Assembly (NCBI RefSeq): GCF_025148285.1
Contig: NZ_CP102268.1
Span: 2,149,001 to 2,213,000, forward strand
DNA from: Marvinbryantia formatexigens DSM 14469
GTDB taxonomy: Bacteria; Bacillota; Clostridia; Lachnospirales; Lachnospiraceae
DNA length: 64,000 bases
Direction: 5' to 3'
In this document: positions 1-64,000 of the stretch, in pieces
How the letters are laid out: each line of letters begins with the position of its first letter
Numbering within the stretch: the first letter of the stretch is position 1
The notes under the pieces: model-generated
Database searches by the model: none
Seen by the model: only the letters and a program-made list of their open reading frames with translations
What the model was told of the DNA's origin: nothing
Made by a program: the position numbers and the translations under genes

Positions 1-1
1 G

Positions 2-322
2 GCGGCGATGATCGACGGCTGCACGCCGTTTCAGACCTTCTGGAAGGTGACGTTCCCACTGCTGGGTCCCTGCACCGGCTCAATGGTAATTTTAAACGGG
101 CTGAACATCTGGAACGATTATCTGATGCCGTATCTGGTGCTGCCGAGCGGCAAGGCAAAGACCATCACGGTAGAAATCGCCGCCTTTGTAGGACAGTATA
201 CAGCCAGATGGGATATTGTATTTGCGGGCACGGTGATTTCGATTGTTCCGGCATTGTGTATTTTCTGTGCTTTCCAGAAATATTTTGTGAAAGGAATCAC
301 GGCGGGAGCGGCAAAAGGCTGA
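2..322 (+). CDS. Sugar ABC transporter permease, MalG-like (C-terminal part, truncated by window edge)
   Basis: Only the last 106 or so residues are present. The visible start of the fragment, A-A-M-I-D-G-C followed by F-x-x-F-W-K-V-T-F-P, is the cytoplasmic EAA loop of MalG-type permeases that docks on the ATPase. Two hydrophobic segments follow, and the end K-G-I-T-A-G-A-A-K-G is typical of this subfamily; the complete permease at 38736-39602 ends almost identically. It would move a sugar or oligosaccharide across the membrane. A two-component pair and a GH88 hydrolase follow on the same strand, which suggests an importer for a uronic-acid-containing oligosaccharide. Substrate is inferred from context only. 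Confidence 0.9.
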   Translation, partial: AAMIDGCTPFQTFWKVTFPLLGPCTGSMVILNGLNIWNDYLMPYLVLPSGKAKTITVEIAAFVGQYTARWDIVFAGTVISIVPALCIFCAFQKYFVKGITAGAAKG

Positions 323-400
323 AAAAGGCAGACAGAGGGTTTGCTTTTGCAGATACAGACATGTTAAGATAGGTATAAGAAAAATGCGGAGGGCAGAAAA

Positions 401-2242
401 GTGAAGAAATGTATCCGTAAGCTCAGTCTGTATCATAAATTTGCAATTACAATTATTCTGGTAGGTCTGTTTCCGATGCTGATACTGGCGACGGTGATTC
501 TGAACAGTATGATTTCTGATTACCGCCAGGCGCTGCAGGCACAGTACACGCAGGCGGCGGAGTATGTGGGCAATAGCCTGGAAGAGGTTCTGGACACTTA
601 TAATACGATATCGAAGATGCCGTACAATTACAACGCTTCCCAGGGCGAGTACGCCAGAAGGGATTATCTGACCTTCGATAATTTCCGGCAGATGTTGTAC
701 GGTGAAGGGTATGAACCGGAAACGATGGAGGAGAACCGGGCGTCGGAGATGCAGGAATTTCTGAAGTACCTGGACGGGGCAGATCAGTACATGCAGGGCG
801 CTCATTTTATCGCGCCGGATTTAAACGGGCAGAAGCTGGCGTTTCACTACAGCCGCTACAGCACCTTTTTTAAAGATGAAGAATTATTTGAGGAGAAAAT
901 GGAATTTGGGAATCTGGACAGAGAGAGCCGCAATCTGATTCTGATTCCCACGCACCAGACGGGGTACTTCAGCGGTCTGAAAAATCCGGTGTTTACGATA
1001 GCGCGGAATTATTTTGATCTGCGCGGCGAGGTCGGCAATACACCCTACGTCGGGACACTGTTTCTTGACGTTGACATAAGAAGAATTTCGCGGATTTTTG
1101 CGAGTGTGAAATTCAGTGGAAACGAAGATTTTTATGTGCTGGATGAAAACCGGAACTGTCTGTACAGCAGCGACAGCGCCTGTATCGGGCAGAAGCTGGA
1201 TATGGGTTTTGAAAATTCACAAAAACAGTTTGTGGTAAAATCCAGGGAGAATGAATACGGTCTGCAGGTAATCGCTGTGATGAATACTGCGGTTGCATTT
1301 TCCCAGATTTATAATGTACAGAAAATTATTTACCTGTTTCTGGGAGCGTCGGTTGCGGCGCTGCTGGCGGCATCGGTTTATTTCTCCGGGCGTCTGACGA
1401 AACCGATGCAGGCAATGATGCAGGAGATGGAAAAGATAGAAAAGGGAGATTTTAATATTCAGCTTCCGGTCAGTTCGGGAGACGAAATCGGTATTCTCTC
1501 GCAGCGCTTTAATCAGATGAGCGCCGCGCTGAAGAGGTACATCGACCAGGTGTATGTGGTGCAGATACGGCAGAAGGAGGCGGAGCTTACCGCGCTGAAA
1601 TCACAGATTTATCCACATTTTCTGTACAATACGCTGGAGATTATCCGCATGACGGCGCTGGAGGAGGGAAATCAGAATGTGCCGGAAATGATTGAGGCGC
1701 TGGCAGAGCAGATTCATTATCTGATTGGACCGGTGAAGGATATGGTTCCGCTGGAGAAAGAGCTGGATATCGTGAAAAAGTATGTTTATCTTCTGAACTG
1801 CCGCATTACCGGAAAAATCCAGCTCCGGACGCAGGAGGACGGCCTGGACGGGGTGATGGTTCCCAGGCTGATTCTGCAGCCGATCGTGGAAAATGCCTAT
1901 GTACACGGGATAAAGCCGCGCGGAAAGGGAAGCATCAGCGTGGAGGCGCATGCGGAGGACGGGAATCTTTGTATCAGCGTGATGGATACCGGCGTCGGAA
2001 TGGATGAAAAAGCGCTTGAAAAGCTGCATCAGCTCTTAAAGAGCGAAGAGCCGGGCATCAAAGATGAATATAACTGGCAGAGCATCGGCTTAAAAAATGT
2101 GCATGACAGAATATGCCTGCTGTATGGAGAAAAATATGGCGTAACAGTCACAAGTACGGTGGGAATCGGGACGATGGTCCGTGTAATGATGCCGCTGATT
2201 TGCAGGGAGGATACGAAAAATGAGAATGATATTGGCGGATGA
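401..2242 (+). CDS. Sensor histidine kinase, YesM/LytS type
   Basis: A 613-residue membrane kinase. The start is GTG with a GGAGG site just upstream. TM1 lies at about residues 14-34, followed by a large extracytoplasmic sensor region to about 305, TM2 at about 308-328, a HAMP linker to about 380, and a His_kinase domain with the motif P-H-F-L-Y-N, phospho-acceptor H406. The ATPase part has the N-box L-Q-P-I-V-E-N-A and the G1 box D-T-G-V-G-M. Its 3' end overlaps the response regulator by 23 bases, so the two are translationally coupled. Family members sense sugars or cell-wall glycans outside the cell; the ligand is unknown, but neighbours point to an oligosaccharide. Confidence 0.95.
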   Translation: MKKCIRKLSLYHKFAITIILVGLFPMLILATVILNSMISDYRQALQAQYTQAAEYVGNSLEEVLDTYNTISKMPYNYNASQGEYARRDYLTFDNFRQMLYGEGYEPETMEENRASEMQEFLKYLDGADQYMQGAHFIAPDLNGQKLAFHYSRYSTFFKDEELFEEKMEFGNLDRESRNLILIPTHQTGYFSGLKNPVFTIARNYFDLRGEVGNTPYVGTLFLDVDIRRISRIFASVKFSGNEDFYVLDENRNCLYSSDSACIGQKLDMGFENSQKQFVVKSRENEYGLQVIAVMNTAVAFSQIYNVQKIIYLFLGASVAALLAASVYFSGRLTKPMQAMMQEMEKIEKGDFNIQLPVSSGDEIGILSQRFNQMSAALKRYIDQVYVVQIRQKEAELTALKSQIYPHFLYNTLEIIRMTALEEGNQNVPEMIEALAEQIHYLIGPVKDMVPLEKELDIVKKYVYLLNCRITGKIQLRTQEDGLDGVMVPRLILQPIVENAYVHGIKPRGKGSISVEAHAEDGNLCISVMDTGVGMDEKALEKLHQLLKSEEPGIKDEYNWQSIGLKNVHDRICLLYGEKYGVTVTSTVGIGTMVRVMMPLICREDTKNENDIGG

Positions 2243-3662
2243 TGAACCGATGATTATCCGGGGTATCCAGAAATTGCTGGATTTCGGGCAGCTTGGCATT
2301 GAGATTGTGGGAGAATACACAGACGGAAAGAGCGCAATGAAGGGCATCCTGGAACAGAAACCGGATCTGGCGCTTCTCGATATCTCCATGCCGGAGATGA
2401 CCGGTGTGGAGATACTGAAAACCTGCCGTGATATGGGACTGGATACAAAGGTCATTTTTATCAGCGGCTTCCAGGAATTTGAATATGCGAGGGCGGCCGT
2501 GCAGTACGGAGCAGTGGAATATCTGCTGAAGCCGGTAATCCGGGAGGAGCTTCTGCGGGCGCTGGAAAAATGTATCCATACTGCGCGCGGACAGGAGGAA
2601 GCATATCTGCCGACGCAGCGCCGGAAAACGGAAACAGCCGCAAAGCCGGCGGAGGGCACGCCGGTTTATGTAAAAATATTCTGGCAGGGAGAGGAAAACG
2701 AGCAGACGCGGAGGCTGATAGAGTTTTCCCTTCAGAGCGCTCTGGGAGAGTATCTGTCGGAGCAGGGATTGGGGGAACTGGTTTATTTGAGAAAACAGGC
2801 GGTGCTGCGGCTGAATACGACGGACCGGGAGGAGTGCCGGAAGATTTTGAAAAATCTTGAAGCCCTGGCAATAGAGCGGTATCATCAGAGACTTGGCTTT
2901 GTGGCGGGAAATACGGAGAATGCGCAGGGGTATCTGTTTTTTGTGGAGCCGTCGGAGGATTCCATTTATTTTCTGCAGGAGGAGAGCGAGGAAGAATGGA
3001 AGCGGTTTATGCAGCTCCGCGAGCGTATGATTGATTCTGTGATTGCCCAGAACGAACCGATGCTGAAAAAACAATATGAGCAGTATACAGCGCTGCTGGC
3101 GCGGGTTGCCAGGGGAAAAAAGGAGGACGCCTATTTTTATCTCTGCACGCTGATTCGTATGCTGGAGGAGAAATTCCATAATCTGGGACTGCCCGGCAGA
3201 AATCCCGATATGCGGGGGCTGCTGGAAAAGGGCAGGGCGTGTGCAACTTATTGTGAAATGAAACAAGTTTATTATGAGATGGCGGCAGGGTATATCCATC
3301 AGCTTCAGAGCACGGTGGTCGGCGTGGAAAACCAGGATTTTCTGAAGGCGAAGGCTTATATTGAAAATCATTATGACGAGAACCTGACGCTGCAGGTGCT
3401 GGCGGATGTGGTACACATGAACCAGTATTATTTCAGCAGCTTTTTCAAGAAGAATGCCGGAGAAAATTTTAAGGAATATCTGAACCGGGTCCGCCTTCAG
3501 CACTCGATGGCGCTGCTTTTGAAAACGGATATGAAGGCATACGAAATTGCCGCGCGCGTGGGCTTTAAGGATGCAAGGAATTTTGCGGAAATTTTTCAGC
3601 GCTACTATCATGAAACGCCGAACGAATTCCGTAAAAGAAGACGGGATGCAGAGAAGTCATGA
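2220..3662 (+). CDS. Response regulator with AraC-type output, YesN type
   Basis: A 480-residue cytoplasmic regulator. Residues 1-120 form a CheY-like receiver with acidic residues D7, D8, E9, phospho-acceptor D54 and the conserved lysine in L-L-K-P. A long middle region of no recognised fold (about 130-370) precedes a C-terminal pair of AraC helix-turn-helix motifs, about residues 380-476, with the family signature region A-A-R-V-G-F-K-D. The GGAGG site lies inside the kinase gene. It should activate transcription of the flanking importer and the GH88 gene when phosphorylated by the upstream kinase; that target assignment is inference from order. Confidence 0.95.
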   Translation: MRMILADDEPMIIRGIQKLLDFGQLGIEIVGEYTDGKSAMKGILEQKPDLALLDISMPEMTGVEILKTCRDMGLDTKVIFISGFQEFEYARAAVQYGAVEYLLKPVIREELLRALEKCIHTARGQEEAYLPTQRRKTETAAKPAEGTPVYVKIFWQGEENEQTRRLIEFSLQSALGEYLSEQGLGELVYLRKQAVLRLNTTDREECRKILKNLEALAIERYHQRLGFVAGNTENAQGYLFFVEPSEDSIYFLQEESEEEWKRFMQLRERMIDSVIAQNEPMLKKQYEQYTALLARVARGKKEDAYFYLCTLIRMLEEKFHNLGLPGRNPDMRGLLEKGRACATYCEMKQVYYEMAAGYIHQLQSTVVGVENQDFLKAKAYIENHYDENLTLQVLADVVHMNQYYFSSFFKKNAGENFKEYLNRVRLQHSMALLLKTDMKAYEIAARVGFKDARNFAEIFQRYYHETPNEFRKRRRDAEKS

Positions 3663-3812
3663 ACGGCAAAGATTGAGGCTGCTGTAAACAGTAACATTAA
3701 ACATGCGGCTGAAGGTGTATTTGACGGGCGACGCACAGGAGAACCGGGGCGTAAAGCGAAGGCGCAGCCGCGCGGGCATAAATGTCACATATAGAAAGGA
3801 TGGAAATCTGGG

Positions 3813-4967
3813 ATGGAAGAGAAAAAATGGGCCGGGGAGACGGCGGCGCGGATTGTGGAAAAAATGCGCTGGGTGAGCGAGAAAAATAAAGAAAAGATAC
3901 CGTATACGACAGACGAAAACGGGGATTACGATGACCGTTCGGACAAAAGCAGAAGCTGGAATGCGGATGACGGGCTGAGCTGGTGGACAAACGGATTCTG
4001 GGGCGGCATGATGTGGCTGCTGTATCTGTATACAAAAGAGGAACGCTATGCAGAGATTGCGCGCGTTTCTGAGGATAAAATGACAGAGTGCTTTCAGACT
4101 TTTCTGGGATTGCACCATGATGTGGGCTTTATGTTTCAGCCGACGGCTGTCGCGGATTACCGGATTACCGGGCGCAGACAGGCAAAAACCACGGCGCTTC
4201 ATGCCGCCGCGCTTCTGGCGGGAAGATTTAATCCGGCGGGGAATTATATCCGGGCATGGAACGACATTTCCGGCAGCACGGATGACACCAGAGGCTGGGC
4301 GATTATCGACTGTATGTTTAATATTTCCCTGCTTTACTGGGCGTCGGAGGAGACGAAGGACCCGCGTTTCCGCCACATTGCCATGCTGCACGCCGATACG
4401 GTGCGGAAGAATTTTGTGCGGGAGGACGGCTCCGTCTGCCATATTGTGGAGTTTGATCCGGAAACCGGAGAAAGGGTAAAGAGCTATGGCGGGCAGGGCT
4501 ATGCGGAGGGCTCTGCGTGGACGAGAGGACAGGGCTGGGCGGTTTATGGTTTTATGATCAGCTACCGGCACACCGGAAAGAAGGAGTATCTGGAGATGGC
4601 AAAGAAGGTGGCGCAATACTGTATTGCGCACATTCCGGAGGATGGCATTATTCCTGTGGATTTCTGCCAGCCTGCAGAGCCGGCGTGGGAGGATTCCTGC
4701 GGCGCCTGCGTGATCGCGGGAGGACTTCTGTCTCTGGCGGAGCAGACAGAGGGCGAGGAAAAGCAGCGTTATCTGGAAAACGCCTGCAAAATCCTGAAGA
4801 CAATCGCGGCAGCGCGCGCAGACTGGGGAACGGACTGCGACGCGATCGTGCAGAACTGTTCGGCTTCCTATCATGATAAAAAGCATCACGTTACCATGAA
4901 CTACGCGGATTATTTCTTTATGGAAGCCGTGTTCCGGCTGGCGGGAATGGAATTTAAGATGTGGTGA
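3813..4967 (+). CDS. Glycoside hydrolase family 88, unsaturated glucuronyl hydrolase
   Basis: A 384-residue cytoplasmic enzyme with no signal peptide, close to the usual length of GH88. This family removes the 4,5-unsaturated uronic acid from oligosaccharides released by polysaccharide lyases, by hydrating the double bond. The two conserved acidic positions of the family are visible: D103 in H-H-D-V-G-F and D166 in I-I-D-C-M-F-N. The C-terminal S-A-W-T-R-G-Q-G-W-A and N-Y-A-D-Y-F-F-M-E-A blocks also fit. It follows the two-component pair by 150 bases and is probably in that regulon. The related family GH105 is a less likely alternative. Exact substrate (chondroitin, heparin, hyaluronan or xanthan type) cannot be told. 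Confidence 0.85.
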   Translation: MEEKKWAGETAARIVEKMRWVSEKNKEKIPYTTDENGDYDDRSDKSRSWNADDGLSWWTNGFWGGMMWLLYLYTKEERYAEIARVSEDKMTECFQTFLGLHHDVGFMFQPTAVADYRITGRRQAKTTALHAAALLAGRFNPAGNYIRAWNDISGSTDDTRGWAIIDCMFNISLLYWASEETKDPRFRHIAMLHADTVRKNFVREDGSVCHIVEFDPETGERVKSYGGQGYAEGSAWTRGQGWAVYGFMISYRHTGKKEYLEMAKKVAQYCIAHIPEDGIIPVDFCQPAEPAWEDSCGACVIAGGLLSLAEQTEGEEKQRYLENACKILKTIAAARADWGTDCDAIVQNCSASYHDKKHHVTMNYADYFFMEAVFRLAGMEFKMW

Positions 4968-4993
4968 AGCGGCTCTGTGCTCCCGCCCGCCCC

Positions 4994-5098
4994 TGCGCGG
5001 GCAGGGTGCGGATTCAGACCTGCTCACTCCTGCGTGGGCAGGGTGCGGACTCAGACCTGTTTATTCCTGCATGGGCAGGGTGCGGACTCAGACCTCCG
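4994..5098. repeat. Tandem repeat, about 37 bp, nearly 3 copies
   Basis: Copies begin at 4994, 5031 and 5068 and share the core GGGCAGGGTGCGGA followed by TCAGACCT. The third copy is cut short. It fills the gap between the convergent GH88 and ATP-grasp genes and runs over the stop codon of the ATP-grasp gene, so the last few codons of that protein are encoded by repeat sequence. Confidence 0.85.
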
Positions 5099-6293
5099 GA
5101 CCCTGACACCTTAAAATGTCGTTATAGAATTCATCCATTTCTTCACGGGACTGGAATACGGCAACATACATCTGGTTGCCCATCGCACCGGAGAGAACGT
5201 CGGGGATGCGCTCCATCATTTTGATATTTGCCCGGTATTTTTCGGCGATGTCAGCGTGACTGAGCGCAAAAGCCTTGCCGTCGCGTCTTCCGGCGAACGC
5301 GCAGTAGGAGGAGGTGCCGGCCGGCATGGTGGAGCGGTCGAAGGCAATCATGTCCGCCCAGATTTTGTATACGTCGGTGTTGTGGGCGAAATCAATCATA
5401 TCCGGGGTGACGCCGCCGCTCGGACGCATGTTGACCTCCAGAGCCACCAGGTCGCCCTTTTTGCCAAGCCCTTCCTGGTCCTTCAGAAGGCGGAAAAATT
5501 CAAAATGAACAAAGCGGCTTTTTACGCCGAAGCTTTTTACCGTGGCGCGTCCGGCTTTGCGCGTATCGTCCGGAAGGTGCTTCAGAATGTAGAAGATGGA
5601 ATTGTCATTTTTATTTACGATATCCATAATCGACATCGGCGTAATATTACCTGTCTCAAACATCGGCTGTCCCTTCGAATCAATGATTGCATCGTAGGAA
5701 TTCACCTCGCCATCCACAAATTCTTCCATAATATAAGAGGTATCGGGCCACTTTAGGGAAAAGAACTGTCCCATCTGGTCGCTGTTTTCGATTTTAAAGG
5801 TGTGGGAAGCACCGACGCCGTTGTCCGGTTTTGCGACGACCGGATAATTCACCTGTGACGCAAATTCCAGGCAGTTTGCCAGCGTATCTACCATATGATA
5901 GCGCGCGGTGGGGATGCCGGCGGCGGCATAGAAAGCCTTCATCTGTGACTTATACTTTATGTGAGGGATATCGGATACCTGGAATCCGCTGGTGATGTTA
6001 AAGTCGGTGCGCAGCCGTGCGTCGCGCTCCAGCCAGTATTCGTTGTTGGATTCCAGCCAGTCGATGCGTCCGTGCTTGTAAATGAAAAATGCAACGGCAC
6101 GGTATACCTCGTCATCATTTTCCAGATTGCTCACCTTGTAATATTCGTTGAGGCTGTTTTTCAAATCCGCTGTCAGCTCATCGTAGGGCTGGTCGCCGAT
6201 GCCGAGTACATTCAGCCCGTTTTTCTTCAGCTCCCGGCAGAACATCCAGTAGTTTGCCGGAAAATTTGGTGAAATAAAGATAAAATTTTTCAT
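5088..6293 (-). CDS. ATP-grasp domain protein, carboxylate-amine ligase type
   Basis: A 401-residue soluble protein. The N-terminal 110 residues look like the pre-ATP-grasp domain. Y-P-V-V-A-K-P-D at about residue 150 and a G-V-G-A-S-H loop suit the nucleotide-binding ATP-grasp subdomain, and E-V-N-M-R-P-S-G-G at about residue 290 supplies the metal-binding Glu/Asn. Such enzymes form an acyl-phosphate and join it to an amine or thiol. It is the last gene of a minus-strand operon behind two esterases. I recognise no known pathway: a peptide or amino-acid ligation product is an inference. The stop lies inside a tandem repeat. Confidence 0.8.
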   Translation of the reverse strand: MKNFIFISPNFPANYWMFCRELKKNGLNVLGIGDQPYDELTADLKNSLNEYYKVSNLENDDEVYRAVAFFIYKHGRIDWLESNNEYWLERDARLRTDFNITSGFQVSDIPHIKYKSQMKAFYAAAGIPTARYHMVDTLANCLEFASQVNYPVVAKPDNGVGASHTFKIENSDQMGQFFSLKWPDTSYIMEEFVDGEVNSYDAIIDSKGQPMFETGNITPMSIMDIVNKNDNSIFYILKHLPDDTRKAGRATVKSFGVKSRFVHFEFFRLLKDQEGLGKKGDLVALEVNMRPSGGVTPDMIDFAHNTDVYKIWADMIAFDRSTMPAGTSSYCAFAGRRDGKAFALSHADIAEKYRANIKMMERIPDVLSGAMGNQMYVAVFQSREEMDEFYNDILRCQGPEV

Positions 6294-6463
6294 AATGTGT
6301 ATCCTTCCTCTTATTGTTTCCTGTGCGGCGCCGACCTGTTATCTGCTCATCCACCCGGCGCCGACCTGTCCGGCGCGGCTCTGCCCTGCGTCGGCTGTGC
6401 AGAAGATGCGGCTTTGGCTCTGTTCTGCAGTAGTTGCTTTTCGCTCCTTCCGTTTCGCGGATG

Positions 6464-7243
6464 TTACATATTACTTTCTGCGGCACCGGGGCGTCCCAGC
6501 AGATGCGGGACAAAATATTCTACCTGGCGGTACCACCAGTACCAGTCGTGCGAGCAGTCGAAGCCCCAGTAATCCACCCAGGCGTTTATGCCCTTGCTTT
6601 TCAGGATGCCGTCCAGCTCGCGGGTGGAATCCGGCAGCTCCCAGGGACCCTGCCCGGCGCAGATAATGGCTTTCTTTTTGTTGTATAAGTCAATATAAGG
6701 ATGGTCCGCCGGCATATTCGCAAGATAGTGGACGGGCGAATTATTGTATACAAGCTCGTCCATATAGGAGCCGAAGCCGTATCCGGCAGTGTAGATGCCG
6801 CTTAATGCCAGCAGACCGTCAAACAGATCCGGGCGGCGGAAATAAAGATTTGCCGCATGGGCGGCGCCCAGACTGCAGCCAAAGACAATGACATCGGGAT
6901 AACCGGTCCAGCCGTTGCGCTCGTTTACCATATTGCGCATGAAGGGAACCATTTCGTCGGTGATATACGCTATCCACTGTTCGTGGCGGCAGATGCGCCA
7001 GCGTGGGTCGCCCTGGCTGTTGGACCAGGTCTCGGTGTCGATGGTATCGATGGAAAAGACCATCACCTGTCCGGCGTCTATCCACGGCGCCCAGACATCG
7101 GTCATGTGAAAGTTTTCAAAATCGAAAAAGCGTCCGTCCTGGCATGGAATGAAAAGAACGGGACGTCCGCCGTGACCGTATACCTTCCATTCCATATCAC
7201 GGTTTAATTTGTGACTGTACTGTCTGTAATACTGGATTTCCAT
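6464..7243 (-). CDS. Alpha/beta-hydrolase, esterase family (putative esterase, Fes/esterase D-like)
   Basis: A 259-residue protein without signal peptide. The nucleophile elbow G-C-S-L-G puts the catalytic serine at S124, and H232 in C-S-H-D-W is the likely catalytic histidine. The pattern H-D-W-x-W-W-Y near the C-terminus is typical of the putative-esterase family related to enterochelin esterase and antigen 85. It lies between a second esterase of the same superfamily and the ATP-grasp gene in one minus-strand operon, so it may act on the ligase product or on an acylated sugar. The substrate is unknown. A 21-bp segment just beyond its start codon is repeated at the end of the next gene. Confidence 0.8.
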   Translation of the reverse strand: MEIQYYRQYSHKLNRDMEWKVYGHGGRPVLFIPCQDGRFFDFENFHMTDVWAPWIDAGQVMVFSIDTIDTETWSNSQGDPRWRICRHEQWIAYITDEMVPFMRNMVNERNGWTGYPDVIVFGCSLGAAHAANLYFRRPDLFDGLLALSGIYTAGYGFGSYMDELVYNNSPVHYLANMPADHPYIDLYNKKKAIICAGQGPWELPDSTRELDGILKSKGINAWVDYWGFDCSHDWYWWYRQVEYFVPHLLGRPGAAESNM

Positions 7244-7244
7244 T

Positions 7245-7342
7245 TATTCCTGTCCTTCCCTGCTGCTGTTTTCCGGTCTGCACCGGTAGTGCTTTCTGGC
7301 TGGTATCAGCCTGTTCCGGCCTATTCCTGCCCTTCCCTGCTG
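7245..7342. repeat. Direct repeat pair, 21 bp
   Basis: TATTCCTG(T/C)CCTTCCCTGCTG occurs at 7245-7265 and 7322-7342, differing at one base. One copy covers the stop region of the upstream esterase gene (minus strand) and the other the gap just before the next gene's start, so the gap was probably made by duplication of the 3' end. Confidence 0.75.
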
Positions 7343-8109
7343 GTTTCGGGATATGTGATAGTGCTCATAAAGAATGGGATCTGTTTCTCCCAGCACGCCT
7401 CACAATGTGTACCGCCCGGAACGATACGGCTCACAAGCAGTATGGAACGTTCGAGCAGCCGCGCTACGATATTTTTAAAGTGACGGTCCATGCCGGGACG
7501 CATTTTCATTTCGTGCTCGCCGTAATCAATATAGACGATGGTATCCGGCAGAAGCTGCGCCTCGCGGATAAGCTTGTCAAGCTTTGCGGGAGCTACCCAG
7601 ATCGATGGCGAAAGCGCGGCAGCGCGCGAAAAGGTCTGGTTGTATTCCAGAACAGCGTAAAGACTCATCAGACCGCCCATCGAGCTTCCTGCGATATAGG
7701 TGTGGTCGCGGTCCGCCAGCGTGCGGAACCGGCGGTCGATGTCCTGCTTGAAGGTATGTATCATCCATTCCATCGTCTGGTCGCCGTACCCGGTGATTTT
7801 TCCATATGCCGGGTCGGAGAAATTATAGGGGGAATATTCCTTCAGCCGTCCGTGGTCGGGGCTGTGATTGCATTCTACAGCGGCGATGATCATCTGGGTG
7901 CCGGTGGATTCCATGTATTCCTTCATGCCCCAGCTTTTTCCGTAGGTGGCGTCGGAATCAAAAAAGACGTTGTGTCCGTCGAACATATAAAGAACCGGAT
8001 AGCGCGTGTCCTCATTGCCGTTGTAATAAGATTCCGGCAGGTAAATATAAGCGTTTCTCTCTTCATTTCCGGTAAGCACCGGAACAGTAACCTTCCATTT
8101 CTCTATCAT
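7321..8109 (-). CDS. Alpha/beta-hydrolase, putative esterase
   Basis: A 262-residue soluble esterase and first gene of the minus-strand operon. The motif G-S-S-M-G-G gives the nucleophile S143, and the C-terminal G-G-T-H-C-E holds the likely catalytic histidine. The N-terminal block Y-P-V-L-Y-M-F-D-G-H-N is a hallmark of the enterochelin esterase-like (COG2382/COG2819-type) proteins. Family members cleave ester bonds in siderophores or in acetylated or feruloylated sugars. It differs from its operon neighbour, so the pair looks like two specialised steps rather than a recent duplication. Substrate not known. Confidence 0.8.
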   Translation of the reverse strand: MIEKWKVTVPVLTGNEERNAYIYLPESYYNGNEDTRYPVLYMFDGHNVFFDSDATYGKSWGMKEYMESTGTQMIIAAVECNHSPDHGRLKEYSPYNFSDPAYGKITGYGDQTMEWMIHTFKQDIDRRFRTLADRDHTYIAGSSMGGLMSLYAVLEYNQTFSRAAALSPSIWVAPAKLDKLIREAQLLPDTIVYIDYGEHEMKMRPGMDRHFKNIVARLLERSILLVSRIVPGGTHCEACWEKQIPFFMSTITYPETSREGQE

Positions 8110-8424
8110 AAGTCTGCCTCCATATAAAAGCTAAAAGTGTCTTTCAGCAACGGGTCTGCTGAACTCTTTGCTGGCGGGTTACAAAATGTTTCCTTACTAT
8201 ATGAATATAGCACAATCGCGGAAAAACCGCAACCGCTTCGGACGCCGCGCAGTGCGGCGCGAAGCGATTTTTAATGGATTTTTGCATGTAACAGGGCAGT
8301 TTGGCTGAACTGTTATGGTGCGGCAAAAATATTTTTTAATAATTACAAATTTCTTCTTGTAAAATGGGAGAAGATTTGTTATAATATGTGATGTAATTTT
8401 TGAAAATGCGAATCTGGGAGATAA
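8110..8424. other. Intergenic region with divergent promoters and a GC-rich hairpin repeat
   Basis: There is no gene here. A nested hairpin lies at 8234-8266 (outer arms CGCTTCG/CGAAGCG, inner arms CGCCGC/GCGGCG). It is followed by TTTTTAATGGATTTTTGC and then GTAAC. A similar hairpin plus TTTTAAATGGATTTGC is found at 46301-46330, so this looks like a dispersed intergenic element. The dacF-type gene promoter lies at 8357-8385. Confidence 0.6.
8357..8385 (+). promoter_or_regulatory. Sigma-A promoter for the D,D-carboxypeptidase gene
   Basis: TTGTAA at 8357-8362, a 17-base spacer, then a perfect TATAAT at 8380-8385. The start codon follows 40 bases later with GGGAG as ribosome site. Confidence 0.8.
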
Positions 8425-10302
8425 ATGATGAAAAAGGGAAAATTTTTCCTGCCGCTTTTTCTGTCTGTTCTGCTGATATGCGGGCTGGTTCCGCTGCAGA
8501 GTCTGGCGGAGGATACCGGGGAGGAATATGTGGACGATGCGTATTCGGAGGAGACAGAGCCGGAGACGGAGCATCTTGCGGCTTATTATGATGAAATCCA
8601 GTCAAATAATATCCCGAACTGGCCGCAGGGCGACCCCGTAAATGCAGAGACAGCCATACTGATGGATGCCGATACCGGAGCAATTCTTTATGCGAAGAGC
8701 ATTGAGAAGCAGGAGTATCCGGCGAGCATCACAAAAATCATGACGACACTTATTGCATTAGAGAAGGGAAATTTAAGTGATGTTGTCACGTTTTCCGAGA
8801 ATGCGGTTTACAGTATCGAGTATGGAAGCTCGCATCTTGGACTTACCGCAGGGGAGGAGCTGACGCTGGAGCAGTGCCTGTACGGAATCATGCTTGCCTC
8901 GGCAAATGAGATTTCCAATGCGGTGGCGGAGCATATCGGCGGCGATATCGAAACCTTTGTCGGGATGATGAATGAAAAGGCGCAGGAGCTGGGCTGCACG
9001 AATACACATTTTGTAAATGTGCACGGGCTTCATGATGAGAATCATTATGTGTGCGCAAAGGATATGGCGCTGATTATGCAGGCGGCGCTGAAAAACGAAA
9101 AATTCCGTGAAATTATCGGCACGGTGGAATATAATTTTCCGGAGACGAATCTGGTCGATGAGGTCCGGTATTTTATCAATCATCACAAAATGATTTCCGA
9201 AGAGGGAATGCTGTACGACGGCTGCATCGGCGGAAAAAACGGCTACACCGACGAGGCGTGGAATACGCTGGTTACAGCGGCGGAGCGCGACGGGATGACG
9301 ATTATCAGCGTGGTGCTGCGCTGCCCCGGACAGTATGTCTCTTATGATGACACAAAGGTGCTGCTCGATTACGGCTTTGCCAATTTCCACGACGCGCAGA
9401 TTGCCAATACGAACAGCGCGGATATCGAGATTACCGGCATAGAGGATGCCGCCGAGCTGGAGAAAATAAAGCAGGCGGATTTTTCGGCAGCGCCGTTTGA
9501 AATGGCGGCGGAGACGAAGGTGACGCTTCCGGCGGGCGTGGAGGCATCCGCGTTGAAGAAGACGATGGATTTTGGCATCCGCACCTTATCCTACTCCTAT
9601 GAGGGACAGATTCTGGGAAGCGTGCCGTTTACGTATACCGGAGAATGGGAGACAGAGGCTCCCACGGAGGTTCAGACGGAGGCAGTTACCGAGACAGAAG
9701 CTGCAGAGAGTTCCGGCGGAGTGGGCGGCGCAGTCAGCGGCATTCTGGGAACGATTGCAGGCGGCGCGCTGATGCTCTACAGCGGGATGGATACCTTTAT
9801 CGAGGAAAATACGGTGATTGCCTGCATTATCGGGGCGGTTCTTCTGCTGATTTTTGTTCCGCTGCTGCTGGTTTCCATAAACCGCAAGCGGAAATATATG
9901 AAAATGATGGAGCTGCGCGAGGAAGAGCTGAAGCTCAGACGGCAGCTTGAGGAGGAAATCGAGCGGAAATCTGCAGCCCAGGTGGAGGCGGAGCTCAGGG
10001 AAGCGCAGCTTCGGCAGGAGCTGGAGGAAGAAAAGGAAAAGCGCCGCCGCCAGGAGAAGGAACTGGAGGAGCTGGAAAGTATCTCTGATTTTTATCTGGA
10101 CGAAGAAAGCGACGAAGAAATGTCACAAAAAACTTCCGACGACGAAGAACAGGAGACGCGGCAGAAAGCTTCCAGCGGAAAAGACCGGTCGATGCGGCAG
10201 AATGGCACAGGTCAGGTGCCGCCGGAGACAGCCGGAGAGCAGGAGCCGGAGGATGAATATATTGAGGTTCCGGTTGAGGAGGATGAAAATCCTCTGGATT
10301 AG
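8425..10302 (+). CDS. D-alanyl-D-alanine carboxypeptidase (peptidase S11), with C-terminal membrane anchor and charged tail
   Basis: A 625-residue penicillin-binding protein. The signal peptide spans about residues 1-28. The S11 active-site triad is visible: S-I-T-K (SxxK), S-A-N (SxN) and K-N-G in place of the usual K-T-G. It trims the terminal D-Ala from peptidoglycan stem peptides outside the membrane. After the catalytic and beta-rich domains come a Glu/Thr-rich stretch, a glycine-rich patch, a membrane segment at about residues 465-490, and then a strongly charged coiled coil and acidic tail of about 130 residues. That long cytoplasmic-looking tail is much larger than in a standard DacF and could recruit division or wall-synthesis partners (inference). 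Either of two adjacent ATGs may be the start. Confidence 0.9.
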   Translation: MMKKGKFFLPLFLSVLLICGLVPLQSLAEDTGEEYVDDAYSEETEPETEHLAAYYDEIQSNNIPNWPQGDPVNAETAILMDADTGAILYAKSIEKQEYPASITKIMTTLIALEKGNLSDVVTFSENAVYSIEYGSSHLGLTAGEELTLEQCLYGIMLASANEISNAVAEHIGGDIETFVGMMNEKAQELGCTNTHFVNVHGLHDENHYVCAKDMALIMQAALKNEKFREIIGTVEYNFPETNLVDEVRYFINHHKMISEEGMLYDGCIGGKNGYTDEAWNTLVTAAERDGMTIISVVLRCPGQYVSYDDTKVLLDYGFANFHDAQIANTNSADIEITGIEDAAELEKIKQADFSAAPFEMAAETKVTLPAGVEASALKKTMDFGIRTLSYSYEGQILGSVPFTYTGEWETEAPTEVQTEAVTETEAAESSGGVGGAVSGILGTIAGGALMLYSGMDTFIEENTVIACIIGAVLLLIFVPLLLVSINRKRKYMKMMELREEELKLRRQLEEEIERKSAAQVEAELREAQLRQELEEEKEKRRRQEKELEELESISDFYLDEESDEEMSQKTSDDEEQETRQKASSGKDRSMRQNGTGQVPPETAGEQEPEDEYIEVPVEEDENPLD

Positions 10303-10308
10303 TTAAAC

Positions 10309-10326
10309 AAAGCATAAATGCTTTTA
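10309..10326 (+). terminator. Weak hairpin terminator after the carboxypeptidase gene
   Basis: Arms AAAGCAT and ATGCTTT with a 2-base loop, followed by a short T-rich stretch. The stem is short and AT-rich, so termination would be leaky. Confidence 0.4.
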
Positions 10327-10359
10327 TAAATAAATAATTTTAATAAGGGAGGAAAAAAT

Positions 10360-11097
10360 ATGAATTGGGTATCACCGATCAAAGATGAGGAGACACTGAA
10401 GAAATTTAAAGAAGCATTGCGTGAGGTGGATGATAAATATTACATTTTATTTGAAATCGGCGTAGGAACAGGTATGCAGCTTCAGGAGATTCTGAAGTTT
10501 AAAAATAAGGATATCCGCGGGAAGGATAAAATTGAGGCTTCTATCGGTACAAAGAATATTAAACGTACCTTTACGATTCCGAAGGACCTCAAGGAGATTA
10601 TCACAAATTATACGGAAGGGAAAGACCCGGATGCATATCTGATACAGGGTCATGCAAGCTCTTCGGCGCCGCTTTCCAGAGAGCAGGCGTACCGTGTGTT
10701 CAAGAGCGTCGGAAAAGAGATGGGACTGAATTCCATTGGCGCGCAGACCATGCGCAAGACCTTTGCGTGGAGATATTATAAGAGCACAAACGATATTTAT
10801 TATCTGCAGAACCTGCTCAATCATGCGTCGCCGTCCATCACATACCGCTATATCGGCGAGAAACCGAATGTAGAGGTTGTTCTGAAAAAGATGACGCCGG
10901 AGGAGAACGAGAGAAGCCGTTATATGCTTTATAAAGACGGAAACGGAAAGAAGCGTATGAAGGCTATCGTGGATTTGTTTGAAAAGCTGGAAGCGGAGCT
11001 GGATAATCCGACGAACAACGACGCTTTCTACGGAAAGCTGGACTGCCTGCTTACCGAGGTAGAGCAGCTTGTGGAGAATTTTAAGAGCACAAAATAA
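10360..11097 (+). CDS. Tyrosine-recombinase-fold protein with degenerate active site
   Basis: A 245-residue protein that matches only the catalytic half of phage-integrase/XerC-type recombinases; the N-terminal core-binding domain is absent. Where the family has the first catalytic Arg in T-G-x-R, this protein has T-G-M-Q (Q40). The His of H-x-x-R is Gln (Q129, Q-T-M-R with R132 retained), while H155 (L-L-N-H-A-S) and the candidate nucleophile Y164 in T-Y-R-Y-I are kept. A further 80 residues form a helical C-terminal extension. It has a good GGAGG site and no attachment sites or phage genes nearby, so it is more likely a chromosomal DNA-binding protein than an active integrase (inference). 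Confidence 0.75.
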   Translation: MNWVSPIKDEETLKKFKEALREVDDKYYILFEIGVGTGMQLQEILKFKNKDIRGKDKIEASIGTKNIKRTFTIPKDLKEIITNYTEGKDPDAYLIQGHASSSAPLSREQAYRVFKSVGKEMGLNSIGAQTMRKTFAWRYYKSTNDIYYLQNLLNHASPSITYRYIGEKPNVEVVLKKMTPEENERSRYMLYKDGNGKKRMKAIVDLFEKLEAELDNPTNNDAFYGKLDCLLTEVEQLVENFKSTK

Positions 11098-11251
11098 AGA
11101 AACAGTCATGCAGCCTCAGGGCTTGCGGCGGTCTGGGAGGCTGCCGCAAAAGCACGGGGCTGTATGTTTTATGAGTACAAAAGCAGCGGGCGTGCCGGAT
11201 GGAACGGAAACAGCGGAATAGCCTGCGCAGGCTATGGTGAGGAGGAAGAAA

Positions 11252-11527
11252 ATGAAACAGTGTATGGACACGGATAATCTGCACCGTCGTCTCAGAAAAA
11301 TTATCGGGCAGGTGCAGGCAATCGACAGAATGGTGGATGAGGACGTGCCCTGCGAAGACATCCTGTCCCAGATTAATGCGGCAAAATCAGCGCTTCACAA
11401 GGCGGGACAGGTAGTTCTGGAGGGACACATAAAGCATTGCGTGCGCGATGGGATAGAGCACGGGGATGCCGACAAAACCATTGAAAGCTTTACGAAAGCA
11501 GTGGAGCGGTTCGCCAATATGGGCTGA
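11252..11527 (+). CDS. Metal-sensing repressor, CsoR/FrmR (DUF156) family
   Basis: A 91-residue all-helical repressor. I chose ATG 11252 because GAGGAGGAA lies at the right distance; an upstream ATG at 11234 would place that site inside the gene. C34, H59 and C63 have exactly the spacing of the Cu(I)-binding Cys-His-Cys set of CsoR, which argues for copper rather than the formaldehyde sensor FrmR (Cys-His only). When metal binds, such proteins leave the DNA. No copper ATPase or chaperone lies next to it; it stands alone between a recombinase-like gene and a convergent exonuclease gene, so its target is elsewhere or is itself. Confidence 0.85.
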   Translation: MKQCMDTDNLHRRLRKIIGQVQAIDRMVDEDVPCEDILSQINAAKSALHKAGQVVLEGHIKHCVRDGIEHGDADKTIESFTKAVERFANMG

Positions 11528-11590
11528 GCCGGGGATGAAGGAATATAAAAACATTTGCCGGAAAGCGCATGGGATGGTGCCGGTATTTCT

Positions 11591-12532
11591 TTATGGAACA
11601 ATATTTTTTTCCGCGTGTTCTTCGTAGCGGGCGATGATTTCCCGCGCGCGTTCTTCGCTGACAAGCTTTAAGGTCTTTACGCAGAAGCAGCCTTTGCCGT
11701 CTTCTGCTTTTTTTATGCGGATTTTGCCCTTCAGCCAGCCGTGCTCCTCGCAGTAGGAGAGGCAGCGGTAATTTTTGCTTCCGCCGGTAAACCAGGGAAT
11801 CTTTTTGACTGCTTTTTTTCCGCAGAGATAGCAGGTGGTGGAGCGGACGACCCGGTCCTTCATGGCGGCTGTCCGGGAAGGAAATTTTTTTGAGACATAT
11901 TTGGAGTAATTCTGGAATGTCTCATAAATTTCCTCGCTCCTGCGCTGCGGAATCCGGAAATAATCGATGGAATAATAGGAATGCAGCGTATCGTCCGGCA
12001 AAAAGCGCATCACGGCAGCCGTATACCAGGCGTCGGAAAGCGCTTCATGAAACGGGACGTTTTTTTCAATATTGAGCATATCCACGGCGTGCTCCAGTGT
12101 GCGCCGGCTTTTTCCATCCTCAAAGGCGAGGCTGAAAATCTTCTGGATGTCATAGAACTTCAGCGGAAACGGAAAGAAACCGGTCAGCTTATGATAGCGG
12201 ATATTCCGCTGCAGCTCCAGGAGGTCCAGCGAGCCCCAGGTGCAGTAATGCGCATCCGGACCGCACCACTCGCGGAATCTTTCAAGCACCGCCGGGAAGA
12301 AATCGGCATTTTCCAGAACCTCCTGCCGGATGTGCACAATTTCCTGCGTTTTATTGTGCATACGCGTATAGACCGTTGGTCTGATATACTCATGAAAACG
12401 GTCTGTCTCGATTTTTTCACTATTCAGTTTTATGGCGCCGATTTCCAGTATTTCAAATGGAAGCTCGCGCATCTCGTGTTCCTTGCCGTCCGGGCACTGG
12501 TTCCATTCCAAATCAAATACAATGTAATTCAT
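11591..12532 (-). CDS. DEDDh 3'-5' exonuclease family protein
   Basis: About 313 residues from the ATG at 12532 (M-N-Y-I-V-F-D-L-E-W-N-Q). The F-D-L-E motif at the start is exonuclease motif I of the DnaQ/ERI-1-like superfamily. Motif II-type aspartate and a late H-x-A-L-S-D-A block (H-E-A-L-S-D-A-W-Y-T-A) correspond to motif III with the DEDDh histidine. The last 90 residues include paired cysteines (C-Y-L-C and C-L-S-Y-C) suggesting a small zinc-binding tail. The family degrades RNA or DNA 3' ends. An in-frame extension to 12652 exists but lacks a ribosome site. It is convergent with the csoR-like gene and monocistronic. Confidence 0.8.
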   Translation of the reverse strand: MNYIVFDLEWNQCPDGKEHEMRELPFEILEIGAIKLNSEKIETDRFHEYIRPTVYTRMHNKTQEIVHIRQEVLENADFFPAVLERFREWCGPDAHYCTWGSLDLLELQRNIRYHKLTGFFPFPLKFYDIQKIFSLAFEDGKSRRTLEHAVDMLNIEKNVPFHEALSDAWYTAAVMRFLPDDTLHSYYSIDYFRIPQRRSEEIYETFQNYSKYVSKKFPSRTAAMKDRVVRSTTCYLCGKKAVKKIPWFTGGSKNYRCLSYCEEHGWLKGKIRIKKAEDGKGCFCVKTLKLVSEERAREIIARYEEHAEKNIVP

Positions 12533-12655
12533 GAGCTTATTATACATACGTCGCGAAGGGATGTCAAATGGGTATCTTTTGACAATATTATATCCCACAC
12601 ATGATAGCAACTTATTGCATATAAAAACAATAAAAATGATTTTACAAAACATATA

Positions 12656-12684
12656 TTGACATTTTAATTTGCATATGATAATCT
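12656..12684 (+). promoter_or_regulatory. Promoter for the PBECR-like gene
   Basis: A perfect TTGACA at 12656-12661, a 17-base spacer and TAATCT at 12679-12684. The predicted transcription start is about 10 bases before the TTG start codon, leaving a very short leader. Confidence 0.55.
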
Positions 12685-12701
12685 GTTTATAGAGACAGGT
12701 T

Positions 12702-13160
12702 TTGAAATTAAAGAAGAGAAAGGGCAGGGGTAAGATACGGGATAATCAAAGCAATGAAACAAAAAACGGACCGGTACATAATCTGGGTTTTCTTGACAGG
12801 TCTGTTTATAAAGTATTCGGCGAGGATTGTGTGTGCGATGAAGTTGTTATTACGGACAGGCAGATAGAGCATATACGGGAAAGACATCCAGAGATATATG
12901 ATGATTCCTTGTGCTATATAAAGAAAATTTTAGAGCAGCCGGATTATATTATCAGAGACAAAAGACCGGATACCGGGCTGATAATTAAAAAGATTACATA
13001 TAAGGAAAGCTATATATTACTTGTATTAAAAATGCGTACGGGAAAAGAAAAGAGGGAATATAAGAATTCTATCATAACAGGCTGGAAGATAAGCGAAGCC
13101 AGACTGAAAAATTATCTGAGAAATAAAGAAGTAATTTACAAAAGGGAGCATTCGGGATAA
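12702..13160 (+). CDS. Small PBECR-type (barnase/EndoU/colicin/RelE-like) nuclease domain protein
   Basis: A 152-residue basic protein. The central block I-T-D-R-Q-I-E-H-I-R-E-R-H-P-E is characteristic of the phage-barnase-EndoU-colicin-RelE-like (PBECR) fold, and the C-terminal T-G-W-K-I-S strand region fits too. Such domains usually sit at the end of phage capsid or polymorphic-toxin proteins and cut RNA; here it stands alone. The only in-frame start I can see is TTG, with a poor ribosome site, so the true start may lie inside. No antitoxin-like gene follows. The base composition is more AT-rich than its neighbours, in line with transfer. Family assignment is from pattern memory and moderate. 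Confidence 0.6.
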   Translation: MKLKKRKGRGKIRDNQSNETKNGPVHNLGFLDRSVYKVFGEDCVCDEVVITDRQIEHIRERHPEIYDDSLCYIKKILEQPDYIIRDKRPDTGLIIKKITYKESYILLVLKMRTGKEKREYKNSIITGWKISEARLKNYLRNKEVIYKREHSG

Positions 13161-13536
13161 GATAATATTATCAAGAGGTTATCTGAGGTGGTAAATTTCG
13201 TTGCAACCACGCGCCCACTGGGCTAAAAGAGATGCAGGAGCGGCGACGCCTGCCGGATAGCCTCCTGATGATTGCTGCAATGATGGATAATGAGGGAATA
13301 CATACCCTGCAAAAAGGGGTTTTCGTGCATTGTGTATAAAATTTAAAAATACTTTCGTCAAACTGCCTGTTGTCAAAAACCGGTCTGTCGCACATGGGCA
13401 GATGTGACAAGCCAATTAAAAAAAATTTGTTTATTAGTGGTATAGCACATTTCGGGAAAATAAGTTATACTCTTTGCATAGGCAAACAAGGGGTTTGCGT
13501 GACAACTTGATAAAAATTCTAGGAGGAAAGTAAAAA
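13161..13536. other. 376-bp intergenic block, no convincing gene
   Basis: Two overlapping frames on the minus strand stay open across 13171-13415, but neither has a ribosome site and both have low-complexity, Arg/Ser-rich translations. The sequence can fold locally (AGGAG/CTCCT arms around CGGC/GCCG at about 13233-13270). The block could be a dispersed non-coding element. The last 70 bases carry the upstream region of the ABC ATPase gene, with TATACT at 13466-13471 as possible -10. Confidence 0.45.
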
Positions 13537-14649
13537 ATGGCAAGTTTATCTTTGGAGCACATTTACAAAAGATACCCGAACGGATTTGAAGCGGTTAAAG
13601 ATTTCAACCTGGAGATTGAAGATAAAGAATTCATCATCTTTGTAGGTCCGTCCGGATGTGGTAAGTCCACAACTCTTCGTATGATCGCTGGTCTGGAAGA
13701 GATTTCAGAGGGTACTCTGAAAATCGGTGACAGAGTTGTAAACGATGTGGAGCCGAAGGACAGAGATATCGCAATGGTATTCCAGAACTACGCTCTGTAT
13801 CCGCATATGACTGTTTATGATAACATGGCATTTGGTCTGAAACTGAGAAAGGTTCCGAAGGACCAGATCGACAAGATGGTTAGAGAAGCAGCAAAGATTC
13901 TTGACCTGGACAAACTGTTAGACCGTAAGCCGAAGGCTCTTTCCGGTGGTCAGAGACAGCGTGTTGCTATGGGACGTGCTATCGTTCGTGACCCGAAGGT
14001 ATTCCTTATGGACGAGCCGCTGTCAAACCTGGATGCAAAGCTTCGTGTTCAGATGCGTATTGAGATTTCCAAGCTGCATCAGAGACTGGGCGCTACTATC
14101 ATCTACGTAACACATGACCAGACCGAGGCTATGACACTTGGTACCAGAATCGTTGTTATGAAAGACGGTATCGTTCAGCAGGTAGATTCTCCGCAGAACC
14201 TTTACAACAATCCGGGCAACCTGTTCGTAGCCGGATTCATCGGTTCTCCGCAGATGAACTTCATGGATGCAGTTGTTAATGTAAAGGGCAAAGATGTAGA
14301 TCTGAAGGTTGGCAGCTTCGATATCAAGCTTCCGCCGGAAAAGGCAAAAGCTCTTATCGATGGCGGTTATGCAGGAAAGACTGTTGTTATGGGTATCCGT
14401 CCGGAGGATGTACATGATGACCCGGCGTTCCTGGCACAGTCACCGGACACCACTGTAGAAGCTACCATCAGAGTATACGAGCTGCTCGGTGCAGAAGTAT
14501 TCCTGTATTTCGATCTGGAGAACTTCCCGATGACAGCACGTGTAAGCCCGACAACTACCGCAAGAACAGGCGACACTGTAAAATTTGCGTTGGATGCAAG
14601 CAAGATTCACGTATTCGACAAAGAAACAGAACTTACCATTACAAACTAG
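13537..14649 (+). CDS. msmK: Sugar ABC transporter ATP-binding protein, MsmK/UgpC type
   Basis: A 370-residue cytoplasmic ATPase. Walker A G-P-S-G-C-G-K-S-T is at residues 37-45, the signature L-S-G-G-Q-R-Q-R at about 135, Walker B with D-E-P-L-S-N-L-D follows, and the C-terminal 130 residues form the TOBE/regulatory domain of MalK-like proteins. It stands alone with its own terminator and uses a markedly different, highly biased set of codons from its neighbours, which suggests strong expression. In related Firmicutes one such protein powers several two-permease sugar importers. The importers at 1-322 and 36340-39602 lack an ATPase, so it is their probable partner (inference). Confidence 0.93.
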   Translation: MASLSLEHIYKRYPNGFEAVKDFNLEIEDKEFIIFVGPSGCGKSTTLRMIAGLEEISEGTLKIGDRVVNDVEPKDRDIAMVFQNYALYPHMTVYDNMAFGLKLRKVPKDQIDKMVREAAKILDLDKLLDRKPKALSGGQRQRVAMGRAIVRDPKVFLMDEPLSNLDAKLRVQMRIEISKLHQRLGATIIYVTHDQTEAMTLGTRIVVMKDGIVQQVDSPQNLYNNPGNLFVAGFIGSPQMNFMDAVVNVKGKDVDLKVGSFDIKLPPEKAKALIDGGYAGKTVVMGIRPEDVHDDPAFLAQSPDTTVEATIRVYELLGAEVFLYFDLENFPMTARVSPTTTARTGDTVKFALDASKIHVFDKETELTITN

Positions 14650-14664
14650 TACATCACATATTCC

Positions 14665-14695
14665 GGGAGATGCCAGCGCGGCATCTCCCATTTTT
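14665..14695 (+). terminator. Rho-independent terminator after msmK
   Basis: A 10-bp perfect GC-rich stem (GGGAGATGCC / GGCATCTCCC) with a 5-base loop, then ATTTTT. Confidence 0.9.
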
Positions 14696-14736
14696 AGTTG
14701 TTATGCATACATACAGACAAGTGAAAGAGAAAAAAC

Positions 14737-15756
14737 ATGAAAAAAACATTTTTTCCGGTTACGGCAGGAATTTTACTATGTATCATACTGACAGCGGGCA
14801 TGTGGATTTATTTCCAGAGCAGTACGCGCAGCATCGACCTGCAGGAAACGGGAACGCAGGAACGGTACGACCGGCATTATGTGCTGCTGGCGGACGACGT
14901 GCGCTCCGGTCTGTGGAAAGAGGTATATGAAAGTGCCAGGGAGGAAGCGCTGAAAAACGGAGCGTATCTGGAGCTGGTGGGTTCGGATACCATGACAGAC
15001 TACACGCTGGAGGATTATCTGAGAATCAGTATTGCATCGCAGGTGGACGGCATTATCATGCAGCCGACCGGGGAGCAGAAGATACGCGACCTCATACAGG
15101 AAGCGACGGAAAATAACATACCGGTGGTGACGGCGCTGGAGGACGACTCGGAAAGCGAGCGTATCAGCTTCGTGGGAATCAACAGCTATCAGATGGGGAC
15201 TGCGTACGGGGAAGAAATTTTAAAGCTCCTGAAAAAAGAACATACCAGCGTGCTTATTCTGGTAAATTCGCATACGCGGGACACCGGCACCAATCTGGTG
15301 CTCTCGCAGATTTCCAACGTGGTAAAGGAAGGCGCCGGCGAAGGGCGCACGGTGGATATTTCCTCGTATGACATCGACATCCTGGGAAATTTTGATTCGG
15401 AGGAAGCCATCCGCGAAATCTTTGTAAACCAGGGGAAGATACCCGATATTCTGGTCTGCCTGGACGAGGTAATTACGGAATGCGCCTGCCAGGCGGTGGT
15501 GGATTACAACCAGGTGGAAAATGTGGATGTCATCGGATATTTCACTTCAGACGTTATTCTAAACGCGATAGAGAAGGGGACGATCACGGCAACGGTTTCC
15601 TTCAGCACGGAGGAAATCGGGCGCTACAGTGTGAACGCCCTTGAGGAATATCACACACTGGGTCATGTGAGCAACTACTTTAACGTCGGGCTGAATATCA
15701 TAAACAGCCGGAATATCCGGAGATTTTCTGCCGGGGATAGCGGACAGGGGGAGTGA
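14737..15756 (+). CDS. Membrane-anchored periplasmic-binding-protein-like sugar sensor (XylFII-like)
   Basis: A 339-residue protein with one N-terminal membrane segment (about 7-27) that is not cut at a lipobox, followed by a type-I periplasmic-binding fold (Peripla_BP_4): residues such as Q-V-D-G-I-I-M-Q-P and N-N-I-P-V-V mark the ribose/xylose-binding family. It is directly followed by the kinase gene with 1 base between. This arrangement is that of XylFII in the clostridial XylFII-LytS-YesN system, where an anchored sugar-binding protein presents xylose to the kinase. Here the sugar is unknown. It is a sensor subunit rather than a transport protein. Confidence 0.8.
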   Translation: MKKTFFPVTAGILLCIILTAGMWIYFQSSTRSIDLQETGTQERYDRHYVLLADDVRSGLWKEVYESAREEALKNGAYLELVGSDTMTDYTLEDYLRISIASQVDGIIMQPTGEQKIRDLIQEATENNIPVVTALEDDSESERISFVGINSYQMGTAYGEEILKLLKKEHTSVLILVNSHTRDTGTNLVLSQISNVVKEGAGEGRTVDISSYDIDILGNFDSEEAIREIFVNQGKIPDILVCLDEVITECACQAVVDYNQVENVDVIGYFTSDVILNAIEKGTITATVSFSTEEIGRYSVNALEEYHTLGHVSNYFNVGLNIINSRNIRRFSAGDSGQGE

Positions 15757-15757
15757 T

Positions 15758-17284
15758 ATGTGGAAAAATCTGAAGAGGACAATCTGGAAGGACAAATCCA
15801 TCCAGACCAAGATTATCTGGACACAGGTTCTCATGATGGTCTGCATTTTGCTGATGAACCTGTTTATCTACCAGCAGATTAACCGGACGGTGCAGCGCAT
15901 CGACGCCGTTTTTTCCAGTAATGTGACGGTGAATGAGCTGTCGGAGACGCTGGAGCAGATTCAGGATAATGTATATGAATATCTGAACACCAAAAGCTCC
16001 GCCGCGCTGGAGGATTATTACCGCTATGAGCAGGAATACCGGACGATGATTGAGCGGCTGAACAGCCAGAACATGGACAGCGAAGTGAAAATGCTGGAGA
16101 AAAATATCCGCAATATGTCGGAGACCTACCTTACCTGCACCAACGATACGGTTCAGGCGAAGCGCGGGCGCAACGTGGAGAAATATAAGTCGCTCTATGA
16201 GGAGGAAACACAGCTTTACGAGTACATTAATTCTTATATGTACAAGCTGAACAACCTGCGTTTTCACCTTAATTCCGCCAATTATCAGGTCCTTCTGCGG
16301 GTGATGAGCGTCCTGGAAATCATGAGTATTCTTATGATTGGCGTGGTCGGCGCAATCTGCATGTTTATGGCGGTGGTTCTCATACGGAGCATGATTGAGC
16401 CGCTGACAGGACTTTCTGTGGCGGCAAACCAGGTGGCGAAGGGAAATTTTGAAGTGGAATTTCCGGCGGTCGTCGCCAATGATGAGGTGGGCATTGTGAC
16501 AAATGCGTTCCATCAGATGGTGGACAGCATTAAGGAGTATATTGAAAAGCAGCGCGTCAGCATGGAAAACGAGGCGATGATGAAGGAGCGCGAGCTCTCT
16601 ATGGAGGCGCATTTGAAGGACGCGCAGCTAAAATTTCTGCAGGCGCAGATTAATCCGCATTTTCTGTTTAACTGCCTAAACGCCGGGGCGCAGCTTGCGG
16701 CAATGGAGGACGCCGAGCGCACAGCCGTTTTCGTATCAAAAATGGCGGACCTCTTCCGCTATAATGTGAGAAAAATGGGGGAGGACGCTAATCTCTATGA
16801 GGAAATCGAGGCGGTGGATAACTATATTTACATATTGAATGTGCGCTATGCGGGGGATTTGTGCTATAAAAAAGAAATTGACGGGGATGTGGAAAACATC
16901 CGCGTGCCGAGTATGCTTCTGCAGCCGATCGTGGAAAATGCCGTGCAGCACGGCGTCCGCGACCGCATGGAAAATGCCGGAATCTGGCTGCGGGTCGCCC
17001 GCGAGAGGGGACAGCTGCGCGTGACGGTGCGGGATAACGGCTCCGGAATGACAGAGGCGCAGATACAGGCGGTGCTTTCCGGAAACATACGGCAGGAACG
17101 CAGGGAAGGCGATTCCACCGGAATCGGTCTGGATAATGTGATGAACCGCCTGAAGCTTTATTATAAACGGGAGAATCTTTTTGACATTTACAGTGAGGGA
17201 CTGGGAAAGGGAACGGAAGTGACGATTTTGCTTCCGCTGGAAACAAAGGCAGGAGGAACGGATGTATCGGATTTTAATAGCTGA
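15758..17284 (+). CDS. Sensor histidine kinase, LytS/YesM type
   Basis: A 508-residue kinase. TM1 is at about residues 20-40, a helical extracytoplasmic region of 145 residues follows, TM2 is at about 188-211, then HAMP and His_kinase with Q-I-N-P-H-F-L-F-N, phospho-acceptor H301. N-box L-Q-P-I-V-E-N-A and D-N-G-S-G-M identify the ATPase domain. The start follows the sensor gene by one base and its end overlaps the response regulator by 23 bases, so all three are co-translated. The small helical sensor region is the sort that would contact a sugar-binding partner protein instead of binding sugar itself (inference). Confidence 0.93.
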   Translation: MWKNLKRTIWKDKSIQTKIIWTQVLMMVCILLMNLFIYQQINRTVQRIDAVFSSNVTVNELSETLEQIQDNVYEYLNTKSSAALEDYYRYEQEYRTMIERLNSQNMDSEVKMLEKNIRNMSETYLTCTNDTVQAKRGRNVEKYKSLYEEETQLYEYINSYMYKLNNLRFHLNSANYQVLLRVMSVLEIMSILMIGVVGAICMFMAVVLIRSMIEPLTGLSVAANQVAKGNFEVEFPAVVANDEVGIVTNAFHQMVDSIKEYIEKQRVSMENEAMMKERELSMEAHLKDAQLKFLQAQINPHFLFNCLNAGAQLAAMEDAERTAVFVSKMADLFRYNVRKMGEDANLYEEIEAVDNYIYILNVRYAGDLCYKKEIDGDVENIRVPSMLLQPIVENAVQHGVRDRMENAGIWLRVARERGQLRVTVRDNGSGMTEAQIQAVLSGNIRQERREGDSTGIGLDNVMNRLKLYYKRENLFDIYSEGLGKGTEVTILLPLETKAGGTDVSDFNS

Positions 17285-18857
17285 TGATGAGGGAATTATG
17301 CTGGAATCTCTGAAAAATATTATTTCCAGAAATTTTGGCGGACAGTGTGAGGTAGTGACGGCGAAATCGGGGCGGATCGTTATTGAACAGGCGGAAATCT
17401 GTCATCCGGACATTGTGTTTATGGACATCCAGATGCCGGGTATCAACGGTATCCAGGCAATCCGGGAGATAAGGAAATTTAACACGTCGGCATTATTTTA
17501 TGTGATTTCTGCATACGATAAATTTGACTATGCGAAGGAAGCGCTCAATCTGGGCGTGGAAAAATATCTGACGAAGCCCATCACAAAGAGCACGGTTATT
17601 TCCGTGGTGGAAGAGGCGATGAAAAAGGTGGATCAAAACCGCAAGGTGCGCAGCGACCAGCTTCAGATACAGGAGAAGCTGGAAATCATCGTTCCGGTGG
17701 TGGAGAGCAGCTTTGTGAATAATGTGATGTTTCAGAACGACGCCAGCGATATGGAGTATTACAGACTGCTTCTGGATATCCGGGAAGAGTATGGCTACGT
17801 GATGCTTATCCAGTTTGGCGAATCGGTGGAGAACGGCAGGCTTATCAGCCCGGTCGGTATGAATGTCCGGGCGCAGGAATTTTATCCGGAGCTTTGCGCA
17901 ATTATTAAGTCCTATTTTCATTGTGTGACAGGACCGGTGATGTCAAACCGGGTGGTTGCCGCGGTGCCGCACGACGGAGACGAGATTTCCTATGATGAGC
18001 GCATACGCATCATCGAAACGGCGCGCGAGATGGCGAACCGTCTGGAGGAGCGTCTGAATGCAAAATTCCGCGTGGGAATCGGTAAAATCCGCAGAATAGA
18101 GGAGCTGAGCGGCTCCTACCAGGAGGCGGTGCGCGCGCTCAGCGACCAGATCAGCCGCGTGGTCCATGCGGAGGATCTGCGCCTGGAGGGCACCTATGAG
18201 GAATCCTTTCCGGTGGATACGGAAAACAAGCTTTTCCGGATGCTGCTGAAGGGGGATCTGAACGCGATGGTGTCGGCGGCAAACCAGTTTTTTGACTGGA
18301 TGGTGAAATGTTACCCGGAGGACAAAAACAATATCCGGCTGAAGGTGCTGGAATTTGTCACATGGGGCGAGCGTGAGGCGTTTCATGTGGGCGCGGTAAA
18401 TTATGGCTTTAATTCCCGCCGGGGGTATCTGGATACGGTGATGGCGCTGGAGGATTATGAGGATATCCGAACCTGGTTTCTGGAAAAAATGATGCAGACA
18501 TGCTGCAGCATCCGCGACAAAAACGAGGACCGCTCGGAATCGCTGGTGGAGAAGGCGCGCAGCTACATGCAGGAGAATTACAGCCGGGAAATTTCGCTGG
18601 ACGACGTGTCGAAAGAGGTGAATGTCAGTCCGTATTATTTCAGCAAGATATTTAAGGAAGAATCCGGAGAAAACTTTACGGAGTATCTGACGAATATCCG
18701 CATCGGTAAGGCGAAGGAGCTGCTGGAAAATCCGGAGCTTTCCATTAAAGAAATCGGTGTGATGAGCGGCTACACGGACCCGAATTATTTCAGCAGAATC
18801 TTTAAGAAGCACACCGGGATAACGCCGAGGGAGTACAGAGAGAGGTATTACGGATGA
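17262..18857 (+). CDS. Response regulator with AraC-type output, YesN type
   Basis: A 531-residue regulator. Receiver domain at 1-120 with D8, D9, E10 and phospho-acceptor D55 (F-M-D-I-Q-M-P); a central region of about 270 residues; two AraC helix-turn-helix motifs in the last 100 residues (G-Y-T-D-P-N-Y-F-S-R-I-F-K-K). The receiver and central region resemble the truncated regulator at 42649-43677 (shared blocks such as I-Q-M-P-G and V-P-V-V-E). The gene overlaps the following sugar-binding protein gene by 4 bases. The expected target is the transport operon for the sensed sugar. Confidence 0.93.
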   Translation: MYRILIADDEGIMLESLKNIISRNFGGQCEVVTAKSGRIVIEQAEICHPDIVFMDIQMPGINGIQAIREIRKFNTSALFYVISAYDKFDYAKEALNLGVEKYLTKPITKSTVISVVEEAMKKVDQNRKVRSDQLQIQEKLEIIVPVVESSFVNNVMFQNDASDMEYYRLLLDIREEYGYVMLIQFGESVENGRLISPVGMNVRAQEFYPELCAIIKSYFHCVTGPVMSNRVVAAVPHDGDEISYDERIRIIETAREMANRLEERLNAKFRVGIGKIRRIEELSGSYQEAVRALSDQISRVVHAEDLRLEGTYEESFPVDTENKLFRMLLKGDLNAMVSAANQFFDWMVKCYPEDKNNIRLKVLEFVTWGEREAFHVGAVNYGFNSRRGYLDTVMALEDYEDIRTWFLEKMMQTCCSIRDKNEDRSESLVEKARSYMQENYSREISLDDVSKEVNVSPYYFSKIFKEESGENFTEYLTNIRIGKAKELLENPELSIKEIGVMSGYTDPNYFSRIFKKHTGITPREYRERYYG

Positions 18858-19900
18858 AAAAAGGAAAACAGATACGGGCAGGAATGCTTTTTGCGGCGCT
18901 GACGCTTCTGCTGGCGGGCTGCAGCTACAGCGGGCAGGAGAAGGAGAAGCAGGTGGAGCAGGACATCCCGCTGCAGATCGGACTGAGCTTTGATTCTTTT
19001 GTGATTGAGCGCTGGACGCGCGACCGCGATATGTTTGTGTCCACGGCGCAGAGCCTGGGCGCGCAGGTAAATGTGCAGGTGGCAAACGGCGATGTGCAGG
19101 AGCAGGTTTCCCAGATTGAGTATTTTATTAAAAAGAAGATGGATGTCATTGTGGTCATCGCAATCGACGGAGATGCCCTGACGGACGTGATGAAAAAGGC
19201 GCAGGAGGAAGGCATAAAGATTATCAGCTACGACCGCCTGATAGACAATGCCAATACGGATTTGTATATTTCCTTTGATAATGAGATGGTGGGAACGCTG
19301 ATGGGCGAGGAGCTGGCAGAGAGATGTCCGGAGGGCGGAAATATTTTTACCATTAACGGCTCTCCGACGGATAATAATGTAAAGGATGTCGTGAAAGGCT
19401 TTACGGAAGCGATTGACGGGACGGGTCTGCAGATTGTGTACACAAATTATTGTGATAACTGGCTGGCGGAGCTTGCCTATGATATGGTAAACGAGGGGCT
19501 TGAGCAGACGGATGATATTGTGGGCGTAATGTGCGGAAACGACGACCTTGCCAGCCAGGCGATCCGCGCGCTTGCGGAAAACCGGCTCGCCGGAAAGGTG
19601 GTAGTGGTGGCGCAGGATGCGGAGCTTTCCGCCTGCCAGCGAATCGTGGAAGGCACCCAGACCATGACGGTATATAAGCCGGTGGAGGAGCTGGCAAAGA
19701 AGGCGGCGGAATTTGCGGTGAAAATCGGACGGGACGAGGACATCACAAAAGAAACGGATGGAAGGACCGCCTTTGACGGAACCTACGATGTGCCGTGCTA
19801 TTATATTGAGCCAAAGGCTGTCACCGCGGAAAACATGGACGAGAGCATCATAGAGGACGGTTTCCACCGGGCGGAGGATGTGTACCTGAATATTCACTAG
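18854..19900 (+). CDS. Sugar-binding lipoprotein, xylose/ribose-binding (XylF-like) family
   Basis: A 348-residue binding protein. The signal peptide ends in the lipobox L-L-A-G-C, so the cysteine at about residue 22 would carry the lipid anchor. The mature part is a type-I periplasmic-binding fold with features of D-xylose-binding XylF, for example S-Y-D-R-L-I and the long second half with G-N-D-D-L-A-S-Q-A. The start codon overlaps the regulator's stop. In comparable clostridial loci xylG and xylH follow; here the next gene is an unrelated broken ATPase, so the binding protein has no transporter beside it and may serve the importer at 46.7-49.2 kb or function in sensing. Confidence 0.85.
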   Translation: MKKGKQIRAGMLFAALTLLLAGCSYSGQEKEKQVEQDIPLQIGLSFDSFVIERWTRDRDMFVSTAQSLGAQVNVQVANGDVQEQVSQIEYFIKKKMDVIVVIAIDGDALTDVMKKAQEEGIKIISYDRLIDNANTDLYISFDNEMVGTLMGEELAERCPEGGNIFTINGSPTDNNVKDVVKGFTEAIDGTGLQIVYTNYCDNWLAELAYDMVNEGLEQTDDIVGVMCGNDDLASQAIRALAENRLAGKVVVVAQDAELSACQRIVEGTQTMTVYKPVEELAKKAAEFAVKIGRDEDITKETDGRTAFDGTYDVPCYYIEPKAVTAENMDESIIEDGFHRAEDVYLNIH

Positions 19901-19909
19901 CATGGCAGG

Positions 19910-19941
19910 GCGCTGGATGTCCGGTGGACATCCGTTCAGCG
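19910..19941 (+). terminator. Hairpin after the XylF-like gene, without T-run
   Basis: Outer arms GCGCTG/CAGCGC and inner arms GATGTCC/GGACATC around a 3-base loop. The stem is strong but no T-tract follows, so it may protect the mRNA end more than terminate. Confidence 0.45.
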
Positions 19942-20010
19942 CGGACCGGAGCGAAGCGGAGATGTGGGAGTGCTAAGTACGTAGCAAAACAGAAAATATC
20001 ATGCAAGTTG

Positions 20011-20106
20011 TTTGAAAAATGTGATGATACAAGAAAAAGTCATTCGGAAAATGTGTAAATACAAGGAAAAGTCATTTGAAAAATGTGATTCTGAGTTGTA
20101 AGAAGA
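20011..20106. repeat. 32-bp tandem repeat upstream of DUF4143 ATPase gene
   Basis: Two full copies at 20011-20042 and 20043-20074 and a partial third from 20075, with the shared pattern TT(T/C)GRAAAATGTG...ACAAGRAAAAGTCA. The array ends where the -35 box of the ATPase gene begins, which suggests a regulator-binding array. Confidence 0.75.
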
Positions 20107-20124
20107 GGGTGGATTGTGTATAAT
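20096..20124 (+). promoter_or_regulatory. Promoter of the interrupted DUF4143 ATPase gene
   Basis: TTGTAA at 20096-20101, 17-base spacer, perfect TATAAT at 20119-20124; the ATG follows at 20159 after AGGAAGG. Confidence 0.75.
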
Positions 20125-20709
20125 ATTCTTAAGAAGACCTGAGCAGGAAGGTGATGCAATGTACAGAGAAGCAATGAAGCTGCTGGAATCATGGAAATAC
20201 AGAGCCAACAGGAAGCCATTGGTGCTGCGCGGGGCACGCCAGGTAGGAAAAACATGGATCATGAAAGAATTTGGCAGGCTGTATTATGAGAAATGTGCTT
20301 ATATCAGTATGGATGAAAATGAACGAATGGAAGAGGTGTTCCGGGAAGCATTTGATATTGACAGAATTATTGAAATGCTGGAAATAGAAGTAGGATTTAA
20401 AATTGAACCGGAAAAGACACTGATTATTTTTGATGAAGTACAGGAAATACCAAGGGCATTAAAGTCTCTGAAGTATTTTCAGGAGATTGCACCCCAGTAT
20501 CATATTATAGCGGCAGGCTCTCTCCTGGGAATTGCGCTGCATGAAGGAACCTCCTTTCCGGTAGGAAAAGTTGATTTTTGTGATTTGTATCCATTGACAT
20601 TCCGGGAGTTTTTGCTGGCATGCAAAGAAGAGAAGCTGTTGGAAATATTAGACAGGAATGATACGGATATGATGCGGGTTTTTAAAACAAAGTACACCGA
20701 CTACCTGAA

Positions 20710-20720
20710 GTATTATTATT
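20710..20720. repeat. Target-site duplication, left copy (11 bp)
   Basis: GTATTATTATT directly before the left end TAGG of the element; identical to 22533-22543 at the other side. Confidence 0.85.
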
Positions 20721-22532
20721 TAGGTAATTGCGAAACAGGTTCCGGATATAGCTCTAATTAGTGCCGAAGCTTGGGAGTTTAGAATATCTGAGATTGAAAA
20801 GAACGGAAAAACATGGTGGATCATGATATAAGTTGGAATTGAACAGGAAATGGGCGCATTTATAGAGGGAAATGAAAAAACTTGTTTTAAAAATAGTAAC
20901 TTCTATGCAATTAGGGGTTTAAGGCTTCGGATGTACTGATGCTGTTCGATCTTATCAGCCAGAATCACTCCGATAAGCTGTGTGATGCCGGCCAGGATCA
21001 GATCAGCATGAAGCGTTTTCTCATTTTGCGTCTTGCGGCCGGCGATCCCAAAGCTGTCTTTGAAGTGGCTGATGGAGCGTTCCACAGTGGTTCTGATCCT
21101 GTATGTATCGTTCCATTCTTCAGTCCCACGCACAGTGCCGGGATAAGTACGGAAGTCTTTTTCCGGGTAAAGGTATACCATTCTTCCGCATGGTGAAGAT
21201 GTGCAGGGAGTGTCACAGTGACAGACACGGTGATATTTTCCTGTGGAAGGATTCTTTTCCCATCTGACTTTTGGACAGCTGAATTTATAGCGCACAATGC
21301 CGTTCTTCCGCTTACTGGTCCCTTCATATTTCATGGGAAGGGATGGGTCATCCGGACAACAGGGGATCCCATTTTCATTTACGGAACAGTCACTGTTTTC
21401 CAGTCCGGAACGGGAATTTAATGGGATGTAGGCTTTTTGAAAGTGAATGCCATTACCGTCAGCATCCATGCCAAAGGTGTCTCCTGAAAGAAGCTCTTTA
21501 TAAAGTCTGGCGGAGTCAAAGGCGGCATCTCCTAAAAAAATATCCGGGCTGATGAGGGGATGTGCAGCAAACAGGTCCTGTAAAGTAGGGATAAGCAGCC
21601 TGGCATCATGGACCGATTTATCCTCATCCGGAGAACCGGACTTCTTTCCAGGAATAATTTCAGGATGCTTATCAAAAAAATCCTTATTGTAGAGGTCGAT
21701 ATGCCGGACAATGCCCAGACCATTTGTGACAATGCCAAATTTGTAGGCATAACAAAAATGCCCGTCAATGTAAAGCTGCTTAATATCGGAATTTGCGGCA
21801 GCATGGGAAGGCATGGAGCCGTAAGCAGCCTTGTAAGGGTCATAGTTCTGATCAAAATGCATGGTCTTTGCATATGCTTTGAGCTGTTTGATAATACGGT
21901 TGGAATATTTGGGATTGTTTTCCGTAACCCAGGCCTCTATGCCAGAGGAATCAAAGATGGTCATATCAGCCCTGGCAGAATCGATTGCCTGACAGACTGG
22001 CTCAGTAAGATCGACCAGGTGGTGAAAAAGGAGCTGCAGATCTTCAAGAAAATCCTGCTTGAACCGGGTGATTTTAGAAGCATCTGGAACCTTGTTGAAA
22101 CCACAGAATTCACGGAGATGCCGGGAATACTGAAGGAAAACAAGGAGCAGGGAGTCAGTAGGGACAGAAAAAATCCGCTGGATGATAAGCGCCCATAAAA
22201 AAGCGTTCAGAGGGTATTTACGGGATCTGCCCGTTGATGCATAGAAATGCTTCCGGAAAGAAGCAGGAACAATTTCATCAAGGTCAATGTGCTGTTGTAA
22301 GAGGGACAGAAACTGAGGTCTGTCAGATTCAAAAATTTCCTGGCAATCTGAAAAAATATCTGCCAAAGAAAGCTGATTGTATGGTATCATATAGGTACAA
22401 CTCCTTTCAGGTGGATATGGTTGATTTTTGTTTGGTCACTTAAATTTTACCACAAACCTGTGAGGAGTTGTTCTGTTTTATCAAAGAAAAAAGCCCGATT
22501 TTATGCGGGCTGTGGCGTTTCGCAAACGCCTA
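20721..22532 (-). mobile_element. IS1182-like insertion sequence, complete, 1812 bp
   Basis: Bounded by imperfect terminal inverted repeats: left TAGGTAATTGCGAAAC and right (read inward) TAGGCGTTTGCGAAAC, 13 of 16 identical. It carries one transposase gene on the minus strand and, near its right end, a hairpin with AAAAAGCCCG...CGGGC. An 11-bp direct repeat flanks it. About 180 bases between the left end and the transposase stop hold no gene. Confidence 0.85.
20903..22390 (-). CDS. Transposase, IS1182-like (DDE)
   Basis: A 495-residue transposase. The N-terminal block with R-K-Y-P-L-N-A-F-L matches the DUF772 DNA-binding region. The candidate DDE residues are the Asp in I-F-D-S-S-G-I-E, the Asp in F-L-G-D-A-A-F-D, and the Glu in R-T-T-V-E-R-S-I-S-H-F-K. 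Cysteine pairs around residues 400-430 suggest a zinc-binding insertion of the beta-strand region. The frame is open and full length, with an AGGAGTT-type site before ATG 22390, so the enzyme is probably active. It was inserted in antisense direction to the gene it breaks. Confidence 0.92.
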   Translation of the reverse strand: MIPYNQLSLADIFSDCQEIFESDRPQFLSLLQQHIDLDEIVPASFRKHFYASTGRSRKYPLNAFLWALIIQRIFSVPTDSLLLVFLQYSRHLREFCGFNKVPDASKITRFKQDFLEDLQLLFHHLVDLTEPVCQAIDSARADMTIFDSSGIEAWVTENNPKYSNRIIKQLKAYAKTMHFDQNYDPYKAAYGSMPSHAAANSDIKQLYIDGHFCYAYKFGIVTNGLGIVRHIDLYNKDFFDKHPEIIPGKKSGSPDEDKSVHDARLLIPTLQDLFAAHPLISPDIFLGDAAFDSARLYKELLSGDTFGMDADGNGIHFQKAYIPLNSRSGLENSDCSVNENGIPCCPDDPSLPMKYEGTSKRKNGIVRYKFSCPKVRWEKNPSTGKYHRVCHCDTPCTSSPCGRMVYLYPEKDFRTYPGTVRGTEEWNDTYRIRTTVERSISHFKDSFGIAGRKTQNEKTLHADLILAGITQLIGVILADKIEQHQYIRSLKPLIA

Positions 22533-22543
22533 GTATTATTATT
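22533..22543. repeat. Target-site duplication, right copy (11 bp)
   Basis: Same GTATTATTATT as at 20710-20720, directly after the right end CCTA of the element. Confidence 0.85.
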
Positions 22544-23320
22544 ATGTTGGAGGGATGCCGGAGGCTGTACTGGAATTTGTGACAAACAGAGATGTAAATA
22601 GCGTAAGAGACATTCAGAACAGGCTGCTGTTTGCTTATGAAAACGATTTGTCCAAGCATGCTCCAAAGGAAATTGTTACAAGAATCAGAATGTTGTGGAA
22701 TTCCATTCCGGCGCAGCTTGCGAAAGAAAATAAAAAGTTTATATACGGACTTATCCGTGAAGGAGCGAGGGCGAGGGAATATGAGGTAGCCATTACATGG
22801 CTGATGGATGTGGGATTAGTATATAGGATCAATCGGGTGAAAAAACCGGATTTTCCACTCAGAGCATATCAGAATTTTTCGGCACTTAAGCTGTTCGTTC
22901 TGGATATTGGTCTGTTAGGCGCCATGTCGCGTCTGAATGCAAAAATTATTTTAGAAGGAAACAGGCTTTTTGAAGAATTTAAGGGGGCTTTGACAGAACA
23001 ATATGTTTTACAGCAGCTGATTGTTAAGCCGGAAAATGATATCTTTTACTGGACGGCGGAAAATGCCACATCTGAGGTGGATTTTCTGATTCAGACAGAT
23101 GAATGTATCGTTCCGCTGGAAGTCAAGGCAGAGGAAAATCTGCAGGCAAAAAGTCTGAAGGTTTTTGTACAGAAGTATGGGGTGAAGAATGCCGTCAGGG
23201 TATCCATGTCCGGTTTCATGGAACAGGACTGGCTCACTAATTTTCCGCTTTATAATATTAGCTATTTAAACCAGTATTTAAAGGAGCGCGCGGGCACACC
23301 ATAAAATCTGTTATGCAGGC

Positions 23321-23407
23321 ATGACGCATTCGTTTCTGATATTTGCCGCATGGCTTAAAATTTGCAACTACTATGACGCATTTGTTTCTGATATTTGACG
23401 CATGGCT
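23321..23407. repeat. Direct repeat pair, 35 bp
   Basis: ATGACGCATT(C/T)GTTTCTGATATTTG(C/A)CGCATGGCT at 23321-23355 and 23373-23407, 33 of 35 identical, 17 bases apart. It lies in the 249-bp gap between the broken ATPase and the CdaR-type gene. Each copy also holds GACGCAT and CGCATGG half-sites, which suggests an operator pair. Confidence 0.8.
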
Positions 23408-23553
23408 GAGTAGTTAGTAAAATTTTTGTGAAATTGCCTCTGGAAGGGCAGTTAGCAGTTGCGAAAATAAAAAAAATGATTTATCATAAAATGAAAGTAA
23501 TAAAATTCATCGCATAAAGATAGTAATAACGACATAATGTCAGGAGGGAACAC

Positions 23554-24645
23554 ATGATTTCAGGGCAGGTAATACAGACATCCATAGATGAACTGCGCGC
23601 GATCACAAGAATTGATCTGTGCGTTTCGGATTTAGAGGGAAATGTTGTCGCTTCCACGATGCCGGAGGATGACGTCCAGCGCGAGGCGATTCAGTTTTTC
23701 GTAAATTCAGCGGCGGACAGCCAGGTAATGCAGGGGTATCACTTTTTCAAAATTCTGGACGACGGCGTTCCGGCGTACATTCTGGTAGCGCGGGGCAATG
23801 GCGAGGACGCCTACATGATCGGCAAAATCGGCGTCAGCCAGATTCAGAATCTGATTATTGCATACAAAGAGCGTTTTGATAAAAACAACTTTATCCAGAA
23901 TCTTCTGCTGGACAATCTTCTGCTGGTGGATATCTACAACCGCGCGAAAAAGCTTCACATCGATATTGAAGCAAAGCGCATTGTTTATCTGATTGAGACG
24001 CGCCAGGAGAAGGATATCAACGCGCGAGAGCTGGTAAAAACGATGTTTGGCGGAAATCCGCGCGATTTTATCACGGCGGTGGACGAAAAGAGCATCATTC
24101 TGGTGAAGGAGCTGGAGGAAGACGAGGACTACGAGGCGGCGGAGCAGGTGGCGAAAACGCTGCTGGATATGTTAAACAGCGAGGCGATGTCGCAGGTGCG
24201 GGTTGCCTACGGCACGATTATCCATGAGATCCGCTCCATTTCCAAATCCTACAAGGAGGCGAAGATGGCGCTGGATGTAGGAAAGATTTTCTATGAGGAT
24301 AAAAAAGTTATCGCTTACAATACGCTCGGCATCGGTCGTCTGATTTATCAGCTTCCGCTTCCGCTGTGCGAAATGTTTATGAATGAGGTGTTCGGCGGAC
24401 GGCAGCTTCCGGATTCGCTGGACGAGGAAACGTTGACGACAATCAACAAATTTTTTGAGAACAGCCTGAACGTTTCGGAGACCTCCAGACAGCTTTACAT
24501 ACACCGCAATACCCTGGTGTACCGTCTGGAAAAGCTGCAGAAGAGCACCGGGCTGGATGTGCGTGTGTTTGAGGATGCGCTGACTTTCCGCATCGCGCTC
24601 ATGGTATCCAATTACATGAAGTACATGGAGCGGGAAGAATATTAA
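23554..24645 (+). CDS. CdaR/PucR-family transcriptional regulator
   Basis: A 363-residue cytoplasmic regulator. The first 130 residues look like the sugar-diacid-recognition (PAS-like) domain of CdaR. The middle part is the GGDEF-like degenerate domain of the family. The C-terminus has the PucR helix-turn-helix: N-V-S-E-T-S-R-Q-L-Y-I-H-R-N-T-L-V-Y-R-L-E-K. Family members activate genes for glucarate, galactarate or glycerate use, or purine catabolism. It sits 100 bases upstream of an aconitase-family hydratase in the same direction, so that enzyme is the likely target. The GGAGGG site precedes ATG. Ligand unknown. Confidence 0.88.
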   Translation: MISGQVIQTSIDELRAITRIDLCVSDLEGNVVASTMPEDDVQREAIQFFVNSAADSQVMQGYHFFKILDDGVPAYILVARGNGEDAYMIGKIGVSQIQNLIIAYKERFDKNNFIQNLLLDNLLLVDIYNRAKKLHIDIEAKRIVYLIETRQEKDINARELVKTMFGGNPRDFITAVDEKSIILVKELEEDEDYEAAEQVAKTLLDMLNSEAMSQVRVAYGTIIHEIRSISKSYKEAKMALDVGKIFYEDKKVIAYNTLGIGRLIYQLPLPLCEMFMNEVFGGRQLPDSLDEETLTTINKFFENSLNVSETSRQLYIHRNTLVYRLEKLQKSTGLDVRVFEDALTFRIALMVSNYMKYMEREEY

Positions 24646-24748
24646 GGGCGGCTGCATCTTTGCGGATAGCGGACACCCCGCGGGCAGGAGGCGGACAGCG
24701 CCCTGCGAAAGATTGCGCTGGAGCGCAGGATAAAAACGGAGGAAGATT

Positions 24749-27034
24749 ATGATAAAATTGTATGACGGCGGCGCCTATCTGGTAAACGGCGCTGAGATTA
24801 TTGAAGATAATGCGGATGCGCAGAAAATCATTGCGCAGCGCACAGGAAGCGCAGTATCCAGAGAGGAGGCTGCGAAGGCGACGATTGCCTACGACATTCT
24901 GGAGAGCCACAATGTATCCGGAAATATGGAGAAGCTGCAGATTAAGTTTGATAAGCTGACCTCCCACGACATCACGTTTGTGGGCATCATCCAGACGGCG
25001 CGCGCGTCGGGGCTGGAGAAATTTCCGATACCCTATGTGCTGACAAACTGTCACAACAGTCTCTGCGCGGTCGGCGGCACCATCAACGAGGATGACCACA
25101 TGTTTGGTCTTAGCTGCGCGAAAAAGTACGGCGGCGTTTATGTTCCGCCTCATCAGGCGGTTATCCACCAGTTTGCCCGCGAGATGCTGGCAGGCGGCGG
25201 CAAAATGATTCTTGGTTCCGATTCCCACACCCGCTATGGTGCGCTGGGCACGATGGCGATGGGCGAGGGCGGTCCGGAGCTGGTAAAGCAGCTCCTCTGC
25301 AAGACGTATGATATCAACATGCCGAAGGTGGTCGGCGTATATCTGACTGGAAAGCCGGTTACAGGCGTGGGTCCGCAGGATGTGGCGCTGGCGATTATCG
25401 GCGCGGTATTTGCCAATGGTTATGTAAATAATAAGGTAATGGAGTTTGTGGGACCGGGTGTTGCGAATTTAAGCGCAGATTTCCGTATCGGTATCGACGT
25501 TATGACGACGGAAACTACCTGCCTTTCCTCCATCTGGAAGACGGACGACACGATTAAGGAATTTTATGAGATTCACGAGCGCCCGGAGGATTATAAGGAG
25601 CTGCAGCCGGGCAGCGTTGCTTACTATGACGGCATGATTTATGTGGACCTTTCCGAGATACGTCCGATGATTGCGATGCCGTTCCATCCGAGCAACACCT
25701 ACACGATCGAGGAGCTGAACGCAAATCTGGACGACATTCTGGCGGATGTGGAAAAGCGCGCGCTGGTGAGCCTTGACGGTGCGGTTGACTTTAAGCTGCG
25801 CGACAAGGTGCGCGACGGCAGACTGTATGTGGATCAGGGAATCATTGCGGGCTGCGCGGGCGGCGGATTTGAAAATATCTGTGCGGCGGCGGACATTCTG
25901 AAGGGCGCTTCTATCGGAGCGGACGAATTTACGCTGAGCATTTATCCGGCGAGCACGCCGATTTATATGGAGCTTGCGAAGAACGGCAGACTGGCTGATC
26001 TGATGGCGACCGGCGCCATCGTAAAGACTGCTTTCTGCGGACCGTGCTTCGGCGCGGGCGATACGCCGGCAAATAATGCGTTCAGTATCCGTCATTCTAC
26101 AAGAAACTTCCCGAACCGCGAGGGAAGCAAGCTGCAGAGCGGACAGATTTCTTCTGTCGCGCTGATGGACGCGCGCTCGATTGCGGCTACGGCGGCAAAT
26201 AAGGGTTATCTGACGGCGGCGACGGATGTGGATGCGCACTTTACGAACCCGAAGTATTTCTTTGACAGCACGATTTATAAGAACCGCGTATTTGACAGCA
26301 AGGGCGTGGCGGACCCGTCCGTGGAGATTAAGTTTGGTCCGAATATCAAGGACTGGCCGGCGATGCCGCAGCTTACGCAGAATCTGGTGCTGCAGGTGGT
26401 TTCTGAGATTCACGACCCGGTGACGACGACGGATGAACTGATTCCGTCCGGCGAGACCTCCTCCTACCGTTCCAACCCGCTCGGTCTGGCAGAGTTCACG
26501 CTCTCCAGAAAGGATCCGGCGTATGTGGGACGCGCGAAGGAAATCCAGAAGGTGGAAAAAGCCCGCGAGGCAGGCGAGTGCATCGGCGAGGCGTTCCCGG
26601 AAATCTGCAAAGTGATGCAGAAGATAAAAGAAACCTTCCCGGATACATGCAAGAAGAATACCGGTTTTGGCAGCACGATTTTTGCCGTAAAGCCGGGCGA
26701 CGGCTCTGCGCGTGAGCAGGCGGCTTCCTGCCAGAAGGTGCTGGGCGGCTGGGCAAATATTGCCAACAGCTATGCGACAAAGCGTTACCGCTCCAATCTG
26801 ATTAACTGGGGTATGCTGCCCTTCCTCATTGATGAGGGCGAGCTTCCGTTTAAGAACGGCGATTATCTGTTTATCCCGGATATCCGTGAGGCGGTGGAAA
26901 ACAAAGCCACGGAGGTGGAGGCTTTTGTGGTTGGCGATACCATGAAGGAGTTTACCTTAAAGCTTGGCGAAATGACGGATGACGAGCGGACCATTATCCT
27001 GGACGGATGTCTGATCAATTATTACAGACGCTGA
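24749..27034 (+). CDS. Aconitase-family hydratase (YbhJ-like)
   Basis: A 761-residue cytoplasmic [4Fe-4S] enzyme. The three cluster cysteines are visible as C369 in I-A-G-C-A-G-G and C430/C433 in F-C-G-P-C-F-G. The block [11 protein letters not shown] is the conserved aconitase substrate region. Its overall build and length resemble E. coli YbhJ, a paralogue whose reaction is not settled, rather than citrate-cycle AcnA/B. It would hydrate or dehydrate a carboxylic acid. The CdaR-type regulator upstream suggests a sugar-acid or related substrate instead of citrate (inference). The strong GGAGG site and even codon use suggest good expression. Confidence 0.85.
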
Positions 27035-27120
27035 AGCGGGAAGATGGAAAACGGTTTTATAAAAGAAATTTCCGGGGCAGGGCAAAACGGCTGCCGGAGC
27101 AGTCAGGAGAAGTGAGCGAT

Positions 27121-28248
27121 ATGAAGCTGGAATGGAAGACTTGCTTTCGGGCAGGCGTCAGTATATTTGTTCTGTATCTGTGTATTTTTTACTGGAAAAA
27201 TGCCGCCAGTCTGCTGGCAGCGCTGCTTGGGGCGGCGACACCGCTCATTCTGGGCTGCGCTGTGGCATATATTGTCAATATCCTGATGGATTTTTACGAA
27301 AAGCGGTTTTTTGTGCATTCGGACCGTGCGATTATCGGCAAAAGCAGACGTCCCGTCTGTATGGTGCTTGCGTTTGCAACGCTGGCGGCAATTATAGTGC
27401 TGGTTATCGGTCTGGTCGTTCCGCAGCTTTATTCCTGCATACAACTGATTCTTTCCACTCTTCCGGGTGTGATGGAGGATCTGGTGGAAGCGGTTGAAAA
27501 GCTCGATGTACTGCCGGAGGATGTGATGAATGCCTTTTCGAATGTGGACTGGCAGTCGAGAATCGGGGAGCTGGTAAAAGGGCTGCTCTCCGGCATCGGA
27601 AATGTGATGGATATGGTAATCAGCGTTGTGTCTTCGGCGGTATCGCGGCTTGTCACGCTCTTTATGGCAATTATATTTGCCATCTACCTTCTGCTGGGGA
27701 AGGAAAAGCTGGGAAGCCAGGCGAAGCGTCTGATGCGCCGCTACATGAAGAAGCGCCCATATGAAACGTGCCTTCACTTTTTCAGCGTCATGAACGACTG
27801 CTTCCGGAATTATATTGTCGGACAGTGCACGGAGGCGGTCATCCTTGGCGTGCTCTGCACAGTGGGAATGCTTCTGATGCGCCTGCCCTATGCGGCGATG
27901 GTCGGCGCGCTGGTTGCTTTCACCGCGCTGATTCCGGTTGCGGGCGCTTATATCGGAGCGGGCGTGGGCGCGTTTATGATTCTGACGGTATCCCCCGCCA
28001 AAGCAATTATTTTCCTCATTTTTATTGCCGTGCTGCAGCAGGTGGAGGGAAATCTGATCTACCCCCGCGTGGTGGGTTCTTCTATCGGTCTGCCGGCTCT
28101 GTGGGTGCTCGCTGCCGTTACCATCGGAGGCGGCATTATGGGCATCGGCGGAATGCTTCTTGGCGTTCCGATTGCGGCAACGGTCTATCAGCTCCTGAGA
28201 GAGGATGTCCGGAAGGCGCCAAAGGCAGAACTGCCGGCAGATGTGTAA
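27121..28248 (+). CDS. AI-2E family transporter (UPF0118)
   Basis: A 375-residue membrane protein. I chose ATG 27121, preceded by AGGAGA at 7-8 bases; an upstream in-frame start at 27007 overlaps the hydratase end but has no site. There are about seven to eight membrane segments: two near the N-terminus, one at about 70-90, a soluble section at 95-150, then a cluster in the second half. The motifs P-V-A-G-A-Y-I-G-A and G-S-S-I-G-L-P-A-L-W are typical. Members are linked to export of autoinducer-2 or to Na+/H+ exchange; which applies here is not shown. It follows the hydratase by 86 bases and may be co-transcribed. Confidence 0.88.
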   Translation: MKLEWKTCFRAGVSIFVLYLCIFYWKNAASLLAALLGAATPLILGCAVAYIVNILMDFYEKRFFVHSDRAIIGKSRRPVCMVLAFATLAAIIVLVIGLVVPQLYSCIQLILSTLPGVMEDLVEAVEKLDVLPEDVMNAFSNVDWQSRIGELVKGLLSGIGNVMDMVISVVSSAVSRLVTLFMAIIFAIYLLLGKEKLGSQAKRLMRRYMKKRPYETCLHFFSVMNDCFRNYIVGQCTEAVILGVLCTVGMLLMRLPYAAMVGALVAFTALIPVAGAYIGAGVGAFMILTVSPAKAIIFLIFIAVLQQVEGNLIYPRVVGSSIGLPALWVLAAVTIGGGIMGIGGMLLGVPIAATVYQLLREDVRKAPKAELPADV

Positions 28249-28506
28249 TAACTGTAACTTATAAATCTGTCAGACGGGGAAACGGATATGGGCTGCAAAG
28301 CCGTTTGACTGAGAAATGAAATATGATTTACATAAACCCTCCTGCGGAAGGCGAAAGCTGGATGTGAGAGGGTTTTGTGCGCGGCGGGCGCATATTATAG
28401 CAGGTATATATTTGGGCAAAGGTGTGTGCTATTTTTGGAGTGTCAGATAAAAATTGACGAACTACTTCTTTGGGAGTATAATTGGTGTGAAAAGAGGTGT
28501 TTTGTG

Positions 28507-29184
28507 ATGGAAAAACTGATATATCATGGTTCAGACCATATTATTGAAAAACCCTTGTATGGCGCCGGAAAGACATATAATGATTACGGACAGGGATTTT
28601 ACTGCACAGAAGATATCGCAATGGCAAAGGAATGGGGCGTCGGCAGAGAAAAGGACGGGTATGCAAATCAGTACAAAATTTGCTGCGACGATTTAAGAAT
28701 TCTTGACTTGAATGCGGAGCAATTCTGCATCCTGCACTGGCTGGCAATATTACTTCAGAATCGGGAATTTTATATTCCTTCGGGTCTGGCACTTGAGGCG
28801 AAGGAATATATCGTAAAGAATTTTTTTACAGACTATCAAAGTTATGATATTATTATCGGATATCGCGCCGATGACAGCTATTTTTCATTTGCACAGGATT
28901 TTATTAATGGAACGATTTCTTATCGCCAGCTCAGAAATGCCATGTATCTTGGAAAGCTGGGACAACAATTTGTACTAAAAAGTAAAAAGGCATTTGGACA
29001 ACTCCGGTTTCTGGGGTATGAAACCGCTGGCAGGGATATCTGGTTTCAAAAAAAAGAGCTGCGTGACAGGGCAGCCCGGAGAGAATACTTTGATATTGAG
29101 AGAAACCGGCGGCAGAAGGGAGATCTGTATATTATTCAGATAATGGATGAGGAGATGAAAGCTGATGATTCGCGCTTACGATGA
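28507..29184 (+). CDS. DUF3990 protein, ADP-ribosyltransferase-like, probable toxin
   Basis: A 225-residue protein. ATG 28507 has GAGGTG upstream; the frame could extend further but without a site. The N-terminus shows the ADP-ribosyltransferase-like pattern of DUF3990: Y-H-G-S at residue 5-8 (His of the H-Y-x triad) and D-Y-G-Q-G-F-Y-C-T at about 28-36 (the Tyr). Related families transfer ADP-ribose from NAD+ to protein or nucleic acid. The 3' end overlaps the following HTH gene by 20 bases, the usual layout of toxin-antitoxin operons. The toxin role is inferred from the fold and the pairing. Confidence 0.75.
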   Translation: MEKLIYHGSDHIIEKPLYGAGKTYNDYGQGFYCTEDIAMAKEWGVGREKDGYANQYKICCDDLRILDLNAEQFCILHWLAILLQNREFYIPSGLALEAKEYIVKNFFTDYQSYDIIIGYRADDSYFSFAQDFINGTISYRQLRNAMYLGKLGQQFVLKSKKAFGQLRFLGYETAGRDIWFQKKELRDRAARREYFDIERNRRQKGDLYIIQIMDEEMKADDSRLR

Positions 29185-29812
29185 ACTATACCTGGAAAGT
29201 GCGCGCAGGGTGCTGGCGGGAATGCTTGACTATGCCGTACATGATTTGGGATATGATATAACGTCGTTTTTTAACTTGTTTTTGAAATCGCCAATGGCGC
29301 GGTGGTTTGAGAATGGCGATTCCGCAGTGCTTGCCGGAAAATCGGGCGTTGAGCTGGCGTATGATGTTCTTGGGACCATAGGGGAAAACAGGGTTTTTGA
29401 AAAACCGCAGTATACGATGAACCGGAGCGAAGAATATTGGACAGGCTGGTCGCTTGCCTATTATCAATGGTATACGGCGCTTTCATTTTCTGAAATCACA
29501 AGATACATTCCGATAAAAGAAATACAGGAATTGTATTTTCCATACCATGAGATGGATATCCGGCAATTTGTTGATAAAATGAATGAACTGTACCGTAAGG
29601 CGAAACCGGATACAAATTTGAAACTGTTGCGGAAACGTGCGGGACTGACGCAGAGAGAGCTGGCGGAATACGCCGGCATTCCTCTTCGGACAATCCAGCA
29701 GTATGAACAGAGACAAAAAAACATTAACAGGGCGCAGGCAGAGTATCTGGTAAAACTTGCAAAGGTTCTCTGCTGCAGCGTGGAGAATCTTATAGAGTAT
29801 GTTCCGGAGTAA
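29165..29812 (+). CDS. HTH (XRE) protein with DUF3791-like N-terminus, probable antitoxin
   Basis: A 215-residue protein. Residues 1-70 (for example F-L-K-S and L-A-G-K-S-G-V-E-L-A-Y-D-V-L) resemble the DUF3791 family that usually partners DUF3990. The last 65 residues form an XRE helix-turn-helix: L-L-R-K-R-A-G-L-T-Q-R-E-L-A-E-Y-A-G, followed by I-Q-Q-Y-E-Q-R-Q. It overlaps the DUF3990 gene by 20 bases and should neutralise that protein and repress the operon. Fusion of the small partner domain with an XRE domain in one chain is the noteworthy point. Confidence 0.75.
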   Translation: MIRAYDELYLESARRVLAGMLDYAVHDLGYDITSFFNLFLKSPMARWFENGDSAVLAGKSGVELAYDVLGTIGENRVFEKPQYTMNRSEEYWTGWSLAYYQWYTALSFSEITRYIPIKEIQELYFPYHEMDIRQFVDKMNELYRKAKPDTNLKLLRKRAGLTQRELAEYAGIPLRTIQQYEQRQKNINRAQAEYLVKLAKVLCCSVENLIEYVPE

Positions 29813-29920
29813 CTGGCAGAAGGTCCGGAAAAGAGATAAAACAGGAAAAGGTTTTATGCTTATATAATGTCCGGCGTGAACAGTAACTACTTTATACAAC
29901 CGCAGGCAAAAGATAACACA

Positions 29921-29948
29921 AACGGCACTTTCAAGAGCGCCGTTTTTT
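29921..29948 (+). terminator. Rho-independent terminator after the DUF3990/HTH pair
   Basis: Arms AACGGC and GCCGTT with a 12-base loop and a run of six T. A GTGAACAGTAAC motif lies just upstream at 29876-29887. Confidence 0.8.
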
Positions 29949-30009
29949 GTTATAATAAATATACTGGGGACAGAAGCATTTACTATTTTTACAGCCGCAG
30001 AGCCGGAGC

Positions 30010-30115
30010 GAAAAATCCGGAATCAGAGCAGAAACGCCGGAACCAGGGTGGAAATGCCGGAATCAGGACAGGAAGCACGGAAATTAGAGCGGAAACGCCG
30101 GAAGCAAAAGGGAAG
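30010..30115 (+). repeat. Degenerate tandem repeat, about 20 bp, five copies
   Basis: Repeated units of the form AAAYGCCGGAAYCAGRGCGG run up to about 30 bases before the GH94 start codon. Units vary by a few bases in sequence and length. No gene lies in 29813-30141 apart from this array and the terminator. Confidence 0.6.
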
Positions 30116-30141
30116 CGGCAGGGAAAAGGGGGAAAGAAAAG

Positions 30142-32532
30142 ATGAGATATGGTTACTTTGACGAGAAGAACCGGGAATACTGCATCGACCGTGTTGATGT
30201 ACCGGTTTCCTGGACGAATTACATCGGGGTGGAGGATATGTGCGCAGTGGTGAACCACACGGCGGGAGGCTATCTTTTTTATAAGACGCCGCAGTATCAC
30301 CGTATTACGCGGTTCCGTCCGAACGGGGTACCGATGGACCGTCCGGGGCATTACGTGTATCTGCGGGATGATGCGGACGGCGATTACTGGAGCATTTCCT
30401 GGCAGCCGGTTGGAAAACCGCTGGATAAAGCAACTTATTGCTGCAGGCACGGGCTGTCTTACTCCACATATGAATGTGAGTACCGGGATATCCGGGTGTC
30501 GCAGCGGCTGATGATTCCGTTGGGCGACAATGTGGAACTGTGGGATGTAAAGATAAAAAACGAGGGCAGCGGAGAGCGGCAGTTAAGCGTCTTTTCCTAC
30601 TGCGAGTTTTCGTTTCATCATATTGATATGGACAATCAGAATTTCCAGATGAGTCTGTATGCTTCCGGCTCCTCCTGTGAGGACGGTATTATTGAGTACG
30701 ATTTATTTTATGAGGAATTTGGTTATCAGTATTTTACGGCAAACTTTACCCCGGATGGTTTTGACTGTGTGCGCGACAAATTTCTGGGCGGATACCGGAC
30801 GGAGAGCAACCCGCTTGCGGTGGAGCGGGGCTTCTGCGGCGGCACGACCGAGAAGGGCGGAAATCACTGCGGCGTTTTGCAGAAGCGGCTTGTTCTGAAG
30901 CCGGGAGAGGAGGTCCGCCTGGTCTTCATGCTCGGAGAAGGAAAGAGAGCGGAAGCGGGGACAATCCGGAAAAAATATAGTATAATGAAAAATGTAGATG
31001 AAGCGGCGGAAAAACTGGCGGCGTACTGGGAGGACAAGCTTTCCAGACTGCGGGTACGCACGCCATCCGGCGATATGAATACCATGCTGAACACCTGGAA
31101 TCTGTATCAGGCGGAAATCAACATATTGTTTTCGCGATTTGCTTCTTTTATCGAGGTGGGCGGACGCACCGGGCTGGGCTACCGTGATACCGCGCAGGAT
31201 GCCATGACGGTTCCGCATTCCAATCCGGAAAAATGCCGTCAGAGAATTGTGCAGCTTTTAAATGGGTTGGTGTCGGAGGGCTACGGGCTGCATCTGTTCG
31301 ACCCGGCATGGTTTGAGGAGCAGGAGGAGGCGCGCCCGTTTGCCTCGCCGACGGTCATTCCGGTGCCGGATAAAAAGGACCGCATTCACGGGCTGAAGGA
31401 TACCTGCTCGGACGATGCGCTGTGGCTGATTCCATCTATCATGGAATATATCCGGGAGACGGGTGAAGTGTCATTTCTCGATGAAGTAATTCCCTACGCG
31501 GATGAGGGGGAGGGCACGGTTTATGAGCACATGAAGCGGATTCTGGACTTTTCCGCCAGACAGGTGGGCGCGCACGGCGTCTGCCTGGGGCTGCGTGCGG
31601 ACTGGAACGACTGCCTGAATCTGGGCGGCGGTGAGAGCGCGCTGGTATCATTTCTGCATGTGTGGGCGCTGGAGCATTTCCTCGAAGCGGCGGAGCTGAA
31701 GGGGATTGCGGAGGATGTTGCGAAATATCACACAATGTACAAGCATGTAAAAACAGTATGTCAGACGCAGCTCTGGGACAAGGAGTGGTTTATCCGCGGT
31801 ATTACGAAAAGCGGACGGCGCATCGGAACCTCTGAGGACAAGGAAGGGAAAATCCATCTGGAATCGAACGCCTGGGCGGTGCTCTCCGGAGCAGCAACGC
31901 AGGAGCAGGGTGAACGGGCGATGGACAGTGTTGATAAATACCTGTATACGCAGTATGGAATTATGCTGAACGGTCCGTCCTACACGGTGCCGGATGAAGA
32001 GGTCGGCTTTGTGACCAGAGTGTATCCGGGTGTGAAGGAGAACGGGGCGATTTTCAGCCACCCGAATCCCTGGGCGTGGGCGGCGGAGTGCCGGCTCGGA
32101 AGAGGGGACCGCGCGATGAAATTTTATGAGGCGCTCTGCCCGTGCAGGCAGAACGATATCATCGAAATCCGCGAGGCGGAGCCGTATTCCTACTGTCAGT
32201 TTATTATGGGAAAAGAGCACACGGCGTTCGGGCGGGCGCGGCATCCGTTTATGACCGGGAGCGGCGGCTGGGCGTATTTTTCGGCGACCCGGTATATGCT
32301 CGGTATCCGTCCGCAGATGGAGGAGCTGCAGATTGACCCGTGTATTCCGCCGGAATGGGACGGTTTTGAGGCGGTGCGCAAATGGCGGGGCGCCACATAC
32401 CGGATATCTGTGAAAAATCCGGCACATGTCTCAAAAGGTGTGAAGGAAATCCGGGTGGATGGAGAAAAGGCTGAGAGGATTCCGGTATTTGCGGCGGGAA
32501 CGGAGCACGAGGTCGTAGCGGTTATGGGATAA
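30142..32532 (+). CDS. Glycoside hydrolase family 94 phosphorylase (cellobiose/chitobiose phosphorylase family)
   Basis: A 796-residue cytoplasmic enzyme without signal peptide, the normal length for cellobiose or N,N'-diacetylchitobiose phosphorylase. The N-terminal beta-sandwich is followed by an (alpha/alpha)6 barrel with the conserved catalytic block R-A-D-W-N-D (487-490) and H-P-N-P-W-A-W for phosphate/sugar contacts. Family members split a beta-linked disaccharide with phosphate to a sugar-1-phosphate plus a free sugar. The blocks S-N-P-L-A-V-E-R-G and G-G-T-T-E-K-G lean towards the chitobiose/cellobiose type, but specificity cannot be read reliably. The phosphohexomutase downstream would take the product into glycolysis. 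Confidence 0.88.
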   Translation: MRYGYFDEKNREYCIDRVDVPVSWTNYIGVEDMCAVVNHTAGGYLFYKTPQYHRITRFRPNGVPMDRPGHYVYLRDDADGDYWSISWQPVGKPLDKATYCCRHGLSYSTYECEYRDIRVSQRLMIPLGDNVELWDVKIKNEGSGERQLSVFSYCEFSFHHIDMDNQNFQMSLYASGSSCEDGIIEYDLFYEEFGYQYFTANFTPDGFDCVRDKFLGGYRTESNPLAVERGFCGGTTEKGGNHCGVLQKRLVLKPGEEVRLVFMLGEGKRAEAGTIRKKYSIMKNVDEAAEKLAAYWEDKLSRLRVRTPSGDMNTMLNTWNLYQAEINILFSRFASFIEVGGRTGLGYRDTAQDAMTVPHSNPEKCRQRIVQLLNGLVSEGYGLHLFDPAWFEEQEEARPFASPTVIPVPDKKDRIHGLKDTCSDDALWLIPSIMEYIRETGEVSFLDEVIPYADEGEGTVYEHMKRILDFSARQVGAHGVCLGLRADWNDCLNLGGGESALVSFLHVWALEHFLEAAELKGIAEDVAKYHTMYKHVKTVCQTQLWDKEWFIRGITKSGRRIGTSEDKEGKIHLESNAWAVLSGAATQEQGERAMDSVDKYLYTQYGIMLNGPSYTVPDEEVGFVTRVYPGVKENGAIFSHPNPWAWAAECRLGRGDRAMKFYEALCPCRQNDIIEIREAEPYSYCQFIMGKEHTAFGRARHPFMTGSGGWAYFSATRYMLGIRPQMEELQIDPCIPPEWDGFEAVRKWRGATYRISVKNPAHVSKGVKEIRVDGEKAERIPVFAAGTEHEVVAVMG

Positions 32533-32706
32533 CAATATGTGGCGAGTAAAGAGCGAACGGATACATAAAATTTGCTGGGCAATTTATGCAATGATATTTG
32601 GAACAAATGTGTTCGCCCTGACTTATGTGACATGAATGCAGCAAATTGGGAAAAAGTTATTTTATATAAGAGAGACACTTAGAAGGAGAAGGGAGCGGGA
32701 CTAACT

Positions 32707-34131
32707 ATGATAAAATTTGGAACAGGCGGCTGGCGTGCCGTAATCGGGGATGGTTTTACAAGACAGAATATCCAGCTTCTTGCGAAGTCGATGTCTGTTA
32801 AAATGAAGCGCGAGGGCGTGGCGGACGAGGGAATTGTCATTGGCTATGACAGAAGATTTCTCTCAAAGGAAGCGGTGAAATGGGCGTGTGAGGTGTTTGC
32901 CGCAGAGGGCATTCACTGTCTGTTTGTCAATCGCTCTTCACCGACGCCGCTTGTGATGTTTTATGTGGAAAAGCATCAGATGCATTACGGAATGATGGTA
33001 ACGGCAAGCCATAATCCGGCAATCTATAACGGATTTAAGGTGTTCACCTATGGCGGGCGGGATGCCAGTGTGGAGCAGACGGACGAAATAGAAGCAATCG
33101 CCGCGGAAGTGGAGCGGCAGGGCGACATTGCGTACATAGAATACGCGCAGGCAAAAAAGGAGGGGCTGGTGACGGAGTTTAATCCGCTGAATGAGTACCT
33201 CGACAATATTATTGACAAAATCAATATGAGAGCAATCCGGGACCGTGGGTTACATATTGTGCTCGACCCGATGTATGGCGTCAGCCAGACGTCGATAAAG
33301 ACGATTCTTTCTACGGCGCGGTGTGAGATTGACCTGATTCACGAGGCGCACGATACGCTGTTCGGACGCAGAATGCCGGCGCCGAGCAGGGAGGCGCTCA
33401 CGGAGCTTCGCACCTATGTCACAGAAATGGAATGTGACCTCGGAATCGCCACGGATGGCGATGCGGACAGGCTTGGGGTGGTGGATGACCAGGGGCGTTA
33501 TCTTCACGCAAACGATATTCTGGTGCTGCTGTATTATTACCTGCTGAAATATAAGGGCTGGACAGGACCTGCGGTGCGCAACGTGGCTACCACCCATATG
33601 CTGGACCGGATTGCGGAATCCTTCGGGGAAAAATGCTATGAGGTTCCGGTGGGCTTTAAGCATATTTCGGCGAAAATGGCGGAGACGGGCGCGGTTATCG
33701 GCGGGGAGTCCTCCGGCGGTCTGACGGTGCGCGGACATATCAACGGCAAGGACGGTATTTACGCGGCGGCGCTGCTTGTGGAAATGGTGGCGGTGTCCGG
33801 AAAACGGCTTTCTGAGCTGTATGCGGAAATCGTGGAGCAGTATGGGCACCTTTACATGGAAGAAACCTCTTATTCCTTCCCGGAGGCGAAAAAGAGTGAA
33901 CTGATGCGGCTTCTGATGGAAGAAAAAAGGCTCCCGGAATTTGACATTCCGGTGAAGAAAATCTCCTGGCTGGACGGCTGCAAGGTTTACTTTGAAAACG
34001 GCGGCTGGATTATCGTGCGTTTTTCCGGCACGGAGCCGCTGCTGCGTGTTTTCTGCGAAATGAAAAACGAGGACGAGGCAAAGAAATATTGCCGTATTTT
34101 TAAAGAATTTCTAAGCGCATACATACAATGA
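32707..34131 (+). CDS. Phosphohexomutase (phosphoglucomutase/phosphomannomutase family)
   Basis: A 474-residue enzyme with all four family motifs: the phosphoserine loop T-A-S-H-N-P (S101), the metal loop D-G-D-A-D-R (D250, D252, D254), the sugar loop G-G-E-S-S-G-G and the phosphate loop R-F-S-G-T-E-P. It interconverts hexose-1- and 6-phosphates in the cytoplasm. The sugar loop E-S-S matches glucose/mannose-type enzymes. Standing directly behind a GH94 phosphorylase it is well placed to convert the sugar-1-phosphate product; an N-acetylglucosamine-phosphate role is also possible. GGAGAAGGGAG precedes the ATG. Confidence 0.9.
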   Translation: MIKFGTGGWRAVIGDGFTRQNIQLLAKSMSVKMKREGVADEGIVIGYDRRFLSKEAVKWACEVFAAEGIHCLFVNRSSPTPLVMFYVEKHQMHYGMMVTASHNPAIYNGFKVFTYGGRDASVEQTDEIEAIAAEVERQGDIAYIEYAQAKKEGLVTEFNPLNEYLDNIIDKINMRAIRDRGLHIVLDPMYGVSQTSIKTILSTARCEIDLIHEAHDTLFGRRMPAPSREALTELRTYVTEMECDLGIATDGDADRLGVVDDQGRYLHANDILVLLYYYLLKYKGWTGPAVRNVATTHMLDRIAESFGEKCYEVPVGFKHISAKMAETGAVIGGESSGGLTVRGHINGKDGIYAAALLVEMVAVSGKRLSELYAEIVEQYGHLYMEETSYSFPEAKKSELMRLLMEEKRLPEFDIPVKKISWLDGCKVYFENGGWIIVRFSGTEPLLRVFCEMKNEDEAKKYCRIFKEFLSAYIQ

Positions 34132-34156
34132 AAGCCCGGTCTCCATGCAGGGATGC

Positions 34157-34176
34157 GGCGTGAGCATGCTCACGCC
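34157..34176. repeat. 20-bp perfect palindrome
   Basis: GGCGTGAG CATG CTCACGCC, reading the same on both strands, 26 bases after the phosphohexomutase stop. In RNA it would fold to an 8-bp stem with a 4-base loop, without T-run. It could stabilise the upstream mRNA or bind a protein dimer. Confidence 0.7.
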
Positions 34177-34350
34177 AGCGGACAAGCATGAGAGACGCCG
34201 ACCCATATGAGCAAAAAAGGAACGCGAACGCAGAGAGCGGGACGATTTGCGAATATGGGGAGGATTGCGGGAATCCGAAGGATGGAGCAATCCAGGGCTT
34301 TCATCAGAACCCGGTCAGCATTTAGAGGAATTGCGGAAAGGATACAAATT

Positions 34351-36240
34351 ATGAAGGAATCAGTCAAAAGCAGAAAAAGATACTCTATGAAATGGAGGCT
34401 GGTGGGGATTCTGCTGCTTTGCTGGCTGATTCCTTTTTCTGTGATGTTTGGCATCATGGTAGTTTACGTGGCGTCAAACAACGGGGAAGCGACTGCGGAG
34501 AACTTCCGGAATCAGTTGGAATTTAACAATATGATTTGCATGGAGCGTCTGAATGCGGCGGTGGAAGCATCGCGTCAGGCATCGTATGACGGGCAGCTTC
34601 TGGATACAAACAGAAGGGCGGAGGCAGGCGGTCTTTCGGATATTGCGGCAAGGCGGGAATACATGGATTATCTGGCGGCGCATTATCTGAAAAATGAGGC
34701 GGCGTCCTGCACTTTTCTGTGGTTTTACAGCGAACCGGAAACGCTTTACAGCGTTTACAATGTAGGGGCGGAGGGAAGCTACCAGAAAACAAAAACCTTC
34801 CAGGACAGTGATTTTGCAGAAATTCAGCGTTATGCGGAAAATCTGGATACGAAAATAGGATTTCTGCTGCGGGACGGCAGACTTTACCTGGTCCGGAATC
34901 TGGTAGACAGCCATTTTGAGAAAAAGGGTGTGCTGGCAATCCGTCTGAATAAGGCGTACTGTTTCCAGAGCCTGTCGCAGTATCCTTCCGGGGACGGCGT
35001 CTGCGTAAAGCTCAATGAGCTGGAGCTGAATTTTGACGAACGCAGCAGGCAACTGAAGGAGTGGCTGGACGCCGGACAGGCAGAACAAAATGAGACATAC
35101 GCTGAAGCGGCTGCCGGGCAGGCAGCAGAGCAAGGAGAGGCACATGCCGGGCAGACTGAACAAAGTGTGACATACGCCGGACAGGAATGGATGGACACGG
35201 GCTATGTGTGGAATGGCGGACGGCTGTATGTTTCCGACAGCCGCTCCGGCAACAGTTTCCGGCTGGAGACAGTAATGCGGATGCAGAAGGAAATCACAAA
35301 ATATCCTTTCTACGGATATCAATATGTGATGGGCGGGCTGCTGCTCAGTCTGATTCCGCTGCTTCTGGTGGTGATTTCCACGGTGCGCAGGCAGGTGACG
35401 ATACCGGTGCAGCTTCTGAGCGACGGTGCGAGACATATTGAAAACGGGGAGATTGGTTACCAGGTGCAGGAGATTTCTGCAAACCAGGAGTTTTCCTACC
35501 TGAGGAACAATTTCAACGAAATGTCGTGTCATCTTAAACAGCAGTTTGACCGCATTTATGAGGAAGAGGTGGCGCTGCGCGAGGCAAAGATTATGGCACT
35601 GCAGTCACATATTAATCCGCATTTTCTGAACAATACGCTGGAGATAATCAACTGGGAAGCGCGTCTGAACGGGGACGAAAAGGTTTCCCGTATGATTGAA
35701 GCGCTGTCTGATGTGCTGGATGCCGCGCTGGACCGCCGGAAGTGTCCGCAGGTCCGCCTCTCGGAGGAAATGCAATATGTGAATTCTTATCTGTATATCA
35801 CAAAAGAGCGGCTGGGAGAGCGGCTTACGGTAAAGACGGATATCCCGGAAGAATTGTTGGACTGCATGGTGCCGCGTCTGGTTCTGCAGCCGGTGATTGA
35901 AAACGCCATTGAGCATGGTGTGGTGCCGAGCAAATCCGGCATGATTTTGATTCGCGCCTGGTGCGATGAGGCATATCTGTATCTGGAGACACAGAACGAT
36001 GGGAAAATGACGGAGGAGGACCGGGAAAAGATAGACCGCCTGCTGGCGCCGGAATACAGCAGCCGGAGCGAAAAAAGCGGAAACCTCGGCATTGCGAATG
36101 TAAATCAGCGGCTGCGCATCCTTTTCGGGGAGCCGTGCGGGCTTTCCATCACAGAAACCCCGGAGGGACGTGTAGCTGCAAAACTGACAGTTCCGTTTGA
36201 CAAAAGCTCATTTGTAAAGAATGACAAGAAAAAACAATAA
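34351..36240 (+). CDS. Sensor histidine kinase, YesM type
   Basis: About 629 residues from ATG 34351, chosen for GGAAAGGA upstream; an in-frame start at 34207 would add 48 basic residues. TM1 is at about 14-36, an extracytoplasmic sensor of about 290 residues contains a Gln/Ala/Glu-rich low-complexity stretch (about 255-280), TM2 is at about 320-340, then HAMP and His_kinase with N-P-H-F-L-N-N (H424; Asn where most have Tyr or Phe). The N-box is L-Q-P-V-I-E-N-A; the G1 box is eroded to Q-N-D-G-K-M where relatives have D-N/T-G-x-G-M. Its probable partner regulator lies beyond the transporter genes at 39837, an unusual split order. Confidence 0.9.
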   Translation: MKESVKSRKRYSMKWRLVGILLLCWLIPFSVMFGIMVVYVASNNGEATAENFRNQLEFNNMICMERLNAAVEASRQASYDGQLLDTNRRAEAGGLSDIAARREYMDYLAAHYLKNEAASCTFLWFYSEPETLYSVYNVGAEGSYQKTKTFQDSDFAEIQRYAENLDTKIGFLLRDGRLYLVRNLVDSHFEKKGVLAIRLNKAYCFQSLSQYPSGDGVCVKLNELELNFDERSRQLKEWLDAGQAEQNETYAEAAAGQAAEQGEAHAGQTEQSVTYAGQEWMDTGYVWNGGRLYVSDSRSGNSFRLETVMRMQKEITKYPFYGYQYVMGGLLLSLIPLLLVVISTVRRQVTIPVQLLSDGARHIENGEIGYQVQEISANQEFSYLRNNFNEMSCHLKQQFDRIYEEEVALREAKIMALQSHINPHFLNNTLEIINWEARLNGDEKVSRMIEALSDVLDAALDRRKCPQVRLSEEMQYVNSYLYITKERLGERLTVKTDIPEELLDCMVPRLVLQPVIENAIEHGVVPSKSGMILIRAWCDEAYLYLETQNDGKMTEEDREKIDRLLAPEYSSRSEKSGNLGIANVNQRLRILFGEPCGLSITETPEGRVAAKLTVPFDKSSFVKNDKKKQ

Positions 36241-36339
36241 ATCACAGCTCCAGTTATTCAAATTTCACGAAGAATAAGGCATAATAGAGCTACAAGGTTA
36301 CAGAAACGAAGAAAAATAAGAAAGACTGGAGGTATGGAA

Positions 36340-37647
36340 ATGAAGAAGAAATTAAGTTGTATGGCGGCAGGCGTGATGGTGCTGACGATGCTGGCAGGAG
36401 CGGCAACCGTGCAGGCGGAGGGCGTGGAGCTGAATGTGACGACGACGTTTGCAGGCGAGGACGGAAATGCGCAGAACTTTAAGAACGCCGTGGCGGCGTG
36501 GGAGGAAACGACCGGAAACAAGGTAAACGATGCTTCCGCAACCTCGGATGAAACCTTTAAGGCGCGTGTGGAAATGGATTTCCAGACAGGAGCGGACCCC
36601 GACGTACTGTTTTTCTTTAACGGCGCGGACGCAAATTCCTTTATCGAAGCGGGCAAGGTTGTTTCTATTGATACCATCCGTGAGACCTATCCGGAGTATG
36701 CGGCAAATATGAACGATGAGCTGATACCCGCCTCCATTGTGGACGGCATCCGGTATGCGGTTCCGGTAAACGGATTCTGGGAAGCGATGTTTGTAAACAC
36801 GGAAGTGCTGGAGGCAGCAGGCGTGGAGGTACCGGGCGCTGATTACACCTGGGACGCATTCCTTGAGGATTGCCAGAAGATTAAGGACGCGGGCTATTCT
36901 CCGATTGCGGCGGCGCTTGGAAACATTCCGCATTACTGGTGGGAATACTGCATTTTCAATAACGGGGACGTGGTAAATCATCTGACCATTCCGGCGTCGA
37001 TTGACGAGGCAGGCGCATGGGTAAGCGGTATGGAAGATATCAAGGCGCTGTACGAGGCGGGATATTTCCCGGAGAACACGCTTTCCGCAACAGATGACGA
37101 AACATTTGCAGCGTTTATCGAAGGCAAAGCGGCATTTCTGATTGACGGTTCCTGGAAGGTTGGCGGTATCGCTGGCGCATGTCAGTCTGACCCGGAGGAT
37201 GCTTCTACGCTGGATACGGAAAAGCTGGATAAGTTTACCGTTACCTATGTTCCGGGCAAGGGCGAGAGAAAAGCAACTGATTTAATCGGCGGTCTTTCGA
37301 TGGGCTATTACATCAGCACGGCGGCGTGGGAAGACGAGGCAAAGCGCGAAGCGGCAGTCAGCTTTGTGGAATATATGACAAGCGATGAAATGGTAGCAGA
37401 ATTTGCACAGCACACGGCTTCTGCATTGAAGGCAGCTCCGGAAGTGGATGAAGCGGCATTTAACTCCCTCCAGGTTAAGGCGATGGAGATGATGTCGGGC
37501 GTAACCTCTCTGACAGGCGCGGTACAGGATCTGTTTAACGGCGAATGCAGAGTATCCACCTTCGACGGAATGCCACAGATTGTGACGGGCGAGGTGACAG
37601 CGGAGGATGCAGTGGCGGAAGGTCTCGCTATCTACAATGAACAGTAA
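36340..37647 (+). CDS. Extracellular sugar-binding protein of ABC importer (SBP family 1)
   Basis: 435 residues from ATG 36340, which has GGAGG seven bases upstream; the earlier ATG at 36334 abuts that site. The signal peptide ends V-Q-A-E-G, a signal-peptidase-I-type site, with no lipobox cysteine although Gram-positive binding proteins are normally lipoproteins. The mature protein is a cluster-B (maltose/multiple sugar) binding fold, with A-D-P-D-V-L-F-F and the W-x-W and F-I-D/E-G-K-A-A-F blocks. It precedes two permease genes and should deliver the oligosaccharide that the GH94 enzyme splits. Confidence 0.9.
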   Translation: MKKKLSCMAAGVMVLTMLAGAATVQAEGVELNVTTTFAGEDGNAQNFKNAVAAWEETTGNKVNDASATSDETFKARVEMDFQTGADPDVLFFFNGADANSFIEAGKVVSIDTIRETYPEYAANMNDELIPASIVDGIRYAVPVNGFWEAMFVNTEVLEAAGVEVPGADYTWDAFLEDCQKIKDAGYSPIAAALGNIPHYWWEYCIFNNGDVVNHLTIPASIDEAGAWVSGMEDIKALYEAGYFPENTLSATDDETFAAFIEGKAAFLIDGSWKVGGIAGACQSDPEDASTLDTEKLDKFTVTYVPGKGERKATDLIGGLSMGYYISTAAWEDEAKREAAVSFVEYMTSDEMVAEFAQHTASALKAAPEVDEAAFNSLQVKAMEMMSGVTSLTGAVQDLFNGECRVSTFDGMPQIVTGEVTAEDAVAEGLAIYNEQ

Positions 37648-37834
37648 TGACCGGCACAGCCTGCGGTAAGGCTTGCGCAAAGGCGGATGCCGGACGCGGG
37701 TAAAAACGGGGATGCTGCGGATATCATATCTTTCCGGACACGGAATGTCTGCCCAGACAGAGTATTTGGCGCGGGACACCCGGATGGGATGATATCCGGC
37801 AGTATCCCCTTTCTACATCACTAGGAGGCATAAA

Positions 37835-38722
37835 ATGGGAGCAAATATTTATCGAAATAAAAAGCCGCTGCTGTTTTTTCTGGTTCCGGCGTTTGCGTTT
37901 ATGGTCGTGTTCCTGCATTATCCATTTGTTATGAATATTCTCAACAGCTTTCAGAATATCGGCGGTCTGGCGGCGCAGAGCAAGGGCTTTCTGGATCCGT
38001 GGTATTCGAATTATGCCGAAATGCTGAAGGATAAAAATCTGTGGATCGCACTGAAAAACACGCTGATTCTGATGGCTTCGACCGTGGTTTTCCAGGTGGG
38101 GATCGCGCTGGTGCTGGCGATTATGGTTGATCAGATTACTGTCGGGAAAAAATTTTTCCGGGTGGTTTATTTCTTTCCGATTGTGATTTCGGCAACAGCG
38201 CTTGGGTTGATGTTTAACCTGGTATTTCTGCGTGACAAGGGTATGGTAAACCAGCTTCTGGAGCTTCTGGGAAGAACGGAGCTGATTGACTGGAAGGATA
38301 AAAGCCGTGCTCTTGTGACAATGCTGCTGCCAGTCATGTGGCAGTATGTTGGATTTTATTTTGTGATTATTGTGACGGGGCTGAACAATATCTCAGATGA
38401 TTTATATGAAGTGGCGTCGATCGATGGGGCGACCAGATGGCAGCGTATCCGTTACATTACCCTTCCTTTGTTACATAATGTTCTCTGTACCTGCGTGGTG
38501 CTTGCCGTTACCGGTGCACTGAAGGCGTTTGATTTGCCGTGGATTATGTTTCCGAAGGGAATGCCGCTCAATTCCACCTGGCTGACCAGCACTTATATGT
38601 ATTACCATGCGGTGGAGACGCGCAATACGGATTACGGCTGCGCGATTGCCGTGCTGATTGTAGTGCTGGGCGTGGTGTCGGCGAAGGTTGTAAACCGGAT
38701 ATTTAAAGAAAAGGATTACTGA
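37835..38722 (+). CDS. Sugar ABC transporter permease, MalF-like
   Basis: A 295-residue membrane protein with six predicted segments, the first at about 12-32. The EAA loop is present as Y-E-V-A-S-I-D-G-A-T-R-W-Q-R-I-R-Y-I-T-L-P, the contact with the ATPase. It forms the channel with the MalG-like subunit encoded 13 bases downstream. No ATPase gene is in the cluster. AGGAGG lies upstream of ATG. Confidence 0.93.
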   Translation: MGANIYRNKKPLLFFLVPAFAFMVVFLHYPFVMNILNSFQNIGGLAAQSKGFLDPWYSNYAEMLKDKNLWIALKNTLILMASTVVFQVGIALVLAIMVDQITVGKKFFRVVYFFPIVISATALGLMFNLVFLRDKGMVNQLLELLGRTELIDWKDKSRALVTMLLPVMWQYVGFYFVIIVTGLNNISDDLYEVASIDGATRWQRIRYITLPLLHNVLCTCVVLAVTGALKAFDLPWIMFPKGMPLNSTWLTSTYMYYHAVETRNTDYGCAIAVLIVVLGVVSAKVVNRIFKEKDY

Positions 38723-38735
38723 GAGGGGGAGAAGG

Positions 38736-39602
38736 ATGCGTAAAAAAGCAGGAACAGGAAGCAGTCTGTGGAAGATACCGGTGTACGCGGTGCTGATTTT
38801 CTGGGCGCTTACCACAATTTATCCGCTGTTCTGGGTGGCAATAAATTCTTTTAAGGTGAAAAACGAAATCCTTGCCAACTCGTTTTCTCTGCCGGTCGGG
38901 GATTTGTTTACGCTGGCAAATTATAAGCGGGCGTTTGAACGCGTACCGATTCTGGGCGCTTATGCGAACAGCCTGATTCTCTCCGGAACCGTGACGGTGG
39001 CGGTGATGGCGCTTGCGGGGCTTGCGGCGTTTGCACTGGTCCGCTATCAGTTTAAGGGGCGGGATTTTCTGATGTCGGTCGTGGTGGGCAGCATGATGTT
39101 TCCGGCGTTTTCCACGATTGTCCCGGTGTTCCGCATGGAGGCGTCCTGGGGGCTGGTAAATACGAGCAACCGCTGGATTTCTCTGTTTTCCTGCGCTCTT
39201 CCGCAGATTGCCGGAAATCTTTCTTTTGCAATCATTGTGCTCTCCGGCTATATCCGCTCGCTTCCTATCGAGCTGGAGGAAGCGGCATATATGGAGGGCT
39301 GCTCGACCTTTAAGATTTTTACAAGGATCGTGGTTCCGATGGCAAAGCCGTCGTTTGCTACAGTGGCGATTTTTTCTTTCCTCTGGAGCTATAACGATTT
39401 GTTTACGCAGACATTTTTCCTGCGCATCCAGCCGCAGTGGGCAATTACCCGCCTGCTTAAAGAGCTGACCGCGATGGAGGGCACCAACTATGGTCTGATG
39501 GCGGCGGCAGTGACGATTGTGGTCGTACCGGTAATTATTGTCTATGCATTTTTGCAGAAGTATATTATAAAAGGGATGACAGCAGGCGCCATCAAGGGGT
39601 AA
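38736..39602 (+). CDS. Sugar ABC transporter permease, MalG-like
   Basis: A 288-residue membrane protein with six predicted segments and the EAA loop E-E-A-A-Y-M-E-G-C-S-T-F-K-I-F. The C-terminus K-G-M-T-A-G-A-I-K-G matches the fragment at the start of the window, so both importers belong to the same subfamily. It is the last transport gene of the cluster; the array of 36-bp repeats begins 82 bases after its stop. Confidence 0.93.
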   Translation: MRKKAGTGSSLWKIPVYAVLIFWALTTIYPLFWVAINSFKVKNEILANSFSLPVGDLFTLANYKRAFERVPILGAYANSLILSGTVTVAVMALAGLAAFALVRYQFKGRDFLMSVVVGSMMFPAFSTIVPVFRMEASWGLVNTSNRWISLFSCALPQIAGNLSFAIIVLSGYIRSLPIELEEAAYMEGCSTFKIFTRIVVPMAKPSFATVAIFSFLWSYNDLFTQTFFLRIQPQWAITRLLKELTAMEGTNYGLMAAAVTIVVVPVIIVYAFLQKYIIKGMTAGAIKG

Positions 39603-39684
39603 AATGCATACAGGAGACAGCGGGCGGCGTGAGCCGGAAGGATGGATAGCCAGATGATCTGAATGATGGTGATGGAAGACTGTA

Positions 39685-39828
39685 TATCCGGAGGACCTGG
39701 GTGAAAGAAGGATGGGTTGCTATCCGGAGGACCTGGGTGAAAGAAGGATGGGTTGCTATCCGGAGGGCTCAGATGACAGAAGGACGGGTTTCTATCCGGA
39801 TGGCTCAGATGACAGAAGGACGGGAGGA
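39685..39828 (+). repeat. 36-bp tandem repeat, four copies, ending at a ribosome site
   Basis: Copies start at 39685, 39721, 39757 and 39793. Copies 1 and 2 are identical; copies 3 and 4 are nearly identical to each other and diverge from 1-2 in the middle. The tail of copy 4 (GGGAGGA) is the ribosome site for the response regulator starting at 39837. Confidence 0.92.
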
Positions 39829-39836
39829 AGCGCGGA

Positions 39837-40883
39837 ATGTATAAGGTAGTGGTGGTGGACGACGAACCGATTATCGTGAAAGGGCTTACGCAGCTTATAC
39901 CGTGGGAGAAGTATGGGTGCGAGGTCGTGGGCACGGCGGAGGACGGCATGGAAGGGCTGGAAGTAATCCGGAAGTGCCGCCCGGACATTATTTTTTCGGA
40001 TATTTATATGCCGAAAATGAACGGGCTTCTGATGGCGGCAGCGCTTAAATCGGAGTTTGAGGACACGCAGCTTACGATACTGACCGGCTACCGGGATTTT
40101 GAGCTGGCGCAGGAGGCAATCCGGCTTGGCGTGACGCGCTATATTCTGAAGCCCTCCAATATGGAGGAGCTGGAGGAAGCGCTGTGCGCGATGGTGCAGA
40201 ATCTGCAGAAGAAGGGCATTGACGGGCAGACGGGCGCAGAAGCCGGGCAGAATCCTCCGGGGCAGACGATGGAGAAGAGCAATCAGGGGCAGATAAAGGA
40301 AAAAAGTAATCCGGAGAAAAGAACAGAGATGAACGGTCGGGGGCAGATACCGGTGAAGGACAATCCGGAGATGAACGGTCGGGAGCAGATGCCAGTGAAG
40401 GATAATCCGGAGATGAACGGTCGGGAGCAGATACCGGTGAAGGGCAATCCGGAGATGAACGGTCGGGAGCAGATGCCGGTGAAGAACAATCCGGTGAAGA
40501 GACCGGAGCAGGGGCAGAAATCCGGGGAAGCTCTACGGGAGACGGGAGAGGCGAAAACCCCGGCGGGAAGCTTTCTGGTAAATAAGGCGTTGGAATATAT
40601 GCAGAAGAATTACCGGCGCAAGGTGACGCTCACCGATGTCGCCGACAGTATTTTTGTCAGTCAGTGGCATCTGAGCAAGCTGCTGAACAGTCATACCGGG
40701 CAGAGCTTTTCCGAGCTGATGAACAGTATCCGTGTGGAGGAAGCGAAAAAGCTTCTGGAAGATCCGGCGCTTCGCGTGGGCGATGTGGCGGAGCAGGTGG
40801 GCTTTGTGGACATGGCGCATTTCTCGCGCGTGTTTAAGAAGGTGACGGGAATCTCCGCAAATGAATTCCGCAACCGGTTGTAG
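39837..40883 (+). CDS. Response regulator with AraC-type output and a repetitive linker
   Basis: A 348-residue regulator. The receiver (1-120) has D8, D9, E10 and phospho-acceptor D55. Residues about 130-235 are not the usual folded middle region but a hydrophilic linker containing four 14-residue repeats of the form N-P-E-M-N-G-R-E-Q-(M/I)-P-V-K-x. The C-terminal 105 residues are a normal AraC double helix-turn-helix. Most YesN proteins are about 480-540 residues, so the central domain is replaced. It lies beyond the importer genes whose transcription it probably controls, with its kinase upstream of them. Confidence 0.9.
   Translation: MYKVVVVDDEPIIVKGLTQLIPWEKYGCEVVGTAEDGMEGLEVIRKCRPDIIFSDIYMPKMNGLLMAAALKSEFEDTQLTILTGYRDFELAQEAIRLGVTRYILKPSNMEELEEALCAMVQNLQKKGIDGQTGAEAGQNPPGQTMEKSNQGQIKEKSNPEKRTEMNGRGQIPVKDNPEMNGREQMPVKDNPEMNGREQIPVKGNPEMNGREQMPVKNNPVKRPEQGQKSGEALRETGEAKTPAGSFLVNKALEYMQKNYRRKVTLTDVADSIFVSQWHLSKLLNSHTGQSFSELMNSIRVEEAKKLLEDPALRVGDVAEQVGFVDMAHFSRVFKKVTGISANEFRNRL
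40326..40493 (+). repeat. 42-bp in-frame tandem repeat inside the response regulator gene, four copies
   Basis: Copies start at 40326, 40368, 40410 and 40452, each beginning GAGATGAACGGTCGGG. The period is a multiple of three, so copy-number change alters linker length without shifting frame. Confidence 0.92.
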
Positions 40884-40932
40884 CGGGTGCCGGTAATGGC
40901 TCAGGTTATTTTCGTGCTATATGAAAAAGAGG

Positions 40933-40976
40933 GTATCGCATTATCACCTGGAGAGATGATTTTGCGATACTTTTTC
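40933..40976 (+). terminator. Terminator after the response regulator
   Basis: Arms GTATCGCA and TGCGATAC enclosing a 22-base loop that itself can pair (TATCA/TGAT), followed by TTTTTCT. Confidence 0.8.
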
Positions 40977-41094
40977 TGTTGTGAAAACAAATGGATGTAT
41001 AACATATTTCAAAAGAAGATTTAAACAAAGTGAGTGATATATAAATATTATATTGCATAATTTAAAAAACATGATACAATATAAAAAGAATGTG

Positions 41095-41123
41095 TTGACA
41101 TGAAGACGGAGTTATGCAATAAT
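41095..41123 (+). promoter_or_regulatory. Promoter of the higBA operon
   Basis: Perfect TTGACA at 41095-41100, 17-base spacer, AATAAT at 41118-41123. It overlaps what would be the first codons of a longer higB frame starting at 41100, which argues that translation really begins later at 41163. Confidence 0.7.
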
Positions 41124-41126
41124 ATA

Positions 41127-41144
41127 ATTAACCAAAAGGTTAAT
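41127..41144. promoter_or_regulatory. Probable HigA operator (inverted repeat)
   Basis: ATTAACC AAAA GGTTAAT: perfect 7-bp arms with a 4-bp centre, lying between the -10 box and the proposed higB start, where a HigA dimer would block transcription. Confidence 0.7.
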
Positions 41145-41162
41145 AATGAGGAAAATATATTA

Positions 41163-41501
41163 GTGGAAATTACGTATGCTAATAACAAAGTAAAAAAGTA
41201 CTTTGAAGATTATAATAAAATGAAGAGAAAGATACCATATGAATGGGTCAGGACGATAAAAAAACATATGGACCGGCTGACAGCAGCGGAATGCTTTGGA
41301 GATTTTCTGAAACTGGGGCTGGGAAATCCAGAACGATTGGAAGGGTACAGGCAGATTCGGTATTCATTGCATGTTGCACCGAATGCAAGGCTGATTATTG
41401 AGCCGGATGCGGATCAGAAAACAATCATGATTTGTACGGAAATTGAGGTGGAGGGAGTGAGTGACTATCATGGCAGTAAAGAAAACTGGTATATCCCGTG
41501 A
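41163..41501 (+). CDS. higB: HigB-like toxin (RelE/ParE superfamily)
   Basis: 112 residues from GTG 41163, with GAGGAA upstream; this start gives the typical N-terminus V-E-I-T-Y-A-N-N-K-V-K-K-Y-F. Family HigB proteins are small ribosome-dependent mRNA interferases. The core L-G-N-P-E-R-L-E-G-Y-R-Q-I-R-Y-S and later strands fit HigB. The last 41 bases overlap the antitoxin gene, and the toxin-first order is that of higBA. The cell should be protected by the downstream HigA-like protein. Confidence 0.82.
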   Translation: MEITYANNKVKKYFEDYNKMKRKIPYEWVRTIKKHMDRLTAAECFGDFLKLGLGNPERLEGYRQIRYSLHVAPNARLIIEPDADQKTIMICTEIEVEGVSDYHGSKENWYIP

Positions 41502-42567
41502 TTTAGTGATTCATCCGGGAGAAACAATCGCAGATGTATTGGAAAACCGCGGAATCTCACAGGCAGAACTGGCATTGCGCACAGGGGTTTCTGCTGCGTA
41601 TGTAAGTAATGTGATTGCCGGAAAAAAGGGGATATCTGCAGGCTTTGCATCGGGATTGGAATATGCATTGGGAATTCCGGGGTCCTTCTGGCTGAATCTT
41701 CAGGCAAATTATGAGGCGGAGCTTCTGGAAATAAACGAGGGACAGACAATTACCGATGAAGAGCGGCGCACAAGGGAAGAGTTGAGAGATATAGTGAAAT
41801 ATCTGAGACAGAAGGGGATGATTCCGGTACGGGAAAGCAGGGATGATTCCATTCTTTCGTTGAGAAAGGCTTTGCAGATTAGTAATATAGCGAATCTGAG
41901 GGAACTGGTTCCGGACGGTGTTTTTCGGATGGCTGCAAATATCTCGGTAAATCAGAATGTGCTTGGGGCATGGATCCGGTTGTGTCAGATTGAAGAAAGC
42001 AGTCAGGATATTTCGGCAAGATTTGAGAAAAAATATACGGATAGTCTGGTAAATGAGATAAAAGATATTATGTGCCGGCAGGATGCTGGCTTTCAGACAG
42101 AATTAAAGAATGTTATGAAAAAATATGGAATAGATTTTTCGATTGCAAAAAATTTCAGGGGAGCTCCTGTACAGGGCTATATTGCGCAGAAAAGTAACGG
42201 GGTATATCAGATGGTGCTGACAATACGGGGAGCTTTTGCAGACATTTTCTGGTTTTCGCTGCTTCATGAAATTGGACATATCGTTAACGGTGATGTGAGA
42301 AAAGGTTTGAAGTTTATAGATGATGGCAGTGATTGCGATAAAGAAACTGCGGCTGATTGTTTTGCGGGTGAAAAGCTTTTGTCTCCGGAAAGCTATAAAG
42401 CATTTATTCAAAAAAAGGATTTTTCCATAGAAGCGATACAGCGTTATGCGAAAACCCAGAATGTGATGCCATATATTGTGATAGGCAGACTACAGAAAGA
42501 AGGATATCTGGATTACAGAACCTACAGTAACTATAAATTGCGCTATAAATGGCAAAAAGAGAGTTAA
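41461..42567 (+). CDS. higA: HigA-like antitoxin fused to ImmA/IrrE (M78) metallopeptidase domain
   Basis: A 368-residue protein. GTG 41461 has GGAGGG five bases upstream; ATG 41470 is an alternative. Residues about 15-80 are the XRE helix-turn-helix of HigA (H-P-G-E-T-I-A-D-V-L-E and G-V-S-A-A-Y-V-S-N-V). The second half carries the zinc protease motif H269-E270-x-x-H273 (L-H-E-I-G-H) of the ImmA/IrrE family. Plain HigA is about 100 residues, so this is the long peptidase-bearing class. The peptidase may degrade a repressor or the antitoxin part itself; that is not established. Confidence 0.85.
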   Translation: MTIMAVKKTGISRDLVIHPGETIADVLENRGISQAELALRTGVSAAYVSNVIAGKKGISAGFASGLEYALGIPGSFWLNLQANYEAELLEINEGQTITDEERRTREELRDIVKYLRQKGMIPVRESRDDSILSLRKALQISNIANLRELVPDGVFRMAANISVNQNVLGAWIRLCQIEESSQDISARFEKKYTDSLVNEIKDIMCRQDAGFQTELKNVMKKYGIDFSIAKNFRGAPVQGYIAQKSNGVYQMVLTIRGAFADIFWFSLLHEIGHIVNGDVRKGLKFIDDGSDCDKETAADCFAGEKLLSPESYKAFIQKKDFSIEAIQRYAKTQNVMPYIVIGRLQKEGYLDYRTYSNYKLRYKWQKES

Positions 42568-42648
42568 AGCTTTTCTGCATGAGAATGTCCTGTTTTCCCT
42601 GGAATAAGAGTGACCAAAAGGGCTGCCCGTGGAAAACAGGAGACGCTT

Positions 42649-43677
42649 TTAAATGGGAGCCTGCAGTTCGGCAAGCGGCGCAACCGGCGCAGCTTCGATA
42701 CAGAAGGACAGACCTTCGAAGATGTCCTCCAGCGTTTCCGTGAGGGCATCCAGTGTGGTGAGAAAAGCAGAGTATTCTCTGGAGGTTTCCGTTTCTTTCC
42801 AACAGGGGACAATCAGAAGCACATGATTACCCATTACGGGACCGGTGACAGCCTGCGGAAGATTCTCCAGCACAGTTTCCCGGAATTTCATATAATCCTT
42901 CTGAAGATGTACGGCAGAACCGACCGGATTCTGCAGGGCATCTTTTTTCTGCATCAAAAGAGCACGCGCGGCAGCGCGGTCATAACTTCCGGAAGCGGCG
43001 GACTGCACAAAAGAGTCTGATTGGCGGACTGTTGCGGATGCAGTCCGGGTACTGGAGCCGCCAGGCTCTCCGGCATCCGCCGGCGCGTGCGGTTCATCTG
43101 CAGAGGGCGGCAGTTCACCAAATGTTATTGTGACAATGCGTCCGTAATTCTGGGAAATTCCCAGAAGCGTCTTATATTGTTTCAGTGACTTCGCATAGCT
43201 GTCAGGGAAAAACAACTGGTTAATCAGACCGTGCTCCACTACCGGCACAGCAGCGTCAAAGCGCTCCTGAACCATGCGGTTCTGCTGCTGGCGTTTCTGG
43301 GAATGAGCGACCATAGAAATTGCCGTCTCCAGCACCGGCACCACCTTTTCGCGAAACAGCGGTTTCGTAATATGCGCAAGGATATTCAGATTTTTCGATT
43401 CTGTATGGTAAAACGCTTTGTCGGAGGCGGACACGGTAATAAAGATGCATTTTAAATGAAAGGAGCGGATTTCACGCACTACCTCAAAGCCTCTCATGCC
43501 GGGCATCTGAATATTAATGATGGCAATATCCGGGACGAACTTGCGCGCAAGCGTCCGCGTATAAAGCGCCGTTTTCGACACACGGATATCACAGTTCTCA
43601 TGAAAATGACTGTGAATCATATTAATAAGAGCATCTAAAACAACGCCCTCGTTGTCGGCAAGAAGAATTTTGTACAT
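42649..43677 (-). CDS. Truncated response regulator with non-phosphorylatable receiver
   Basis: A 342-residue remnant of a YesN-type regulator. ATG 43677 has GGAGGA upstream. Aligning by eye with the intact 531-residue regulator at 17262, the receiver has N9 in the acidic pocket and N55 where the phospho-acceptor Asp should be (I-I-N-I-Q-M-P-G), although the conserved Ser/Thr and Lys positions remain. The central domain follows (V-V-P/V-P-V-V-E, T-G-P-V-M-G-N-H). The protein stops just before the region leading to the AraC helix-turn-helix motifs, which are absent. A Ser/Ala/Glu-rich insert lies at about 195-240. No kinase is adjacent. It is either a decaying gene or a phosphorylation-independent protein. 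Confidence 0.8.
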   Translation of the reverse strand: MYKILLADNEGVVLDALINMIHSHFHENCDIRVSKTALYTRTLARKFVPDIAIINIQMPGMRGFEVVREIRSFHLKCIFITVSASDKAFYHTESKNLNILAHITKPLFREKVVPVLETAISMVAHSQKRQQQNRMVQERFDAAVPVVEHGLINQLFFPDSYAKSLKQYKTLLGISQNYGRIVTITFGELPPSADEPHAPADAGEPGGSSTRTASATVRQSDSFVQSAASGSYDRAAARALLMQKKDALQNPVGSAVHLQKDYMKFRETVLENLPQAVTGPVMGNHVLLIVPCWKETETSREYSAFLTTLDALTETLEDIFEGLSFCIEAAPVAPLAELQAPI

Positions 43678-43788
43678 CTGGCTCCTCCATTTTTTCCTGT
43701 CCTGGTCTGCCTGTGATATTTCAGAAATAATTTTAACTGATTTCTTAGTAAAACTCAAGCCAACTCAGGCAAAAATGATTTTGTCCCA

Positions 43789-45012
43789 TTAGATCATCCA
43801 GACTGGTACGGTATAATTATCTGCATTAATAGCTGAAAGCTCTGGACGCATGCAGATTAATGCGCCTTTGCCTCTTGGTACGGAGCCCTTATCCAACACG
43901 GAGAATGCTCCAACCAGTTCACTTCCGGGATTGACAGAGCGCTTTATCTCTAAAGGATGCAGCTGCCCATTATTTTCGATGACCATGTCTATCTCATTAC
44001 TGCTTTTGTCACGATAATACCAAAGCAGACAGTCTTGTGCAGCGTTGTGGTAGGTTTTTATAATCTCTGAAACCACATAGTTTTCCAGAATCGCCCCATT
44101 TATCGCTCCGTTTTGTAAAATTTCCGGAGAGGTATACCGCGTCAGATAAGACACAAGACCAGTGTCGAAGAAATACATTTTTGGTGTCTTTATGGTGCGT
44201 TTCAGCAAATTATTGGAGTAGGGCCGAAGATAGAAGATAATATCGGACTTCTCCAGGACCTGTAGCCAGCGCCTGGCGGTATCGTCTGAAACACCGACAT
44301 CCTGGGCAATGTCGTGGATATTCAGCATTTGCCCGACCCGGCAGGCGGCGGCACGGATAAAATCCTGAAATTGAAGTTTATCCACAAGAGCTACCAATTC
44401 GCTGACGTCCCGGTCAATATAGGTCTGCACGTAGCTGGAATAGAATACATTGCGGTCAGTGAATTTCCCGCTTACATACCCAGGAAGAGAACCTTTCCAG
44501 ATTCGTTCATAGATTCCGTCCATATTGACAGGGGCACCGATGCTCTTACGCATTTTTAGTGCAGTTAAATCAACGGTAAACGGCATATTTTGTCCAGAAC
44601 CGTAAATTTCATGTTGAGACAGGCCGGGCATATGCAGAATTGCTACACGTCCGGCCAGCGATTCCTGTGCAAGTTCCATCATTTTAAATGCCTGGGAACC
44701 GGTCAGCCAGAAAGAGCCGGGGGCAGCACCATTATCAATAGCAATTTTAATATAAGAAAAGAGCTCAGGCGCATATTGTACTTCGTCAATGAAGATTGGA
44801 ATGTCGTGAACCTGCAAAAACAGCGCCGGATCATTTTTAGCCATACGTCGCTCTTCTAAATCATCCAGCGTAACATAATTGCGTTCCGGTGTCATTAGCC
44901 TGCGCAGGACGGTTGTTTTGCCAACCTGTCTTGGTCCGGTAATCAATAGACAGGAATATTCTTTGGAAAGTGAGAGAATTTTGTCTTCAAGGTCTCGTTT
45001 GATATAATTCAC
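43789..45012 (-). CDS. AAA ATPase with DUF4143 domain
   Basis: 407 residues from GTG 45012, with GGAGG seven bases upstream. Walker A is G-P-R-Q-V-G-K-T, Walker B is I-P-I-F-I-D-E-V-Q, and the C-terminal DUF4143 domain ends with E-I-D-M-V-I ... L-E-I-K, a PD-(D/E)xK-like nuclease pattern. It is intact, unlike the copy at 20159, and only distantly similar to it. The family is widespread in anaerobes but has no agreed function; a role in conflict with mobile DNA has been suggested by its ATPase-nuclease layout (inference). A long palindrome sits on its promoter. Confidence 0.88.
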   Translation of the reverse strand: MNYIKRDLEDKILSLSKEYSCLLITGPRQVGKTTVLRRLMTPERNYVTLDDLEERRMAKNDPALFLQVHDIPIFIDEVQYAPELFSYIKIAIDNGAAPGSFWLTGSQAFKMMELAQESLAGRVAILHMPGLSQHEIYGSGQNMPFTVDLTALKMRKSIGAPVNMDGIYERIWKGSLPGYVSGKFTDRNVFYSSYVQTYIDRDVSELVALVDKLQFQDFIRAAACRVGQMLNIHDIAQDVGVSDDTARRWLQVLEKSDIIFYLRPYSNNLLKRTIKTPKMYFFDTGLVSYLTRYTSPEILQNGAINGAILENYVVSEIIKTYHNAAQDCLLWYYRDKSSNEIDMVIENNGQLHPLEIKRSVNPGSELVGAFSVLDKGSVPRGKGALICMRPELSAINADNYTVPVWMI

Positions 45013-45021
45013 AATAAAACC

Positions 45022-45064
45022 TCCTCCGGCTAAAATAAGATACAATCTTATTTTAGCCGGAGGA
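45022..45064. promoter_or_regulatory. 43-bp perfect palindrome on the DUF4143 ATPase promoter
   Basis: Two perfectly complementary 20-bp arms (45022-45041 and 45045-45064) separated by ACA. On the minus strand the -10 box of the ATPase gene lies in the upstream arm, the predicted start point in the centre, and the ribosome site at the end of the downstream arm. A repressor dimer here would block transcription. Confidence 0.85.
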
Positions 45065-45078
45065 TTTAAACAAGTCAA
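45050..45078 (-). promoter_or_regulatory. Promoter of the DUF4143 ATPase gene
   Basis: On the minus strand TTGACT (45078-45073), 17-base spacer, TAAAAT (45055-45050). The -10 is inside the palindrome. Confidence 0.7.
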
Positions 45079-45102
45079 GCATAAAAAGAGATACGAATTC
45101 AT

Positions 45103-45131
45103 TTGCGCTTTTTGCTGAAATAGTCTATAGT
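45103..45131 (+). promoter_or_regulatory. Promoter of the ROK regulator gene
   Basis: TTGCGC at 45103-45108, 17-base spacer, TATAGT at 45126-45131, 35 bases before the TTG start. Confidence 0.6.
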
Positions 45132-45165
45132 TAATATTGAACATTGTGAATCAGGAGAAGAAAAA

Positions 45166-46278
45166 TTGGAGGATTACAGAGGAACGGCGCGGAACATCGG
45201 GGATGTATACCGCCATATTTACAGAAATGAAACAAGCTCGCGGCAGATGGTTGCGGCGGACCTTGGCATCAGCCTTCCGACGGTGACGCAGAATCTGAAT
45301 TATCTGAGGGAGTGCGGGCTGATTTTTAATGCCGGGGAGTTTGAATCCACCGGCGGACGCAAAGCAAATATGCTCAGCATTGTGCCGGAGGCAAGGCTGG
45401 CAGTGGGAATGGATGTTACGCAGACGCATGTATCGGTGGTTCTGACCGATTTGAAGCTGAACATTCTGGATTCGGTAAAAACGCACGTGCTGTTTCGCGA
45501 TGCGGACGATTACTACGAAATGCTGGCGAATCATGTGAGAATGATACTGGAAAAAAATGAAGTCGACCCGGAGAAATTCCTTGGCGTCGGTATATCGTTG
45601 CCGGCGATTGTAAATGAGCGGGAAAATACGAGTTCTTATTCAAAGGTCATCGATATTCCGGACGATTTTTATGTGCAGATGCAGAAAAAGCTGCCGTATC
45701 CGGTGCGTCTGTTCAATGATGCAAATGCGGCGGGCTGGACGGAGCTGCAGGCGCGTGGGAAGCTGCAGCCGATGGTATATCTGTCCCTGAGCAACAGCGT
45801 GGGCGGCGCTGTCTTAATGAACCGCGTATATACCGGACGGAACTGGCGGGGCGGCGAGTTTGGTCATATGACGATCGTGCCGAATGGAAAAGAGTGTTAT
45901 TGCGGACGGCGCGGCTGTCTGAATGCGTACTGTTCCGCGAGAGTATTATCGGATTATACAGATGGGGATATCCGGCAGTTTTTCTATGAAATGAAGGCTA
46001 CCGGAAACCGGGGCTATCGTCGTGCGTTTGAGGATTATATGCAGTATCTCGCATTGGCGGTCAATAATCTGAGGATGTGTTTTGACTGCGATGTGGTGCT
46101 CGGCGGTATGGTCGGCGCGTGTATGGAAGATTATATTGAGGAGTTTAAAAAGATAGTAAAGAAGCTGACGCCGTTTGAGAACAGCGCAGAATATGTGAAA
46201 ATCTGTTCATTCCGCACCGAGCCGTCAGCGGTGGGTGCAGCACTTTATTTCGTCGACGATTTTGTACGGCAGATGTAA
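45166..46278 (+). CDS. ROK-family transcriptional regulator
   Basis: A 370-residue repressor. The start is TTG with AGGAGA at seven bases. Residues 1-65 are a winged helix-turn-helix (S-S-R-Q-M-V-A-A-D-L-G-I-S-L-P-T-V-T-Q-N), and the rest is a ROK sugar-kinase-like fold with the zinc-binding motif C-Y-C-G-R-R-G-C-L-N. Such proteins (XylR, NagC, Mlc types) release DNA when a sugar binds. It is transcribed ahead of, and separated by a strong terminator from, the ABC importer and polyol dehydrogenase genes it probably regulates. Confidence 0.9.
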   Translation: MEDYRGTARNIGDVYRHIYRNETSSRQMVAADLGISLPTVTQNLNYLRECGLIFNAGEFESTGGRKANMLSIVPEARLAVGMDVTQTHVSVVLTDLKLNILDSVKTHVLFRDADDYYEMLANHVRMILEKNEVDPEKFLGVGISLPAIVNERENTSSYSKVIDIPDDFYVQMQKKLPYPVRLFNDANAAGWTELQARGKLQPMVYLSLSNSVGGAVLMNRVYTGRNWRGGEFGHMTIVPNGKECYCGRRGCLNAYCSARVLSDYTDGDIRQFFYEMKATGNRGYRRAFEDYMQYLALAVNNLRMCFDCDVVLGGMVGACMEDYIEEFKKIVKKLTPFENSAEYVKICSFRTEPSAVGAALYFVDDFVRQM

Positions 46279-46291
46279 AGCAGGTATGTGA

Positions 46292-46361
46292 GCAAATCCC
46301 ATTCGCGAAGCGAATTTTAAATGGATTTGCGAAGGTTACTGTGAACGGGGTGAACAGTAAC
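46292..46361. repeat. Nested inverted repeats in the ROK-importer gap
   Basis: GCAAATCC (46292) pairs with GGATTTGC (46323); inside it ATTCGC-GAA-GCGAAT (46301-46315). GTTACTGT (46335) pairs with ACAGTAAC (46354). The second half contains the GTGAACAGTAAC motif that also occurs at 29876 and, as GTAAACAGTAAC, at 3684. A related hairpin is at 8234-8285. The 406-bp gap 46279-46684 holds no gene. Confidence 0.65.
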
Positions 46362-46420
46362 TCAGCGAATGATTTTGTGCTGCTTGTCAAAAATTTATCA
46401 AAATTCATCAAAAACGAAGA

Positions 46421-46452
46421 AAATGGATATGCACTTTGCATATCCATTTTTT
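46421..46452 (+). terminator. Strong terminator after the ROK gene
   Basis: A perfect 13-bp stem AAATGGATATGCA/TGCATATCCATTT with a CTT loop, running into a T-tract. The A/T symmetry makes it work in both directions. Confidence 0.9.
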
Positions 46453-46573
46453 GACTTAAATAAAATACTTTTCTTAAGTAAAAATTTAAAGAATATAAAA
46501 AAATCAAAAAACACTGAAAAAAGAGAAAGCCATAGGGCAAAATATACAAAAATATAATACCAAATTTGGAGTG

Positions 46574-46595
46574 ATTTTACAAACTTGCGTAAAAT
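46574..46595. promoter_or_regulatory. Inverted repeat upstream of the importer promoter, possible operator
   Basis: ATTTTAC and GTAAAAT, perfect 7-bp arms with an 8-bp spacer, 13 bases upstream of the -35 box. The position suits an activator or the ROK protein. Confidence 0.5.
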
Positions 46596-46608
46596 GGTTA
46601 ATAAATGA

Positions 46609-46637
46609 TTGACTAAATTGTAAAAAGAGTATATAAC
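46609..46637 (+). promoter_or_regulatory. Promoter of the ribose/xylose-type ABC operon
   Basis: TTGACT at 46609-46614, 17-base spacer, TATAAC at 46632-46637. GTTAAC plus GTTAA follow directly downstream and could be repressor half-sites. Confidence 0.65.
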
Positions 46638-46684
46638 TATGTTAACAAGTTAATCCGTTTTCAGGGAAGTAGGGGACGAAGTAT

Positions 46685-48199
46685 ATGGATGAAATCAAAT
46701 TGAGAGTAAGCGGAATTGAAAAATCATTCCCTGGGGTGAAAGCGCTGAGTAATATCGACTTTGCAGTGCGAAAGGGCACCGTCCATGCACTGTGCGGGGA
46801 AAACGGCGCAGGAAAATCCACGTTGATGAAGGTTTTGACCGGTCTGTACAAGGCAGACAAAGGGCAGATTTACATAGACGAAAAGCCGGTCGAAATCAAA
46901 AATCCGCTCCAGGCAAGAGAGTACGGGATATCCATGATAGCCCAGGAGCTGAACTATGTATCGGAATTGTCCGTAGAAGAAAACCTGTTTATGGGGCGTC
47001 TGCCGGTAAATAAGTTTGGGAAGGTTGACTGGAAAAAGGTCCGTCGCGAAGCGGAGAAGTTTCTGGAAGAAGAGCATTTAAGCTATGCGCCAGACCAGAA
47101 GCTGAAAACACTGACCGTTTCCGATATCCAGATGCTGGAGATTATTAAGGCGGTTAATAATAACGCCCAGGTGGTACTCATGGACGAGCCGACTTCCTCC
47201 ATCTCACAGAAAGAGGTAAAGCTGCTGTTTGAGAAGATTGCGGAGCTGAAGGCAAAGGGTGTAAGCATCATCTATATCTCGCATAAAATGGACGAGGTAT
47301 TCCAGATTGCCGATGATATCACTATCATCCGTGACGGCGCGGTGGTTTCCTCGGACAGGGCGGAGAATCTGGATATTGAAACAGTCATTGCCCGTATGGT
47401 TGGACGGAAAATGGACAATGCATATCCGAAGGAAATCCTTCCGCTTGGCGAAAAGAATTTCGAGGTGCAGAATTTTAATTCCAAAGGCATGTTTGCAGAT
47501 ATCAATTTTTATGCCCGCAAGGGTGAAATTGTTGGATTTGCCGGACTGGTAGGCGCGGGGCGTACCGAAGTCATGCGTGCGATTTTCGGTATGGACCGCA
47601 AGGACAGCGGCACAGTGAAGATCGACGGGCAGGAAGTGACGATTAAAAGCCCGCATGACGCCATTGCGAAAAAGCTGATCATGCTGTCGGAGGACCGGAA
47701 AGAATACGGTATCATCCCGGTGCGAAGCGTTATGGAAAATGCCAGCATCGCATCGCTGAAACGCTATTTCTACGGCGGAAAGAACCACAGGGGCAAAGAG
47801 CGGAAAGAGGTTGGAGAAATATTCCGGAAGATGAATGTGAAAACGCCGTCTCTGGATACACTGATTGCCTCACTGTCCGGCGGAAACGCGCAGAAGGTTC
47901 TGCTGGCAAGATGGATGCTCTGCGATCCGGAGATTATGATTCTGGATGAGCCGACAAGAGGAATTGATGTAGGCGCAAAATTTGAGATATACAAACTGAT
48001 GACGGATATTGTCAAAGAAGGAAAGACGATTGTTATGGTGTCCTCAGAGCTGCCGGAGCTGATTGGCATGTGTGACAGAATTTATGTGATGTGTCAGGGA
48101 AGGATCATGGGATGCCTGAGCAGAGAGGAATTTTCGCAGGAAACCATTATGATGCATGCGACCGGTCTTTTCGGCAAGACAGGGAAAGGAGATAAATAA
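46685..48199 (+). CDS. Sugar ABC importer ATP-binding protein, RbsA/XylG type
   Basis: A 504-residue protein with two tandem ATPase domains, as in RbsA, XylG and MglA. The first has Walker A G-E-N-G-A-G-K-S-T and D-E-P-T-S-S-I; the second lacks a canonical Walker A (G-L-V-G-A-G-R-T-E) but has L-S-G-G-N-A-Q-K-V and D-E-P-T-R-G-I-D-V-G, the usual asymmetry of the family. It powers import of a monosaccharide or polyol with the permease whose start overlaps its stop by one base. Sugar type cannot be told from the ATPase. Confidence 0.93.
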   Translation: MDEIKLRVSGIEKSFPGVKALSNIDFAVRKGTVHALCGENGAGKSTLMKVLTGLYKADKGQIYIDEKPVEIKNPLQAREYGISMIAQELNYVSELSVEENLFMGRLPVNKFGKVDWKKVRREAEKFLEEEHLSYAPDQKLKTLTVSDIQMLEIIKAVNNNAQVVLMDEPTSSISQKEVKLLFEKIAELKAKGVSIIYISHKMDEVFQIADDITIIRDGAVVSSDRAENLDIETVIARMVGRKMDNAYPKEILPLGEKNFEVQNFNSKGMFADINFYARKGEIVGFAGLVGAGRTEVMRAIFGMDRKDSGTVKIDGQEVTIKSPHDAIAKKLIMLSEDRKEYGIIPVRSVMENASIASLKRYFYGGKNHRGKERKEVGEIFRKMNVKTPSLDTLIASLSGGNAQKVLLARWMLCDPEIMILDEPTRGIDVGAKFEIYKLMTDIVKEGKTIVMVSSELPELIGMCDRIYVMCQGRIMGCLSREEFSQETIMMHATGLFGKTGKGDK

Positions 48200-49197
48200 T
48201 GAAAAAAAATAAACAGCTTTCCGCTTTTTTACAGAGGTTTTCCATTTTTATTGTTTTGATTGTAATGTTTCTGGTCTGTTCTTTGCTCAGCCCGTATTTC
48301 CTGAAAACGAACAACCTGATGAACATTGCCAGACAGCTCTGCGTTGGTATTCTGATAGCTTATGGCGAAATGATTCTGATTGTCAGCGGATTCCTGGATT
48401 TGTCGGTAGGTTCTGTACTTGCGCTGGCAGGTGTGCTTTCAGTAGCCTGCTACAAAGCGACCGGTTCAATGGCGCTGGCGATTCTGGTAGCGCTGCTGGT
48501 AGGTATGGCGTGCAACCTGTTTAATGGTATTTTCGTTGCACAGTTTGAAGTACCGGCGTTTATCGCAACGCTGGGTATGCAGCAGATTGCCCGCGGTATT
48601 GCTCTTTACTTTACCGGCGGAGCAAATATCCTGCAGATTGGCAAATATGTCAATATCGGACAGGGCATGATTGGATTTATGCCGGTTCCTGTTATTATTG
48701 TTATTGTGATTACGATAGCCGTCTGGTATATGTTTAATCATACCAGTTACGGGCGGAGTCTGTATGCAATCGGCGGCAACCGCAAGGCGGCGGAAGCAAG
48801 CGGCATCAACGGAAAGCTGGTAATTTACAAATCGTATCTCATAAACGGTATGCTTGCCGGTCTTGCCGGGGTTATCTTTATGGCGAGAAACAATTCGGGC
48901 CTTCCGAATGGTGCGGTCGGCTATGAAATGACCGGTCTGACGGCGGCAATCGTGGGCGGAACCTCTTTCTCCGGCGGTGTCGGCACGGTTATGGGAACGG
49001 TGGCAGGTGCTTTTATCATCGGTATCCTGGAAAATATCATGAATCTGCTTGGTGTAAACTCTTACATACAGAATATCATCGAAGGAGCAATTATCGTTAT
49101 TGCCGTGGCATTTGATATCATGAGCAAGAGCCGCAAGACGAGCAAGATGATTATGGCGGTGGACGATACAAAGAAGGAAAACAGCTCCGCTAAGTAG
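48199..49197 (+). CDS. Sugar ABC importer permease, RbsC/XylH type
   Basis: A 332-residue membrane protein with eight to ten hydrophobic segments. The family blocks L-D-L-S-V-G-S-V-L-A-L-A-G and G-N-R-K-A-A-E-A-S-G-I-N are clear. It forms a homodimeric channel with the RbsA-like ATPase. The start codon overlaps the ATPase stop (TAATG), indicating translational coupling. The C-terminal tail is charged and cytoplasmic. Confidence 0.93.
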   Translation: MKKNKQLSAFLQRFSIFIVLIVMFLVCSLLSPYFLKTNNLMNIARQLCVGILIAYGEMILIVSGFLDLSVGSVLALAGVLSVACYKATGSMALAILVALLVGMACNLFNGIFVAQFEVPAFIATLGMQQIARGIALYFTGGANILQIGKYVNIGQGMIGFMPVPVIIVIVITIAVWYMFNHTSYGRSLYAIGGNRKAAEASGINGKLVIYKSYLINGMLAGLAGVIFMARNNSGLPNGAVGYEMTGLTAAIVGGTSFSGGVGTVMGTVAGAFIIGILENIMNLLGVNSYIQNIIEGAIIVIAVAFDIMSKSRKTSKMIMAVDDTKKENSSAK

Positions 49198-49271
49198 AAT
49201 GCGTTACTGCATGGACGCAGTGTTTATTTTACAATATTTACCTACAAAAAAGAAAGGATGGGAAAGAAGAA

Positions 49272-50330
49272 ATGAAGAAAATGAGAAAATTGGCGGCAAT
49301 GACAATCGCAGCGGCAGTTGCGGCGACATCCATGACGGGCTTCACAGCGTTTGCAGAAGGAGAAACCTATCGCGTTTGTTTCATCGCACGTGCAAGTGCA
49401 GATACTTTTGCGGCATGGCTGACAGATTCCATGAAGAAGGCGGCAGACCAGTATGATGATATTGAGCTTACCTGCGTGAGCGGTGAAGCAGATGACAACA
49501 CAATGGCAACGCTTCTGGAAGACTGTATTACAAAAGAATATGACCTGGTTATCGTACAGTCCAACAACAATGCGGCACAGGCTCCGTATGTAAAGCAGGT
49601 TGCGGATGCAGGCATCCCGGTTATCACAACGAACCCGACGACACATCAGAGTGACCTTGACGGTGTGACCGGCGACGAGGAAGTGGACAATGCAGTTATG
49701 GCAGGTACCGGTACCGTTGACGCGGACCCGGTTGAGCAGGCTTCCCGCGGTGCAATCCGTGCCGTAGATGAAGTTCCGGAGAATGGAAATGTTGTTGTTC
49801 TTCGCGGACCGTCCGGAAACTATCACGCGGAAAAGCGCCGTGAGGCATGGGATACTTATTTCTTCTCAGAGCGCCCGGATGTTACGATTCTTTACGAAGA
49901 TTATGCAAACTGGAACAATGATGAGGCTATGACTCTGATGGAGACATGGACACAGGGCGGAACCCACATCGATGCAATCATTTCCATGAATGATAACATG
50001 GCAGCAGGTGCAATCGAGGCTATCCGCAACAACTCCGAGTATATCAACGAAGACGGCACACCGAATTTCCTGGCATACGGCGTTGACGGAACAGCACAGG
50101 GTTGTATGTTGGTTAAGGAAGGTCTGCTTACAGCTACCGCTCTTCAGAATGCAGAAGAAATTGCAAATCTGAACATGGAATACGCGGAGAAGGTTCTGAA
50201 TGGCGAAATGGAGTACACCGATGTAGCAGATTTCGTGGAAGCTCCGGAAATCAACGCAGATAACGTTGATGAGTTCATCCAGATTTATATCGATAACGGT
50301 GAACTTACAGAGGATGCACTTGCAGAGTAA
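49272..50330 (+). CDS. Sugar/polyol-binding protein of the RbsB family
   Basis: A 352-residue binding protein with a signal peptide that ends A-F-A-E-G and no lipobox cysteine. The mature part is a type-I periplasmic-binding fold of the ribose-binding group (L-V-I-V-Q-S-N-N-N-A, A-G-I-P-V-I-T-T-N-P, and I-S-M-N-D-N-M-A-A-G-A). Placed after ATPase and permease genes, it completes an RbsACB-type importer. With a polyol dehydrogenase immediately downstream, a pentitol or hexitol is a reasonable ligand, but this is inference. Confidence 0.9.
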   Translation: MKKMRKLAAMTIAAAVAATSMTGFTAFAEGETYRVCFIARASADTFAAWLTDSMKKAADQYDDIELTCVSGEADDNTMATLLEDCITKEYDLVIVQSNNNAAQAPYVKQVADAGIPVITTNPTTHQSDLDGVTGDEEVDNAVMAGTGTVDADPVEQASRGAIRAVDEVPENGNVVVLRGPSGNYHAEKRREAWDTYFFSERPDVTILYEDYANWNNDEAMTLMETWTQGGTHIDAIISMNDNMAAGAIEAIRNNSEYINEDGTPNFLAYGVDGTAQGCMLVKEGLLTATALQNAEEIANLNMEYAEKVLNGEMEYTDVADFVEAPEINADNVDEFIQIYIDNGELTEDALAE

Positions 50331-50402
50331 GTAATAAAAAGATATAATGAATCTGTATAGGAAAGTCCTGAGAAAAAGGCAAGGTAAAATATTGTAAATA
50401 GC

Positions 50403-50439
50403 TGCCTGGCAGGCACCCGCCTGCCGGGCAATGCGTTTT
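50403..50439 (+). terminator. Hairpin between binding-protein and dehydrogenase genes
   Basis: An 11-bp GC-rich stem (TGCCTGGCAGG/CCTGCCGGGCA, one wobble pair) and 6-base loop, then ATGCGTTTTA. Probably a partial terminator or mRNA-stability element that sets the ratio of binding protein to enzyme. Confidence 0.6.
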
Positions 50440-50475
50440 ACATACAATACAAAAACAGAAAGGGAGCATAAAGAC

Positions 50476-51519
50476 ATGAAAATGAGAGCAGCTTTTATGA
50501 ACGGCATCGATAAAATGATTATCAAGGAAATCGATAAGCCGACGGCAGGAGCAGGACAGGTTGTAGTAAAAATGGAGTATGTCGGGATCTGCGGTTCTGA
50601 CGTGCATTACTTCCATTCCGGAAGATGCGGTTCCTATGTGGTAACGGACGACGAATTCATGCTGGGACATGAGTGCGCGGGAACTGTTGTGGAAGTAGGC
50701 GAGGGATGCAAGGAGCTGAAGGTGGGCGACCGCGTTGCGCTGGAGCCGGGCATCACCTGTGGCGAGTGTGAATTCTGTAAATCGGGACGTTACAATCTTT
50801 GCCCGGATGTTGTGTTCCTGGCAACACCGCCGGTACAGGGATGCTACGAGGAATTTATTGCGTTCCCGGAGAATATGTGCTTCAAGCTGCCGGACAACGT
50901 TTCCACGAAAGAGGGTGCGCTGGTTGAGCCGCTTTCCGTTGGTATGCACGCTGCAAACCAGGGCGAGGTTACGCTTGGCGATACCGTTCTGATTCTCGGC
51001 GGCGGCTGCATCGGTCTGGTGACGATGATGTGCTGTAAGGCGCACGGCGCAAGCAGAATTATCGTGGCGGACCTTGTGGATGCACGTCTGGAAAAGGCAA
51101 AAGAGCTTGGCGCAACCGATGTGATCAACAGCGGTAAGGTGGATGTATTTGAGGAAGTGAAGAGACTGACAGACGGAAAGGGCGCCGACAAGGTATTTGA
51201 GACGGCAGGCTCTCCGGTGACGATCGCGCAGACTCCGTTCTTCGTAAAGCGCGGCGGTACCATCGTGCTGGTAGGTATTTCCGCAAAAGAGGAAATCACT
51301 TATAATTTCGCACAGATTATGGACAAGGAAGCAACCATCAAGTCTGTATTCCGTTACAGAAATGTATATCCGCAGGCAATCGCAGCGATTTCCAGCGGCG
51401 CTATCCCGGTAGCGAAGATCGCAACCCACGAATTCGACCTCGACCATATCCAGGAGGCATTTGAGGAAGCCATCAACAACAAGACCGATCTTGTAAAAGC
51501 AATTATAAAGGTGAACTAA
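50476..51519 (+). CDS. Zinc-dependent polyol dehydrogenase (sorbitol/xylitol dehydrogenase family)
   Basis: A 347-residue medium-chain dehydrogenase. The catalytic zinc ligands appear as C in G-I-C-G-S-D-V-H-Y and H-E in L-G-H-E-C-A-G; the structural zinc set C-G-E-C-E-F-C-K-S-G-R-Y-N-L-C is complete. The NAD(P) fold has G-G-G-C-I-G. It oxidises a polyol to a ketose (for example xylitol to D-xylulose or sorbitol to fructose). The importer genes lie just upstream in the same direction, and a xylulokinase gene lies 12 kb downstream, so xylitol or a similar pentitol is plausible. AAAGGGAG precedes ATG 50476. Confidence 0.9.
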   Translation: MKMRAAFMNGIDKMIIKEIDKPTAGAGQVVVKMEYVGICGSDVHYFHSGRCGSYVVTDDEFMLGHECAGTVVEVGEGCKELKVGDRVALEPGITCGECEFCKSGRYNLCPDVVFLATPPVQGCYEEFIAFPENMCFKLPDNVSTKEGALVEPLSVGMHAANQGEVTLGDTVLILGGGCIGLVTMMCCKAHGASRIIVADLVDARLEKAKELGATDVINSGKVDVFEEVKRLTDGKGADKVFETAGSPVTIAQTPFFVKRGGTIVLVGISAKEEITYNFAQIMDKEATIKSVFRYRNVYPQAIAAISSGAIPVAKIATHEFDLDHIQEAFEEAINNKTDLVKAIIKVN

Positions 51520-51548
51520 ATATCGTTTACATTAAAACAAAAGAAAAT

Positions 51549-51579
51549 GCCGCGCGGAGAAATCCGGGCGGCGTTTTTT
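51549..51579 (+). terminator. Terminator after the polyol dehydrogenase
   Basis: Arms GCCGCGCGG/CCGGGCGGC (one mismatch) with a 6-base loop and six T after a G. Confidence 0.88.
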
Positions 51580-51658
51580 GGGGAGATTTTGCAACATGGA
51601 AGCTTGCCGGAAACGTTCCAGAACATTGGGGAAATTCCAAATAGCATTGAAAAACAGA

Positions 51659-51729
51659 AGTTTTGGGAAAAATTTTCCTAAAAATATTGATAATCCAAAA
51701 GTTTTGGGATAAAATATACTAAAAATATT
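51659..51729. repeat. Direct repeats in the promoter of the third DUF4143 ATPase
   Basis: AGTTTTGGG ... CTAAAAATATT occurs at 51659-51688 and 51700-51729, period 41, about 80% alike. A candidate promoter TTGATA (51687-51692), 17 bases, TAAAAT (51710-51715) lies within, so the second copy covers the -10 and start point. ATCCAAAA/GTTTTGGGAT is an inverted repeat at 51693-51710. Confidence 0.6.
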
Positions 51730-51782
51730 TTTGCAAGGATGATTTTGGAATTTCAGAAGCAAATGGATTGGAGGGATTGCCT

Positions 51783-53000
51783 GTGGCTGTCAGACGGATA
51801 GAGAGAAAAGAGTATCTTGAAAAACTCATTGCATTTCGGGACAAAAATATAATAAAAATCATCACGGGAGTCCGTCGGTGTGGAAAATCAACGCTGATGG
51901 AAATGTATCAGGATTATCTGAGAAAAAATGGCGTATCCGGCGAACAGATAGTTGCGGTAAATCTGGAAGATTATGATTTTTATGATTTGCGGGAGCCCAA
52001 AGCACTTCATGCATATATAAAGGAACGCCTTGTGCAGGATAAAATGACCTATGTTTTTCTTGACGAAGTACAGCATTGCGATGATTTTGCCGGGGTTCTG
52101 GACAGTCTGTTTATTAAAAAGAATGTTGATTTATATGTGACAGGTTCAAATGCTTATATGCTGTCGTCGGAAATTGCCACACTGATTTCGGGACGGTATG
52201 TGGAAATCAGGATGCTGCCGTTATCATTTAAAGAATATGTGATGAGCACAGGAAATATGCAGGAGCTTGGGAAAAAGTATGTGACATATCTGGAAAACAG
52301 CTCTTTCCCGTATACCTTGGAGCTTGCAGGGCGACCGAAAGAAATCCGGGATTACCTTGATGGAATTTATAACACCATTGTGGTAAAAGATATTGCAAAA
52401 CGAAATAAGTTTCCGGATACGATGATGCTGGAAAGCATTGTGCGATTTCTGTTTGATAGTATTGGAAGTCCGCTTTCCACAAAGAAAATTGCGGACACTA
52501 TGACGTCGAACGGCAGAAAAATTGATACAAAAACAGTAGAAAAATATCTGGATGCGTTAATGGAGAGCTACATCATTTATCAGGCAAAAAGATATAATAT
52601 AAAAGGAAAGCAGTATCTGAAAACGTTGGAAAAATATTATGTGGTGGATATTGGTCTGAGATATATGCTGCTGGGAGCCCGTTCTGCTGATGTGGGCCAT
52701 ATTCTGGAAAATGTAGTTTATCTGGAGCTGATACGCAGAGGGTATGATGTATATGTCGGCAGGCTGGATGAACTTGAAGTTGATTTTGTGGCAATGGATT
52801 ATAAGAGAATCACATATTATCAGGTGGCGGCTTCTGTGCGCGATGAGCAGACACTGCGGCGGGAGCTGGCGCCGTTGCAGAAAATAAATGACCACTATCC
52901 CAAATTTCTTCTTACGCTGGACGAGGACCCGGAGGGGGATTACGAAGGCATCCGGCGGGTAAATGCGCTGGAGTGGCTTATGGGAATGACGGAAATATAG
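51783..53000 (+). CDS. AAA ATPase with DUF4143 domain
   Basis: 405 residues from GTG 51783 with GGAGGG upstream. Walker A G-V-R-R-C-G-K-S-T, Walker B V-F-L-D-E-V-Q-H. The DUF4143 domain has L-E-V-D-F-V but the following strand is Y-Y-Q-V-A-A-S in place of the L-E-(V/I)-K seen in the other two copies, so the putative nuclease Glu-x-Lys pair is missing in this subfamily. Intact, monocistronic, followed by hairpins and a terminator. The role is unknown; see the two paralogues at 20159 and 43789. Confidence 0.88.
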   Translation: MAVRRIERKEYLEKLIAFRDKNIIKIITGVRRCGKSTLMEMYQDYLRKNGVSGEQIVAVNLEDYDFYDLREPKALHAYIKERLVQDKMTYVFLDEVQHCDDFAGVLDSLFIKKNVDLYVTGSNAYMLSSEIATLISGRYVEIRMLPLSFKEYVMSTGNMQELGKKYVTYLENSSFPYTLELAGRPKEIRDYLDGIYNTIVVKDIAKRNKFPDTMMLESIVRFLFDSIGSPLSTKKIADTMTSNGRKIDTKTVEKYLDALMESYIIYQAKRYNIKGKQYLKTLEKYYVVDIGLRYMLLGARSADVGHILENVVYLELIRRGYDVYVGRLDELEVDFVAMDYKRITYYQVAASVRDEQTLRRELAPLQKINDHYPKFLLTLDEDPEGDYEGIRRVNALEWLMGMTEI

Positions 53001-53015
53001 TGTTAAATACAGTGG

Positions 53016-53075
53016 TTTCGTTGCAATCGTTGTGCAACGAAAAAGAAATCGTTGCAAATCATCTGCAACGATTTC
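53016..53075. repeat. Two hairpins built on a GTTGCA motif
   Basis: TTTCGTTGCA/TGCAACGAAA (53016-53042) and GAAATCGTTGCA/TGCAACGATTTC (53045-53075), perfect 10- and 12-bp stems with 7-base loops; they share the same CGTTGCA core and can also pair with each other. TTTCGTTGCAA is also present at 13197. Confidence 0.8.
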
Positions 53076-53088
53076 CTGCGATGCAACA

Positions 53089-53110
53089 GGGCAGCCAGGC
53101 TGCCCTTGTT
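53089..53110 (+). terminator. Terminator between convergent ATPase and cobalamin-importer genes
   Basis: GGGCAGC-CAG-GCTGCCC followed by TTGTTAT; serves the plus strand ATPase gene. Confidence 0.75.
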
Positions 53111-53115
53111 ATCTG

Positions 53116-53865
53116 TTAATCATAATCGATAAATATTTTTTCGTTTCGCCGGAATACATCCGCGTGGATATGGTAGAGCTCCTCCACGAGCGCGGAGCTG
53201 ATAACGTCGTCCGGTCTGCCGTCGCAAAGGTTCTGACCGCCTTTGAGCACGTAGATGCGGTCGCAGAATTTTGAAGCGAGACTTAAATCGTGCAGTGCGG
53301 TCAGCACTGTTTTTTTCGACGCTTTCAGAAGCGACAGCGTTTTTATCTGGCTGCCGATATCCAGATGGTTGGTCGGCTCGTCCAGAATAATCATTTCCGT
53401 TTCCTGCGCCAGCGCGCGGGCAATCAGTACCCGCTGCTTTTCACCGCCGGACAGGCTCAGAAAGCTTCTCTCCAGAAAATCTTCCATTCCGACCATTTCC
53501 AGCGAATGGCAGACTATCTCGCGGTCATGGTCATTGGCGGCTTCTATCAGACGTTTTCTGGGATAGCGCCCCATCTGCACGACCTCTTCGACGGTGAAGT
53601 CAAAATTTGCTTCGCTTTCCTGCGAAACCACCGCGATGCGTTCCGCCATCTGCCGGTTTGACATTTTCAGAAGACTTTTTCCGTCCAGAAGAATATCTCC
53701 CGAAACGGGTACAAGCATTTTGTAGATATTTTTCAGCAGCGTCGATTTTCCGCTTCCGTTCGGACCGATGACGCCCACGAATTCCCCCTGGTTTACGGTG
53801 AGGGAAATATCCCGGATAATCTCCACCTGCCGGGTGCGGTAGCTTACTTTTTCTGCACTGAGCAT
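53116..53865 (-). CDS. btuD: ABC transporter ATP-binding protein of a corrinoid (B12) importer
   Basis: A 249-residue ATPase of the FecE/BtuD group. Walker A G-P-N-G-S-G-K-S-T, signature L-S-G-G-E-K-Q-R, Walker B with I-I-L-D-E-P-T-N-H-L-D and the switch histidine in L-H-D-L. It is third in the minus-strand operon binding protein-permease-ATPase. On fold alone the substrate could be ferric siderophore, haem or cobalamin; the cobalamin riboswitch upstream of the operon favours B12 or another corrinoid. AGGAGG precedes ATG. Confidence 0.88.
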   Translation of the reverse strand: MLSAEKVSYRTRQVEIIRDISLTVNQGEFVGVIGPNGSGKSTLLKNIYKMLVPVSGDILLDGKSLLKMSNRQMAERIAVVSQESEANFDFTVEEVVQMGRYPRKRLIEAANDHDREIVCHSLEMVGMEDFLERSFLSLSGGEKQRVLIARALAQETEMIILDEPTNHLDIGSQIKTLSLLKASKKTVLTALHDLSLASKFCDRIYVLKGGQNLCDGRPDDVISSALVEELYHIHADVFRRNEKIFIDYD

Positions 53866-53878
53866 AGGTCCGCCTCCT

Positions 53879-54937
53879 TTAAGATTTCCCGAAGGAATAT
53901 TTCCGTACCCGTATCATCCACAGGAAGACAGGTGCTCCGAGCATGGAAGTAATAATGCCGATAGGAATTTCGCTGGGCTGGTCGAGCATTCTGGCACCGA
54001 CGTCCACCCAGACCAGGAAAATCGCTCCCAGCAGCGTGGAAATCGGAATCACCTTCCGGTGGTCCGCACCGACCATCGACCGCACGATATGCGGAATAAC
54101 AAGTCCGACGAACCCGATGCTGCCGGTTACTGCCACTGCCGTGCCGGTCAGCGCCGCAGACAGAAAGACGGTGATTTTGCGCACAAGATTGATATTGATT
54201 CCCAGCGTCACCGCGCTGCTCTCTCCCATAAGAAGCGCGTTCATGGAGGTTGAGAGAGCGTACAGGCACAGAAAGCCCGGTATCAGTACCACAAACAGGG
54301 GAAGAAGCTCTTCCCACTGGGCACTGGCTACGCTGCCAAGCGTCCAGAACGTCACCTCCCGGATTTTGCTGTCATCCGGGGCCTTGTAAATGAGAAAGTT
54401 TGAAAATGCGGTAAACATGGCGGAAATAGCCGTTCCCACCAGAACCAGCTTGATGGGCGCCACCTCTTTGCCGCTTTTCGCCATGTAATAAACAATTAAA
54501 ATCGCCGCCATTGCGCCGATAAAAGCGCCGCCCTGGACAGAGTATGCGCCAAGGAAGGAGAGCGCTCCGGTGACGATGGCAAGCGAAGCGCCGAAGGTTG
54601 CGCCGGAGGATACGCCGAGCACATAGGGACTTGCCAGCGGATTTTTGGTAAACGACTGCATGGCGACGCCCGAAAGCGTCAGCGCAGAACCTACCATAGC
54701 GCCCATCAGCACCCGCGGCGTCCGCAGATGCCAGACGATGTTCTGGGTGCTCATCCGGATATCTTCAACATCGCCTATGCCGGTCAGATGATGAAGAACC
54801 ACCTGCCAGACCGTTTGGAAAGGGATGCTGACGGGCCCGATTCCGATGGCAAGAATCATCGACAGAATCAATAGTATTAGCAGGAACACGCAGGTTATCC
54901 CCACGTGTTCCCTCATGAATTTACATAACCGTTTCAT
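53879..54937 (-). CDS. btuC: FecCD-family permease of a corrinoid (B12) importer
   Basis: A 352-residue membrane protein with ten or so hydrophobic segments. Blocks such as R-T-P-R-V-L-M-G-A-M-V-G-S-A-L-T-L-S-G and N-P-L-A-S-P-Y-V-L-G-V-S-S-G-A are standard for BtuC/FecC/FhuB permeases, as is G-F-V-G-L-V-I-P-H-I-V-R-S near residue 280. It pairs with the ATPase 13 bases downstream and the binding protein 6 bases upstream. Confidence 0.9.
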   Translation of the reverse strand: MKRLCKFMREHVGITCVFLLILLILSMILAIGIGPVSIPFQTVWQVVLHHLTGIGDVEDIRMSTQNIVWHLRTPRVLMGAMVGSALTLSGVAMQSFTKNPLASPYVLGVSSGATFGASLAIVTGALSFLGAYSVQGGAFIGAMAAILIVYYMAKSGKEVAPIKLVLVGTAISAMFTAFSNFLIYKAPDDSKIREVTFWTLGSVASAQWEELLPLFVVLIPGFLCLYALSTSMNALLMGESSAVTLGININLVRKITVFLSAALTGTAVAVTGSIGFVGLVIPHIVRSMVGADHRKVIPISTLLGAIFLVWVDVGARMLDQPSEIPIGIITSMLGAPVFLWMIRVRKYSFGKS

Positions 54938-54943
54938 ATGAAA

Positions 54944-55990
54944 TTATTCAAAACACTCCGGATGGAATGCCTGGGCAAATTTTTCAATCGTATCGCCCAC
55001 ACGGGTGCTGGCGAATACTTCCGGAAGCGTGATAACAAGGAAGTTTTCGTTCTTGATGGCGGTTACATCGGAAAGGGCTTCGTTGTCCAGCAGGAACTGG
55101 ATTTTCTCGTCTGCGGTCGTATCGCCGTAATCATTGATGACGATAACCTCCGGGTCCGCCTCTACAACGGCTTCCCAGCTTACGTTGTTCCAGGTCTTTT
55201 CAAGGTCCTCAAATACATTGACGCCGCCTGCGTGACGCATCAGCTTTGAGGTGAAGTTATTTCCGGGTGTGTAGGCGCCGCCGTCACGTTCGCTGTCAAA
55301 GTTGAATACCCGCACTTCCTCTGTTCCGGCGATTTTTTCTTCGACTGCCGCAATCTGGGCTTTCATACCGTCTACGATTTCATTTGCTTTGTCTTCAACC
55401 TGGAAAATCTTGCCGAGGTTGTAAAAATCCTGATAAACATCTTCCACGTCGCAGCCAAGCTTGTAGCCTTCAATGGAAGAAAGGGACATGATGCCGTAAT
55501 CGCTTAAGGTATCATGTGTGGCAATCGCCGTGTCAGAATCGCTGAAAGCAGAGCTTCTTCCATAAATGAAATCCGGTTCCAGGTCCAGAACTACCTCCAG
55601 GGACGGATAACCGTTGTTGTCAGAGATAACCGGCTTTGATTCGTATTCTTCGCGGTACTGCTCCGGAAGCTGGGCGTTGTTATAGCAGGTTCCGATAATT
55701 TTGTCGCCGAGACCCAGCGCCATAAGCTGCTCTCCGGTGTTGGGATTGGTGCTGATTACACGCTCCGGAACATGTGTAAAGGTGACCTCCTGGTCGTCCT
55801 TTGTCACCAGCGTGAAAGGAAATACGTCGCCATCTGCGGCTTCTGTGCCGTCAGCTTCTGTCTCCGCAGCTTCGGTTTCCACAGCGGCTTCCTGTGTTTC
55901 GGCTTCTGTTTCCTCAGCAAAAGCTGCTGCCGGGGAGAGCGCCATTACGCCAGCCATAATCAGTGTCAGTAATTGGTTTCTTTTTTTCAT
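54944..55990 (-). CDS. btuF: Corrinoid (B12)-binding protein of ABC importer
   Basis: A 348-residue extracytoplasmic binding protein with type-III (helical backbone) fold: P-E-R-V-I-S-T-N-P-N-T-G-E and L-E-P-D-F-I-Y-G are typical BtuF/FepB blocks. The signal peptide ends A-F-A-E-E and is followed by a Glu/Thr/Ala-rich linker of about 30 residues instead of a lipobox cysteine. It is the first gene of the operon, 350 bases downstream of a cobalamin riboswitch and a terminator. Confidence 0.88.
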   Translation of the reverse strand: MKKRNQLLTLIMAGVMALSPAAAFAEETEAETQEAAVETEAAETEADGTEAADGDVFPFTLVTKDDQEVTFTHVPERVISTNPNTGEQLMALGLGDKIIGTCYNNAQLPEQYREEYESKPVISDNNGYPSLEVVLDLEPDFIYGRSSAFSDSDTAIATHDTLSDYGIMSLSSIEGYKLGCDVEDVYQDFYNLGKIFQVEDKANEIVDGMKAQIAAVEEKIAGTEEVRVFNFDSERDGGAYTPGNNFTSKLMRHAGGVNVFEDLEKTWNNVSWEAVVEADPEVIVINDYGDTTADEKIQFLLDNEALSDVTAIKNENFLVITLPEVFASTRVGDTIEKFAQAFHPECFE

Positions 55991-56168
55991 CTTGCACCTC
56001 CATAGATATTATGGTCGGGACTTTTGCCCCAACATCATGAAATGAGTGATTGGTTACTGGAAGTCCATAAAAAAGAATCCTGGTCTGGATGCATGCCCGG
56101 AAAAGTTGGAGAACTTTTTATGGCTCCTCCAGGACCTGCCACCGGCAGCTCCCTTCGGATGCATGGCA

Positions 56169-56196
56169 ACAAAAAAGCCTGTCTTCACAGACAGGC
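56169..56196 (-). terminator. Terminator in the leader of the cobalamin operon (riboswitch expression platform)
   Basis: On the minus strand GCCTGTCT-GTGA-AGACAGGC is followed by a run of T. It stands between the aptamer and btuF. Binding of cobalamin would favour it; the preceding CTGTCTGGTATGCCTGTCTG could give the alternative pairing. Confidence 0.8.
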
Positions 56197-56335
56197 ATAC
56201 CAGACAGATCGTTTTGTGCGCAGTAGTTGGGACCGGGCTTTGCAGCCGGCTGCATGAACCGGAAAACGGAACTGCTGCGTGTGTCGTAGATACGAACAAA
56301 TCTGCGAGGATGCTTTGCATGGAAGCTTCTTTCGC

Positions 56336-56478
56336 ACAAGGCAGGCAGGTTTCCTGGCTCACAGATTTGCGCTTGTCCCTCCTTCTCACGGCATTCGCCG
56401 CAATGGATATCCGGGGAAGCTCCCTGCTCACAGTGACCGCATCGCTCAGGCTTTTCCTGATTCCCTCTCATTTCCGGA
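56336..56478 (-). promoter_or_regulatory. Cobalamin riboswitch aptamer
   Basis: Read on the minus strand: GAGGGAATCAGG and AAAGCCTGAGCGATGCGG near the 5' side, then CACTGTGAGCAGGGAG, and at the 3' side the B12 box GTGAGCCAGGAAACCTGCCTGCC region (56336-56362). These are the conserved elements of the cobalamin riboswitch in their normal order. It should repress the btuFCD-like operon when corrinoid is plentiful. Confidence 0.92.
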
Positions 56479-56513
56479 TACGGAAATTCACCTGCTTTGT
56501 TTCGACAAAATTC

Positions 56514-56542
56514 ATGATAGCATATAGCTGTATGCTTTGCAA
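56514..56542 (-). promoter_or_regulatory. Promoter of the riboswitch-controlled operon
   Basis: Minus strand TTGCAA (56542-56537), 17-base spacer, TATCAT (56519-56514), about 40 bases before the aptamer. Confidence 0.65.
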
Positions 56543-56663
56543 GAGAACTTTTTTGTTGATTTTATCTAATCCCAGATGATCAGATGCATGACTTTTTTGG
56601 CGGCTGTTACTATTCTTGAAGATAAATAACTTCTGGCAAGTTTTCTTTTGGAATAGCTCCATA

Positions 56664-57110
56664 TTAATAAAGATTATATATTTCGTTGTACTTCTGCTTC
56701 GCTTCGTGAAATTTTCCGGATTCACGGAAGCCGTATATTTCCCGGACACTGTAAGGAAGCATTGGCAGCTTTTCCCGTGTTGCGAGCACAAAGTAGTTAT
56801 CTGATTTCAAAGCAAGCTCCGCGAATTTTTTTGAAGCCAGAAAGCGGCTTCCTTCATCAATAAAAATGATGGAACCGGATATGCCTTCCAACTGCCGCTC
56901 CCAGTCTTCGCTGTCTAATGTTCGGCAGGGGAGGTCGCAGGAGACTACAATGCCGCTGTCAGTACCGTATCTTCTATAGTCACGGATAAAATCAATCAAT
57001 ACGGTTTTACCGGAGCCGCTGTCTCCGGTGAGGATGGTGATATTTCTTCTAATGGTAAAATCGTATCGGATTTTCTTTGATTCAACAATGATTCTGTGAG
57101 CGCCCTTCAT
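56664..57110 (-). CDS. Small P-loop ATPase, partner of the DUF4869 protein
   Basis: A 148-residue protein with Walker A G-D-S-G-S-G-K-T at about 30-37 and a Walker B-like S-I-I-F-I-D-E-G. It is too short for a complete AAA+ module and lacks a recognisable lid or sensor region. Its ribosome site (AGGAG) is formed by the last codons of the DUF4869 reading frame, seven bases upstream, so the two genes were once directly coupled. The insertion at 57310 has now separated it from the intact DUF4869 gene and probably from the operon promoter. Function unknown. Confidence 0.7.
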   Translation of the reverse strand: MKGAHRIIVESKKIRYDFTIRRNITILTGDSGSGKTVLIDFIRDYRRYGTDSGIVVSCDLPCRTLDSEDWERQLEGISGSIIFIDEGSRFLASKKFAELALKSDNYFVLATREKLPMLPYSVREIYGFRESGKFHEAKQKYNEIYNLY

Positions 57111-57309
57111 AATATATTACTCCTGTTTCATTTTGTTCAGATATTCAGAGGCAACGGGAATCAGCTCTTTCATCGAATGCACGATTTCTCCGCTGTTCCC
57201 GACAACGATTGTGAATTTTGTGTCTTTCCCAAAATCCATCAGATGCCGGAGATTGATGGTCAGGTTTTTGCTTTCCGCTATTTTCAGAATCCATTTTGCG
57301 CAGTTATCC
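57109..57309. repeat. 201-bp direct repeat, copy 1
   Basis: Identical, as far as I can compare by eye, to 59028-59228 (constant offset of 1919). It comprises the 3' end of the DUF4869 gene and the gap before the ATPase gene. See the IS1634-like element it flanks. Confidence 0.92.
57117..57309 (-). pseudogene. Duplicated 3' fragment of the DUF4869 gene
   Basis: Encodes the last 64 residues of the DUF4869 protein in frame but has no start; its 5' end is cut at the junction with the IS element. The complete gene is at 59036-59494. Confidence 0.88.
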
Positions 57310-58932
57310 GGAACCTTGAAAGAACTTCTTCCAGAACACGGTCCTACCCGCGATGATGTCATGAAATGGGCCAGAGAGGAAGCCAGACTGGAAACACTCA
57401 GATACAAAGAAGAACAGCAGGCCAAGTCGGTTCAGATAACTTTTCACTCTGACCAGAAGCTGGATTATAGTCAGCAGGTCTTTTACCGCGGAGGATATCT
57501 TTTTCCACAAGCCTTTTACTATCGTATCCAGCTTGATAAGACTTGCCGAAAGCTCAGAGATAAATATAAATTTAAGTATGATATCAATGCCATCCTTTCC
57601 GATCTGATCTATGCCAGGGTTCTGGAACCAGCAAGTAAGCGTTCTTCTTTTAAGATAGCTTCTGAATTCCTGGAAAAACCTTCTTATCAATTACATGATA
57701 TATACCGGGCTCTTGATGTCCTGGGAAATGAATGCGATTTCATCCAGTCTGAAGTTTATAAAAACAGTCATCTTCTCGGAAAACGAGATGATAAGATACT
57801 TTATTATGACTGTACAAACTATTTCTTTGAGATCGAGCAGGAAGATGGGGAGAGAAAATACGGGAAAGGAAAAGAACACCGGCCTAATCCAATCATTCAA
57901 ATGGGGATGTTTATGGACGGAGCTGGAATTCCTCTTGCTTTTTCCCTTTTTCCCGGAAATGCGAATGAACAAACATCACTAAAACCTCTGGAAGAAAAAG
58001 TCCTCCAGGACTTTGGTTGTACAAAATTTATTTACTGCAGTGATGCCGGACTTGGTTCAGAAGCCATTAAAAGAATAAACCATGCAGGCCAGAGAGCTTT
58101 TATTGTTACCCAGTCCATCAAAAAGCTGAATAAAGATGACAGGAAATGGGCACTGGACAAAACTGGCTTTAAACGTGTTTCCGATGATTCTCCGGCAGAT
58201 CTTTCCAGACTTACAGAGGATGATGCCGGCCTGTATTATAAGGATGAACCATATACCCCTCATTCACTGCACCAGCGTCTCATTGTCACTTACTCTCCTA
58301 AATATGCAAAATATCAGAAAGCAATACGTGACGCACAGGTAGAGCGTGCCGAAAAAATGCTCCATTCCGGGAAAGTAAAAAAAGAACGCAGAAACCCGAA
58401 CGATCCCGCACGATTTATAGGTAAGATTGCAGTTACAGAAGAAGGAGAAGCTGCTAAAATCAAGAATTATCTGGATACAGATAAAATAGAAACCGAAGCG
58501 CTCTATGATGGAATGTACGCTGTAACTACAGATTTGTTAGATGATGACGTAAAAGATATTTTAAAAGTAAGCGAGGGCCGTTGGGAAATCGAAGAATGTT
58601 TCCGCATCATGAAAACAGATTTTGAAGCAAGACCTGTATTTCTTCATGACGATGTGCGTATCAAAGCACATTTCCTGATCTGTTTTCTTGCATTAGTCAT
58701 ATACCGTTACCTTGAAAAAAGTTTGGGAAATGCCTATACCTGTGAAACAATCCTGGACAAACTGAAATCCATGAATTTTGCTGATGTACAGGAACAGGGG
58801 TTCATGCCACTTTATACACGGGACAAACTAACCGATGCCTTACACGAAGCATGTGGTTTTGAAACAGACTTTCAATTCATTACAAAAAGCCAAATGAAAA
58901 CAATCCAGAAAAAAAGTAAAGGGAGAAAATAA
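57310..58932 (+). pseudogene. IS1634-family transposase, 5'-truncated
   Basis: About 540 residues of an IS1634-type DDE transposase: the Asp in I-L-Y-Y-D-C-T-N-Y, the Asp in F-I-Y-C-S-D-A-G-L and the Glu in W-E-I-E-E-C-F-R-I-M are the candidate catalytic residues and all remain. The N-terminal part and native start are lost. By chance the frame stays open upstream through antisense of the duplicated DUF4869 fragment to a TTG at 57133, so a 599-residue chimera is possible, but it has no ribosome site and is probably not made. Base composition is more AT-rich than nearby metabolic genes. Confidence 0.85.
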
Positions 58933-58956
58933 AATACCATACTTCAAAACAAGAGC

Positions 58957-59002
58957 AAAACACCTTGCAACCAGCATAAACACTGGGTTTGCGAGGTGTT
59001 TT
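58957..59002 (+). terminator. Terminator at the end of the IS1634-like transposase
   Basis: AAAACACCTTGCAA and TTGCGAGGTGTTTT arms (one mismatch) around an inner stem, ending in T-rich sequence. Confidence 0.75.
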
Positions 59003-59027
59003 AGCCTTCTCAACTGTCAAAGATGGG

Positions 59028-59228
59028 ATAATATATTACTCCTGTTTCATTTTGTTCAGATATTCAGAGGCAACGGGAATCAGCTCTTTCATCGAATGCA
59101 CGATTTCTCCGCTGTTCCCGACAACGATTGTGAATTTTGTGTCTTTCCCAAAATCCATCAGATGCCGGAGATTGATGGTCAGGTTTTTGCTTTCCGCTAT
59201 TTTCAGAATCCATTTTGCGCAGTTATCC
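59028..59228. repeat. 201-bp direct repeat, copy 2
   Basis: Second copy of 57109-57309; here it is continuous with the rest of the intact DUF4869 gene, so this copy keeps the original right-hand context. Confidence 0.92.
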
Positions 59229-59494
59229 CCGCACGTGGAGGCGTTGAAAATTTTATCCGGTTCATTCAGCATAAGAAGCAGCGTTTTTACACCACCGGAT
59301 AACCTTTCAGGAGGAATCTGTCCCAAGACCGGGCTCTGGATACATTCGCCGCTCAGAACGTCTGATTTATCTATATCTTTAACCATCTGCTTTGCCAGGG
59401 CGGAATCGAACCATTCCGGCTCATAGGTATTTTTAAAATAGACAGCGGTATTGTAGACGCTGTTTTCCATATCGCCAAAAAAAATTGTCAGCAT
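59036..59494 (-). CDS. DUF4869 protein
   Basis: A 152-residue protein from ATG 59494 (AGAGGTG upstream). The start M-L-T-I-F-F-G-D-M and the N-D-E-P-D-K / C-A-K-W-I-L-K-I-A blocks fit DUF4869, a family without known function usually coded next to a small ATP-binding protein, as was the case here before the IS insertion. No membrane segment or signal peptide. The middle reads L-L-L-M-L-N-E-P-D, reminiscent of an ATPase Walker B region, so it may interact with nucleotide or with the partner ATPase (speculative). Confidence 0.75.
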   Translation of the reverse strand: MLTIFFGDMENSVYNTAVYFKNTYEPEWFDSALAKQMVKDIDKSDVLSGECIQSPVLGQIPPERLSGGVKTLLLMLNEPDKIFNASTCGDNCAKWILKIAESKNLTINLRHLMDFGKDTKFTIVVGNSGEIVHSMKELIPVASEYLNKMKQE

Positions 59495-59563
59495 ATAAGC
59501 ACCTCTCTTTTGCTTCCTACGGATTATTTTAGCATTGAACCATTGTAAATGCAATCCGGGCCT

Positions 59564-60709
59564 TTAAATCCGGTTCGGATACAGAAAGCGTTCCCGGATG
59601 AGGTATACGCCGCCAAGAAGCACGGCGGTGTCCTGCAGGGTGGAGGGAACCAGGCGGCAGTAGTCCTTCATGTTGTTGTGGAGCTGCGCCGCGATGTCGT
59701 CGCACAGTCCGGCGTGGCACATGGTGAGCGAGCTGTTGAGCACGATGATGTCCGGATTGAAGGTGTTCAGCAGATTGTTGATGCCGACGGACATATATTT
59801 GATAAACTGCTGCATGGCGCGCACGGCGGCAGGATCGCCCTGGCGGTAAAGCCTGCCGTAGACCTCTGCGTTTACCGGATAGCCCTTTTGGGCGGAGAGC
59901 TCCGCAAACAGTGCGCGCTCAGAGGCATATTGCTCCAGACAGCCGTGATTGCCGCAGGGACAGGGACGTCCGTCTACCTCGATAATAGTATGGCCAAATT
60001 CTCCGGCGTAGCCGTTTTTGCCCTTGACGAGCTGGTTTTTCATGATGATGCCGGCGCCGATACCGGAGTGGACGCTGATGTAGAGCATTTCATTGGTATC
60101 GTGGCAGTGCGCCCATTCGCCCAGCGCGGAAAGATTCGCCTCATTTTCCATCACGACGGGCACGCCGTAGATATCGCCAAGGCGTGACACAAAATCGATA
60201 TCCCCGAAAGAAGAATACGGAAGAAAAATGATTTTGTTATGATGGACAACGCCATGAATGCCGAGGGCGATGCCGAGAAGCCCATAGCGTGTCTTCGGGA
60301 GCGCGTTTATTGCCCGGTCAATCCGTTCCTTTAAAAGAGGAAGCAGAAGCTCTGTTTTCTCCGGTGTGGGAAACTGCGTCAGACGGCAGTTCCCGCCCAG
60401 CAGGTTTGCCGTCATCAGGGTAATATTTTCTGTGGCAAGGTCGATGGCGACGACATAGCCGCAGTCTTTGTTTAACTGAAGAAAAATCGGCTTTCTGCCT
60501 TTTCTGCCCTCCGGTGCGGTGTCGCTGCTTTCCGCCTCGAAAATGATGCCGCGGTCGAGAAGTACCTGTACGATGGCGGAGACCGTCGCCTTTGTCAGAC
60601 CAAGCTCGGAGGCAATGGAAGCACGGGAAATAGCGCCATGCGTGATGATGGTGCGGAGGACCGACTGTGTGTTGATGTCGCGGATGAGTTCCTGATTGCC
60701 GGTAAGCAT
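59564..60709 (-). CDS. ROK-family repressor, XylR-like
   Basis: A 381-residue regulator. An N-terminal winged helix-turn-helix (I-S-R-A-S-I-A-S-E-L-G-L-T-K-A-T-V-S) is followed by a ROK domain with the zinc motif C-P-C-G-N-H-G-C-L-E-Q-Y-A and G-I-G-A-G-I-I. It is divergent from the DUF4867/isomerase/kinase genes, and the gap holds a palindrome of the XylR-operator type overlapping both promoters, so it should repress its own gene and the sugar operon until its sugar is present. AGGAG precedes the ATG. Confidence 0.9.
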   Translation of the reverse strand: MLTGNQELIRDINTQSVLRTIITHGAISRASIASELGLTKATVSAIVQVLLDRGIIFEAESSDTAPEGRKGRKPIFLQLNKDCGYVVAIDLATENITLMTANLLGGNCRLTQFPTPEKTELLLPLLKERIDRAINALPKTRYGLLGIALGIHGVVHHNKIIFLPYSSFGDIDFVSRLGDIYGVPVVMENEANLSALGEWAHCHDTNEMLYISVHSGIGAGIIMKNQLVKGKNGYAGEFGHTIIEVDGRPCPCGNHGCLEQYASERALFAELSAQKGYPVNAEVYGRLYRQGDPAAVRAMQQFIKYMSVGINNLLNTFNPDIIVLNSSLTMCHAGLCDDIAAQLHNNMKDYCRLVPSTLQDTAVLLGGVYLIRERFLYPNRI

Positions 60710-60738
60710 AATTTTTTCTCCTTTTTATGAAATAGGTC

Positions 60739-60767
60739 TTGCAAAAATACGTTGGATGCGTTATGAT
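60739..60767 (+). promoter_or_regulatory. Promoter of the DUF4867/isomerase/xylulokinase genes
   Basis: TTGCAA at 60739-60744, 17-base spacer, TATGAT at 60762-60767. The predicted start point lies just upstream of the palindromic operator. Confidence 0.75.
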
Positions 60768-60768
60768 A

Positions 60769-60797
60769 AGTATACCACAATTAGTTTAGAAAGTAAA
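60769..60797 (-). promoter_or_regulatory. Promoter of the XylR-like gene
   Basis: Minus strand TTTACT (60797-60792), 17-base spacer, TATACT (60774-60769). The operator covers its -35 and spacer. Confidence 0.65.
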
Positions 60798-60803
60798 CTA
60801 ATT
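60779..60803. promoter_or_regulatory. XylR-type operator
   Basis: AATTAGTTTA-GAAAG-TAAACTAATT: perfect 10-bp arms with a 5-bp centre. The TTAGTTT/AAACTAA arms are like those of Bacillus xyl operators. It sits at the start point of the plus promoter and in the minus promoter. Confidence 0.88.
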
Positions 60804-60831
60804 CGTAAAATAAAAAAGGGAGGTTTTTCAA

Positions 60832-61443
60832 ATGCAGATTAAAAGCGTAACAGACAGCGCTTTCCGCAAGTACGGACGGGTATTAAACCTGGAAGTTCCG
60901 GACCTTTTGAAGCGCCTGGCGGATACGCCGCTTCCGCAGGATGTTGTTTATGTTGCATCTGCACCGGAGCTGGAAGCCTGCGCGGAATATGAGACGATCC
61001 GCGACAGTGTATACGGCGGTATGCCGATTCAGATCGGTTATTGCAACGGCAACAATCACAAATTAAATGCCGTAGAGTATCATCGTGATTCCGAGATTAA
61101 CATTCCGCTGGAGGGCGCGATTTTTATTCTCGGTTCGGAGCAGGATGTGGAGGATGATTTTACATACGATACATCGAAGATGGAAGCTTTTGAGGCTCCG
61201 GCAGGAGCAGTGCTGGAGTTTTACGGCACCACGCTTCATTATGCTCCGTGCAACGCGGTAGAAAAGGGCTTCCAGGTGGTAGTTGTGCTTCCGAAGGGAA
61301 CAAACACCGAGCCGCCGCATCTTTCCGGAAAGCTGCCGGAGGACAAGCTTCTCACCGCAAGAAATAAGTGGCTGATCGCGCACGCAGAGGGCGGCGTGGA
61401 CGGCGCATTTATCGGCCTGAAGGGCGAAAACTTAGAAGTGTAA
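60832..61443 (+). CDS. DUF4867 protein (cupin-like), sugar operon member
   Basis: A 203-residue cytoplasmic protein. The central region N-G-N-N-H-K-L-N-A-V-E-Y-H-R-D-S-E-I-N and F-Y-G-T-T-L-H-Y-A-P-C show the His/Glu spacing expected of a metal-binding cupin (H, E-x-H, late H). Family DUF4867 is found next to sugar isomerases and kinases in Lachnospiraceae-type operons and has no assigned reaction; an isomerase/epimerase or mutarotase-like role is possible. First gene under the XylR-like operator. GGGAGG precedes ATG. Confidence 0.8.
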   Translation: MQIKSVTDSAFRKYGRVLNLEVPDLLKRLADTPLPQDVVYVASAPELEACAEYETIRDSVYGGMPIQIGYCNGNNHKLNAVEYHRDSEINIPLEGAIFILGSEQDVEDDFTYDTSKMEAFEAPAGAVLEFYGTTLHYAPCNAVEKGFQVVVVLPKGTNTEPPHLSGKLPEDKLLTARNKWLIAHAEGGVDGAFIGLKGENLEV

Positions 61444-61632
61444 GACACATGCGTGCATATTCCGGTGCGCGCGGAACCGGCATCAGTTACCCAAAGCGGG
61501 CATGATGCGGGCGCGCAGATTTTTGTGGGTGCGGGAAACGTGAAAAGCCGCGACGCAGACGAAGGAGTGCGCAGCAGAACAAAACGGAAACAAAAATATT
61601 TATAATAAGAAAATAACAGGAGGATACTTGAA

Positions 61633-63120
61633 ATGAACAACATGCCAGAAGTAAAAATCGGAATCGTTGCGGTAAGCCGTGACTGCTTCCCGGAGTCTCT
61701 GTCCGTAAACAGAAGAAAAGCACTTGTAGAGGCTTACAAAGCAAAATATGATGAGAAGAACATCTACGAATGTCCCATCTGCATCGTTGAGAGTGAAATC
61801 CATATGGTGCAGGCTCTGGAGGACGTCAAAGCAGCCGGCTGTAACGCGCTGGTAGTTTACCTTGGCAACTTTGGTCCGGAAATTTCCGAGACACTGCTTG
61901 CAAAACATTTCGAGGGACCGAAAATGTTCATCGCAGCAGCAGAAGAAACACAGGAAGACCTGGTTGGCGGCCGCGGCGACGCTTACTGCGGTATGCTGAA
62001 CGCAAGCTACAACCTGCAGCTCCGCAACGTAGAGGGCTACTACATTCCGGAATATCCGGTTGGTGACGCAGAGGACTGCGCAGACATGATCGCAGAGTTC
62101 GTTCCGATCGCACGCGCATATGTCGCAGTAAAGGATCTGAAGATCATCAGCTTTGGTCCGCGTCCGCTCAACTTCCTTGCATGTAACGCACCGATCAAGC
62201 AGCTCTTCAACCTTGGCGTTGAAATCGAGGAAAACTCTGAGCTTGACCTGTTCGAAGCATTCAACAAGCACGCAGGCGACCCGCGTATCCCGGACGTTGT
62301 AAAGGATATGGAAGCAGAGCTTGGCGAGGGCAACATGAAGCCGGAAGTTCTTCCGAAGCTGGCTCAGTACGAGATCACGCTGCTTGACTGGATTGAGGCA
62401 CACAAGGGCTACCGGAAATATGTTGCACTGACCACAAAATGCTGGCCGGCATTCCAGACACAGTTCGGATTCGTTCCGTGCTACGTAAACAGCCGTCTGA
62501 CAGGCCGCGGAATCCCGGTATCCTGCGAGGTTGATATCTACGGAACACTGTCCGAGTTCATCGGTACAGCGGTAAGCGACGACATCGTTACTCTGCTCGA
62601 CATCAACAACACTGTTCCGAAGGATATGTACAAAGAATCCATCGAGGGCAAATACAACTACAAGCTGAATGATACTTTCATGGGCTTCCACTGCGGAAAT
62701 ACCTGCTCCAAGAAGCTGTCCGCATGCTCCATGAAATATCAGATGATCATGGCAAGAACCCTTCCGGAGGAAGTTACCCAGGGTACGCTTGAAGGCGACA
62801 TCCAGCCGGGTGAAATCACCTTCTACCGTCTGCAGAGCACCGCAGACAACAAGCTGCGCGCTTACATCGCAGAGGGCGAGATCCTTCCGGTGGCAACACG
62901 CTCCTTCGGCGGCATCGGCGTATTCGCTATCCCGGAAATGGGCAGATTCTACCGTCACGTTCTGCTCCAGGGCGGTTATCCGCATCATGGTGCAGTTGCA
63001 TTCGGACATCATGGAAAAGCACTCTTTGAGGTATTCAAGCTTCTCGGCGTAGACGTAAACGAAATCGGCTACAATCAGCCGGCAGGCGTAAGATATCCGA
63101 CAGAGAATCCGTGGGGATAA
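61633..63120 (+). CDS. L-fucose/L-arabinose isomerase-family protein
   Basis: A 495-residue cytoplasmic enzyme of the FucI/AraA-like fold. The first 170 residues form the Rossmann-type N-terminal domain (L-V-V-Y-L-G-N-F-G-P-E); a mid-region S-C-E-V-D-I-Y-G-T contains the Glu/Asp expected for metal binding, and G-F-H-C-G-N-T plus a late G-G-Y-P-H-H-G-A-V histidine pair complete the site. It should interconvert an aldose and ketose. It differs from XylA, so the sugar may be xylose, arabinose, fucose or a rarer pentose. Codon use is very biased, which suggests strong expression. The GGAGG site is good; a strong terminator follows. Confidence 0.82.
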   Translation: MNNMPEVKIGIVAVSRDCFPESLSVNRRKALVEAYKAKYDEKNIYECPICIVESEIHMVQALEDVKAAGCNALVVYLGNFGPEISETLLAKHFEGPKMFIAAAEETQEDLVGGRGDAYCGMLNASYNLQLRNVEGYYIPEYPVGDAEDCADMIAEFVPIARAYVAVKDLKIISFGPRPLNFLACNAPIKQLFNLGVEIEENSELDLFEAFNKHAGDPRIPDVVKDMEAELGEGNMKPEVLPKLAQYEITLLDWIEAHKGYRKYVALTTKCWPAFQTQFGFVPCYVNSRLTGRGIPVSCEVDIYGTLSEFIGTAVSDDIVTLLDINNTVPKDMYKESIEGKYNYKLNDTFMGFHCGNTCSKKLSACSMKYQMIMARTLPEEVTQGTLEGDIQPGEITFYRLQSTADNKLRAYIAEGEILPVATRSFGGIGVFAIPEMGRFYRHVLLQGGYPHHGAVAFGHHGKALFEVFKLLGVDVNEIGYNQPAGVRYPTENPWG

Positions 63121-63140
63121 AAAGCCGTGCATGAAAAAAA

Positions 63141-63194
63141 CAAGAAGAGACCGGGGGAGAGCTTGCTCTCCCAACGGTCGGGTTCTTGTTTTTT
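63141..63194 (+). terminator. Terminator after the isomerase gene
   Basis: A long hairpin: outer arms CAAGAA/TTCTTG, middle GACCG/CGGTC and inner GGGAGAGC/GCTCTCCC, then TTTTTT. Some reading-through is expected because the kinase follows in the same direction. Confidence 0.88.
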
Positions 63195-63195
63195 G

Positions 63196-63298
63196 AATAT
63201 AGGGCGCCAGCCCGCGAACGAGCAGACGCAAAGCGGATGCGAGTGCGCAGCACGGCGTAAGGTGCCGTGGCTCACAGCAAATATAGGGCGCCAGCCCG
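63196..63298. repeat. Direct repeat pair, 19 bp, before the xylulokinase gene
   Basis: AATATAGGGCGCCAGCCCG at 63196-63214 and 63280-63298, identical, 65 bases between them. Each copy holds the palindrome GGGCGCCAGCCC-like core. Confidence 0.8.
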
Positions 63299-63326
63299 GC
63301 ATGAATAGGTTTTAAGGAGGAAAAAC

Positions 63327-64000
63327 ATGTTATACATTGGCGTTGACCTTGGCACATCCGCAGTGAAGCTTCTTCTGATGGATGGCGAGGGTAAGATTCA
63401 CAATATTGTTTCAAAGGAATACCCGCTGTATTTCCCGCATCCGGGCTGGTCGGAGCAGAAGCCGGAGGACTGGTGGAGCGGCGTTATGGAAGGCTTAAAG
63501 GAGCTGACCGCAGACTGCGACAAGAGCCAGATTGCGGGCATCAGCTTCGGCGGACAGATGCATGGTCTGGTTGCGCTGGATGAAAACGACGACGTAATCC
63601 GTCCTGCAATCCTCTGGAACGACGGACGTACCCAGAAGCAGACCGATTATCTGAATAATGTAATCGGAAAGGACAAGCTGTCCGAGTACACGGCGAACAT
63701 TGCATTTGCAGGATTTACGGCGCCCAAAATTCTCTGGATGAAGGAAGAGGAGCCGGAAAACTTTGCAAAAATCAAAATGATTATGCTGCCGAAGGACTAC
63801 ATCGCATTTAAGCTGTCCGGCGTTTACTGCACGGACGTATCCGATGCTTCCGGTATGCTGATTTTCGATGTAAAGAATAAATGCTGGTCGAAGGAAATGC
63901 TGGAAATCTGCGGCATTACCGAGGCACAGGTGCCGAAGATTTTTGAGAGCTATGAGGCGGTAGGTGACATCCTTCCGGAAATCGCGGACGAGCTTGGCTT
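63327..64000 (+). CDS. xylB: Xylulokinase (FGGY family), 5' part, cut by the window end
   Basis: 224 residues are visible, about 45% of the usual 490-500. ATG 63327 has AAGGAGG. The start L-Y-I-G-V-D-L-G-T-S-A-V-K is the FGGY phosphate-binding strand; S-F-G-G-Q-M-H-G-L-V and L-W-N-D-G-R-T are hallmarks of XylB, where the Asp of W-N-D-G-R is next to the substrate site; Y-I-A-F-K-L-S-G and D-A-S-G-M-L follow. It phosphorylates D-xylulose at O5 for the pentose phosphate pathway, using ketose from the isomerase upstream or the polyol dehydrogenase at 50476. Confidence 0.9.
   Translation, partial: MLYIGVDLGTSAVKLLLMDGEGKIHNIVSKEYPLYFPHPGWSEQKPEDWWSGVMEGLKELTADCDKSQIAGISFGGQMHGLVALDENDDVIRPAILWNDGRTQKQTDYLNNVIGKDKLSEYTANIAFAGFTAPKILWMKEEEPENFAKIKMIMLPKDYIAFKLSGVYCTDVSDASGMLIFDVKNKCWSKEMLEICGITEAQVPKIFESYEAVGDILPEIADELG

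Follow-up and report, generated by a model that had tools for sequence, protein, structure and literature searches.

A truncated IS1634-family element with a long target duplication, from a subclade that targets predicted sigma-A promoters

Insertion sequences of the IS1634 family encode DDE-type transposases, are 1500-2000 bp in length (PMC2266710) and carry terminal inverted repeats starting with C. Typical members, for example ISPfe2 of Paracoccus, generate target site duplications (TSDs) of 5-6 bp (PMC2266710, PMC3281130). By contrast, the founders of the family, IS1634 of Mycoplasma mycoides and IS1549 of Mycobacterium smegmatis, are an accepted exception, with long TSDs of variable length (8-514 bp), for which a 2008 review states that no mechanistic model had been proposed (PMC2266710). 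No published target rule was found for these two elements, the sites of which were not tested here. More distantly, the Tn5/IS50 transposase of the IS4 family shares the RNase-H-like DDE core with an insertion, but Tn5 gives 9 bp TSDs and has no base-exact promoter rule. Mobile elements led to promoters by the transcription machinery are found in yeasts, where Ty1/Ty3 and Tf1 integrate at RNA polymerase III or II promoters; these are retrotransposons with tethering factors and 5 bp TSDs, and have no common descent with the element described below.

The window analysed was a 64,000 nt stretch of the Marvinbryantia formatexigens DSM 14469 chromosome (GCF_025148285.1, NZ_CP102268.1, positions 2,149,001 to 2,213,000), in which a first-pass annotation had noted an IS1634-like element between identical 201 bp direct repeats. 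This observation is confirmed: a search for direct repeats recovered one family of 201 nt with a spacing of 1919 nt, a perfect match far beyond chance, and the 1718 bp between the two copies encode a transposase that matches the IS1634 family model (NF033559, 342.9 bits against a cut-off of 100) and the Pfam DDE_Tnp_1 domain. The genome, a single contig (C1) of 4.58 Mb, harbours four further copies that are 100% identical over all 1718 bp. The annotation had named complete copies sharing the left end at 57310 as the finding that would count against a lost terminus; instead, all four extend 243 bp further left. The complete element is therefore 1961 bp long, with tips CGGGAGTTTGACA and CCCATCTTTGACA, both ends carrying TTTGACA, and a 575 aa transposase starting at base 139. 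The copy in the window consists of bases 244-1961 (base 243, a C, is shared by chance) and lacks the left terminal repeat, the leader with its hairpin and codons 1-35; the left tip CGGGAGTTTGACA occurs nowhere in the window. The complete copies have TSDs of 84, 113, 126 and 263 bp, such that 201 bp is ordinary for this element, though outside the 5-6 bp of typical members of the family. In the last case, locus L003 (C1:1389374-1391334), the IS is identical to the other copies yet its 263 bp TSD copies differ at 7 positions; the flank looks like a dispersed repeat, so gene conversion may have acted. A second IS1634 element in the same genome, 48% identical and with a TSD of about 111 bp (locus L006, C1 about 2.834-2.836 Mb), lies beside what appears to be an elongation factor Tu gene.

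The interpretation originally placed on the repeats is only partly supported. The family, the long TSD and the loss of the left end, which accounts for the internally placed left junction, were all correctly inferred. The suggestion that a partly duplicated gene had been frozen is not supported, as the DUF4869 and ATPase genes flanking the element are both full length, with only a 3' fragment of the former duplicated. Neither is the claim that the element can no longer excise: transposase-driven movement is probably lost, but 201 bp perfect repeats are a good substrate for homologous recombination, which would remove the element cleanly. A longer original duplication is possible but not shown, given that 201 bp lies within the range of the complete copies. 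The one-sided promoter targeting described below, which explains where the duplication starts, had been missed. The features of the locus, along with others in the window, are listed in the table.

Features of the truncated element, its flanks and other parts of the 64,000 nt window (window coordinates)
Coordinates	Strand	Feature	Basis or remark
57109-57309		Left copy of the 201 bp TSD, possibly shortened on its right side	100% identical to 59028-59228
59028-59228		Right copy of the TSD, joined to the intact right IS end	100% identical to 57109-57309
57310-59027	+	IS1634-family element, bases 244-1961 of a 1961 bp IS	Four complete identical copies in the same genome
57310-58932	+	Transposase remnant, residues 36-575 of 575	Joined in frame by chance to an upstream reading of the TSD
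57133-58932	+	599 aa chimeric ORF, TTG start	Transposase frame open into the antisense of DUF4869; probably not expressed
59012-59027	-	Right terminal repeat, inward reading CCCATCTTTGACAGTT	Complete copies and relatives share TTTGACA tips
58951-59008		Strong hairpin just inside the right end, stable on both strands; probable two-way terminator	RNA fold -27.8 and -26.3 kcal/mol, z -5.3 and -4.6
59028-59033	-	Target -10-like hexamer TATTAT, directly against the right IS end	5 of 6 matches to TATAAT; its copy at 57109-57114 overlaps the ATG of the ATPase gene
59053-59058	-	Weak -35-like hexamer TGAACA, 19 bp from the -10	Poor promoter match
59039-59494	-	Intact DUF4869 gene, 3' part in the right TSD copy	PF16163, E 1.2e-57, 127 of 128 profile positions
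57117-57309	-	Duplicated 3' fragment of the DUF4869 gene in the left TSD copy	PF16163 positions 77-128 only
56664-57110	-	Intact small P-loop ATPase gene left of the element; start codon and ribosome-binding site kept by the left TSD copy	148 aa ORF, weak AAA matches
56327-56510	-	Cobalamin riboswitch upstream of the ABC transporter operon	RF00174, 84.8 bits
53116-55990	-	ABC transporter operon	Looks like cobalamin or iron-siderophore uptake
39685-39824 and 40326-40494		Tandem arrays of 36 bp and 42 bp units	Function not examined

The complete copies and the window copy all begin their right TSD copy with an AT-rich hexamer (ATTATC, ATTTTA, ATTATA, ATTTTA and ATAATA). Relatives were therefore gathered through family-level genome searches and one scan of the species collection with a ten-sequence transposase alignment, and the direct repeats flanking each element were identified by script. 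Plasmid and phage collections contained almost no close copies, and a scan of viral contigs gave a single remote locus (L135). Fifty independent insertions had verified TSDs of 38-321 bp (median 91 bp), varying in length between copies. These have distinct target sequences, although the elements themselves are related. At locus L083 in Lachnoanaerobaculum orale, the flanking repeat pair encloses 4.2 kb with 335 bp, diverged repeats, which is probably a nested or tandem IS arrangement. Read on the strand pointing into the right IS end, positional counts show TTG at -29 to -27, a G at -8 and TATAAT at -6 to -1 relative to the joint, and little else: the -35, 17 bp spacer, extended -10 and -10 of a sigma-A promoter.

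Several tests support this pattern. Matches to TTGACA of at least 4/6 at a spacer of exactly 17 bp were found in 21 of 49 sites, against a background of 4.4% (p about 4e-16), and the -10 matched TATAAT at 5/6 or 6/6 in 43 of 49; a few members (loci L023, L074, L076, L103, L123 and L053) lack a clear -10. TGn precedes the -10 in 16 of 50 sites, against a mean of 3.5 at other offsets. A second set of 39 right junctions, whose TSDs could not be verified owing to contig ends or rearranged flanks, repeated the result, with 17 of 39 at spacer 17 and at most 3 at spacers 16, 18 and 19. By contrast, the left end shows no -10 preference (7 of 48, 5.6 expected), and TSD lengths show no significant helical phasing. 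A gene start with a ribosome-binding site lies within 350 nt downstream of the -10 on the promoter strand in 37 of 49 sites, against 8 of 49 on the opposite strand and 45% at random offsets on the same strand. These promoters are predicted from sequence, with no transcript data. At one site (L115, Lachnoanaerobaculum orale), the orthologue of the 90 bp TSD is single copy and uninterrupted in four sister species, with ATTATA conserved, and hence this motif belongs to the target. No empty version of the window's own site was found in relatives, in which only the DUF4869 part matched. The window's own -10-like hexamer abuts the right IS end, as in most of the subclade, but the spacing of its weak -35-like sequence falls outside the 16-18 bp range, which leaves undecided whether this site has the -35 found so clearly across the clade; the rule is thus only weakly visible at this copy.

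As a negative control, a phylum-wide family search and extra regions gave 21 long-TSD insertions (34-1362 bp) of other IS1634 subclades, with tips CCTGAGTTTATC and CTTGACTTTGTC (genomes G572, G737, G649, G694, G588 and G713), which were processed in nearly the same way. These lack the promoter signature, with -10 matches of 1-4 and a mean -35 match of 1.9 at spacer 17. Their target preference is also one-sided, but consists of a run of T at the left junction (11 of 21, 1.9 expected, p 6e-7; loci L181, L184, L185, L188, L190, L193 and L197 are instances), which is present in 3 of 48 insertions of the promoter clade. Two of these left junctions (L185 and L188) look by eye like intrinsic terminators, but folds tested at other left junctions were mixed, so only a T-run preference is claimed. 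Two outside genomes with TTTGACA tips (G616 and G679) gave five sites with -10 matches of 4-6 and one perfect TTGACA-17-TATAAT. Hence the long TSD is a wider property of the family, whereas the target rule is specific to the subclade and the promoter signal is not made by the pipeline.

An AlphaFold2 model of a relative (locus L059; mean pLDDT 73) has Tn5 transposase as its nearest solved fold (3ecp, Foldseek E 8.8e-06), the family's variant of the YREK motif and the catalytic triad not having been examined beyond this and the DDE Pfam domain. In the model, the first 37 residues form a small beta-sheet domain, nearly all of which is missing from the window copy.

The explanation held with high confidence is that the window contains a recent copy of an IS1634-family element that inserted with a long TSD, then lost its left 243 bp, and perhaps part of the left TSD copy, by illegitimate deletion. 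The left junction has one base of ambiguity, as in an illegitimate deletion of at least 243 bp. What the comparisons themselves demonstrate is that the right end of elements in this subclade joins exactly next to the 3' end of the -10 hexamer of a sigma-A promoter, between positions -7 and -6 on the template strand, while the left end joins the other strand at a variable distance upstream (about -44 to -327, median about -97); the duplicated stretch therefore contains the whole promoter, and the downstream gene, remaining next to the left TSD copy, keeps one. The mechanism is an inference from this arrangement. The joint lies inside the region that RNA polymerase melts in the open complex, and for most sites the left joint is upstream of the polymerase-covered DNA; the first strand transfer may thus be into the melted -10, with the second end joined beyond the bound polymerase and gap repair giving a long, variable TSD. 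No direct evidence ties RNA polymerase to the reaction, and such guidance of the transpososome is considered about as likely as not. It is likewise inferred that hairpins just inside both ends, the second being accompanied by a T-run near the left end of the complete copies, insulate the element from the promoter copy that now reads into its right end.

The alternative that survives best, though held only tentatively, is that the transposase itself reads the promoter-like sequence as DNA, without RNA polymerase. Both IS ends carry TTTGACA, so the same DNA-binding domain might hold the target's -35, and the joint is fixed to the base relative to the -10, as expected for direct reading. However, TTGACA lies 7 nt from the tip in the IS ends but 23 nt from the joint in targets, the simultaneous requirement for TATAAT is not explained by the terminal repeats, the extended -10 G is also enriched, and some excellent targets have spacers of 18 bp (L032, L098) or 16 bp (L102), as sigma factor tolerates and a rigid protein-DNA ruler would not. 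The flexible spacers and the extended -10 G favour a sigma-based reading, but no experiment is available. For the window copy alone, it is possible but unlikely that the left end was lost during insertion, through nucleolytic trimming of the unjoined end before repair, such that the original TSD was exactly 201 bp. This length is within the normal range, and the junction has a single base of ambiguity, with the sequence not distinguishing one step from two; yet a rare abortive event is needed, whereas a later deletion of at least 243 bp explains the same structure and is commonplace. That insertions are random and survive best in intergenic DNA near gene starts is very unlikely: although most sites are intergenic with a gene start downstream, selection cannot place the joint at one base relative to -10 and -35 in 89 junctions, nor always put the right end there, and other long-TSD subclades do not show it, refuting the simple form of this idea. 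An assembly artefact or a duplication unrelated to transposition, for which no reads were examined, can be all but dismissed, given the single-contig assembly, the long TSDs starting with the same motif at the four other copies, and a repeat that abuts the right IS end exactly where the rule predicts.

The window copy is a deletion derivative of a known family, in which long, variable TSDs have already been described, whereas the base-exact, one-sided preference of its subclade for sigma-A promoters appears to be unreported; no account of promoter- or -10-directed insertion sequences was found in a literature search, which, covering open papers only, is not proof of novelty. Why IS1634-type elements make such duplications has been an open question, and in this one large subclade the variability is one-sided, with one end fixed to the base at promoter -10 elements and only the other wandering, which makes the question testable. 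The insertions also offer natural promoter maps, each marking a sigma-A promoter in poorly studied gut Clostridia. If polymerase guides insertion, it would be a bacterial counterpart of promoter-directed integration in yeast retrotransposons, and promoter capture of this kind would explain both the target and the long variable duplication of this IS1634 subclade, and would make insertion nearly harmless because the downstream gene keeps a full promoter.
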